This document shows, one piece after another, positions 1 to 35,999 of a stretch of DNA of 35,999 nt. The stretch is from Robiginitomaculum sp. (GTDB lineage: Bacteria; Pseudomonadota; Alphaproteobacteria; Caulobacterales; Maricaulaceae). The notes below the pieces were generated by a model that was given only the letters and a program-made list of their open reading frames with translations, did not search any database and was not told the DNA's origin. Position 1 is the first letter of the stretch. The number at the start of each line of letters is the position of its first letter. The stretch lies in the NCBI GenBank assembly GCA_023301505.1, contig JALZUP010000304.1, positions 1 to 35,999 on the forward strand, given 5' to 3'. The position numbers were made by a program, and so were the translations under genes.

Positions 1-365
1 AAATGATCATAAATGAACAAGCCAAGCCGCAGCCACCAAGCTGGACGCAGCTCTTTATGATGAGGCAAAATAATGCGCACAGGCCACACAATATGCGGCG
101 CTTTTTTCAGCAACACTTCACGTTCTTTAAGCGCCTCACGCACAAGCCGAAATTCATAATGTTCGAGATAGCGCAAGCCGCCATGAATAAGTTTAGAGCT
201 ATTTGAGCTTGTCCCGCTCGCCAGATCGCCCTTCTCGCATAATGTCACCGACAAGCCACGGCCCGCCGCGTCACAGGCAATGCCTGCTCCATTAATGCCC
301 CCGCCAATTACGAGTATATCTTGTATATTTTTGTCGCCGCTTTGAGTATCTTTAAATTGAGCCAT
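1..365 (-). CDS. glpD: Glycerol-3-phosphate dehydrogenase, N-terminal part (cut by window edge)
   Basis: The visible 121 residues read from an ATG at 365 into the window edge. They carry the FAD-binding Rossmann start (ILVIGGGINGAGIACDAAGRG, about residues 18-38) followed by the GlpD signature ASGTSSNSSKLIHGGLRYLE. This family oxidises sn-glycerol 3-phosphate to dihydroxyacetone phosphate at the inner membrane and passes electrons to quinone. The gene is divergent from glpK with 55 bp between start codons, so the two steps of glycerol use share one control region. The C-terminal two thirds lie outside the window, so completeness cannot be judged. Confidence 0.93.
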   Translation of the reverse strand, partial: MAQFKDTQSGDKNIQDILVIGGGINGAGIACDAAGRGLSVTLCEKGDLASGTSSNSSKLIHGGLRYLEHYEFRLVREALKEREVLLKKAPHIVWPVRIILPHHKELRPAWWLRLGLFIYDH

Positions 366-420
366 ATCTATGTTTAAACTAAAACTGCGCTGGCGCGCAA
401 AGGATAATTGAGGATAAGTC
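366..420. promoter_or_regulatory. Divergent glpD/glpK control region
   Basis: These 55 bp must hold both promoters and both ribosome-binding sites. Visible structure is a perfect palindrome GTTTAAAC at 372-379 and an inverted repeat TGCGC-N4-GCGCA at 386-399. GAGGA at about 411-415 is a good Shine-Dalgarno match for glpK. No regulator gene (GlpR-like) is in view. Assigning the palindromes as operators is inference. Confidence 0.4.
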
Positions 421-1965
421 ATGCAGACTGCTATTTTAGCCATAGACCAAGGCACAACCTCCAGCCGCGCTATAATCTTTGGCGAAAGCGGAGATATTCT
501 CTTCACCGCGCAGGAAGAATTTGCACAAATCTATCCCCACGATGGCTGGGTCGAGCATGATCCCGAAGCCATATGGGACACTGTGCTTAACACCACTAAA
601 TCCGCCTTGCTTCACGCTCAAAAAAACAAGCTAGATATTAGAGCAATCGGCATTACTAATCAGCGCGAAACAACGATTATTTGGGACCGCATAAGCGGAA
701 AGCCGATTTATAATGCCATTGTCTGGCAAGATCGGCGCACGGCAGATATATGCAACGCCCTTAAAGATCGCCATAGCGAAGAGGCGATAGAAGAGACGAT
801 AAATGCCAAGACGGGATTACTGCTTGACCCTTATTTTAGCGCAACAAAAATTAGCTGGATTTTGGACAATGTGGACGAGGCGCGCAGGCGGGCGGATGCG
901 GGAGAGCTCGCCTTTGGCACAGTCGATAGCTTTCTGATTTGGCGGCTCACTGGCGGGGCGAAAAATCCAGATGCTGTCCATGCCACAGATGCCACAAATG
1001 CGAGCCGCACCAATCTTTTCAACATTATGGATAATGAGTGGGACGCTTCATTATGCGAGATTTTCAATGTGCCGCAAAATCTATTGCCCGAGGTCAAAGA
1101 TTGCGCCGATGATTACGGCGTCATTGATGAGAGCATTTTTGGCCCAGAAGACGCGGAAGGCCTTAACAAAAACAATCTGGGCAAACCCATCCCTATTTGC
1201 GGCGTGGCGGGGGATCAACAAGCCGCCCTTATCGGGCAGAGCTGCTTTGAACCGGGTGATATGAAAAGCACATATGGTACGGGCTGTTTCATTGTGCTCA
1301 ATACTGGCAAGACGCGGCTCACCTCCAAAAACCGTCTGCTCTCTACCATTGGCTATCGTCTTGATGGACAAATTAGCTATGCCATTGAAGGCTCAATTTT
1401 TATGGCGGGAGCGAGCGTGCAATGGCTACGCGACGGCCTTGGCATTATTGAAGACGCCAAAGACACGGAGGCCATGATTAAAGAGATGGAGGGCAATAAG
1501 GGCGTTTATCTTGTCCCCGCCTTTACAGGTCTGGGCGCGCCGCATTGGCGTCCTGATGCGCGCGCGGCACTCTTTGGAATGACGCGAGATACCGGGCGCA
1601 CGGAAATTGTCCGCGCAACGCTTGAATCTGTCGCTTACCAAACGCAAGATTTGCTCACCGCTATGGCCGCGGATGGCGCGGCGCTCTCTGTGCTAAAAGT
1701 CGATGGCGGCATGATTAAAAATGACTGGCTGTGCTCCTTTTTAGCGGGCATCACAAATCTGCCCGTCCAGCGGCCAAAGATCATGGAAACCACAGCTTTA
1801 GGGGCAGCTTATCTGGCGGGCTTGCAAGCAGGGATTTATGACAGCTTAGAGGATCTTCGCGCGCGCTGGATTATGAGCGCGCAATTCTCGCCCGATATGG
1901 ATGAGGGTCAGCGCGAGGATTTACTGGCGGGATGGCACGATGCTGTGCAGCGGATTTTAAGCTAA
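421..1965 (+). CDS. glpK: Glycerol kinase
   Basis: A complete 514-residue FGGY-family sugar kinase, close to the usual length of about 500. It phosphorylates glycerol with ATP in the cytoplasm, giving the substrate of the neighbouring GlpD. Visible are the N-terminal ATPase loop [10 protein letters not shown] (residues 7-16), the substrate segment IVWQDRRT, the block [14 protein letters not shown], and the C-terminal nucleotide loop [11 protein letters not shown] starting at residue 427. The run [20 protein letters not shown] is typical of GlpK rather than of other FGGY kinases. The ATG at 421 has GAGGA upstream at proper spacing. No glycerol facilitator gene is in view. Confidence 0.96.
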
Positions 1966-2015
1966 GCTAAACCGCCCTCTAATCTTGCCCGCAATCATAG
2001 CTGCCACGAGAGCCT

Positions 2016-2978
2016 CTATAAATCTTTAACTGTGCGAAACCCAATATGATTGGTCCCAAGGCCATATTCTTGGGGCTGGCGGGCACTGGCGCGGTAGCGG
2101 CGACAAAAATTTTCCGCGCAAAGAAATGAGCCGCCCTTAACCGTATAATTAGGCGCGGCAGGGTTTTCTTGGTTTGTATAAGGCGTGGAGGTCAGCTCCC
2201 ACACATTGCCAATCATATCATACAGCCCGAATTCATTAGCTCCAAAACAGCCCGGCGGAGAGAGAAACGCAAACCCATCATCGGCGCGGTTTTGAATAGG
2301 AAAGGCGCCCTGCCATGTATTGGCCTTATGGCCCTGCTCTGGAACAAGCGCCTCGCCCCAAGGGTAAAGCGTACCAACTCCGCCTTGAGCCGCATATTCC
2401 CATTCCGCTTCAGTGGGCAGGCGGCGGCCTTTCCATTTTGCGTAAGCGGCGGCGTCTTCCACGGCAACTTGCACCACAGGATAATTATCCATGCCCTCAA
2501 TAGAGCTATCAGGGCCAGATGGGTGACGCCAATTTGCGCCCACCTTATAAGACCACCAATTAGGCGCGTTCGCCGTTGGCATTAAAAATACAGCCGAGCC
2601 GGGCTGAAAAAACTCATCTGGCGAGCCTGCTGGAATAAGGTTTGTATCTGGCGCGCGTTCGGCAACAGTGACATAGTTGGTCGCGGCGATAAATTCAGCA
2701 AATTGAGCATTGGTCACTTCATGGGCATCAATCTCAAATCCGCCCACAGTCACAGAGCGGCGCGGGGCCTCTTCTCTATAAGCTGCATCTGAGCCGATCA
2801 GCGCATCTCCGCCCGGCAGAGCTTTTGGCACGGGCAACACAGCAAGACATGCCGCGCTTTGTTCAATGTTCTCTGCATTCCCTGCTGTCTCGACCTGACC
2901 AGCCTGCTGCTTTGTGCAAGCGCTCATAAGACTAGCCGTGATGAGGGAGGCGATTAAAAATTTGGGCATATTATTCAT
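2016..2978 (-). CDS. Formylglycine-generating enzyme family lipoprotein (SUMF1/FGE domain)
   Basis: About 320 residues. A short signal peptide ends in a lipobox (LMSAC, Cys21 counted from the ATG at 2978), then the FGE-sulfatase fold fills the rest. Family landmarks are EVTNAQFAEFIAATNYVT, WRHPSGPDSSI, RRLPTEAEWEYAAQGG, GLYDMIGNVWELTS and the C-terminal core GGSFLCAENFCRRYR. In true FGE two cysteines in that core bind copper and do the chemistry; both are present here (Cys287 and Cys292), which separates it from cysteine-less FGE-domain proteins. Known FGEs oxidise a cysteine in sulfatase CxPxR motifs to formylglycine. No sulfatase is in this window. The open frame extends to ATG 2987 and TTG 2990; 2978 is chosen for the GGAG just ahead of it, although the spacing is short. 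A membrane-anchored periplasmic location is predicted, not shown. Confidence 0.85.
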   Translation of the reverse strand: MNNMPKFLIASLITASLMSACTKQQAGQVETAGNAENIEQSAACLAVLPVPKALPGGDALIGSDAAYREEAPRRSVTVGGFEIDAHEVTNAQFAEFIAATNYVTVAERAPDTNLIPAGSPDEFFQPGSAVFLMPTANAPNWWSYKVGANWRHPSGPDSSIEGMDNYPVVQVAVEDAAAYAKWKGRRLPTEAEWEYAAQGGVGTLYPWGEALVPEQGHKANTWQGAFPIQNRADDGFAFLSPPGCFGANEFGLYDMIGNVWELTSTPYTNQENPAAPNYTVKGGSFLCAENFCRRYRASARQPQEYGLGTNHIGFRTVKDL

Positions 2979-3092
2979 TCGCTCCATCAATCATGCATAG
3001 CCCAAAATGTCTAGTCTGGCGAGCATCACAATTTAGCTATTATCTTCAGCGCGCCATCTTTTTATCTGCGCAAAGCTCCCCATCTATGGATT

Positions 3093-3629
3093 ATGCCTAT
3101 TAAATTCATCTGCACAAAAATATTGGCCTTAATATTGGCTGTGGGCCTTGGCCTTAGCGCCTGCGGTAATGGCAGCCAAGAGGTCGCCGAGATCAATAAT
3201 GACTGGACAGGAAATGAAGTGAAGGTCGAAGCCTTAGCCGATCCTAAAATAGACGGCGTGGTCTGCCATATGGCGCATTTTGACCGCAGCCTTTTTGACC
3301 GCCTCACCAAAGGGAGCTGGTTTGAAAACCCCTCAAATGGGTCAATCTCTTGCGGAATTACTGGCCCCGTCATCATTGGAGATATAGATCGCGGCAAAGG
3401 CGGCGAAGAAATTTTCTCCCAGCGCCAAAGCCTCGTGCTCAAAGACCTCGCCGTGCGCCGCGTCTATGATAGCGGCAATAATACGCTGATCTATTTAGTC
3501 TATTCGCGTAAAATTATCGATGGCAGCGCCAAGATGAGCATTGCCACCGTCCCGCTGGCGGGCGCAAATGTTAGCTGGCAGCAAGACGATAAAGACATCG
3601 GCTCAAATGATGTGGCAAATGAGCAATAA
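3093..3629 (+). CDS. creA: CreA family lipoprotein
   Basis: 178 residues with a signal peptide ending in a lipobox (LSACG, Cys24). The mature part matches the CreA family along its length: VKVEALADPKIDGVVCHMAH, the second cysteine in SISCGITGP, GEEIFSQRQSLVLKDLAVRRVYD, and LIYLVYSRKIIDGSAKMSIATVPL. E. coli CreA is a periplasmic protein of about 157 residues with no settled biochemical role; here the protein carries a lipid-attachment site and a short hydrophilic C-terminal tail. The two conserved cysteines may form a disulfide, which is inference. It is divergent from the FGE-like gene. Family assignment is firm, function unknown. Confidence 0.85.
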   Translation: MPIKFICTKILALILAVGLGLSACGNGSQEVAEINNDWTGNEVKVEALADPKIDGVVCHMAHFDRSLFDRLTKGSWFENPSNGSISCGITGPVIIGDIDRGKGGEEIFSQRQSLVLKDLAVRRVYDSGNNTLIYLVYSRKIIDGSAKMSIATVPLAGANVSWQQDDKDIGSNDVANEQ

Positions 3630-3705
3630 TGCGCAATAGAGCCAGCGAGAGTTGGCCTTAGCCTATAAATGGCTCGCCGCCTTTATTATCTCATTTATTT
3701 TGCCC

Positions 3706-3732
3706 CATTTATCGCAGCCCATTATCGCAGCC
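3706..3732. repeat. Two-copy tandem repeat upstream of dapD
   Basis: CATTTATCGCAGCC (3706-3719) is followed at once by CATTATCGCAGCC (3720-3732), a 14/13-bp tandem pair differing by one base. It lies in the 170-bp creA-dapD gap, about 68 bp before the dapD start. Apart from this pair and AT-rich runs I see nothing specific in that gap. Confidence 0.6.
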
Positions 3733-3799
3733 ATTGACTTATGGGGTGCGTCGCCTATTTTGCCGCAAATTTTTTAATTCCCAAATTTACGAGATATTT

Positions 3800-4630
3800 A
3801 TGAGCACTGCCTCCCTAGAAGCCCTAATTACCGAAGCGTGGGATAATCGCGCTGATCTTAGCCCTCAAAGCACAGGCGCGCATCGCGACGCCATTGAAGA
3901 GGCCATTTTGGCCCTTGATAGCGGCACGCTGCGTGTGGCCTCTAAAAGCGGGAATGGCGATTGGGTTGTCCATCAATGGCTAAAAAAAGCCGTCCTATTG
4001 GGCTTTCGTATTCACGCCAACGGACTAATGAGCGGCTCATCTAATGGCGGCAATTGGTGGGATAAAGTGCCAAGTAAATTTGAAGGCTGGGGCGAGGCTG
4101 AATTTAGCGCGGCAGGATTTCGCGCTGTTCCAAATTGCGCCGTGCGCCGCGGCTCTTATGTCGCTAAAAATGTCGTCTTAATGCCAAGCTATGTTAATAT
4201 TGGCGCCTATGTAGATGAAGGCTCTATGGTGGATAGCTGGGCCACGGTTGGCTCTTGCGCGCAAATCGGCAAAGATGTTCACCTGTCTGGCGGCGTTGGC
4301 ATTGGCGGCGTGTTAGAGCCGCTACAGGCCAACCCGACCATCATTGAAGATAATTGCTTTATCGGCGCGCGCAGTGAAGTCGTTGAAGGCGTGATCGTGC
4401 GCGAAGGCTCTGTTCTGTCTATGGGCGTGTTCATCAGCCAGTCGACCAAGATTTTCAACCGCGCCACAGGCGAAATTACTTATGGCGAAGTGCCGCCCTA
4501 TTCTGTCGTCGTGCCGGGGACATTGCCGTCCAAAGATGGCAGCCACAGCCTATCTTGCGCTGTGATCGTCAAAACTGTTGACGCCCAAACACGTAGCAAA
4601 ACAGGCGTGAATGAAATTTTACGCGACTAA
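3800..4630 (+). CDS. dapD: 2,3,4,5-tetrahydropyridine-2,6-dicarboxylate N-succinyltransferase
   Basis: The ATG at 3800 gives 276 residues, matching E. coli DapD (274), and its N-terminus aligns ([18 protein letters not shown], then [12 protein letters not shown]). The open frame runs upstream to a TTG at 3734, but that would add 22 unfamiliar residues. The enzyme transfers a succinyl group from succinyl-CoA to tetrahydrodipicolinate in the lysine/diaminopimelate pathway, as a cytoplasmic trimer. The middle shows the left-handed beta-helix of hexapeptide repeats ([18 protein letters not shown] through [12 protein letters not shown]), with the family segments DKVPSKF and [21 protein letters not shown]. 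dapE, a later step, lies 1.3 kb downstream on the same strand, but an opposing gene sits between them. Confidence 0.96.
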
Positions 4631-4637
4631 ATACACA

Positions 4638-5798
4638 TCATTGGTCTAATGCGCCCGCCACATTATTTAACGTTGGCGGGCGATATTTTTTACCTTCGGG
4701 TAAATTCTGCGCTGGTTCAAGCCAGCGCATCTGCGCAGACGGACTCACACTAAAATGATCTTGAGGGCCTGGCGCACGGTCACGCTTGGGCAAGACGCCC
4801 ATCATTATTTTACTCACATTAAAACCTTTAGTCTCAATCACATTGGACAAAGGGTCCTTATAATTGGCAGCAAGCCCGTCTGGCCCTGAAACACGCCTTG
4901 TATCAAATTGCAATCCAAGGCGCAGAGCGCCAAACATAATCCAGAGCAAAGCCCCATCCGAGAGGCCCCGAATATCACCACCGCCTCCCACACCTCCATG
5001 CGTGCCAGGAAACCAAACCTGCTGATAAGGCGCATTAAGGTCACTACGTTCAAAACCTTTTTCTGAATTTAGCTGATCCAAATTTGTCCATAATGTCGGT
5101 TCAAATGAACGCCTGCGCTCATCAATAGAGACGGCATGCCGCGCGCTTTGAACCATATCAGACAGGTCCGTATCGTGAAAACTGTGCTTGCGATTAATAA
5201 GCGATGAGACAGAGAGCTGTTTGGGTATCCCCATCGCGCCAACTGTATCCCAAACTCCAATGAACTTTACCTTCAGAAGCGGGCTTTTTTGCGGTGTGTA
5301 CCCAGCTATGTTTTTGCATCGCCAGTCATCCTCTGCAGCATCAACACAAACATGAGGGCTGTGCACGGCCCGTAAATCAAGCAGTTTAAGCTCTCGCTCC
5401 AATGGACTAAGGCTATGGTCGCGATAAGCCTTAACCGCAACATTGATCTTGCGTACATATTTACGTTCAAAAACACCGCAACTTTTAATCAATCCAGCAA
5501 AGGAGCGGGCCGTATACGCTCCGCGAGAGAACCCAAAAATGTAAATCTCGTCGCCAGGCGCATAATTAAAAACAAGAAACATATAAGCATCGGAGATATT
5601 ACGTATCAAACCATGACCAAATAACCCACCGCGTACTTTTTCGCCGTCGCGCGTGCCAACACCTTCATCGTAATAAGTGATCTGCGCCGTATCACCATCA
5701 AATGGCATCACCATTTCTGAAAGGGCGACAACATTAGTGGGGTTTTTGGCATCTAATTCATTCCATGTGCCATCAAAGCAAAAAACAAGTCTCTTCAT
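4638..5798 (-). CDS. DUF2235 (Tle1-like alpha/beta hydrolase) protein
   Basis: 386 residues starting at an ATG with GAGGG nine bases upstream. The N-terminus LVFCFDGTWNE and the nucleophile elbow IYIFGFSRGAYTARSFAGLI (Ser91 in GFSRGA) are the DUF2235 signature. The same catalytic region is found in Tle1-type phospholipase effectors of type VI secretion. There is no signal peptide or membrane segment, so a cytoplasmic serine hydrolase is likely; the substrate is unknown. No VgrG, PAAR, immunity or T6SS gene is nearby, so an effector role is not supported here. It sits between dapD and dapE on the opposite strand, with only 7 bp between its stop and the dapD stop, and its 3' end contains the dapD terminator. 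Confidence 0.85.
   Translation of the reverse strand: MKRLVFCFDGTWNELDAKNPTNVVALSEMVMPFDGDTAQITYYDEGVGTRDGEKVRGGLFGHGLIRNISDAYMFLVFNYAPGDEIYIFGFSRGAYTARSFAGLIKSCGVFERKYVRKINVAVKAYRDHSLSPLERELKLLDLRAVHSPHVCVDAAEDDWRCKNIAGYTPQKSPLLKVKFIGVWDTVGAMGIPKQLSVSSLINRKHSFHDTDLSDMVQSARHAVSIDERRRSFEPTLWTNLDQLNSEKGFERSDLNAPYQQVWFPGTHGGVGGGGDIRGLSDGALLWIMFGALRLGLQFDTRRVSGPDGLAANYKDPLSNVIETKGFNVSKIMMGVLPKRDRAPGPQDHFSVSPSAQMRWLEPAQNLPEGKKYRPPTLNNVAGALDQ
4652..4692 (+). terminator. Rho-independent terminator of dapD inside the opposing gene
   Basis: Perfect 9-bp stem CGCCCGCCA (4652-4660) with TGGCGGGCG (4674-4682), a 13-nt loop, then ATATTTTTTA. The T run is on the plus strand only, so it should terminate dapD transcripts 22 nt after the dapD stop. 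The same bases encode the last residues (about RPPTLNNVAGA) of the minus-strand DUF2235 protein, so this DNA carries both functions. Confidence 0.8.
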
Positions 5799-5895
5799 AA
5801 TATTGCGCCCTCTATTTTTCTTTTAATCTATCATACATGCTTTAGTTTGCAAATTTCCTGTTTTGGCCCATTAAGCAGGCCGCCATAATAAACAG

Positions 5896-5926
5896 ACCCG
5901 CCGCATCCTATGCTGGCGGGTTTTTT
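5896..5926 (+). terminator. Plus-strand terminator-like hairpin ahead of dapE
   Basis: Stem ACCCGCC (5896-5902) with GGCGGGT (5915-5921), 12-nt loop, then TTTTTT. It lies between two divergent starts (DUF2235 at 5798, dapE at 5975), so no plus-strand gene ends just before it. It could stop read-through antisense to DUF2235, end a short RNA, or attenuate a dapE leader. Its core resembles that of the dapD terminator (CCCGCC/GGCGGG). Confidence 0.6.
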
Positions 5927-5974
5927 ATCGCTGTTTTTATTGCTTAAACGGCCCGCTTAGGCTTTAACCCTAGC

Positions 5975-7156
5975 ATGACTAATAATATAATCGACTCCGT
6001 CGCCTTTGCGGGTGAGCTTATCCGTTGCCCCTCTATCACTCCGCTTGATAAGGGCGCGTTGGATGTGCTGCAAACCGCGCTAGAAGGCATGGGCTTTAGC
6101 TGTAAACGTTACGGTTTTGGTGATGCCAGCTTGCCAGAAACAGATGAACATGCGCGCGTGGATAATCTATATGCGCGTCTGGGCACGGCCGCGCCTAATT
6201 TTTGTTTTGCAGGCCATACGGATGTCGTCCCTGTTGGCGATGATGCGGGCTGGGACGAGCCGCCTTTTTCGGGCAACGTTGTGAACGGGGAGCTGCGCGG
6301 GCGCGGCGCGGCGGATATGAAGGGCGGCATTGCTGCCTTTGTCGGCGCGGTATCTGCTCTTTTATCATCTGGCTGGAGCCCGGCAGGCTCAATCTCTTTT
6401 CTGATCACAGGTGATGAAGAAGGGCCGGCCATTAACGGCACAGAAAAACTGCTCCAAGCCATTACAGATGAGGGCCAAGTGATTGATCACTGTCTTGTTG
6501 GCGAGCCGACCAACCCTACAGCGCTGGGCCAGCAAATTAAAAATGGGCGGCGCGGGAGTCTAAACGGGCTTATCACTGTCACGGGCCGCCAAGGCCATGT
6601 CGCCTATCCGCATTTAGCCAGCAATCCCGTTCCCGTTTTACTCGCCCTTATGAGCGCGCTCACAACGCGCCATCTTGATGATGGCAATAGCGGCTTTCAG
6701 CCCTCTAATTTGGAAATTACCACGCTGGATGTGGGCAATAATACCACCAATATCATTCCCGCCAAAGCTACAGGACGGTTTAACATACGCTTTAATACAG
6801 AGCATAAGGGCGATGATCTTAAAGCGTGGATCAACGAGGAAGTGGCCAAGCTGGCGGCAGATTTTGACGGCACGATTGATGCCCAGCTTCGGGTCACAGG
6901 CGAAGCTTTTTTAACAGACCCCAGCGGCTTTACCGATATTTTGCAAGATAGCGTCGAAGCGGCCATTGGCACGCGGCCAGAATTATCCACGGCAGGCGGC
7001 ACGTCAGATGCGCGCTATATCACCCATTATGCGCCTGTGGCAGAATTTGGCTTAATCGGCGCGACCATGCACAAAGTCAATGAACGCGTCGCCGTGACAG
7101 ATATAGAGAATCTCACTCGGATTTACAGCGAAGTTCTACGCCGTTATTTTGCGTGA
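5975..7156 (+). CDS. dapE: Succinyl-diaminopimelate desuccinylase
   Basis: 393 residues, slightly longer than the usual 375-380. This M20-family zinc enzyme removes succinate from N-succinyl-LL-diaminopimelate to give LL-DAP for lysine and peptidoglycan. Visible metal-site motifs are CFAGHTDVVPVGD (His81), GRGAADMKGG (Asp114), LITGDEEGPAINGT (the Glu pair), HCLVGEPT, and the C-terminal histidine in ATMHKVNERV. The dimerisation-domain histidine region RQGHVAYPHLASNP is also present. The start is the first ATG in frame, 48 nt after the terminator-like hairpin. The next gene begins 4 nt after the stop, indicating co-transcription. Confidence 0.95.
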   Translation: MTNNIIDSVAFAGELIRCPSITPLDKGALDVLQTALEGMGFSCKRYGFGDASLPETDEHARVDNLYARLGTAAPNFCFAGHTDVVPVGDDAGWDEPPFSGNVVNGELRGRGAADMKGGIAAFVGAVSALLSSGWSPAGSISFLITGDEEGPAINGTEKLLQAITDEGQVIDHCLVGEPTNPTALGQQIKNGRRGSLNGLITVTGRQGHVAYPHLASNPVPVLLALMSALTTRHLDDGNSGFQPSNLEITTLDVGNNTTNIIPAKATGRFNIRFNTEHKGDDLKAWINEEVAKLAADFDGTIDAQLRVTGEAFLTDPSGFTDILQDSVEAAIGTRPELSTAGGTSDARYITHYAPVAEFGLIGATMHKVNERVAVTDIENLTRIYSEVLRRYFA

Positions 7157-7160
7157 GCAT

Positions 7161-7757
7161 ATGAGCATTCGCGCAATCTATAAAGCCGTGTGGAGCGCGC
7201 TAGGGCCGCGGGCCAGCCTTGAGCAATGGCGCACAGAATTAAACCTGTCTCATGAGGGGCTCAAACGCTCATTTTGGGCGCTGGGGGCGAGCCTGCCACT
7301 TTATCTTATTTGCGCCTATGCCGCTATCCGTCATGCGCAACATAGTGATGGGCAGGTCAGCGGGCAAGTTAGCGAATTGGGCGGGGGGGAAATCCCCCTG
7401 CCCGCCATCGCCATTATCCTCGCCCTATATGCCATGACATTTCCTGTTATGGCCTATCTGATATGTCAAATTATGGGCAAGATGAGCGAATATCGCCCTT
7501 GGGTGATCATTCGAAATTGGGCCAATCTCGCCCTGACGGCTTTAATGGCGCTATTTATGGGGCTCAGCCTCATCGCGATCCCCTATATGCTCGCCGCCCA
7601 GCTGACACTTATCGCCTACCTAGCCACATTATTGCTCGATATTCGTCTCTGCCAAACCGTGCTTGGCATGGAGTGGGTTTGGGCCATTTTTCTCGGCTGC
7701 GCGATTGCGATTATAGGGCTAGCTATGCTGCTCACTGGTTTTTCAACATTCGCATAA
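7161..7757 (+). CDS. Integral membrane protein of unknown function downstream of dapE
   Basis: About 198 residues from the ATG at 7161, four bases past the dapE stop; a TTG at 7149 would overlap dapE and looks less likely. A hydrophilic N-terminus of about 35 residues is followed by four or five hydrophobic segments: FWALGASLPLYLICAYAAI, AIAIILALYAMTFPVMAYLI, LALTALMALFMGLSLIAI, MLAAQLTLIAYLATLLL and WAIFLGCAIAIIGLAMLLTG. I recognise no catalytic motif or family. The tight spacing says it is expressed with dapE, but that alone does not suggest a function. Confidence 0.75.
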   Translation: MSIRAIYKAVWSALGPRASLEQWRTELNLSHEGLKRSFWALGASLPLYLICAYAAIRHAQHSDGQVSGQVSELGGGEIPLPAIAIILALYAMTFPVMAYLICQIMGKMSEYRPWVIIRNWANLALTALMALFMGLSLIAIPYMLAAQLTLIAYLATLLLDIRLCQTVLGMEWVWAIFLGCAIAIIGLAMLLTGFSTFA

Positions 7758-7897
7758 ATCCGCTCTGCGAAAAAGGGCGGCGCGCCTGTAGACTTATATA
7801 AGAGCTATCATTACGATTAATTAAACTAGAAGCGAGACAGATTAAGGCACATAAGGGCGTTACTCATTAAGCTAGCGAGTAAGAACTCCAGCTAGAC

Positions 7898-7925
7898 TTA
7901 ACCCTGCAAACTTAGCCCTGTAAAC
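7898..7925. repeat. 14-bp tandem repeat just upstream of the RND efflux operon
   Basis: TTAACCCTGCAAAC (7898-7911) and TTAGCCCTGTAAAC (7912-7925) are adjacent and differ at two positions. The second copy ends 16 nt before the first efflux gene and adjoins its AAAAGG ribosome-binding site. The rest of the 184-bp gap is AT-rich with no other clear element. A paired operator site or simple slippage duplication are both possible. Confidence 0.6.
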
Positions 7926-7941
7926 TTAAAAGGCACTCTCC

Positions 7942-9408
7942 ATGATTCGCGCGACATGCATATTTGCAATGGCTGGGTTTATCCTCAGCGGCTGTGCGAG
8001 CTTTAGCAGCATGCTCGGGCGCCCGCTTGAAGGTTTGCGGCCCGAAAGCGCGGATAGCGAGATAATCCTTAATGAAGCGCATAACAAAACCAATGTGCCC
8101 AGCGACTGGGTTGTCCCTGCGCCCGATATGCTCCCGACAAATGATTGGGTTGATCATTTCGGATCGGCAGAGCTAAGCGCGCTTGTCGATGAAGCGCTTC
8201 TTGCCAATACAAATATTCACGCCGCCGCCGCCAGTTACCGCGCCGCTAAAGCCAGTCTGGTTAGCGCGCAGTCCAATCTCGTCCCAAGTCTGGACTTTTC
8301 CTCACGCGCCTCTCGCAATCAAACCGATGATACGAGAAATGATAATATCACCCTTGGCCTTGATTCTAGTTGGGAGGCGGATATATGGGGCCGCGTCGGC
8401 GACACGGCCAGCGCCGTAGAGCTAGCCGCAGATGCCAGCCGCGCAGATTTTGCCGCCGCGCGCCTCTCCATAGCGGGGCAAACAGCTCAGGCCTGGTTTA
8501 ATTTGATTGAAGCGCGGCTTTTAACCGATTTAGCCCAGCGCGATTTAGACACGCAACAACGTATCTTGAGCCTAACTCAGCGCCGATTTGAGCGGGGCGT
8601 ATCGGCCAGCACAGATGTACGTTTGGCGCGCTCTTCCGTGGCAGCCTCCGAAGCGGTGCTAGCCTCACGGCGTCAACAGCGCGCAAGCGCGGCGCGCACA
8701 GTTGAAATTTTACTGCGCCGCTATCCCGCCAATGAACTAGAAGGCGCGCTTGATTTACCGCGCCTACCTGCCCTTGATGGGGCGGGGCAAACGGGCGAGG
8801 TTTTGGCCCGCCGCCCAGACCTTATTGCCGCCGAGCAGCGCCTCGCCTCCCAAGGGCTGCGCGTTGATATTGCCCGCAAAAACCTTCTCCCGCGCTTAAA
8901 TTTAACGGCAGGCCTAGATGATAGCGGCCCAGACATTGCCGATCTATTTGATTTTGACTCTCTTTTGCTATCCATCGCCGCTAATGTGAGCGCGCCCATT
9001 TTTAACGCGGGCGCATTAAAAGCAGATGTGCGAGAAGAACAAGCGCAATTAGAGCGGCTGGTTGAAAATTATATCGCCTCAGCTTTGGAAGCTTATTTGG
9101 ATGTTGAAAATGCGCTGGACGGAGAAACTCGGCTAGCCGAGCGCGAGGCCGCGCTGCGCGTCTCGCTAGATGAGTCACGGCGCGCAGAAGAGCGCCTCGC
9201 CAGACGCTATATTGAAGGCTTGGCCACTATTTTAGAGCTACTGGATTCGCAGACACGCGCGCTCAATGCGGAAAGCCAGCTTATTAGCGCGCGCAAAGAG
9301 CGTTTAGCTAATCGGGTTAGATTACATTTGGCGCTGGGCGGCGGAGATTTTGGCACGATCCCCACAGATGAAGATATAACACAAGACTTTGCACAATTAA
9401 CGCCATAA
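7942..9408 (+). CDS. RND efflux outer-membrane lipoprotein (NodT/OprM family)
   Basis: 488 residues with a signal peptide and lipobox (ILSGCAS, Cys18), as in OprM/NodT-type outer-membrane factors. The mature protein has the two duplicated outer-membrane-efflux repeats: VDEALLANTNIHAAAASYRAAKASL starts the first, and the arrangement recurs from RRPDLIAAEQRL. The pattern LGLDSSWEADIWGRVGD is typical of NodT proteins. These proteins form a trimeric channel through the outer membrane that receives substrates from the adaptor and pump encoded just downstream. It is the first gene of the operon, whereas most RND operons place the outer-membrane factor last. The substrate cannot be read from sequence. 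Confidence 0.9.
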   Translation: MIRATCIFAMAGFILSGCASFSSMLGRPLEGLRPESADSEIILNEAHNKTNVPSDWVVPAPDMLPTNDWVDHFGSAELSALVDEALLANTNIHAAAASYRAAKASLVSAQSNLVPSLDFSSRASRNQTDDTRNDNITLGLDSSWEADIWGRVGDTASAVELAADASRADFAAARLSIAGQTAQAWFNLIEARLLTDLAQRDLDTQQRILSLTQRRFERGVSASTDVRLARSSVAASEAVLASRRQQRASAARTVEILLRRYPANELEGALDLPRLPALDGAGQTGEVLARRPDLIAAEQRLASQGLRVDIARKNLLPRLNLTAGLDDSGPDIADLFDFDSLLLSIAANVSAPIFNAGALKADVREEQAQLERLVENYIASALEAYLDVENALDGETRLAEREAALRVSLDESRRAEERLARRYIEGLATILELLDSQTRALNAESQLISARKERLANRVRLHLALGGGDFGTIPTDEDITQDFAQLTP

Positions 9409-9445
9409 TATATTAGAGTGAAGAGCTATAAAGCTTTTAAAAGGC

Positions 9446-9487
9446 ATGAGACGATAAGTATGAGACTATGAGCATGAGATTATGAGT
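9446..9487 (+). repeat. Three 14-bp tandem units forming overlapping mini-ORFs at the adaptor start
   Basis: ATGAGACGATAAGT (9446-9459), ATGAGACTATGAGC (9460-9473) and ATGAGATTATGAGT (9474-9487) are tandem. They create mini-ORFs M-R-R-stop (9446-9457), M-R-L-stop (9460-9471) and M-S-M-R-L-stop (9468-9485). The second stop overlaps the third start, and the third stop overlaps the adaptor ATG at 9482, both as ATGA. This is the geometry of translational coupling by re-initiation. AAAAGG lies just upstream of the first ATG, whereas the adaptor ATG itself has no good ribosome-binding site. Confidence 0.7.
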
Positions 9488-11221
9488 CAGGGATTAAGAG
9501 ATAAGCTAATCAGACTGCGTAATCGCCTGCCTAATAATAATTTGCCTAGCGATAGCGAGGGCGGCGAGCCAGACAGCGCAGCGCAATTAGATAACACAGC
9601 GCAAAACACCTCTCATGACGCGCCGGCTAATATAGCGCAAATCAAAGCCATCCCAGCAGGCCAAGCCGCTCAAGCCGCCAATGAACAGATTGAAGAGGCG
9701 GCCATGCCGCTCTCCCGCAAAATATTTGTCGGCATAATCGGGCTGGCAATCATGTTTGGCTTTTACTTTCTTATGGAAGCAATTGTGCGCCTAAACGCAG
9801 CCCCGCAAGATCGCAGCGGCACGCGCCTTAGCCTTGCCGTGATGGTTGACCGCGCCGTGCAAGAAGATGTCGTGCTTGCCGTACAGGTTCAGGGCGAATC
9901 GCGCCCGCGCGTTGAAATTGACCTTGTCCCTCAAGTCGGCGGACAAATCGTTTATGTCTCGCCTAATTTTATTGAGGGCGGGATTTTTAAACGCGGGGAA
10001 ACATTAATCAGAATTGAGCCCGCCGATTACCGAGCCAATGTTGTGCGCGAGCAATCTGCCGTTGCCCAAGCCGAACAGCTCTTAGTGCGCGAAATTGCCG
10101 AGAGCGAAATTGCGCGCGAAGATTATGCTGAGCTGGGCACAGGAACCCCGTCTGCGCTAGCCCTGCGTGAGCCGCAGCGCGCCCAAGCCGAAGCCGCTTT
10201 ATCCGCCGCCAAAGCCCAATTGGAAACCGCAAATCTACAGCTCCAGCGCACAGAAGTACGCGCGCCATTTGATGGCCGCGTGCGCACAAAGGCCGCCGAT
10301 ATTGGTCAATTTGTTAGTCCGGGCGCGCGGCTTGGCTCTATATTTTCAACCGATATTGCAGAAGTTCGCCTCGCCCTATCAGATACGGATTTATCCAAAT
10401 TAGACATTCCGATTGCCTTTGTTGCCAAAGACCGTGCTAGCGCGCCGACTGTGCGCCTATCGGCAGAAATTGGCGGCGTGCGGCGCGACTGGGACGGCAA
10501 AATCATGCGCACAGATAGTAGCTATGATCCGCAAACGCGCGCTATTTTCGCGATTGCCGAAGTCTTTGACCCTTACGGCAAAGGCGCGGCGCAAGGCGGC
10601 GTTCCGCTCGCCCCCGGTCTTTATGTCGACGCGCTGATCACAGGCAAAAATTTCGAAGATGTGATTACGTTTAAACGCGACGGCCTGCGCCCCGGAAATG
10701 AAGTCTTTGTCGTCGACGATACAGGCCAAGCCACCATCCGCCAAACCCATGTGCTGGACACAAATGAGGAGCGCGCCGTCATCGCCTCTGGCGTGCAGGC
10801 GGGTGAGTTAATCGTTGTGTCTCCGCTGGAAAAATCGCGCGTCTCAAACCTGCTGGAAGCAATTGATGTGAATGATCCGACCATTACGCTTGTAAAACCT
10901 GACACAACCATACCTAATGTCCGAGGCGCAGCGCCCAAAGCGCCAGAAACTTTTGGAGAAAAGGCGATATTTTATTGGCGCAAAGTCTTCCCTGAAAACC
11001 CCGACAAATTATCTAGAAGCGACCATAATGATTTGATAAATGCTATGGGCTCTGAATATGCGCGAATTCTCAGAGAGCTTACCGAAGAAGAAGAAAATGA
11101 TATGCGCAAGATGAGCGATAATGAACGCGCTATCTTTATCGCCAATAAAATAACCCAAGGCTCAGGCGCATCAGGGCGCGGCGGCGGCGGGCCGCCCAAT
11201 GGTGGCATGGGCCCCAGATAA
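9482..11221 (+). CDS. RND efflux periplasmic adaptor (HlyD/MFP family) with cytoplasmic N-terminal extension
   Basis: 579 residues, long for an adaptor (commonly 370-420). Residues 1-78 are hydrophilic and Gln/Ala/Asn-rich; one membrane span follows (about 81-102, FVGIIGLAIMFGFYFLMEAI). The usual adaptor order comes next: first lipoyl half (RVEIDLVPQVGGQIVYVSP, EGGIFKRGETLIRIEP), an Ala/Glu/Gln-rich coiled-coil hairpin, second lipoyl half (LQRTEVRAPFDGRVRTKAADIGQFVSPGARLG), and beta-barrel and membrane-proximal domains. A charged tail of about 70 residues ends in a Gly/Pro-rich stretch. The protein should link the outer-membrane channel to the pump and be held by its N-terminal span rather than a lipid. 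The extension and tail are unexplained. Confidence 0.88.
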   Translation: MSQGLRDKLIRLRNRLPNNNLPSDSEGGEPDSAAQLDNTAQNTSHDAPANIAQIKAIPAGQAAQAANEQIEEAAMPLSRKIFVGIIGLAIMFGFYFLMEAIVRLNAAPQDRSGTRLSLAVMVDRAVQEDVVLAVQVQGESRPRVEIDLVPQVGGQIVYVSPNFIEGGIFKRGETLIRIEPADYRANVVREQSAVAQAEQLLVREIAESEIAREDYAELGTGTPSALALREPQRAQAEAALSAAKAQLETANLQLQRTEVRAPFDGRVRTKAADIGQFVSPGARLGSIFSTDIAEVRLALSDTDLSKLDIPIAFVAKDRASAPTVRLSAEIGGVRRDWDGKIMRTDSSYDPQTRAIFAIAEVFDPYGKGAAQGGVPLAPGLYVDALITGKNFEDVITFKRDGLRPGNEVFVVDDTGQATIRQTHVLDTNEERAVIASGVQAGELIVVSPLEKSRVSNLLEAIDVNDPTITLVKPDTTIPNVRGAAPKAPETFGEKAIFYWRKVFPENPDKLSRSDHNDLINAMGSEYARILRELTEEEENDMRKMSDNERAIFIANKITQGSGASGRGGGGPPNGGMGPR

Positions 11222-11254
11222 ATGCGGCCCCCTATTATGCGGGCCTAGGAGAAA

Positions 11255-14200
11255 ATGATGAAGTCATTAATTACATGGTTTATCAAAAACCCTGTAGCTG
11301 CCAATTTAATCATGTTTGCCATGGTCGCGGCTGGCTTTTTAGGGCTTAATAATCTCGAACGCGAATTTGTCCCTGCCACGGATGTATTTGGCATGACCAT
11401 TACGGCGAGCTGGCCGGGGGCCTCACCCTCAGATGTTGAAGAACAATTATTAGTGCGCATCGAAGAGGCCGTCGACGGGCTGGACGGCATTGATTATGTT
11501 GAATCATCAGGGCGCGAAGGGTCAGGCACAGTCTCTATCTTTACCAAGCAAGGTATTGATTATGAAAAAATGCTCGATCAGGTCAATTCCTCCGTTGACG
11601 CAATTAATAACCTGCCTGCCGATAGTTTTCGCCCCGAAGTTCGGCGCAGCGAATTGCGGCTCGATATTTTCCGTATGGCTCTTTATGGCAATGTTGACAC
11701 GCTGACCCTACAGCGCGCAGCCACAGATTTGCGCTTCAAAATCACCCAATTGCCCGGATTTCAGCTCACCGAACAAAGTTCAAAAGTCGCCGAGCAAGTC
11801 ACAATTGAAGTCTCCGAAGAGCAATTGCGAAAATATAATATGACCTTTAATCAGGTCTCTGCGGCCATTTCAGGCGCCTCAATTAATCTATCTGCGGGCA
11901 CAGTAGATACATCGGCGGGTAGCTTGCAGCTTCGCGCGCGCGCGCTGGCTAATACACAAGAAGAGTTTGAAAATATCATTTTACGCCAAGCCTCAGGCGG
12001 CGGTCTATTGCGCGTTAAAGACATTGCCACAGTTATTGACGGATTTGACGACAATAAATTTAGTTCCAAATTTCGCGGAGAGCCCGCCGCTATATTTGTC
12101 GTTAAATCCCCCGACACTCTTAATATTACCCAAGCAGGCCGAGCGCTGCGCGCCTTTACTGAAGAGATCAATCAAACCCTGCCCCCTGATTTAAAATTTG
12201 CGGTCTGGGAAGATCAGTCCCGCACCTTTGATAGCCGCATGAGCTTAATCGGCAATAATGCCCTATCGGGCATGGCCTTAGTGCTGATTATCTTAATGTT
12301 ATTTTTGCGCCCCAAAGTCGCGATTTGGGTCACGGTTGGTATTGGCGCGGCCTTTTTAGGCGCGCTCGCCATTGCGCCTTATCTCGGCATTACGCTGAAT
12401 ATGATTTCGCTTTTTGCCTTTTTGCTTGTGACGGGAATTGTCGTTGATGACGCCATTGTGGTGGGGGAGTCTATTCACTTTCATACAGAAAATGGCCTAA
12501 GCGGGGAGACAAGCGCCATAGCGGGCACAAATATGGTGGTCAAACCCGTCTATTTTGCCGTGATTACAACAATTTTGATGTTTGTCCCCTTCATGCTCTT
12601 ATCAGGCGCGATTAACGCCATGACCTCTCAAATCAGCCTTGTGGTCATCGCCGTTCTCACATTCTCGCTTATTGAAGCCTTCTTTATTTTACCCGCTCAT
12701 TTGCGCCACCTCGAACCTGTGGATCATGCAAAGCCCAAAAATGCGCTCTTTAAGTTTCAAGACAAAATCGCCAATAGCCTTGTTGTCTTTGCGCAAAAGG
12801 TCTTTCGGCCCGTTATCGCCGCTTTGATGCGCGCGCGCTATTACACATTCGCCACCTTTATCGGGCTGTTTATTTTATCCATTGGCCTGCTCACTAATGG
12901 CGTTGCCCCGTCCGCCTTTTTGCCCGAAGTCCAAGGTGATAGCGTCAGCGTGAATGCGCGCTTTCCCGAAGGCACAAATTTTGAGCGTATCAATCAAGTG
13001 CGCCAGCAAATTGACCAAGGCATTCTCGACTTTAATGCAAATGTAGAACAAGACTTTGGCGTGAATGTGCCTTTGATCACGCGGCCCGGCACCCAAGCCA
13101 CAAGCCGCCAAGTTGAAGCCTTTTTAGGTTTAACCAATGATGCTGTGCGCAATAATATTGCGACAAAAGCCATTGCCGATAAATTAGAAGAATATGTCGG
13201 CACTGTGCCTGATGCCTTTTCCGTGAGCTATGATTATAGCGAAGGCCATACGGGGGGCTTTCCTGGCGTGCGCTTTGGCATTGTTGGCAATGATGCCGAC
13301 GCCATGCGCGCCGCCGTGGTTGAGCTTAAGGCCGAGCTTGAGAGTTATAGCTCTGTGCAAACCGCCTTTGATAGCCTTGAGAGCAGCGCCGCCGAAGTGC
13401 AGTTTAATCTTAAACCCGGCGCGGAGAGCCTTGGCCTAACGCTAGCCGATGTGACGGGCCAGGTGCGCGCCGCCTTTTTCGGCGTAGAGGTTCAGCGCTT
13501 GCCGCGTAACGGCGAAGATGTGCGCGTCATGGTGCGTTACCCGCTAGAGGCGCGCGAGAGCATTGATAGCTTAAAAGATTTACGCATACGCGCGCCCAAT
13601 GGCGTTGAAGTGCCCGTCTATTCAATCGCCGATGTCTCTTTTGAAGAAGGCGTAGGTTTTGTGCGCAGGCGCGACCGCGCGCGCCAAGAATGGGTCGGGG
13701 CGCGTGTGCGCGGAGAGCAGTCTGAAATTTCCAAGGTGAAAGCAGATATAGAAGCCAATTTCATGCCCGCATGGGAGGCCCGCCATCCCGGCATTCGCCG
13801 CATTGCGCTGGGTGAGGATGAGGAGCAAGAAGACTTTCAAAAAGAAATGACGAACATGCTGATCATCGTGATGTTTTTAATGTATGGCCTTTTGGCTATC
13901 GCCTTTAAATCTTACGCCCAGCCGCTCCTCATTATGATTGCCATACCCTTTGCCTTAGTGGGCATGATATTTGGCAATATTGTAACGGGCGTTCCCTTTG
14001 GGATTATGTCTCTATTTGGATTTTTTGCCGCCTCAGGCGTGGCGATTAACGACAATCTTGTCTTGATTGATTATGTGAACCGGCTGCGCGCAAAAGGTGT
14101 GGGAGCCTATCAAGCTATGCTCGATGCTTGTGTGTCGCGCTTTAGGCCTATTTTGCTCACCTCAGTGACAACCTTTGTTGGCATTACACCGATCTTATTT

Positions 14201-14479
14201 GAAACCTCGCCTCAAGCTGGCTTTTTAAAGCCAATGGTGGTGGCGCTTGCCTTTGGGGTTTTATTTGACTTCTTCCTCACCCTGATGTTGGTGCCCGCTC
14301 TTTACTGTATTGGCGTAGATATTAAGCGCAGCTTTAAGAGCATTTGGACAGGCGAGAAACAGCCCCCCCTCGGCTCTCGTTACGATCCAAATATGAGCGT
14401 CGCCATTGATGGCATTTCAGAAGATATGGCTAGCAATCCCAAAACAGGAGCGGCTTTGGGCGGGCAACCTGCGGAGTAA
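11255..14479 (+). CDS. RND efflux permease (AcrB/HAE superfamily)
   Basis: 1,074 residues, the normal length for a proton-driven RND pump. The first span follows an N-terminus typical of the family (WFIKNPVAANLIMFAMVAAGF), then a large periplasmic loop and the TM4 proton-relay motif GIVVDDAIVVGESIHFH with Asp398-Asp399. A second periplasmic domain and the C-terminal span block (LIMIAIPFALVGMIFG, FGFFAASGVAINDNLVLIDYVN, FRPILLTSVTTFVGITPILFE) complete the duplicated fold. Tandem ATGs occur at 11255 and 11258; AGGAG at 11247-11251 suits the second better. The gene starts 33 nt after the adaptor. Multidrug-type export is the likely role; no heavy-metal-specific motif was evident. Confidence 0.92.
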   Translation: MMKSLITWFIKNPVAANLIMFAMVAAGFLGLNNLEREFVPATDVFGMTITASWPGASPSDVEEQLLVRIEEAVDGLDGIDYVESSGREGSGTVSIFTKQGIDYEKMLDQVNSSVDAINNLPADSFRPEVRRSELRLDIFRMALYGNVDTLTLQRAATDLRFKITQLPGFQLTEQSSKVAEQVTIEVSEEQLRKYNMTFNQVSAAISGASINLSAGTVDTSAGSLQLRARALANTQEEFENIILRQASGGGLLRVKDIATVIDGFDDNKFSSKFRGEPAAIFVVKSPDTLNITQAGRALRAFTEEINQTLPPDLKFAVWEDQSRTFDSRMSLIGNNALSGMALVLIILMLFLRPKVAIWVTVGIGAAFLGALAIAPYLGITLNMISLFAFLLVTGIVVDDAIVVGESIHFHTENGLSGETSAIAGTNMVVKPVYFAVITTILMFVPFMLLSGAINAMTSQISLVVIAVLTFSLIEAFFILPAHLRHLEPVDHAKPKNALFKFQDKIANSLVVFAQKVFRPVIAALMRARYYTFATFIGLFILSIGLLTNGVAPSAFLPEVQGDSVSVNARFPEGTNFERINQVRQQIDQGILDFNANVEQDFGVNVPLITRPGTQATSRQVEAFLGLTNDAVRNNIATKAIADKLEEYVGTVPDAFSVSYDYSEGHTGGFPGVRFGIVGNDADAMRAAVVELKAELESYSSVQTAFDSLESSAAEVQFNLKPGAESLGLTLADVTGQVRAAFFGVEVQRLPRNGEDVRVMVRYPLEARESIDSLKDLRIRAPNGVEVPVYSIADVSFEEGVGFVRRRDRARQEWVGARVRGEQSEISKVKADIEANFMPAWEARHPGIRRIALGEDEEQEDFQKEMTNMLIIVMFLMYGLLAIAFKSYAQPLLIMIAIPFALVGMIFGNIVTGVPFGIMSLFGFFAASGVAINDNLVLIDYVNRLRAKGVGAYQAMLDACVSRFRPILLTSVTTFVGITPILFETSPQAGFLKPMVVALAFGVLFDFFLTLMLVPALYCIGVDIKRSFKSIWTGEKQPPLGSRYDPNMSVAIDGISEDMASNPKTGAALGGQPAE

Positions 14480-14591
14480 AGTTTGCTTTGCCAAAGCCTC
14501 GCAAAACTGACTCAATATGGATAGTCAATGCAGACAAATTTAGCGAACCCGTACAGACTAGATTGCCTATAGATAGAACAAGGATAGCCTC

Positions 14592-16706
14592 ATGCTTTTT
14601 AAATCTCGCCTCTCTTTTAAAGCGGCTCAGCTCAGCACTTGCGCGCTCGCCCTTATGCTTTGCGCCTGTGGCCAATCACAGCAGGCGGAAAATGTTCACA
14701 GTGAAGCGATTACAGAAAGCGAAGCTCTCACAACGCACAGCTCTCAAAACGCTGTTTTAGGCAGCTTTGGCATTGCGCTTGAAAATATAAATGACGGCGT
14801 CAAACCGGGGGATAATTTTTTCAAATATGTCAATGGTCACTGGCTGGAGCGAACCGATATTCCAGCGGATAAATCCAATTATGGCTCTTTCACTATCTTA
14901 GCTGACCAAGCCGAGCAGCGCGTGCGCGCCATTATCGAGCAAGCCAGCCAAACTGATAATCTGCAAGGCGGCGCGGCACAAAGAATTGGCGAGCTTTATG
15001 CTAGCTTTATGGATAGCGCCGCGATTGAAAAGGCGGGGCTCAGCCCGCTGGAAAATGATCTGGCCGGAATTTACGCGCTTAAAACCCATAGCGACATCGC
15101 CGCCGCGGCAGGGGATCCCGCGCGCATGCTCACCCTGCCTTTTGGCTATTATGTTTATATCGATTATAAACAGCCCGACACATATATCACCCAAATCACC
15201 CAGACAGGTTTGGGCCTGCCTGACCGTGATTATTATTTGCGCGAAGATGATAACGATGTGGAGCTGCGCGCTAAATATCTAAACTATCTTAGCTTTATTA
15301 TGGCGCGCATAGGCGCAGATGATCCCAGCCGCAGCGCCGCGCGCATTATGGAGTTTGAAACCAAAATAGCGACCGCGCAATGGGATCAAGTTAAACGCCG
15401 CGACCGTAATGCGAGCTATAATAAGATGAGCTTTGCCGCGTTTAAAGACTATGCAAGCGGTGTGGACTGGGACGCTATGTTAGGGGCGAGCGGGCTTGGC
15501 AATATTGACGCGATTATTTTGCGCCAAGATGATAGCCAGCAAAAAGCGGCCGCTATTTTTGCCGAGACGCCGATAGATGTTTTGCAAGATTATATGGCGT
15601 TTCACTTCATCAATAATCTGGCGGAATATTTACCTGCCGATATTTATGACGCTAAATTTGATGTGTTTAGCCGCGCCCTACGCGGCACGCAAGAACAGCG
15701 CGCGCGCTGGAAACGCGGGGTCAGCACGGCGTCTAAATATTTAGGTGAGGATATTGGGCAAATATATGTTGAGAAACATTTCCCAGCGGACTCCAAATTG
15801 CAAATGCAGGATTTGGTCGAAAATTTACGCGCCACATTTAAAAATGGCATAGATAATCTAGGCTGGATGGACGCCTCGACCAAAGCCGAAGCCCAAGACA
15901 AGCTTGCCAAATTTAATCCTAAAATCGGCTATCCAGATCTGTGGGAAGATTATAGTGATTTGATGATTAATCGCGGTGATCTCATTGGCAATATTCGCCG
16001 CGGCGAAGTTTGGAAGTTTCAAGATAATATGTCCAAACTCGGACAGCCAATTGACAGAGAGGAGTGGGGCATGACTCCGCAAACCGTCAATGCTTATTAT
16101 AATAGCGCGCTTAATGAGATTGTTTTCCCTGCCGCTATTTTGGACGCGCCCTTCTTTGACCCCAATGCTGATCTAGCGGTTAATTATGGCGGCATTGGCG
16201 CAGTAATCGGTCATGAAATGGGCCACGGCTTTGATGATCAGGGCCGCAAAACGGATGGCGATGGCCGCCTGCGCGAATGGTGGAGCGAAGAAGATGCCGC
16301 CAGATTTAAAAGCCGAACAGATAGGTTAGTCACGCAATATAATGATTTTGAAGCCCTGCCTGGATTGAACCTAAATGGTGAGCTGACCTTGGGAGAAAAT
16401 ATTGGCGATCTGACAGGCATAACTATGGCCTATTATGCTTATAAACGCGCCCTAGGCGGCACGCCCGCCCCGATCATAGATGGGCTAACTGGAGACCAGC
16501 GCTTCTTTTTATCTTACGCTCAAATATGGCAGCGTAAATTTCGCGATGAAGCTTTGCGCACGCGCGTAAAAACCGACGTGCATAGTCCGGGCGAGTTTCG
16601 CGCCAATGGCATTGTACGCAATTTTGGCCCTTGGTATGACGCCTTTGACATACAGCCAAGCGATGCGCTTTACTTGCCGCCAGAAAAACGCGTGAAAATT
16701 TGGTAG
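14592..16706 (+). CDS. M13 family zinc metallopeptidase, lipoprotein (PepO/neprilysin-like)
   Basis: 704 residues. A signal peptide ends at a lipobox-like LMLCACG (Cys26), placing the enzyme on the periplasmic face of a membrane. The N-terminal M13 domain begins at VKPGDNFFKYVNGHWLERTDIP. The catalytic domain has the zinc motif HEMGH (His541-His545), the third ligand in GENIGD (Glu602), the substrate-binding NAYYN, and the family-typical end HSPGEFRANG through VKIW. The family cleaves oligopeptides rather than large proteins. The start at 14592 has AAGGA upstream; a 112-bp gap separates it from the efflux operon, so independent transcription is likely. Confidence 0.93.
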   Translation: MLFKSRLSFKAAQLSTCALALMLCACGQSQQAENVHSEAITESEALTTHSSQNAVLGSFGIALENINDGVKPGDNFFKYVNGHWLERTDIPADKSNYGSFTILADQAEQRVRAIIEQASQTDNLQGGAAQRIGELYASFMDSAAIEKAGLSPLENDLAGIYALKTHSDIAAAAGDPARMLTLPFGYYVYIDYKQPDTYITQITQTGLGLPDRDYYLREDDNDVELRAKYLNYLSFIMARIGADDPSRSAARIMEFETKIATAQWDQVKRRDRNASYNKMSFAAFKDYASGVDWDAMLGASGLGNIDAIILRQDDSQQKAAAIFAETPIDVLQDYMAFHFINNLAEYLPADIYDAKFDVFSRALRGTQEQRARWKRGVSTASKYLGEDIGQIYVEKHFPADSKLQMQDLVENLRATFKNGIDNLGWMDASTKAEAQDKLAKFNPKIGYPDLWEDYSDLMINRGDLIGNIRRGEVWKFQDNMSKLGQPIDREEWGMTPQTVNAYYNSALNEIVFPAAILDAPFFDPNADLAVNYGGIGAVIGHEMGHGFDDQGRKTDGDGRLREWWSEEDAARFKSRTDRLVTQYNDFEALPGLNLNGELTLGENIGDLTGITMAYYAYKRALGGTPAPIIDGLTGDQRFFLSYAQIWQRKFRDEALRTRVKTDVHSPGEFRANGIVRNFGPWYDAFDIQPSDALYLPPEKRVKIW

Positions 16707-16743
16707 GCGCAAAGCGCGCCTTGCCAATTTTAGATTAGTCTCG

Positions 16744-16780
16744 CAAAAAACTATGCAAGCAGCACAATCTGCTAGCTTGC
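16744..16780 (-). terminator. Terminator of the NtrC-type regulator
   Basis: On the minus strand a stem GCAAGC/GCTTGC (16755-16760 with 16775-16780), extended by AGCA/TGCT with one bulged base and a 5-nt loop, is followed by ATAGTTTTTT. The stem begins inside the last codons of the regulator. The plus-strand M13 gene ends at 16706 facing it, but no T run follows on that strand. Confidence 0.65.
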
Positions 16781-18250
16781 CTCGCGCTTAAGATCGACAT
16801 CAATCTCATGCTCGCGCACTTTGCGGTAAAGCGTTGAGCGGCCAATGCCAAGGCGGCGGGCCACTTCGCTCATATGTCCGCTATATGTCTCTATCGCAAA
16901 TTGGATTAAGTCGCGTTCTATCTCTTCTAGCGAGCGCAAATGGCCACTGCGGTCTAAAACGGCGACAATATTATCATCCGCGCTCTCAGATTCTTGCGCA
17001 GGCACATCTTTTGCCTCTGGCGTGATAGCCTGTTTTTCCACATCAGAAATGACAGGAGACATGACGGGAGCCAGACCTGAAATTTGCGGAAAATCTTGCG
17101 GGGTTAACATATGACCATCGGACAAGATCACAGCGCGAAACACGCTATTTTCAAGCTGGCGAACATTACCCGGCCATGAGAAGCTTTTCAAAACATCAAG
17201 TGTCGCTGGCAAAACCCCGCGCACATTGCGCCGTTCTTGAGCGTTAAAGCGTTTGATAAAATGTTCCAGTAGCGCTGGAATATCTTCTTTGCGCTCGCGC
17301 AGTGACGGCACATCAATCGGATAGACATTGAGGCGATAAAACAGATCCTCACGAAACGCGCCTTCGCGCACTTGCTCGGCCAAATCACGGTTCGTTGCAG
17401 AGATAATCCGCACATCAACTTTGACAGGGCGTTTGGAACCAATCGGGTCAACTTCACCCTCTTGCAAAACGCGCAAAAGCTTAACCTGCATATCCAGCGG
17501 AAGCTCGCCCACCTCATCGAGGAATAATGTTCCCCCATTCGCCTCTTGGAATTTACCCAAATGTTTTGCATTTGCACCTGTAAAAGAGCCTTTTTCATGG
17601 CCAAACAAAATGCTCTCAACCAAATTTTCTGGCACAGCGCCGCAATTCACGGTGATGAAAGGCTGGCCTGTGCGCTCAGAAGCGCCCTGAATAGCCCGCG
17701 CGACAACTTCTTTACCGACGCCGCTCTCGCCCGTAATTAAAATCGGAATATTTGCTTTTGCCCCGCGCTCACCCATAGCCACAACACTGCGCATAGCCGG
17801 CGCGCTACCAATCAAATCATCAAATGTGAGCGCATTTTTAGTCGTCTTATTTAAACGCTTAACTTCAGTTGCCAGCGTATTAATCTCAAGCGCATTGCGA
17901 ATAGACACGATCAGGCGTTCTGGACTTGCTGGTTTAACAACAAAATCACGCGCCCCGCCCTGCATTGCCGCAACAACGGCGTCAATTGAGCCCTTCCCCG
18001 TCAAAACAATCACAGGAAGCTCAGGACGCGCTTTGCTCAGCTCGGCCAATGTCTCCATGCCATCGCGGCCCGGCATAACCAGATCTAGCATAACAACATC
18101 AATTTGCTTACCATCTGGACCTAAAGCATGATCAAGTGCGGCATCCCCATCGCCAGCTTGCATCGTCGAAAACCCGCTTTTTTCAACAACAGCTTGCAAA
18201 AGCCGTCTTTGTGTTGGGTCATCATCTACGATTAAAATCGTCTTTGCCAT
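16772..18250 (-). CDS. Sigma-54-dependent NtrC-type response regulator
   Basis: 492 residues from the ATG at 18250, which has AGGTGG five bases upstream (a GTG at 18259 is also in frame). The order is receiver, AAA+ and Fis-type helix-turn-helix. The receiver has the acidic pocket DDD, phosphoacceptor Asp56 (VVMLDLVMPG) and Lys106 (VVKPASP). The AAA+ domain has Walker A GESGVGKE (174-181), Walker B TLFLDE (241-246) and the sigma-54 contact loop at 221-226, which reads GSFTGA instead of the usual GAFTGA. The C-terminus MSEVARRLGIGRSTLYRKVREH is the DNA-binding helix-turn-helix. No histidine kinase is adjacent, so it is an orphan here. It resembles alphaproteobacterial TacA-like regulators, but I cannot confirm orthology. 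Confidence 0.92.
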   Translation of the reverse strand: MAKTILIVDDDPTQRRLLQAVVEKSGFSTMQAGDGDAALDHALGPDGKQIDVVMLDLVMPGRDGMETLAELSKARPELPVIVLTGKGSIDAVVAAMQGGARDFVVKPASPERLIVSIRNALEINTLATEVKRLNKTTKNALTFDDLIGSAPAMRSVVAMGERGAKANIPILITGESGVGKEVVARAIQGASERTGQPFITVNCGAVPENLVESILFGHEKGSFTGANAKHLGKFQEANGGTLFLDEVGELPLDMQVKLLRVLQEGEVDPIGSKRPVKVDVRIISATNRDLAEQVREGAFREDLFYRLNVYPIDVPSLRERKEDIPALLEHFIKRFNAQERRNVRGVLPATLDVLKSFSWPGNVRQLENSVFRAVILSDGHMLTPQDFPQISGLAPVMSPVISDVEKQAITPEAKDVPAQESESADDNIVAVLDRSGHLRSLEEIERDLIQFAIETYSGHMSEVARRLGIGRSTLYRKVREHEIDVDLKREAS

Positions 18251-18492
18251 TCTCACCACCTAGTTCATGCGCCCAACCCATATGGGTCATTATTACCGCA
18301 AAGCGATATTTTTCATTAGGTAGAGATTAGGGCATTTGAGTAAAAATTACGTTTAGGTCTATGGTTAACCGCGCCATTACAGCGCATTTTTTGTTACCCT
18401 TTTGGGGTGAATTTTGTTTGGCTAAGCGGCGCGGCCATGTTAACTAGCCGCAAATTTAAACCTCACAACCCCTTCCTTAAAGAGACATAGTT

Positions 18493-18783
18493 ATGGCATC
18501 TGATTATCAACACGGAAAAATGGAAGTAACTGGCCATGGAAAAACCTATAGCGGCTTTATGACAGGCTCTATTTGGGGCGCTGGCCTGATCATCTTGATC
18601 TGCCTCTTTCCTATTCTTATTTTCGGCGTGCAGATGGGCTGGTTCGGCGCGCTAATGGTCACCACAATTGTCGGCCTGATTTATGGTCTTGTCCTAAGAA
18701 TGAAAGGCGGATGGTTTGCCGCTGTCATTGGATTGGCAATTTTTGGGGCTATCCTTAGCACTATTATTTCGATACTCTCTTAA
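18493..18783 (+). CDS. Small membrane protein, aa3-type cytochrome oxidase subunit IV-like
   Basis: 96 residues. The N-terminus YQHGKMEVTGHGKTYSGFMTGSIWG matches the pattern of the bacterial aa3 oxidase subunit IV family (HGxM-x5-7-KTYxGF before a single span). Unlike the usual 45-65-residue one-span members, it has three predicted spans (about 24-46, 50-68 and 74-95). In many alphaproteobacteria a gene of this family lies just before the transhydrogenase genes, as here, and this context supports the call. A terminator follows the stop, so it is probably a separate unit from pntAA. No other oxidase gene is nearby, and a role in the oxidase is not shown. Confidence 0.6.
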   Translation: MASDYQHGKMEVTGHGKTYSGFMTGSIWGAGLIILICLFPILIFGVQMGWFGALMVTTIVGLIYGLVLRMKGGWFAAVIGLAIFGAILSTIISILS

Positions 18784-18806
18784 GTCGGGCTGCGAGATTA
18801 ACACCT

Positions 18807-18830
18807 AAGCGGGCTATAGCCTGCTTTTTT
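18807..18830 (+). terminator. Terminator after the subunit IV-like gene
   Basis: AAGCGGGC pairs with GCCTGCTT (one G-T pair) across a very short loop, followed by a run of six T. It lies 23 nt past the stop of the small membrane protein and about 150 nt before pntAA, so it should separate the two units. Confidence 0.65.
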
Positions 18831-18876
18831 ATTGCCTTTTTGCTAAAAAAGCTCTCTAAGGCTCTCACCAATAAAA

Positions 18877-18898
18877 GTCCAATTCGTCAAAATTGGAC
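18877..18898. promoter_or_regulatory. Perfect inverted repeat upstream of pntAA
   Basis: GTCCAATT (18877-18884) and AATTGGAC (18891-18898) form a perfect 8-bp inverted repeat with a 6-bp spacer, 85 nt before the pntAA start. No T run follows, so it is not a terminator. The size suits a binding site for a dimeric regulator, though an RNA leader hairpin is possible. No regulator gene is adjacent. Confidence 0.45.
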
Positions 18899-18982
18899 AA
18901 CGTAATGCGAGCATGGTCATATTAATGGCGCGCTCTAACAGATAGACGGCAAAACCATGCCGCGAAGTTAAGGAGCCTTAGG

Positions 18983-20125
18983 GTGAAGATAGCTGTAATA
19001 AAAGAAAGCGCCGCCAATGAGCAGCGCGTTGCTGCATCTCCAGATGCTGTAAAATCCTATGTCGCCGCAGGGCACAGCGTTACCATTACCAAAGGAGCTG
19101 GCGCCGCAGCTAATTTCAGTGACGCCGATTTCAAAGAGGTTGGCGCAACCCTTAGCGCGAGCAATACCGCCGCTGTAAAAACGGCGGATGTTGTATTTTC
19201 AATTAATGGCGGCGATGCCAAACTTATCGCGGGCATGAAAAAAGGGGCAGGCCTATTAGGCTTAATGAACCCCACCGATCAGCCAGCCTATGTTAAGGCC
19301 TGCGCCAAAGCGGGTATTACCGCCTATGCGCTGGAATATATTCCGCGTATTTCTCGCGCGCAGAGCATGGATGTTCTCTCATCACAATCAAATCTAGCCG
19401 GTTACCGCGCTGTTGTCGAAGCGGCAACAGAATATGGCCGCGCTTTTCCTATGATGATGACGGCGGCGGGCACAGTTGCTCCGGCTAAGACCTTTATTAT
19501 GGGCGTTGGTGTTGCAGGTCTTCAGGCGATTGCCACGGCGCGCCGTCTTGGCGCTGTGACCACAGCGACAGATGTTCGCCCCGCAACAAAAGAACAAGTG
19601 GCTTCTTTAGGCGCGAAATTTATCGCGGTTGAAAATGAAGAGTTTAAAGCTGCAGAAACAGCAGGCGGCTATGCCAAACAAATGTCACCTGAATATCAAA
19701 AGCTACAAGCTGAGCTAACCGCCACCCATATTGCCAAGCAAGATATCGTCATTACAACGGCGCTTATTCCTGGCCGCGACGCGCCTATCCTTGTCACCAA
19801 AGACATGATTAAGACAATGCGCCCTGGCTCTGTACTGATTGACCTTGCAGCCGCGCGTGGCGGCAATGTTGAAGGCGTAAAGCCCGGCGAAGTCACCGTC
19901 ACAAAGAATGGCGTGATCATTGTCGGCCATACAAATTGGCCATCGCGCATGGCAACTGACAGCTCTTCGCTTTTTGCTCGCAATCTTAAAAATATCCTCC
20001 CGCTTATGAGCGCCGAAGACGGCGCTTATGCACCGGACTGGGAGGACGAAATTATTCAAGGCTGTGCTCTGACTAAAGATGGTGAAATCATCCATGAGCG
20101 CCTGCTTCCAAAAAAGGAGGGTTAA
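18983..20125 (+). CDS. pntA: NAD(P) transhydrogenase subunit alpha, part 1 (NAD-binding)
   Basis: 380 residues starting with GTG, preceded by AAGGAG at good spacing. This is domain I of proton-translocating transhydrogenase, which binds NAD(H) and passes hydride to NADP at the cost of the proton gradient. Visible are the start [19 protein letters not shown], the conserved loop [27 protein letters not shown], and the Rossmann motif [26 protein letters not shown] (from about residue 173). The sequence stops where the E. coli PntA membrane part would begin; that part is encoded by the next gene, 4 nt downstream. This three-gene split is typical of alphaproteobacteria. Confidence 0.95.
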
Positions 20126-20129
20126 CCCC

Positions 20130-20426
20130 ATGATATCTCCGATTATCTTTCTATTTGCTATTTTCATTCTAGCCATTTTTGTTGGCTATTATGTTGTATG
20201 GTCGGTCACGCCCGCCCTTCACACACCGCTTATGGCTGTGACCAATGCCATTTCATCTGTTATCATTGTTGGTGCTTTGGCCGCTATCTCAGCTGAAAAG
20301 CTCGGCGGTGGTTTTGGTCTGGCCAACGGGTTTGGCTTTATCGCTACGGCCCTTTGCGCCGTGAATATTTTTGGCGGATTCCTCGTCACGCAGCGTATGC
20401 TCGCTATGTATAAGAAAAAGAAGTAG
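20130..20426 (+). CDS. pntAB: NAD(P) transhydrogenase subunit alpha, part 2 (membrane)
   Basis: 98 residues from the ATG at 20130, which has AGGAGG nine bases upstream within the pntAA stop region; the open frame extends further but overlaps pntAA. Three predicted spans ([20 protein letters not shown], a middle segment around [15 protein letters not shown], and [23 protein letters not shown]) form part of the proton channel. The phrase [25 protein letters not shown] is conserved in the alpha-subunit membrane domain. It lies between pntAA and pntB in one operon. Confidence 0.93.
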
Positions 20427-20435
20427 GGGCTCGCC

Positions 20436-21893
20436 ATGACATCTTTAAATGTAATTTTAGCCGCAACAAGCGGCTTTGGAAACGGGCTCATCTCTGCCAA
20501 TAGTGCAGCCATTGCCTATATTATTGCGGGCGTGCTGTTCATTATGGCGCTTCGCGGTCTCTCCTCTCCTGAAACATCACGCCGTGGTAATTTATTCGGC
20601 ATGGTCGGTATTGCAATTTCGGTTGTGACATCGCTTTTCCTATTTAACATTTTCAGCGGCATGGGCATTGCCCTTGTTATTGGCGGTCTGGCCATTGGCG
20701 GCACGATTGGCGCAACCATTGCCAAACGCATTCCGATGACAGCCATGCCGCAGCTTATCGCCTTTTTTCACAGCCTTGTGGGTTTGGCCGCTGTCTTGGT
20801 GGCTTGCGCAGCCTTTTTCTCACCCGAAGCCTTTGGTATTGGCTCGCCCGGAAATATTGCGGGCTATAGCTTAGTTGAGCTCTCGCTGGGCGCAGCAATT
20901 GGCGCCATTACCTTTACCGGCTCTGTGATTGCCTTTTTAAAGCTAAATGGAAATATGTCTGGCGCGCCGATTATACTGCCAGCGCGTCATCTTATTAATC
21001 TGGCCCTTGCCGTTGGCGCGGCCATTTTGGTCTTTATGATGATCTCGACGGGCGGCGGCTCAGCAGGCATTTTCTGGATCCTAATTATACTCACCCTTAT
21101 TTTGGGCGTCACACTTATCATCCCGATTGGCGGGGCAGACATGCCCGTGGTTATCTCTATGCTCAACTCATATTCGGGCTGGGCAGCGGCGGCTCTGGGC
21201 TTCACTCTTGGAAATCTGGCGCTGATTATTACCGGCGCATTGGTCGGCTCATCTGGCGCGATCCTGTCCTATATCATGTGTAAAGCCATGAACCGCGGCT
21301 TCATCAGCGTGATCCTTGGCGGCTTTGGCGCAGATACGGCGGCGGCGAGCGGGGGCAGCACAGAGCAAAAACCGTTTAAACGCGGCTCTGCTGAAGATGC
21401 AGCTTTCATCATGAAAAATGCGTCTAAAGTCATCATCGTTCCGGGTTATGGCCTCGCCGTAGCCCAAGCCCAACATGCAACGCGCGAAATGGTAGACGCG
21501 CTCAAAGAAGAAGGCGTTGAAGTTAAATATGCTATTCACCCTGTGGCGGGCCGCATGCCCGGCCATATGAATGTGCTACTGGCCGAAGCTAATGTGCCTT
21601 ATGATGAAGTGTTCGAGCTTGAAGATATCAACTCCGAATTTGCATCCTCTGATGTGGCCTTTGTTGTTGGCGCGAATGATGTGACAAACCCGTCAGCTAA
21701 GACTGACCCAGCCTCACCAATCTTTGGCATGCCAATCCTTGATGTTGAAAATGCGGGCACGGTTTTATTCGTCAAACGCTCTATGTCGACAGGCTATGCG
21801 GGCGTGGATAATCCGCTCTTTTACGCTGACAATACAATGATGCTATTATCTGATGCCAAGAAAATGGTCGAAGACATCATCAAGTCACTCTAA
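20436..21893 (+). CDS. pntB: NAD(P) transhydrogenase subunit beta
   Basis: 485 residues, close to the usual 460-480. The N-terminal half is the multi-span membrane domain, including AFFHSLVGLAAVLVA with the proton-path histidine. The C-terminal third is the soluble NADP-binding domain III: VIIVPGYGLAVAQAQHATREM, YAIHPVAGRMPGHMNVLLAEA, VGANDVTNPSAKTDPASPI and VFVKRSMSTGYAGVDNPLF-like wording near the end. It completes the membrane transhydrogenase with the two preceding genes (9-nt gap) and is followed by a strong terminator. The complex is a main source of NADPH in such bacteria. Confidence 0.95.
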   Translation: MTSLNVILAATSGFGNGLISANSAAIAYIIAGVLFIMALRGLSSPETSRRGNLFGMVGIAISVVTSLFLFNIFSGMGIALVIGGLAIGGTIGATIAKRIPMTAMPQLIAFFHSLVGLAAVLVACAAFFSPEAFGIGSPGNIAGYSLVELSLGAAIGAITFTGSVIAFLKLNGNMSGAPIILPARHLINLALAVGAAILVFMMISTGGGSAGIFWILIILTLILGVTLIIPIGGADMPVVISMLNSYSGWAAAALGFTLGNLALIITGALVGSSGAILSYIMCKAMNRGFISVILGGFGADTAAASGGSTEQKPFKRGSAEDAAFIMKNASKVIIVPGYGLAVAQAQHATREMVDALKEEGVEVKYAIHPVAGRMPGHMNVLLAEANVPYDEVFELEDINSEFASSDVAFVVGANDVTNPSAKTDPASPIFGMPILDVENAGTVLFVKRSMSTGYAGVDNPLFYADNTMMLLSDAKKMVEDIIKSL

Positions 21894-21926
21894 GCGAGCC
21901 CTATAAATTTTAGAGCCTCAAATTTT

Positions 21927-21980
21927 AAAACCGCCCCTGATAAGCAGCCCTTGGCTACTCATCAGAGGGCGGTTTTTTTA
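21927..21980 (+). terminator. Strong terminator of the pnt operon
   Basis: AACCGCCC (21929-21936) pairs with GGGCGGTT (21967-21974), extended by CTGAT/ATCAG past one bulged A, giving a 13-bp stem with a 19-nt loop and a T tract. It lies about 35 nt after the pntB stop. Confidence 0.88.
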
Positions 21981-22065
21981 TGAACGGTTTTTTATGAACC
22001 TAATCGCCAAAGCCGCGCCTAAAGAAACTCTTGGCAATATGGCCCTGCCTCACTAAGCTGATAAT

Positions 22066-22920
22066 ATGTTACGGTTTACTCGCCGATTTATTTACGCCGC
22101 CCTTATCATTATGCTGGGCTTATATCTCGCCGCACTGGCCTTTTTATATAAAAGCCAGCGCAGCCTTATTTATATCCCGCCCGATATTTATTATACGCCA
22201 GATCAAATAGGCCTCTCTGGGTTTAAGGTGATAAGTGATGATCACGCGGCAAATCATGAGTCAGATCATGCGCCGGATAATGGATCAGATAATCTCTTAG
22301 GCTGGTGGCATCCGCCCGCTGATCCCGCCAAGGCCAGTGTAATTTACTTTCACGGCAATGGCTCGGCCATTTATTCAAATGAGCCTATCTATAAAGAGCT
22401 GATAAATCATGGCTTTGGCATTTTTGCCCTTGCCTATCCTGGCTATCCAGGGCGAAGCAGCGAAACCCCTAGCCAAGCGGGTCTGACCCAAGCCGCAATT
22501 AAGGCCTATGATTTCACCCGAGCGCAAAACATCGCCCCCGAAAAAATCGCCTTTTATGGAACATCACTGGGCGGCGGAGTCGCGGCCCAGCTTACGGCAC
22601 ATAGAACCCCAGCCCTACTCATTATAGAGAGCAGCTTTGTCTCAATGGCCGATATTGCCCAAGAAAAAATGCCGCTCTTCCCCGTTAAATGGCTCATCCA
22701 AGATCGCTATGATAGCGCCAAAGCGCTGGCGGGGCGCGGCATACCGCTATTGTGGATTCATGGCCGCAGGGACAGCCTCATTCCCTATGATAGCGCCCTC
22801 CCGCTCTATGAGGGATATGCCGGGCCCAAAGAAAGCCTGGAGCTGAGCACCGCCCATCACACAAATAGCTGGCATCGGGGCGGGGCGGCTCATATTTTAT
22901 CCCGTCTTGAAAAACTTTAA
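22066..22920 (+). CDS. Membrane-anchored alpha/beta hydrolase (ABHD13/17-like)
   Basis: 284 residues. An N-terminal span (about 8-30, AALIIMLGLYLAALAFLY) anchors a hydrolase domain facing the periplasm. It resembles the BEM46/ABHD13-17 group: RSLIYIPP, the oxyanion block VIYFHGNGSAIY, AYPGYPGRS, nucleophile elbow YGTSLGGG (Ser167), the acid in HGRRDSLIPY and a histidine in the C-terminal TAHHTNSWH. An Asp/His/Asn-rich insert at about residues 57-74 is unusual and low in complexity. The family includes depalmitoylases and esterases; the substrate here cannot be inferred. It stands alone after the pnt terminator. Confidence 0.85.
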   Translation: MLRFTRRFIYAALIIMLGLYLAALAFLYKSQRSLIYIPPDIYYTPDQIGLSGFKVISDDHAANHESDHAPDNGSDNLLGWWHPPADPAKASVIYFHGNGSAIYSNEPIYKELINHGFGIFALAYPGYPGRSSETPSQAGLTQAAIKAYDFTRAQNIAPEKIAFYGTSLGGGVAAQLTAHRTPALLIIESSFVSMADIAQEKMPLFPVKWLIQDRYDSAKALAGRGIPLLWIHGRRDSLIPYDSALPLYEGYAGPKESLELSTAHHTNSWHRGGAAHILSRLEKL

Positions 22921-22927
22921 GCGGCAA

Positions 22928-22967
22928 GCTCTCTATGAGCGGCTCTTATGAATAGCTCTATGAGCAA
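22928..22967. repeat. Degenerate 13-14-bp tandem repeat
   Basis: Three adjacent imperfect units begin with GCTCT: GCTCTCTATGAGCG (22928-22941), GCTCTTATGAATA (22942-22954) and GCTCTATGAGCAA (22955-22967). They lie in the 91-bp gap between the hydrolase and the desaturase-family gene. ATGAG words inside recall the repeat at 9446-9487. Confidence 0.45.
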
Positions 22968-23011
22968 CTTGCAGCCTTGGCCGCGCCGCTTTGCTGCTTT
23001 AAGCTAGCGTC

Positions 23012-23839
23012 ATGTCAGATTATATTTTCCAATATGAAGGCGCGCTGCGTTTGGGTGTTTTTCTCGCCATATTGACGATCATGGTGCTGGCTGAGAGCTT
23101 ATGGCCACGGCGCGCGCTTAATCTGGCGCGCCCGCGCCGCTGGGGCACAAATTTTTTAATCCTCATTATCGATACGCTCGCCATTCGCCTGCTCTTTCCC
23201 GTACTGGCCGCGGGCACAGCCATATGGGCCAGCGCAAATGGGTACGGACTGCTCAACTGGCTAAGCCTGCCTATCTGGGCCAATATGATAATTGCGCTCA
23301 TTGCGCTTGATTGCCTCATTTATTGGCAACATGTGGCCAGTCATAAAATCCCGCTTTTATGGGCGATGCATAAGGTTCATCACGCTGACCGCGATATTGA
23401 TGCCAGCACAGCGCTTAGATTTCATCCACTGGAAATTGCGCTCTCTATGCTTTTTAAAATAGCCTGCGTGATTGCGCTGGGCTCGCCCGCAGCGGCGGTT
23501 ATTTTATTTGAAATTTTTCTCAATGGCTGCGCCATATTCAACCATGCCAATACCGCCCTTCCGCAAAAGCTCGACACATATTTACGCAGGCTCATCGTCA
23601 CGCCAGATATGCACCGCGTCCATCACAGCACGATCGAGCGCGAGACAAATAGCAATTATGGGTTTTGCCTATCAATTTGGGACCGCTTATTTTCAAGCTA
23701 TACTGCCCAGCCTCAACATGGCCATGAGGGCATGAGCATCGGGCTGTCTGAGCACCAAACACAGGCGCCTGCCTCTCTTAGCTGGTCACTGGCCCTGCCC
23801 TTTGGCAAAGGCTTATCTAAACTTAAAAACTGGCTCTAA
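23012..23839 (+). CDS. Sterol desaturase/fatty acid hydroxylase family membrane protein
   Basis: 275 residues with four or so spans and the di-iron histidine boxes of the superfamily: HVASH (107-111), HKVHH (120-124), an extra histidine in IFNHAN (178), and HRVHH (201-205). Members use O2 to hydroxylate or desaturate lipids and carotenoid-like substrates in the membrane. The phrase WAMHKVHHADRDIDASTALRFHPLE is characteristic of bacterial members of the group. The substrate is not evident. Its stop overlaps the stop of the convergent unknown gene by 4 bp. Confidence 0.9.
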   Translation: MSDYIFQYEGALRLGVFLAILTIMVLAESLWPRRALNLARPRRWGTNFLILIIDTLAIRLLFPVLAAGTAIWASANGYGLLNWLSLPIWANMIIALIALDCLIYWQHVASHKIPLLWAMHKVHHADRDIDASTALRFHPLEIALSMLFKIACVIALGSPAAAVILFEIFLNGCAIFNHANTALPQKLDTYLRRLIVTPDMHRVHHSTIERETNSNYGFCLSIWDRLFSSYTAQPQHGHEGMSIGLSEHQTQAPASLSWSLALPFGKGLSKLKNWL

Positions 23840-24414
23840 TCATCATTTTTGACGATGCGCAAAAAAGGTTTGCCAATAGGAGGACGAGGTGGCCGCTCAC
23901 TTTGGCTTTCAATTTTTTCTTTAGGGCCTAGTTGCGGCGGCTCATCGCAAAAATCCTCATCAAGCTGACGTATGCGCGGAGTGAATTTGGGTTTTTTTGA
24001 TTTAAAGCTTGAGCGTTTTTTATAAGCTGGCTTTGACGGCTCTAAATCAGACCCATCATTTTCAGAATTATTTTTTTGAATGCCGTCCCGCTTGGCCTGT
24101 TTGGCTTTTTTAGAGAGTTGGGACATGATCGCTTTTTGCCCATAAGATAAGGCATCACCGCGCGCCCCTTTTTCAGGGTCGCGAAAGGCGCTATCATATT
24201 CAGATAAGCGCTCGGAAATAGAGCTTGTAAACTCCTCTTCCCAGTCTGTTAGATCACCAGATTTAGATAATTCGCGCTTTAAACGCTCCGCGCGGCGTAT
24301 GGCTTTGCGTGCCTTTCGCGCACGCGCTTTTTCATCTTTAGCGCGCTGGGCGCTTGCCTGTTCATCTAGCGCCTCTTGTTCGGCTTGCCAGGCTTTTTTA
24401 TCCTCATCGCTCAC
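23836..24414 (-). CDS. Unknown highly charged protein downstream of gapR
   Basis: About 192 residues from a GTG at 24414; a TTG at 24444 is also in frame but would overlap gapR by 14 bp and has no good ribosome-binding site. Residues 5-60 are a charged, probably helical stretch rich in Ala, Glu, Arg and Lys (QRAKDEKARARKARKAIRR). The centre has DWEEEFTSSISERLSEYDSAFRDP, and the C-terminal half is basic and disordered-looking with Lys/Ser/Pro clusters. There is no signal peptide or span. I recognise no family. It follows gapR on the same strand and could be co-transcribed; the basic character would allow nucleic-acid binding, but that is speculation. Confidence 0.65.
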   Translation of the reverse strand: MSDEDKKAWQAEQEALDEQASAQRAKDEKARARKARKAIRRAERLKRELSKSGDLTDWEEEFTSSISERLSEYDSAFRDPEKGARGDALSYGQKAIMSQLSKKAKQAKRDGIQKNNSENDGSDLEPSKPAYKKRSSFKSKKPKFTPRIRQLDEDFCDEPPQLGPKEKIESQSERPPRPPIGKPFLRIVKNDD

Positions 24415-24430
24415 ATAGATGAGCTTAGAG

Positions 24431-24694
24431 CTATTCGCCCACAACGTCCAGATAGAGCTCTAACATCGCTTCTTGCTCGGCGCGCTCAGCCGCTTCGACT
24501 TTGCGCAAGGAGACAACTTTGCGCATAATTTTTGGCTCAAGACCAAAGCTTTTAACTTCAGCATAAACTTCGCGAATATCCGCCGCTAGCTCCGCCTTTT
24601 CCCCTTCAAGGCGCTCAATCCGAGCGACAAATTGGCGAAGTTTTTCTTGGGCCGCGGGCCCCATTTGTACGGCGCGCTCTTCATCACTTAGCAT
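24431..24694 (-). CDS. gapR: GapR/DUF2312 nucleoid-associated protein
   Basis: 87 residues from the ATG at 24694, preceded by GGAG with six bases of spacing; the open frame extends 38 codons further but those residues are not family-like. The sequence KLRQFVARIERLEGEKAELAADI then REVYAEVKSFGLEPKIMRKVV and ELYLDVVGE aligns with Caulobacter GapR (89 residues). GapR forms a tetrameric clamp on overtwisted DNA ahead of polymerases and supports topoisomerases; it is restricted mainly to alphaproteobacteria. This gene is therefore good evidence for the lineage. A 159-bp gap upstream should hold its promoter. Confidence 0.92.
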   Translation of the reverse strand: MLSDEERAVQMGPAAQEKLRQFVARIERLEGEKAELAADIREVYAEVKSFGLEPKIMRKVVSLRKVEAAERAEQEAMLELYLDVVGE

Positions 24695-24853
24695 AAGGCT
24701 CTCCAATCGTGACATTAAGTTGCGCGCAGATTTAGCGTTTTGGCACGCACTTGCCAATTGCTGATCTAAAGATAGTTGTGGATGAGATGGCCAAGACCCA
24801 AGAGCCAAGAACCAATAAGGAGCGCTGCATCATTAAGTTGGCAAGCAAAGCGG

Positions 24854-25777
24854 CTAGAGGCTCTCGCCTTCTACATCTTGGGATAAAAACTCAACACGGT
24901 CTTTAACCGTCTCAAGGGCGGGATAGAGGCGCAGCGCCTCACTATAGACCTCAAAGGCCTCATCATTACGGCCCAAGCGCTCAAAAATATTTCCCAATGT
25001 CCATAAAGAGTAAAATTGGCGCGGCTCAAGGATCAGCGATTTGGTAATATCGGCCATAGCCTGCCCCAGCTTTTCTTGCTCAAGGGCGAGCCGTCCAGCG
25101 CGCGTATAGCCTTCGGCATAATCAGGCGCGAGGCGGATAACATGCTCAAACATACGCTGGGCCAGTGTGTGATCTCCGCGCGTTTGCGCATCTGTTCCGC
25201 GCAGTAAAAGATAATCAACCGAGGCGCTGCCCGATTGAAGCCAGATGGCCCAAATCTCTTCGGCAACCAAATTAGCCTTATCGGCGTCATCTATCTTGAC
25301 TAACTCTTCAAATAATCTGTCTAGCTGTTCTTGGCGATCGCGCGCGCTATGAATGATAATATCAGGGCGCGCTTCGGGCGTGGCCTCATCTTGCGTTAGC
25401 TCATCAGCGCCGGCCTGTTCTGTTCCGTCTTCTGACTCTCCTTCTGGGCCATCAAGCGCGCTCTCATCTTGCGGAGAGAGCTCAGGAAAGACATCTGGAA
25501 ACAGCTCTAAAAACTCTTCACTTGGCCCATTTTCGGGGCTAATTTGCGGCGGCAAGGCTGGCAAAGGCGGCAAATTATCAGGATCAATCTCATTTGGCGC
25601 AGATGGTTTTTCATCGGGGCTTTCAAATGGGCTTTCAAATGGGCTTTCAGATTGGTCTTCTTCAAGCTGATCTTCAGGCGCGGATTGCCCATATGCGGCA
25701 AAGCTATGGCCAAGCGTAAGACTGCTCATCAAGACCGCGCAAATAAGAGGTTTTAAAGAAGGTGCAAAATAGCTCAT
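24854..25777 (-). CDS. Exported acidic protein with C-terminal TPR domain
   Basis: About 307 residues from the ATG at 25777 (a TTG at 25813 is also in frame). A signal peptide (KPLICAVLMSSLTLGHSFA) is followed by about 110 residues rich in Glu, Asp, Pro and Ser, including the repeat ESPFESPFESPDE, and then by a folded C-terminal part. That part holds tetratricopeptide repeats, seen at TLAQRMFEHVIRLAPDYAEGYTRAGRLAL, KLGQAMADITKSLILEPRQFYSLWTLGNIF and DEAFEVYSEALRLYPALETV. TPR domains bind partner proteins; the partner is unknown. Periplasmic location is predicted. Similar TPR proteins are common in alphaproteobacteria, but no specific function can be assigned. Confidence 0.82.
   Translation of the reverse strand: MSYFAPSLKPLICAVLMSSLTLGHSFAAYGQSAPEDQLEEDQSESPFESPFESPDEKPSAPNEIDPDNLPPLPALPPQISPENGPSEEFLELFPDVFPELSPQDESALDGPEGESEDGTEQAGADELTQDEATPEARPDIIIHSARDRQEQLDRLFEELVKIDDADKANLVAEEIWAIWLQSGSASVDYLLLRGTDAQTRGDHTLAQRMFEHVIRLAPDYAEGYTRAGRLALEQEKLGQAMADITKSLILEPRQFYSLWTLGNIFERLGRNDEAFEVYSEALRLYPALETVKDRVEFLSQDVEGESL
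25617..25652. repeat. 12-bp in-frame tandem repeat in the acidic region of the TPR gene
   Basis: GGGCTTTCAAAT occurs at 25617-25628 and 25629-25640, and as GGGCTTTCAGAT at 25641-25652. On the coding strand each unit encodes a four-residue SPFE-like step, so copy-number change would alter length without shifting frame. Confidence 0.75.
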
Positions 25778-25915
25778 TAGCCATAAGATGACCGCTCCTG
25801 ACCAAAGGCGCAAGAGGCGGTTACATAATTTCTAATTTATTTAAGCCTGTGGCTCAATATATCATATTTTTGCCCAATTTATCCCTAAAGCAGGATTAGG
25901 GCCTAAGATAGGCAA

Positions 25916-26041
25916 TTAGCCCTGACGCGCTTTAAAACGCGGGTCAGTCTTATTGATGACATATAGGCGGCCTTTACGGCGCACAATTTGGCAATCGCGA
26001 TGACGATTTTTAAGCGATCTCAAAGAAGAGCGTACTTTCAT
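25916..26041 (-). CDS. rpmJ: Ribosomal protein L36, 41-residue type
   Basis: This small gene reads [18 protein letters not shown] and continues [19 protein letters not shown] then ARQG, 41 residues. It is the 41-residue L36 form with a single conserved cysteine, as in alphaproteobacteria and YkgO-like paralogues, lacking the full four-ligand zinc site of the 37-38-residue form. It is part of the large ribosomal subunit. GAGG lies six bases before the ATG. It is monocistronic, 138 bp upstream of the TPR gene start on the same strand. Confidence 0.95.
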
Positions 26042-26229
26042 GACAGCCTCTAAAATTAAGGGTAAATTGGATTGGCTTGATTAGGGGCGGGCCGCGACAG
26101 AGTCAAGGCGAATTTATAGACTTTTTCAGCGGCGCGAGAGCAGACACAGAAAAATTAAATATAGGTAAGACCTCACATGAGACGACAAAAATTCATCGCG
26201 CGTTTACCATTCACTGATTAGGCAAAGCT

Positions 26230-27510
26230 ATGTGGACATTTTCCAGACTGATAACATGCCTATCTATGGCGAGCCTCATCAGCGCGCAAGCGCTGGCACA
26301 GGGTGGTGCAAAGGATGTTCCCATCCCAAGCCTTAAGCCAGATTATGAACAAAGCAGCTCTGCCGCGCTAGAGCGCTTTAACGATTGGAAACGTGATTTT
26401 TTAACGCGCGCAGCCGCCAAAAATTATCCGCCCCGCCTTGTCGAGGCCACGGTAGGCCGCGCAAAATTGCAAGAGCGCGCCCTTGAGAGCAACGGCAAGC
26501 AAGCCGAATTTGTCAAACCCATTTGGGATTATGTAGAAACGGCGGCCTCGCCCACGCGCATTAAAGAGGGCCAAGCGAATTTGCGCGCCAACAGCCAAAT
26601 TATGGAAGACGTTGAAGGCCGCTATGGTGTTGACCGCCATATCTTAACCGCCATTTGGGGGCTAGAGAGCGCTTATGGCAAAGTATTAGGCGATTATAAT
26701 CCAGTTGATGTGCTCTCAAGTTTTGCCTTTGAAGGCCGCCGCACCGCATTTGGCGAGACGCAGCTTTTCGCCCTACTTGATCTATTAAAGGACGGGCATA
26801 TTAAAATAAATCAGCTCAAAGGCAGCTGGGCGGGGGCAATGGGCATGACCCAATTTATCCCCGCAACATTTCGCGATTATGCCGTAGATTTTGACGGTGA
26901 TGGCAATAAAGACCTTTGGACGAATAAAGCAGATGCGCTGGGCTCCGCCGCTCATTATTTATCGCGCCGAGGCTGGGTGTCAGAAGAACCCGTCTTTGCC
27001 GAAATTAGCTTGCCTCAAAATTTTGACTATAGCCTCGCCGATGGTCAGGCCCGCCCCATCTCATCTTGGGCCGCTCTAGGCGCTGTTCCATTTCATGGCG
27101 GCGGCTTTACCGCGCAGGCCAACTCATTGACCGCCAAGCTTTACCTGCCCGCAGGCGCCAATGGCCCTATCCTGCTGACCTTTAAAAACTTTGATGTCAT
27201 CAAGGCCTATAATAACTCCAATAGCTATGCCATGGGCATTGCCACATTGGCGCGTAATCTATCAGGCAAGGCGGGCATTAGCGCAAATTGGCCAGAGGGC
27301 GATAAGCAAATTAGCCGAACCCAAAAAATGACGTTGCAGCGTGCCTTAATAAAGCAAGGCTTTGATACGGGCGGCGTTGACGGCGCCATTGGGTCAATGA
27401 GCCGGACCGCCATCCGCTCTTGGCAAGCCGCCAATAACCGTCCCGCCGATGGCTATGTCGAATTTGCTCTTTATAAGATTATCGTCGCAAAAGCGGGCAT
27501 GACCCCTTAA
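26230..27510 (+). CDS. Lytic murein transglycosylase with peptidoglycan-binding domain (MltB family)
   Basis: 426 residues with a signal peptide ending near ALAQGG. The MltB-type transglycosylase domain spans about residues 45-345: catalytic Glu146 in IWGLESAYG, then SWAGAMGMTQFIPATFRDYAVDFDGDGNKDLW and DALGSAAHYLSRRGW, all family landmarks. A C-terminal peptidoglycan-binding domain (about 360-420) shows LQRALIKQGFDTGGVDGAIGSMSRTAIRSWQ. The enzyme cleaves the glycan strand of peptidoglycan to form 1,6-anhydro-muramyl ends in the periplasm. There is no lipobox, so it is a soluble form. It stands alone, with a 188-bp gap after the divergent L36 start. Confidence 0.93.
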   Translation: MWTFSRLITCLSMASLISAQALAQGGAKDVPIPSLKPDYEQSSSAALERFNDWKRDFLTRAAAKNYPPRLVEATVGRAKLQERALESNGKQAEFVKPIWDYVETAASPTRIKEGQANLRANSQIMEDVEGRYGVDRHILTAIWGLESAYGKVLGDYNPVDVLSSFAFEGRRTAFGETQLFALLDLLKDGHIKINQLKGSWAGAMGMTQFIPATFRDYAVDFDGDGNKDLWTNKADALGSAAHYLSRRGWVSEEPVFAEISLPQNFDYSLADGQARPISSWAALGAVPFHGGGFTAQANSLTAKLYLPAGANGPILLTFKNFDVIKAYNNSNSYAMGIATLARNLSGKAGISANWPEGDKQISRTQKMTLQRALIKQGFDTGGVDGAIGSMSRTAIRSWQAANNRPADGYVEFALYKIIVAKAGMTP

Positions 27511-27747
27511 AGTCTTTTGCGGCCCAGCCCGCCTCAAAAAAAGCCCCCTCGCGCCTGAGCCAGAGATTGTCCCAGCTTGGAACAAATTAGGGTTAATGGC
27601 GGCTTAGTTTTATCATTTGGAGAAAAATTCATCCCATTAGGGCGTTATTTAGCGCCATTTCCCTCGCTTTTAAGGGGAACAACCTGTGCCCAATGTGGCA
27701 TGGCTTTTGCTCTCCTATTAGGCGAGACAACAAAATGGATAGTAATA

Positions 27748-28155
27748 ATGACCAGTGATATTGACCTACATGTTGGCAAACGCCTCCGCCGCCGCCGCCG
27801 CCTATTAGGGTTGACCCAGCAAAACCTAGCGACCGAAGTCGGCATACGGTTTCAGCAAATTCAAAAATATGAATGTGGAGCTAATCGCGTATCAGCAGCG
27901 CGTCTATTTGAGCTCTCAGAGGCGCTCTCTGTGCCTGTGCAATATTTTTATGAAGGATTGTCAGACCAAGACCATTTTACGGCTGGCAATGACCCAGAAA
28001 TCTTGGCTCCTGATGTTTTGTCCAAAAAAGAAACCATGGATTTAGTCCGCGCCTATTATAATATGGGAGAAGCCCCGCGCAAACATTTGCTTGATCTAGC
28101 TAAATCATTACAGGACGGCACAACTAAGCCGCCTGCGCTAAGTTTGATGCAGTAA
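27748..28155 (+). CDS. XRE-family transcriptional regulator (PhrR/PraR-like)
   Basis: 135 residues from the ATG at 27748. The open frame runs back to 27577 but the upstream residues are not family-like. The helix-turn-helix occupies about residues 5-62: DLHVGKRLRRRRRLLGLTQQNLA, IRFQQIQKYECGANRVSAARLFELSEALSVP. The phrase FQQIQKYE-GANRVSA is typical of the alphaproteobacterial PhrR/PraR group, which controls stress, symbiosis and biofilm genes. A C-terminal helical part (KKETMDLVRAYYNMGEAPRKHLLDLAKSL) probably dimerises. A seven-codon upstream ORF (27735-27758) overlaps the start. The regulon is unknown; the next gene is hisN, about 95 nt away. Confidence 0.85.
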   Translation: MTSDIDLHVGKRLRRRRRLLGLTQQNLATEVGIRFQQIQKYECGANRVSAARLFELSEALSVPVQYFYEGLSDQDHFTAGNDPEILAPDVLSKKETMDLVRAYYNMGEAPRKHLLDLAKSLQDGTTKPPALSLMQ

Positions 28156-28250
28156 AGCAATGCGCGCCTTATTCTATATGGCCATATTTATCGCCCTTTC
28201 AGCTCTTTTTACCCTAGCTTGGAGAGCTGCGAGCGTGATAAGCCGCATAT

Positions 28251-29108
28251 ATGCGCCAAGATTTGATACCATCTCCTAGCAATGCCGACCTTGCGGCGCG
28301 CCTTAAGCTGGCGCGCGCGCTCGCCGATGAGGTGCGTGCGCTGACTCTGCCGCTTTTTAACGCCGCAGCGGGTGACAGCTCAGACGCTTCCCTCATCATG
28401 AGAGTGGAAAATAAAGGCACAGACCTTCATTTTGATCCTGTGACAAATGCCGATAAGCAAGCCGAACAGACCTTGCGAGAAAAAATCCTCGCGCAATTTC
28501 CCGATGACCATATTACTGGCGAAGAATATGAAGATATAACGGGCAGCACGGCCTATCACTGGACGCTAGACCCCATTGATGGCACCCGCGCCTTTGTGGC
28601 AGGCGTGCCTGTCTGGAGCACATTGATTGCAATCAGTGAGCAGGACCGCCCTCGCCTTGGCCTTATTGACTTACCCGCTATGGATCAGCGCTTTATCGGC
28701 ACGCCTGATGGTAGCTGGCGCGAAGATATAGCGGGCACGCAAAAGCTGATGAGCCGCCCTTGCAAAGATATACGCGATATTGTGCTGGGCTGCACCGAAC
28801 CTTTGGCTATGTTCACCCAAGGGGAGCGCGGCAGCTATGAAATGATCCGGCGCACGGCGCGCTTTTCGCGTTTAGGCCTTGATGCTTTTGGCTATTGCCT
28901 TGTGGCCTCTGGGCGTATGGATATGATCTTAGAAGCTGATCTAAAGCCTTGCGATGTGCGCGCCCTTATTCCGCTTATTGAAGGGGCGGGCGGTAAATTA
29001 ACAGGCTGGCACGGGCAAAGCGCGGTCAATGGCGGGCGCGTTGTAGCGGCGGGCGACCCAGATATTTTAGAGCAGGTTTATCCTTACTTAAAACGCGCGC
29101 TTAGCTAG
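28251..29108 (+). CDS. hisN: Histidinol-phosphatase, inositol monophosphatase family
   Basis: 285 residues, somewhat longer than the usual 255-265. Mg2+-dependent phosphatase motifs are present: DPVTNADKQAE, GEEYED (90-95), WTLDPIDGTRAFVAG (Asp107, Asp110) and the C-terminal LKPCDVRALIPLIEGAGGKLTGWHG. The wording GTRAFVAGVPVWSTLIA and CDVRALIPLIEGAGG favours HisN, which dephosphorylates histidinol phosphate in histidine synthesis, over SuhB or CysQ. The substrate call rests on similarity and no other his gene is in the window. It ends 2 bp before the stop of a convergent hydrolase gene. Confidence 0.88.
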   Translation: MRQDLIPSPSNADLAARLKLARALADEVRALTLPLFNAAAGDSSDASLIMRVENKGTDLHFDPVTNADKQAEQTLREKILAQFPDDHITGEEYEDITGSTAYHWTLDPIDGTRAFVAGVPVWSTLIAISEQDRPRLGLIDLPAMDQRFIGTPDGSWREDIAGTQKLMSRPCKDIRDIVLGCTEPLAMFTQGERGSYEMIRRTARFSRLGLDAFGYCLVASGRMDMILEADLKPCDVRALIPLIEGAGGKLTGWHGQSAVNGGRVVAAGDPDILEQVYPYLKRALS

Positions 29109-29110
29109 GT

Positions 29111-30067
29111 CTAAATCGCCTGCTTGTCTAAAAAGACATCGATAGCTTCCCACATTTGGGACCGAATATCATCTTTTTCCATATAAATTTCATGACGCGA
29201 AATACCAATGCTGAAATAATCTGTGCCCGCACGGCGCGCAAATTTTTCAACATCACACGGCATAACAATGCGGTCAGAGCCAGCATTTAAAACAAGGCTC
29301 GGCACATTATAATCACCGACATGCTGGTCAATATATTTCATTGCGCGGCCCGCCGCGGCCAGCCAGCCAAAAGTCGGCCCGCCGACCCGAAGGCGCGGCG
29401 CGGCGTCAAAATAAGAGCGCCAAATACCATAACGCCGCCGATCAGATGTATGCTTATTATTTGGAAAAGGCGCAGGCATCCCGTTTTTTTGCGAGCGAAA
29501 TGGAATAGGCCGTTTCGCGGCGCCCAGCTTAGAAATGGCTGACATGATCGGCGTGACCAAAGGCTGCTCCAGCCCCACAACCCCCACCATAGGCGTTGAC
29601 AGCACAGCCGCATCAAATCGTAAGCTGCCGCGCATCATGCCATATAAAGCAACACAGCCCCCCATTGAGTGAGCATAAAGCAGATGTGGCCGAGGCAAAT
29701 CTGGCTCAACCGCATCGATAATCGCCTGCATATCATCAATGTAAACGCCAAAATCGCTAATATAGCTTCCCCGAATTGGGTTAGGCAAAATGCGGTCTGA
29801 TAAGCCCTGGCCGCGATGATCAATGACTAAAACCGTAAAACCGCGCGCGCGAAACTCATCCGCTGTCTCAAAATATTTTTCGCAAAATTCAGCGCGGCCC
29901 GGTGATATAATCACGCTCCCGCGCGGTGCCTCTTTATAGCTGGGCAACAGCATAAGCCGCAATCGCGTGCCATCAATGTCAGCATAAATAAAGCGGGCCT
30001 TGTCCGGAAAAGGTAACCCGTCCATCCGAACGGCTTCGCCGGGGCTTAATTGAACATGGCCCGTCAT
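29111..30067 (-). CDS. Alpha/beta hydrolase, lysophospholipase (PldB)-like
   Basis: 318 residues, no signal peptide. The serine hydrolase pattern is clear: oxyanion region VIISPGRAEFCEKYFETADEF, the block VIDHRGQGLSDR, nucleophile elbow YAHSMGGCVA (Ser134), the acid in LNAGSDRIV and a late histidine in ISRHEIYME. The GRxEFxEKYFE phrase is typical of the alphaproteobacterial PldB-like group, which is annotated as monoglyceride or lysophospholipid lipase. The substrate is unverified. A hairpin lies upstream, between this gene and the SCP2 gene on the same strand. Confidence 0.87.
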   Translation of the reverse strand: MTGHVQLSPGEAVRMDGLPFPDKARFIYADIDGTRLRLMLLPSYKEAPRGSVIISPGRAEFCEKYFETADEFRARGFTVLVIDHRGQGLSDRILPNPIRGSYISDFGVYIDDMQAIIDAVEPDLPRPHLLYAHSMGGCVALYGMMRGSLRFDAAVLSTPMVGVVGLEQPLVTPIMSAISKLGAAKRPIPFRSQKNGMPAPFPNNKHTSDRRRYGIWRSYFDAAPRLRVGGPTFGWLAAAGRAMKYIDQHVGDYNVPSLVLNAGSDRIVMPCDVEKFARRAGTDYFSIGISRHEIYMEKDDIRSQMWEAIDVFLDKQAI

Positions 30068-30090
30068 CTATATTACGCATCCTTCAAGAT

Positions 30091-30118
30091 AAAAGCCGCG
30101 CAGGTTAGCCGCGGCTTT
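30091..30118 (-). terminator. Hairpin between the SCP2 and hydrolase genes
   Basis: A perfect 9-bp stem, AAAGCCGCG (30092-30100) with CGCGGCTTT (30110-30118), and a 9-nt loop. On the minus strand the stem runs into only four T, so it is a weak rho-independent terminator for the SCP2 gene; the plus strand has an AT-rich follow-on but no gene to end. Its position after the SCP2 stop supports a terminator role. Confidence 0.55.
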
Positions 30119-30132
30119 AAATCTAATTTAGT

Positions 30133-30417
30133 TTAAAAGAGTGACTGCAAACTCATTGCCACAGACATGTCGCCTTCAATTTTAAGCTTGCCAGACATAA
30201 AGGCCATCATCGGGTCCATCTGCCCTGTTGCCAGCGCCGCAAAATCGTCCTTGTCGACTTTAATTGTGCAATCGGCCTCAATGTCGTCTTGAGAGACATT
30301 TGTCCCATCAACAGAGATGCAGCCATCATCACCAAAATCAAATTTTACACTTTTATCAAGTCCGCCATTGGCCGTGACGGCTTCATTCATTTTTGCGACG
30401 ATTTCTTCATTGGTCAT
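30133..30417 (-). CDS. SCP2 sterol-binding domain protein
   Basis: 94 residues from the ATG at 30417, which has GGAG eight bases upstream; an upstream in-frame start at 30483 lacks support. It is a stand-alone SCP2 domain: DDIEADCTIKVDKDDFAALATGQMDPMMAFMSGKLKIEGDMSVAMSLQ is the family's lipid-pocket half. These small proteins bind acyl chains or sterol-like lipids in the cytoplasm. The neighbouring genes on this strand include a lysophospholipase-like hydrolase, which suggests lipid handling but proves nothing. Confidence 0.9.
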   Translation of the reverse strand: MTNEEIVAKMNEAVTANGGLDKSVKFDFGDDGCISVDGTNVSQDDIEADCTIKVDKDDFAALATGQMDPMMAFMSGKLKIEGDMSVAMSLQSLF

Positions 30418-30535
30418 AAATATTCTCCGAGGTCTATATAGTAAATTGAGTATGGGGCTTTTGCCGTCAAACGCCAAGGGCATTATCTGATATTGTTAAA
30501 AAACCCCAAAACTCTAAATGAATGAACGCTCCATT

Positions 30536-30580
30536 TAAGCGCGCCTTAGGTAAGCGCGCCTTAGGTAAGCGCGCCTTAGG
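30536..30580. repeat. Three perfect 15-bp tandem repeats over the methyltransferase stop codon
   Basis: TAAGCGCGCCTTAGG is present three times without change at 30536-30550, 30551-30565 and 30566-30580. The stop codon of the minus-strand methyltransferase-fold gene (30576-30578) lies in the last copy. Because 15 is a multiple of three, each copy supplies another in-frame TAA. Each unit is nearly palindromic and could form a small hairpin. Confidence 0.85.
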
Positions 30581-31463
30581 GTTTGCGAAATTTGAGCGTC
30601 ATGCGATCAGACTCGCCAATGGCTTCATATTTGGAGCCATCTTCAACCAAGAGCACATTATTATCATTTACGCGGCGATTACTTGGCGGCAATGTCCATA
30701 CGCCCACAGGGTGATCCGCTGTATCTTTAGGGTTTGCGTTCACTTCAGAGCTTCCGACAAATTCAAAGCCCGCATCACTTGCAAGTTTTTTCACATAAGC
30801 CTCTTGCACATAACCTGATAAGGCCCGCGGATCTTGCTCCTCTGTGGCAGGTAAACGGTGCTCTACAATACCCAGCGTGCCGCCAGGTTTGAGGACATCA
30901 TAGAAATCATCAAAGGCTTTTTCCGCCCAGCCGCCGCGCATCCAGTTATGAACGCTGCGAAAAGAGAGCACCATATCGGCGCGGCCAGACTCGCCCAGCC
31001 CGGCGCGGTTTCCAAATTGAACATAGCTCACTTGATCTGGCGAAGACGGCGTCACGAATTTTTCGATAAAGTCTCGGTTCGCATTTGCAAAAAACTCATT
31101 TCGGCTCTCAGGATATATCGCCCCAACAAAGTGTCCACCGCTTGCTTTGGCATAAGGCGCAAGAATATCAGAATACCAACCGCCCCCAGGATGAATTTCG
31201 ACAACCGTTTGATTGGGCGCCAGACCGAAAAACTCCAATGTCGATTTTGGGTGCCGATAAATATCGCGCGCCGCATTTTCACTGCGTGCAGGGTTCGCAA
31301 TAGCCGCGTTCAGAATGTCTGCTGGCTGGCCAATTGGGCGCGGCGCATCCCCGCCATTTTGCGCAGAACTCTCCGTCCCGCCAGAACAGGCCGAAAGCGC
31401 CGCTGCAAAGCCGCCAATAGCGCATATCTTTAAAGGGAGTAGAACCAGTTTATAATTAGGCAT
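30576..31463 (-). CDS. Exported class I methyltransferase-fold lipoprotein (COG4798-like)
   Basis: 295 residues. The signal peptide ends in a clear lipobox (ALSAC, Cys26), followed by a Gly/Ser/Ala-rich linker. The folded part has class I methyltransferase features: motif I VVEIHPGGGWYSDILAPY (from about residue 87), the acidic strand end around DMVLSFRSVHNWMRGGW, and FYDVLKPGGTLGIVEHR as motif III. This matches the predicted-methyltransferase group often seen with export signals in proteobacteria. S-adenosylmethionine is not expected outside the cytoplasm, so enzymatic activity is uncertain. The gene stands alone. Confidence 0.82.
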   Translation of the reverse strand: MPNYKLVLLPLKICAIGGFAAALSACSGGTESSAQNGGDAPRPIGQPADILNAAIANPARSENAARDIYRHPKSTLEFFGLAPNQTVVEIHPGGGWYSDILAPYAKASGGHFVGAIYPESRNEFFANANRDFIEKFVTPSSPDQVSYVQFGNRAGLGESGRADMVLSFRSVHNWMRGGWAEKAFDDFYDVLKPGGTLGIVEHRLPATEEQDPRALSGYVQEAYVKKLASDAGFEFVGSSEVNANPKDTADHPVGVWTLPPSNRRVNDNNVLLVEDGSKYEAIGESDRMTLKFRKP

Positions 31464-31625
31464 GCTTAGTCTCCTTATGTGGCCCCCCTATATTGGGGGA
31501 CTGATGGCAATTAATTTCAAGCAACCCTAACCAAGCTGCCCGCCACGCGCAAGACGCCTAGCCAATTGATTCCTCCTGACTGCAAACAATCTTTAAACAT
31601 CTTTCTCCTTTTAAACAGTTTGCCT

Positions 31626-31654
31626 CTTGAAAGGCCAAATCACATTTCCCACTT
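31626..31654 (+). promoter_or_regulatory. Sigma-32 (RpoH)-like promoter of the hsp20 gene
   Basis: CTTGAAA (31626-31632), a 15-bp spacer and CCCACTT (31648-31654) fit the heat-shock consensus CTTGAAA-N(11-16)-CCCATNT with one mismatch. The start of transcription would lie near 31661, giving a leader of about 60 nt before the ATG at 31720. Confidence 0.6.
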
Positions 31655-31660
31655 CCTATT

Positions 31661-31719
31661 AGGCAAATGCCACTTTCGGGTTTGCTTAAATCTACATTGC
31701 TTAGAAAAGGATGTTTAAA
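31661..31719 (+). promoter_or_regulatory. ROSE-like RNA thermometer in the hsp20 leader
   Basis: Two hairpins are visible. The first pairs AGGCAAA (31661-31667) with TTTGCTT (31681-31687). The second pairs ACATTGCT (31694-31701) with AGGATGT (31708-31714), leaving one G unpaired in TTGCT and a 6-nt loop. The Shine-Dalgarno AAGGA (31707-31711) is thus masked by a UUGCU element, which is the defining feature of ROSE thermometers in alphaproteobacterial small heat-shock genes. The hairpin should melt on heating and free translation. Confidence 0.72.
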
Positions 31720-32214
31720 ATGAGACATTATGATTTTACCCCGCTTCACCGTTCCTTGATCGGGTTTGACCGCATGGCCAGCCTAATTGACGCGGCGACA
31801 AAACTGGAAACCAGCCCTGGCTATCCGCCATATAATATAGAACAAATTGATGAGGAACATTATCAGATTGAGCTAGCTGTCGCTGGCTTTAGCGAAGATG
31901 AGCTTTCCCTTGAATCGCACAAAAATGTCCTGACCGTGACAGGGGCTGCAAAGCAAGATGAGGCCGCGCCCCAGCGCAATTTCGTTCATAGAGGCATTGC
32001 TGGGCGTAGCTTTGAGCGCCGTTTTCAACTCGCCGATCATGTCATCGTGCAAAGCGCGACTGTTAAAAATGGCTTGCTGAGCATTGCTCTGCGCAGAGAG
32101 CTACCTGAGGCGTTAAAGCCGCGCAAAATTGTAATCAGCTCTGATGCTGGTTCTGCAGCGAATGACAAAACTTTAACGTCCGCGTCATCCTCTGGTAAAG
32201 TCAAAGCTGCTTAA
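31720..32214 (+). CDS. Small heat-shock protein, Hsp20 family
   Basis: 164 residues from the ATG at 31720, which has AAGGA at eight bases; an ATG at 31711 overlaps that site and is unlikely to be used. The start MRHYDFTPLHRSLIGFDRM is typical of the IbpA/HspA class A proteins of alphaproteobacteria. The alpha-crystallin domain follows (YPPYNIEQIDEEHYQIELAVAG, then LTVTGAAKQD, and the end GLLSIALRRELPEALKPRKI). The IxI-like tail is replaced by a Ser/Lys/Ala-rich tail. Such proteins hold unfolding proteins for DnaK. Promoter and leader suggest dual heat control. Confidence 0.94.
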   Translation: MRHYDFTPLHRSLIGFDRMASLIDAATKLETSPGYPPYNIEQIDEEHYQIELAVAGFSEDELSLESHKNVLTVTGAAKQDEAAPQRNFVHRGIAGRSFERRFQLADHVIVQSATVKNGLLSIALRRELPEALKPRKIVISSDAGSAANDKTLTSASSSGKVKAA

Positions 32215-32270
32215 AAGGTATCAACAGTAACAGATATGCCTCCCCCCCCTGGGCATCATTACTGATTGAA

Positions 32271-32311
32271 GACGGCCCGCCCTCCCCCTCCCTCAAGGCG
32301 GGCCGTCGCTT
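32271..32311 (+). terminator. Terminator of hsp20
   Basis: Perfect 11-bp stem GACGGCCCGCC (32271-32281) with GGCGGGCCGTC (32297-32307), a 15-nt pyrimidine-rich loop, then GCTTTT. It lies 57 nt past the hsp20 stop, just before the 3' end of the convergent dxr. Confidence 0.8.
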
Positions 32312-32326
32312 TTCAAATTTATAGAT

Positions 32327-33478
32327 TTACGATTGCTTTAAAAAAGCGGCGAGCTGCTCAGTTGCAAAAAACTTGGCGGCCTCATCAGCGGCGACAATAT
32401 CAGGCAAATCAGCCGTGAATTTACCGCCTGCCTTATTAAGGCACTGCTCGATCAGGCGCGCAATATCTAAAAAACCGATTTGGCCATTTAGAAAAGCGGC
32501 TCCGCCAATTTCATTAGCGGCGTTAAATGTTAGGCTTCCGCTTTGACCGGCGCGAATGGCCGCGCGCGCAAGACTAACCGCTGGAAAGAGGGCGTCATCA
32601 AGCGCGTAAAATTCAAGCTTGCCTAAAGCTGGTAGATCAAGCGGGGCTAGACCTGTCACTATACGCTCAGGATAAGACAAACCATAGCCCACCGCGCCGC
32701 ACATATCCGTCTCGCCCAGCTGAGCAATCATCGCCCCGTCTTTATATCTGACCGCGGAATGAAAGATGGACGTCGGATGCACCACCACATCAATCAAGCT
32801 CTCTGCAACATCAAAAAAATAAGCCGTTTCAATCAGCTCCAATCCCTTATTGGCTAGACTGGCGCTATCAAGGGAGTTTTTCGGCCCCATGCTCCAATTG
32901 GGATGGGCCAAGGCCTGAGCAGGGGTTGCTGCCTCAAGCTCGCTATGGCTGGCCGTGCGAAAGGGGCCGCCGCTGGCTGTGAGGATGATTTTTTCCAGCT
33001 CATCTTTGCGGCCCGATAAAAGGCACTGAAAAATCGCGCTATGCTCACTATCGACGGGAATAATCTTCACGCCCTTATCGTCAGCAAATTTCAACAAATT
33101 CGGGCCGCCGCACACAAGGCTTTCTTTATTAGCCAGAGCCACATCATTGCCCGCCTCAATCGCGGCGAGAATAGCCGGAAGGCCGCAAGAGCCTGTGACA
33201 GCGCCTAAGACGACATCTGCGGGCAGGGCCGCCAGTTCAGCCACGCCCTGTGCGCCTGTAAGAATTTTCACATCAGGGTCGCTATGGCCTGCCCCCGCTT
33301 GCTCATCTGCGACAGCAATCGCTTTGCAGCCAAATTCTCGCGCAATCGCCAATGCGCCAGACACATCTTGGCCGACAGCAATATAATCTAGTGAAAATTT
33401 ATCCCGGTGCAGGCGCAAAAACTTAAGCGCGCTTGTACCAATAGAGCCCGTGGCTCCTAATATAGTGACTCGTTTCAT
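32327..33478 (-). CDS. dxr: 1-deoxy-D-xylulose 5-phosphate reductoisomerase
   Basis: 383 residues, a normal length. It converts DXP to MEP with NADPH, the second step of the MEP isoprenoid pathway. The NADPH-binding start VTILGATGSIGTSALKFLR, ALANKESLVCGG, the metal site PVDSEHSAIFQCL, and ILTASGGPFRT are all present, with the flexible loop HPNWSMGPKNSLDSASLANKGLELIE. Some usually fixed residues differ: HPTSIFHS where HPQSxxHS is common, and LGETDMCGAVGYGLSYPERI where LGxPDMRxPI is common. The metal ligands and the NKGLE segment remain, so it should be active. It is not in the usual uppS-cdsA-dxr-rseP cluster. Confidence 0.93.
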   Translation of the reverse strand: MKRVTILGATGSIGTSALKFLRLHRDKFSLDYIAVGQDVSGALAIAREFGCKAIAVADEQAGAGHSDPDVKILTGAQGVAELAALPADVVLGAVTGSCGLPAILAAIEAGNDVALANKESLVCGGPNLLKFADDKGVKIIPVDSEHSAIFQCLLSGRKDELEKIILTASGGPFRTASHSELEAATPAQALAHPNWSMGPKNSLDSASLANKGLELIETAYFFDVAESLIDVVVHPTSIFHSAVRYKDGAMIAQLGETDMCGAVGYGLSYPERIVTGLAPLDLPALGKLEFYALDDALFPAVSLARAAIRAGQSGSLTFNAANEIGGAAFLNGQIGFLDIARLIEQCLNKAGGKFTADLPDIVAADEAAKFFATEQLAAFLKQS

Positions 33479-33610
33479 GCAAAATGACAGAGCCTATTTG
33501 CCCGCAAAAGGCAAGAGCGTAATCAGCTTATTCGCCTTCGCTCTCATATATATTTCCGTTTTGCAGGCCTAAAATAGAGCGCAAAATTTATAATCAGCGC
33601 ATAAATATCA

Positions 33611-34519
33611 ATGGAAAAGAGCTTAGCTCATAAACCGCCTCTTTACCCCTTTATGTTAGACAGACCCATGACCATAATGCAGACACAGTCCCAAACAGGC
33701 ATGAATAGCCCTATTTTGCAAAGCAATTTGCAAGACACGGCGCGCAATGTTGACCCACAAATGACTGGCTCTCAGACTAACCCTCAGGGCCATGAATTTT
33801 TAGGCACGCATTTTCATCCCCTAACGCTTGAGCAAACATTTGAGCGCTGCGCGGCGATCAGTCTTGATGATGATTTTCGCTATATTGTCACGCCCAATGT
33901 CGATCATTTGGTGCGCCTGTCTCAAGAGCCAGATATTTTTAAACCGCTTTATGAAGCCGCTTGGCTATCTGTCTGTGATAGCCGCATTTTACAAAGCTTG
34001 GCCGCGCGCGCCAATATCAGTTTACATGCCGTGCCGGGCTCCGATTTGACAGCGCAAATTTTTGACCGCGCCATTACGCCCGATATGGCCGTTAATGTGA
34101 TTGGCGGAGACGGCGATGTTTTAGCCGCAATTAAAGCGCGCTATAGCCTGACAAATATTCGCGTTCATGTCCCGCCTATGGGGCTGCGTAAAAAGCCTGA
34201 GGCCATTGCCGCCGCCGCGCAATTTATTGCAGATAATCCCGCCCGCTTCACCTTTATTTGCGTGGGCAGTCCCCAACAAGAAATGGTCGCCAAAGCGGCT
34301 CTGGAACGCGCAGATTGCGTCGGGCTTGGTTTTTGCGTGGGCGCGAGCCTTGATTTTCTAGCGGGCAAACAAAAACGCGCGCCAAAATGGATGCAGTCTC
34401 TGCGCCTAGAATGGCTGTTCCGCCTCGCCTCAGAGCCTAAACGCATGTGGAAACGCTATCTCGTTGAAGGCCCAAAAATATTTGCTATTTACCGCAAATG
34501 GACGAAAGCCCAGAGCTAA
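33611..34519 (+). CDS. WecG/TagA/CpsF family glycosyltransferase
   Basis: 302 residues, longer than the usual 240-250 because of about 60 low-complexity Gln/Thr/Asn-rich residues; several in-frame ATGs (33653, 33668, 33677) leave the start uncertain. The core has all family landmarks: RYIVTPNVDHLVRLSQEPD, WLSVCDSRI, VPGSDLTAQIF, NVIGGDGDV, FICVGSPQQEMVAKAA, GFCVGASLDFLAGKQKRAP and WLFRLASEPKRMWKRYLVEGP. Members transfer ManNAcA or ManNAc-type sugars onto lipid-linked GlcNAc for surface polysaccharide. No other polysaccharide gene is nearby, so it is an orphan transferase here. Confidence 0.92.
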   Translation: MEKSLAHKPPLYPFMLDRPMTIMQTQSQTGMNSPILQSNLQDTARNVDPQMTGSQTNPQGHEFLGTHFHPLTLEQTFERCAAISLDDDFRYIVTPNVDHLVRLSQEPDIFKPLYEAAWLSVCDSRILQSLAARANISLHAVPGSDLTAQIFDRAITPDMAVNVIGGDGDVLAAIKARYSLTNIRVHVPPMGLRKKPEAIAAAAQFIADNPARFTFICVGSPQQEMVAKAALERADCVGLGFCVGASLDFLAGKQKRAPKWMQSLRLEWLFRLASEPKRMWKRYLVEGPKIFAIYRKWTKAQS

Positions 34520-34554
34520 AAACAGAGCCTAAAACAGAGCCCAAAACAGAGTTG
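34519..34554. repeat. Three 12-bp tandem repeats after the glycosyltransferase gene
   Basis: AAAACAGAGCCT (34519-34530), AAAACAGAGCCC (34531-34542) and AAAACAGAGTTG (34543-34554) run from the last base of the stop codon to nine bases before the convergent lipoprotein stop. The short intergenic region is almost entirely this repeat. Confidence 0.75.
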
Positions 34555-34562
34555 GAAAAGCT

Positions 34563-35033
34563 CTAATTTAGCGCCTCGCCTGCCACATCAATGACTTGAT
34601 CACCGGCAAATGTGACGACAACTTGAAGACGGTCTTGGCCATCTTGCTGGGAGCTGCCTCCGCCAATCGTGGACCCAATTGAGCCAATCGTGCGCATGGC
34701 GCCCCCTATAACTCCGGGCACGAATAAAGCGACTCCTGACAATACCGAACTGGCTGTTCTGACATTTACAACTTGGCCATTTTCATCAAACTCATAGGTC
34801 CAGACTTGCCCGCCGCTCCCATCAACGCTGACATGGCTAGGTTCGCCCAAAGCCGCGCGCACATCTGGGTCGCTCATGCCAACGCTCACCCGTGACATAT
34901 AATCGGATAATTTAGCCGTATTGGTCGCCCCAACCGCAGGCACGGGGGCCTTAGCCTGTGACGTCGAAGCGCAAGAGGCAAGGCTCAACGCCGCCACAGA
35001 ACTTGCAATAATAAAGGATACTCTCAAAGACAT
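34563..35033 (-). CDS. BamE/SmpA-OmlA-like outer-membrane lipoprotein
   Basis: 156 residues with a signal peptide and lipobox (SLASC, Cys21). The middle has the SmpA/OmlA pattern: LSDYMSRVSVGMSDPDVRAALGEPSHVSVDGSGGQVWTYEFDENG, where the GMS-x2-DVRAALGEP helix and the following WTYxF strand are typical. A hydrophobic Gly-rich stretch (SGVALFVPGVIGGAMRTIGSIGSTIGGG) interrupts the C-terminal part before a final strand (LQVVVTFAGDQVIDV). True BamE assists beta-barrel assembly; the insert makes a paralogue more likely than BamE itself. Confidence 0.75.
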   Translation of the reverse strand: MSLRVSFIIASSVAALSLASCASTSQAKAPVPAVGATNTAKLSDYMSRVSVGMSDPDVRAALGEPSHVSVDGSGGQVWTYEFDENGQVVNVRTASSVLSGVALFVPGVIGGAMRTIGSIGSTIGGGSSQQDGQDRLQVVVTFAGDQVIDVAGEALN

Positions 35034-35148
35034 AATAAACCCTCCCGATTAAACGCCTTATAGGCATTTTTGGGCATATTAGGGGCTATTACAAGGATGA
35101 ATCACAGCTATTAAGACTCAATTACAACTCTCATCATAGCTTTAACCT

Positions 35149-35193
35149 CACCTAAACCCCACCTAAGCCAGCACCTAAACCGCAGCTAAAGCC
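35149..35193. repeat. Short direct repeats across the mrp stop codon
   Basis: CACCTAAACC (35149-35158), CACCTAAGCC (35160-35169), CACCTAAACC (35172-35181) and a diverged CAGCTAAAGCC (35183-35193) recur at 11-12-bp steps, overlapping the end of the mrp/apbC gene at 35175. The rest of the 141-bp gap up to the lipoprotein start shows nothing clear. Confidence 0.6.
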
Positions 35194-35999
35194 TTTTCAG
35201 AGGCGCGCGCAATATCGGCAAAAATCTGCGCTTGGGCATTATCGCCTAGCGCAATTGGAGCGCCCGCATCAGCAGAGCGGCGCACATCCATATGCAAAGG
35301 CGCAGATCCTAAAAATGTCACGCCAAGCTCGCCCGCCATATCTTTGGCCCCGCCCGTGCCAAATAAATCATGCGCTTGATTGCAGGACGGACAGATAAAT
35401 ACGCTCATATTTTCGACAAGCCCCGCCAATGGCACGCCGACTTTTTCAAACATCGCCATGCCCTTGCGCGTATCAGAGAGCGCTAAATCTTGAGGCGTTG
35501 AGACAATGATTGCCGCTTTGGGCTTTATGTCTTGCGCCAGCCCTAGCTGCGCATCGCCTGTGCCAGGCGGCATATCTATGATGAGATAATCCAGCTCGCC
35601 CCAATTCACATCATATAGCATTTTAGCAATCATGCCCTGAACCATCGGCCCGCGCCAGACAACTGGCCCTTCATCTGGAGTTAAAAAGGCCACAGACATG
35701 GCTTTGAGGCCATGGGCCTGTAGCGGCTTAATCATCATGCGGCCATGACTATTATCGGCATCGGCGCGCTCTCCCGTCAGGCCCAATAGGCGCGGCAGAG
35801 ACGGGCCATGAATATCAGCGTCTAAAACGCCAACCTTATGGCCTTGCTTTGACAAGGCCGCGGCCAAATTCACCGCTACCGTCGATTTACCAACCCCGCC
35901 CTTGGCCGATGATACAGCAAAGACAGTTTTAACCAACGCGTCGCCCTGCACGCCCTGCGCGCGCTTGGCTTGGTGCTTGGGCACACCCCGTCCAGAAGG
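35175..35999 (-). CDS. apbC: Mrp/ApbC family iron-sulfur carrier ATPase (5' end beyond window)
   Basis: The reading frame stays open to the window edge, so the N-terminus, probably including the DUF59/MIP18 domain, is missing; a GTG at 35984 is unlikely to be the real start. The visible part has the deviant Walker A SSAKGGVGKSTVAVNLAAAL, HGPSLPRLLGL, DYLIIDMPPGTGDAQLGLAQ and VSTPQDLALSDTRKGMAMFEKV, with the cluster-bridging CPSC in MSVFICPSCNQAHDLFG. These dimeric ATPases carry [4Fe-4S] clusters to apo-proteins in the cytoplasm. The Walker motif reads SAKGGVGKST where SGKGGVGKST is usual, a minor change. Confidence 0.92.
   Translation of the reverse strand, partial: PSGRGVPKHQAKRAQGVQGDALVKTVFAVSSAKGGVGKSTVAVNLAAALSKQGHKVGVLDADIHGPSLPRLLGLTGERADADNSHGRMMIKPLQAHGLKAMSVAFLTPDEGPVVWRGPMVQGMIAKMLYDVNWGELDYLIIDMPPGTGDAQLGLAQDIKPKAAIIVSTPQDLALSDTRKGMAMFEKVGVPLAGLVENMSVFICPSCNQAHDLFGTGGAKDMAGELGVTFLGSAPLHMDVRRSADAGAPIALGDNAQAQIFADIARASEKALAAV

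Follow-up and report, generated by a model that had tools for sequence, protein, structure and literature searches.

The hsp20 Locus and Its Promoter

The DNA analysed here, referred to as the window, is a stretch of 35,999 nucleotides (contig JALZUP010000304.1 of assembly GCA_023301505.1) from a draft genome of Robiginitomaculum sp. of 3.84 Mb in 474 contigs. It carries an hsp20 gene of the ibpA type, which is preceded by a sigma-32-type promoter and a short leader and followed by an inverted repeat. The features of the locus are listed below, with coordinates, strand, description and, in parentheses, the evidence for each of them.

31626..31632, + strand: -35 element CTTGAAA of an RpoH (sigma-32)-type promoter (sequence, pattern scan, orthologue sites)
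31648..31654, + strand: -10 element CCCACTT (sequence, pattern scan, orthologue sites)
31659..31689, + strand: hairpin I, 5'-terminal in the predicted mRNA (RNAfold, conservation, covariation)
31694..31714, + strand: hairpin II, the putative thermosensor, ACA-UU-[G]-CUU-AGAA-AAG-GA-UGU (sequence, RNAfold, covariation, model match)
31697..31701, + strand: ROSE anti-Shine-Dalgarno motif UUGCU, with unpaired G 31699 (sequence)
31707..31711, + strand: Shine-Dalgarno sequence AAGGA, 8 nt 5' of the start codon (sequence; paired in hairpin II)
31710..31729, + strand: competing hairpin that uses coding bases, with the start codon in its loop (RNAfold energies)
31720..32214, + strand: hsp20, ibpA type, 164 aa, MRHYDFTPLHRS... 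(PF00011, 62.5 bits)
32271..32307, strand unassigned: inverted repeat GACGGCCCGCC...GGCGGGCCGTC, terminator-like (read by eye)

The encoded protein is the single match to PF00011 found in the whole genome and is 47% identical to E. coli IbpA in an alignment in which its R96 and Y35 correspond to R93 and Y34 of the E. coli protein. R96 is invariant in the 16 proteins aligned, and a match to this protein is encoded in 60 of the 61 genomes searched, its own genome counted. The start codon was set at ATG 31720 because the alignment of orthologues places it there. A second in-frame ATG (31711) overlaps the Shine-Dalgarno sequence, 9 bases 5' of the conserved start (31711-31722); a gene caller may set the start at that position, hiding the leader.

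The two promoter elements, separated by a spacer of 15 nt and spanning 31626-31654, place the predicted transcription start at about 31661 and hence give a leader of about 59 nt. CTTGAAA-N15-CCCACTT corresponds, with an imperfect match in the -10 element, to the promoters of the RpoH regulon, the consensus of which has been printed as CTTGAA-N13..18-CNCCATAT (PMC3669281). The genome codes for RpoH (TIGR02392, 368.3 bits, cut-off 323.1) and contains RpoH-type promoters for dnaK (CTTGCAC-N14-CCCATAT) and groES (CTTGCAC-N15-CCTAAAT). The pattern CTTGAAA-N13..17-CCCAYTT matches once in the window and in none of 100 shuffles. Genome-wide, a slightly looser pattern gave 4 matches versus 3 for the reversed control, and the promoter call therefore rests on position and conservation and not on the motif alone. 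When leaders were scored with a simple weight matrix made for this analysis, 116 of 136 distinct leaders contained a site scoring at least 15, and shuffled leaders equalled the real promoter score in 1.8% of the cases on average. The sequence of the sigma-32-like promoter named in the original prediction was confirmed to the base, with comparable sites located before the orthologues, dnaK and groES.

Hairpin II and Its Predicted Melting

Folding of 31661-31719 with RNAfold yields two hairpins at all temperatures from 20 to 50 C and so recovers the pair that had been drawn by eye in the original prediction. In hairpin II, an outer clamp is formed by ACA (31694-31696) and TGT (31712-31714), and inside it UUGCU (31697-31701) pairs with AGGA (31708-31711), leaving G31699 unpaired. 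The earlier description of this element (AAGGA behind TTGCT, one unpaired G and an ACA/TGT clamp) is correct to the base, as can be read directly from the coordinates.

Hairpin II is predicted to weaken steadily on warming, from -4.5 kcal/mol at 20 C through -1.8 at 37 C to -1.0 at 42 C, and to be unfolded at 50 C. The probability that all four bases of AGGA are open in the 59-nt leader rises about 20-fold, from 0.003 at 20 C to 0.065 at 42 C; in the leader alone the sequence is predicted to be shut at 20 C, in agreement with the thermometer originally proposed. In silico, hairpin II gains much stability when its bulged G is taken out (-5.6 versus -1.8 kcal/mol at 37 C), an effect like that published for single-base deletions in Pseudomonas (PMC3669281).

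Conservation of Hairpin II in Orthologous Leaders

A search of genome contigs with a single protein found no relative, whereas a query made from an alignment did. The 146 leaders extracted, duplicates included, come from whole genomes (66, with two copies of the window among them) and from named contigs of genomes (80). In 142 of the 146 hsp20 leaders, the last 60 nt contain U(U/C)GCU with a Shine-Dalgarno-like tetramer no more than 14 bases on, and U(U/C)GCU..AGGA was found in 129 of 138 hsp20 leaders versus none of 31 groES leaders.

For covariation of hairpin II, 88 of 108 distinct rows were aligned. The 108 are those that remained once the two window copies had been omitted along with L015, L044, L061, L063, L066, L067, L078, L104, L134, L142 and L145, which belong to another paralogue group or had their Shine-Dalgarno register picked wrongly or doubtfully; an alignment that included the window was out of register and contributed no counts. 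In the 88 leaders, 82.9% of the cells of the structure are paired and 119 cells are changed on both sides. The covariation score is 0.370, versus 0.176 +- 0.013 for shuffles (none of 500 reaches it), and sliding the register by 1-3 columns yields no score above 0.185. Two other counts stay within the range of the shuffles: 5 pairs have changes on both sides, a value equalled or exceeded in 46 of 500 shuffles, and there are 21 pair types, equalled or exceeded in 140 of 500. RNAalifold, run on the 88 relatives with no structure supplied, returns the same stem and the same unpaired G. Compensatory change, which the original prediction had put forward as a check, is thus strong in orthologous leaders without any contribution from the window.

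A covariance model built from the 88 hairpins, and therefore blind to the window, has its best match in the 36-kb window at 31690-31718 (21.6 bits, E 5.6e-4, both strands searched). In the whole genome the same element ranks second of 12 matches with E up to 10, at an E of 0.059 that is not significant alone. The matches ranked 1 and 3 sit within open reading frames (frames were examined for ranks 1 and 3-7), so that among the top three only the window element precedes a start codon.

A second, more distant group of hsp20 genes, from other families of the order, was also observed. The U(U/C)GCU motif was not found by the same motif scan in the leaders of L062, L064 and L068; L061, L063, L066 and L067 contain U(U/C)GCU..AGGA, in leaders that the promoter rule puts at 57-75 nt and with a hairpin-I unit (described below) in each.

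Relation to Known ROSE Thermometers

ROSE-like leaders have been described as containing two to four hairpins in 60 to over 100 nt (PMC10474464). The window leader precedes a small heat-shock gene, has two hairpins and, with 59 nt, stands at the lower edge of this range. U(U/C)GCU is imperfectly paired with the Shine-Dalgarno sequence in its 3'-most hairpin (UUGCU 31697-31701, AGGA 31708-31711), the G opposite the latter (G31699) is unpaired both in RNAfold and in the RNAalifold consensus of the 88 relatives, and the structure is conserved with compensatory changes. The assignment to the ROSE type made in the original prediction stands, therefore, as regards the motif, the unpaired G and the compensatory stem, and fails as regards the Rfam models. 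The alignment of RF00435 spans the full leader but scores 16.4 bits (E 6), versus a gathering score of 45, and none of the ROSE models (RF00435, RF01832 and RF02523) reaches gathering anywhere in the window, so that the leader is not filed under any of the three.

The same models (Rfam release 15) reach gathering in E. coli and in 3 of 3 Pseudomonas-type loci, used as positive controls, and in 0 of 40 other alphaproteobacterial hsp20 loci. These 40 were varied by choice from the 146 (38 of the 80 loci L071-L150, plus L003 and L026) and include Agrobacterium, Mesorhizobium and Caulobacter. None of 20 further relatives reached a ROSE gathering score, the best obtaining 30 bits. Since the models also fail in 40 of 40 controls, the low score of the window is a gap in Rfam, uninformative on membership, and not evidence against the element. 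Current Rfam models thus miss the alphaproteobacterial ibpA-type leaders scanned, and an alphaproteobacterial ROSE family seems to be missing from the database.

Among known thermometers, the leader resembles the short ROSE of Pseudomonas ibpA (RF02523, ROSE_3), which also combines two hairpins, a sigma-32 promoter and an ibpA-type gene (PMC3669281). In Pseudomonas such ROSE-like leaders are established experimentally (primer extension, RACE, reporter, toeprint and probing work), and U(U/C)GCU paired with the Shine-Dalgarno sequence in hairpin II is common to them and to the window (PMC3669281). Three loci matching ROSE_3 (L203, L208 and L212) have a hairpin I with the same plan of bulged G, CC, loop and GG. 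Unlike the Pseudomonas elements, the window leader is alphaproteobacterial (it belongs to the genus of Robiginitomaculum antarcticum), has AU-rich stems, scores below the ROSE_3 gathering and would be derived from the longer leaders of its own relatives.

With rhizobial ROSE (RF00435) the leader shares the bulged-G sensor motif and a bulged-G 5' hairpin, and the whole model aligns, but the model has a length of 94 versus 58 bases here, and rhizobial ROSE contains three to four hairpins (PMC3669281) versus two. In E. coli ibpA (RF01832, ROSE_2; locus L172), the sensor hairpin contains TCGCT..AGGA and is preceded by a G-CC(TGAT)GG unit, although the leader, at 97 nt by the same promoter rule, includes one further hairpin. 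A bulged G in the anti-Shine-Dalgarno strand is found in ROSE-G as well; this thermometer, however, carries CUGCU, faced by another bulged G within the Shine-Dalgarno sequence, whereas the window has UUGCU and no opposite bulge (PMC12857270).

Two other classes were considered and rejected. A fourU thermometer needs four consecutive U on the Shine-Dalgarno sequence, and the anti-Shine-Dalgarno strand reads UUGCUU; ROSE-G was discarded because of UUGCU in place of CUGCU and because every base of AAGGA is paired in the leader fold.

The leader had been called compact, at about 60 nt. It has 59 nt by the promoter rule, close to the 61-62 nt of the two-hairpin ROSE leaders published for Pseudomonas ibpA (PMC3669281). 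Leaders are longer, at 124-128 nt and with several hairpins, in the four other members of the genus that have an orthologue (L003-L006). Those of Hellea and similar relatives measure 84-89 nt, and other short leaders are isolated (L081 with 65 nt, L010 and L050 with 66 nt each). The 59-nt form would derive from longer leaders, judging from the lengths found in its neighbours rather than from a tree. Within a single genus, leaders would then have shrunk from 124-128 to 59 nt with both modules kept, and short ROSE-like control would extend to a marine alphaproteobacterial genus.

Hairpin I, a Conserved Module with a Bulged G

Hairpin I has a stem of 10 bp (31659-31668 with 31680-31689), of which 8 bp remain should transcription begin at 31661. 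The stem is topped by a bulged G (31669), CC (31670-31671), a six-base loop (31672-31677) and GG (31678-31679), and the hairpin is predicted to stay folded at 50 C, with an energy of -7 kcal/mol, and at higher temperatures. When 135 distinct leaders were searched for one-base bulges two pairs below the loop, with no sequence requirement, the bulge on the 5' side was a G in 249 of 305 cases, versus 21 of 74 per shuffled set, and bulges on the 3' side had no comparable G bias in the same leaders; the G:CC/GG arrangement alone occurs 160 times. Once leaders with a promoter score under 14.5 are left out, hairpin-I units are present in 109 of 120 distinct leaders (one unit in 55, two in 54 and none in 11). 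The stem of the first unit begins within 5 nt of the independently predicted +1 in 90 of these 109 leaders, with a median position of +1.

The units were selected on their three inner pairs (129 distinct units), and the next three pairs outward, which were outside the selection, are formed in 96, 91 and 74% of them, versus 42-45% with the arms dealt anew. In two ungapped sets, each of equal loop length, covariation reaches 0.634 (25 sequences, the window included) and 0.715 (28 sequences), versus about 0.20 in shuffles (none of 500 as high in either set) and at most 0.173 in slid registers, scores that are inflated because the sets were chosen for pairing at the three inner positions.

The unit is found in 124 of 138 hsp20 leaders versus 2 of 31 groES leaders, the latter taken from relatives and the genome itself and driven by the same kind of promoter. 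The G:CC unit is also found outside the class. It is present in 22 of the 39 distinct leaders obtained from E. coli and from further non-alphaproteobacterial genomes in the phylum, E. coli ibpA included (41 loci, of which 2 without a protein match were dropped). The bulge of hairpin I is already part of the RF00435 consensus. No discussion of this G was found in the literature searched, and the word 'bulge' is not used in PMC3669281, although we do not claim that it is absent from print.

PMC3669281 describes the function of the 5' hairpins as incompletely understood. In Pseudomonas, disruption of hairpin I derepressed the leader, although hairpin II alone was still heat-responsive (PMC3669281), and this favours a role in folding. 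Hairpin I most likely serves a purpose other than sensing temperature, insulating hairpin II or nucleating its correct fold. Less likely, it is a binding site for the chaperone itself, for which its near confinement to hsp20 mRNAs in the comparison with groES, together with the conservation of R96 and Y35, leaves room.

Hairpin I could, alternatively, be a generic 5'-terminal stem-loop shielding heat-shock mRNAs from decay, a tentative proposal that fits the location of the first unit within 5 nt of the predicted +1. However, groES leaders, which have the same kind of promoter, contain the unit in 2 of 31 cases, and decay protection does not need the bulged G, which is nevertheless the base found in 249 of the 305 5'-side bulges.

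A two-input device, in which hairpin II would read temperature and the Y-[G]-CC-loop-GG-R hairpins would be read by a protein instead of aiding the fold, is somewhat unlikely. Its reader would most plausibly be the small heat-shock protein itself, since R96 and Y35 match the residues on which self-repression by E. coli IbpA depends. Such a reading would cover the whole span from the 59-nt form with two hairpins to 130-nt arrays with two units, and, if it were true, a leader would offer as many binding sites as it has units. The hairpin-I module is the better lead and the part worth an experiment, and the bulged-G rule (124/138 versus 2/31) offers a concrete target of a single base for the question of what 5' hairpins do.

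A Probable Short ROSE-Like Thermometer Upstream of hsp20

The promoter, the two hairpins, the Shine-Dalgarno sequence held by a bulged-G UUGCU and the compensatory evolution of both stems are seen by sequence and comparison. Together with predicted folding, they make a ROSE-like thermometer behind an RpoH-type promoter, as had been proposed, the best reading of the locus. The leader (31661-31719) is very probably (about 0.9) a short ROSE-like RNA thermometer that would add translational heat control to the RpoH-driven transcription of hsp20, and the element adds a case of the short form to the known thermometers of this kind. At growth temperature, the weak hairpin II would keep the 30S subunit off the Shine-Dalgarno sequence. 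On warming, it would open gradually and free this sequence, with hairpin I staying closed, as suggested by its predicted energy (-7 kcal/mol at 50 C) and by probing in Pseudomonas. Heat would simultaneously raise the level of hsp20 mRNA through RpoH.

The main job of a conserved hairpin II could instead be chaperone feedback, with Hsp20 repressing its own leader until unfolded proteins draw it away. There is a precedent in E. coli, where IbpA binds the ibpA 5'UTR through R93, and alphaproteobacterial IbpAs have been suggested by the same authors to keep 5'UTR binding (PMC10474464). R96 and Y35 of the window protein match the E. coli residues, and hairpin I is specific to hsp20 mRNAs. As the main function this is improbable, because a sensor that works by melting requires just such a U(U/C)GCU anti-Shine-Dalgarno stem, destabilised by a bulged G, and because ribosome binding to published leaders with two hairpins depends on temperature in vitro (PMC3669281). 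Feedback and thermosensing are compatible and not mutually exclusive.

A thermometer that is real but weakened in this genome, dominated by the 31710-31729 hairpin and hence little regulated by temperature, was also considered. With coding bases included, RNAfold prefers this competitor over hairpin II (-3.2 versus -1.8 kcal/mol predicted at 37 C), and single Shine-Dalgarno bases become unpaired with probabilities of about 0.5-0.8. The probability of a fully open AGGA then goes from 0.004 at 20 C to 0.044 at 42 C, less of an increase than in the leader alone. Nevertheless, hairpin II is transcribed before the competitor, RNAfold does not score non-canonical pairs, which ROSE sensors contain (as described in the literature), and a fully open AGGA is improbable in either fold. 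The orthologues, folded with 30 coding bases, also hold AGGA closed (median probability of being fully open 0.002 at 20 C, n=142), and such a weakening is accordingly quite improbable. Chance resemblance in an AT-rich intergenic stretch, in line with the low Rfam score and with other genomic sites scoring like the element in the model search, can practically be set aside, since position before hsp20, promoter, leader length and both hairpins agree and the orthologues have evolved by compensatory changes.

Two further sequence features were noted around the hsp20 unit. The inverted repeat at 32271-32307 is strong (11 bp with a 15-nt loop), separates the convergent genes hsp20 and dxr and is probably a two-way terminator; the hairpin scan did not list it, its loop exceeding the limits of that scan. 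Upstream, the divergent minus-strand gene with its start at 31463 may have a hairpin in its leader, formed by CCCCCC-TATATT-GGGGG at 31483-31499.
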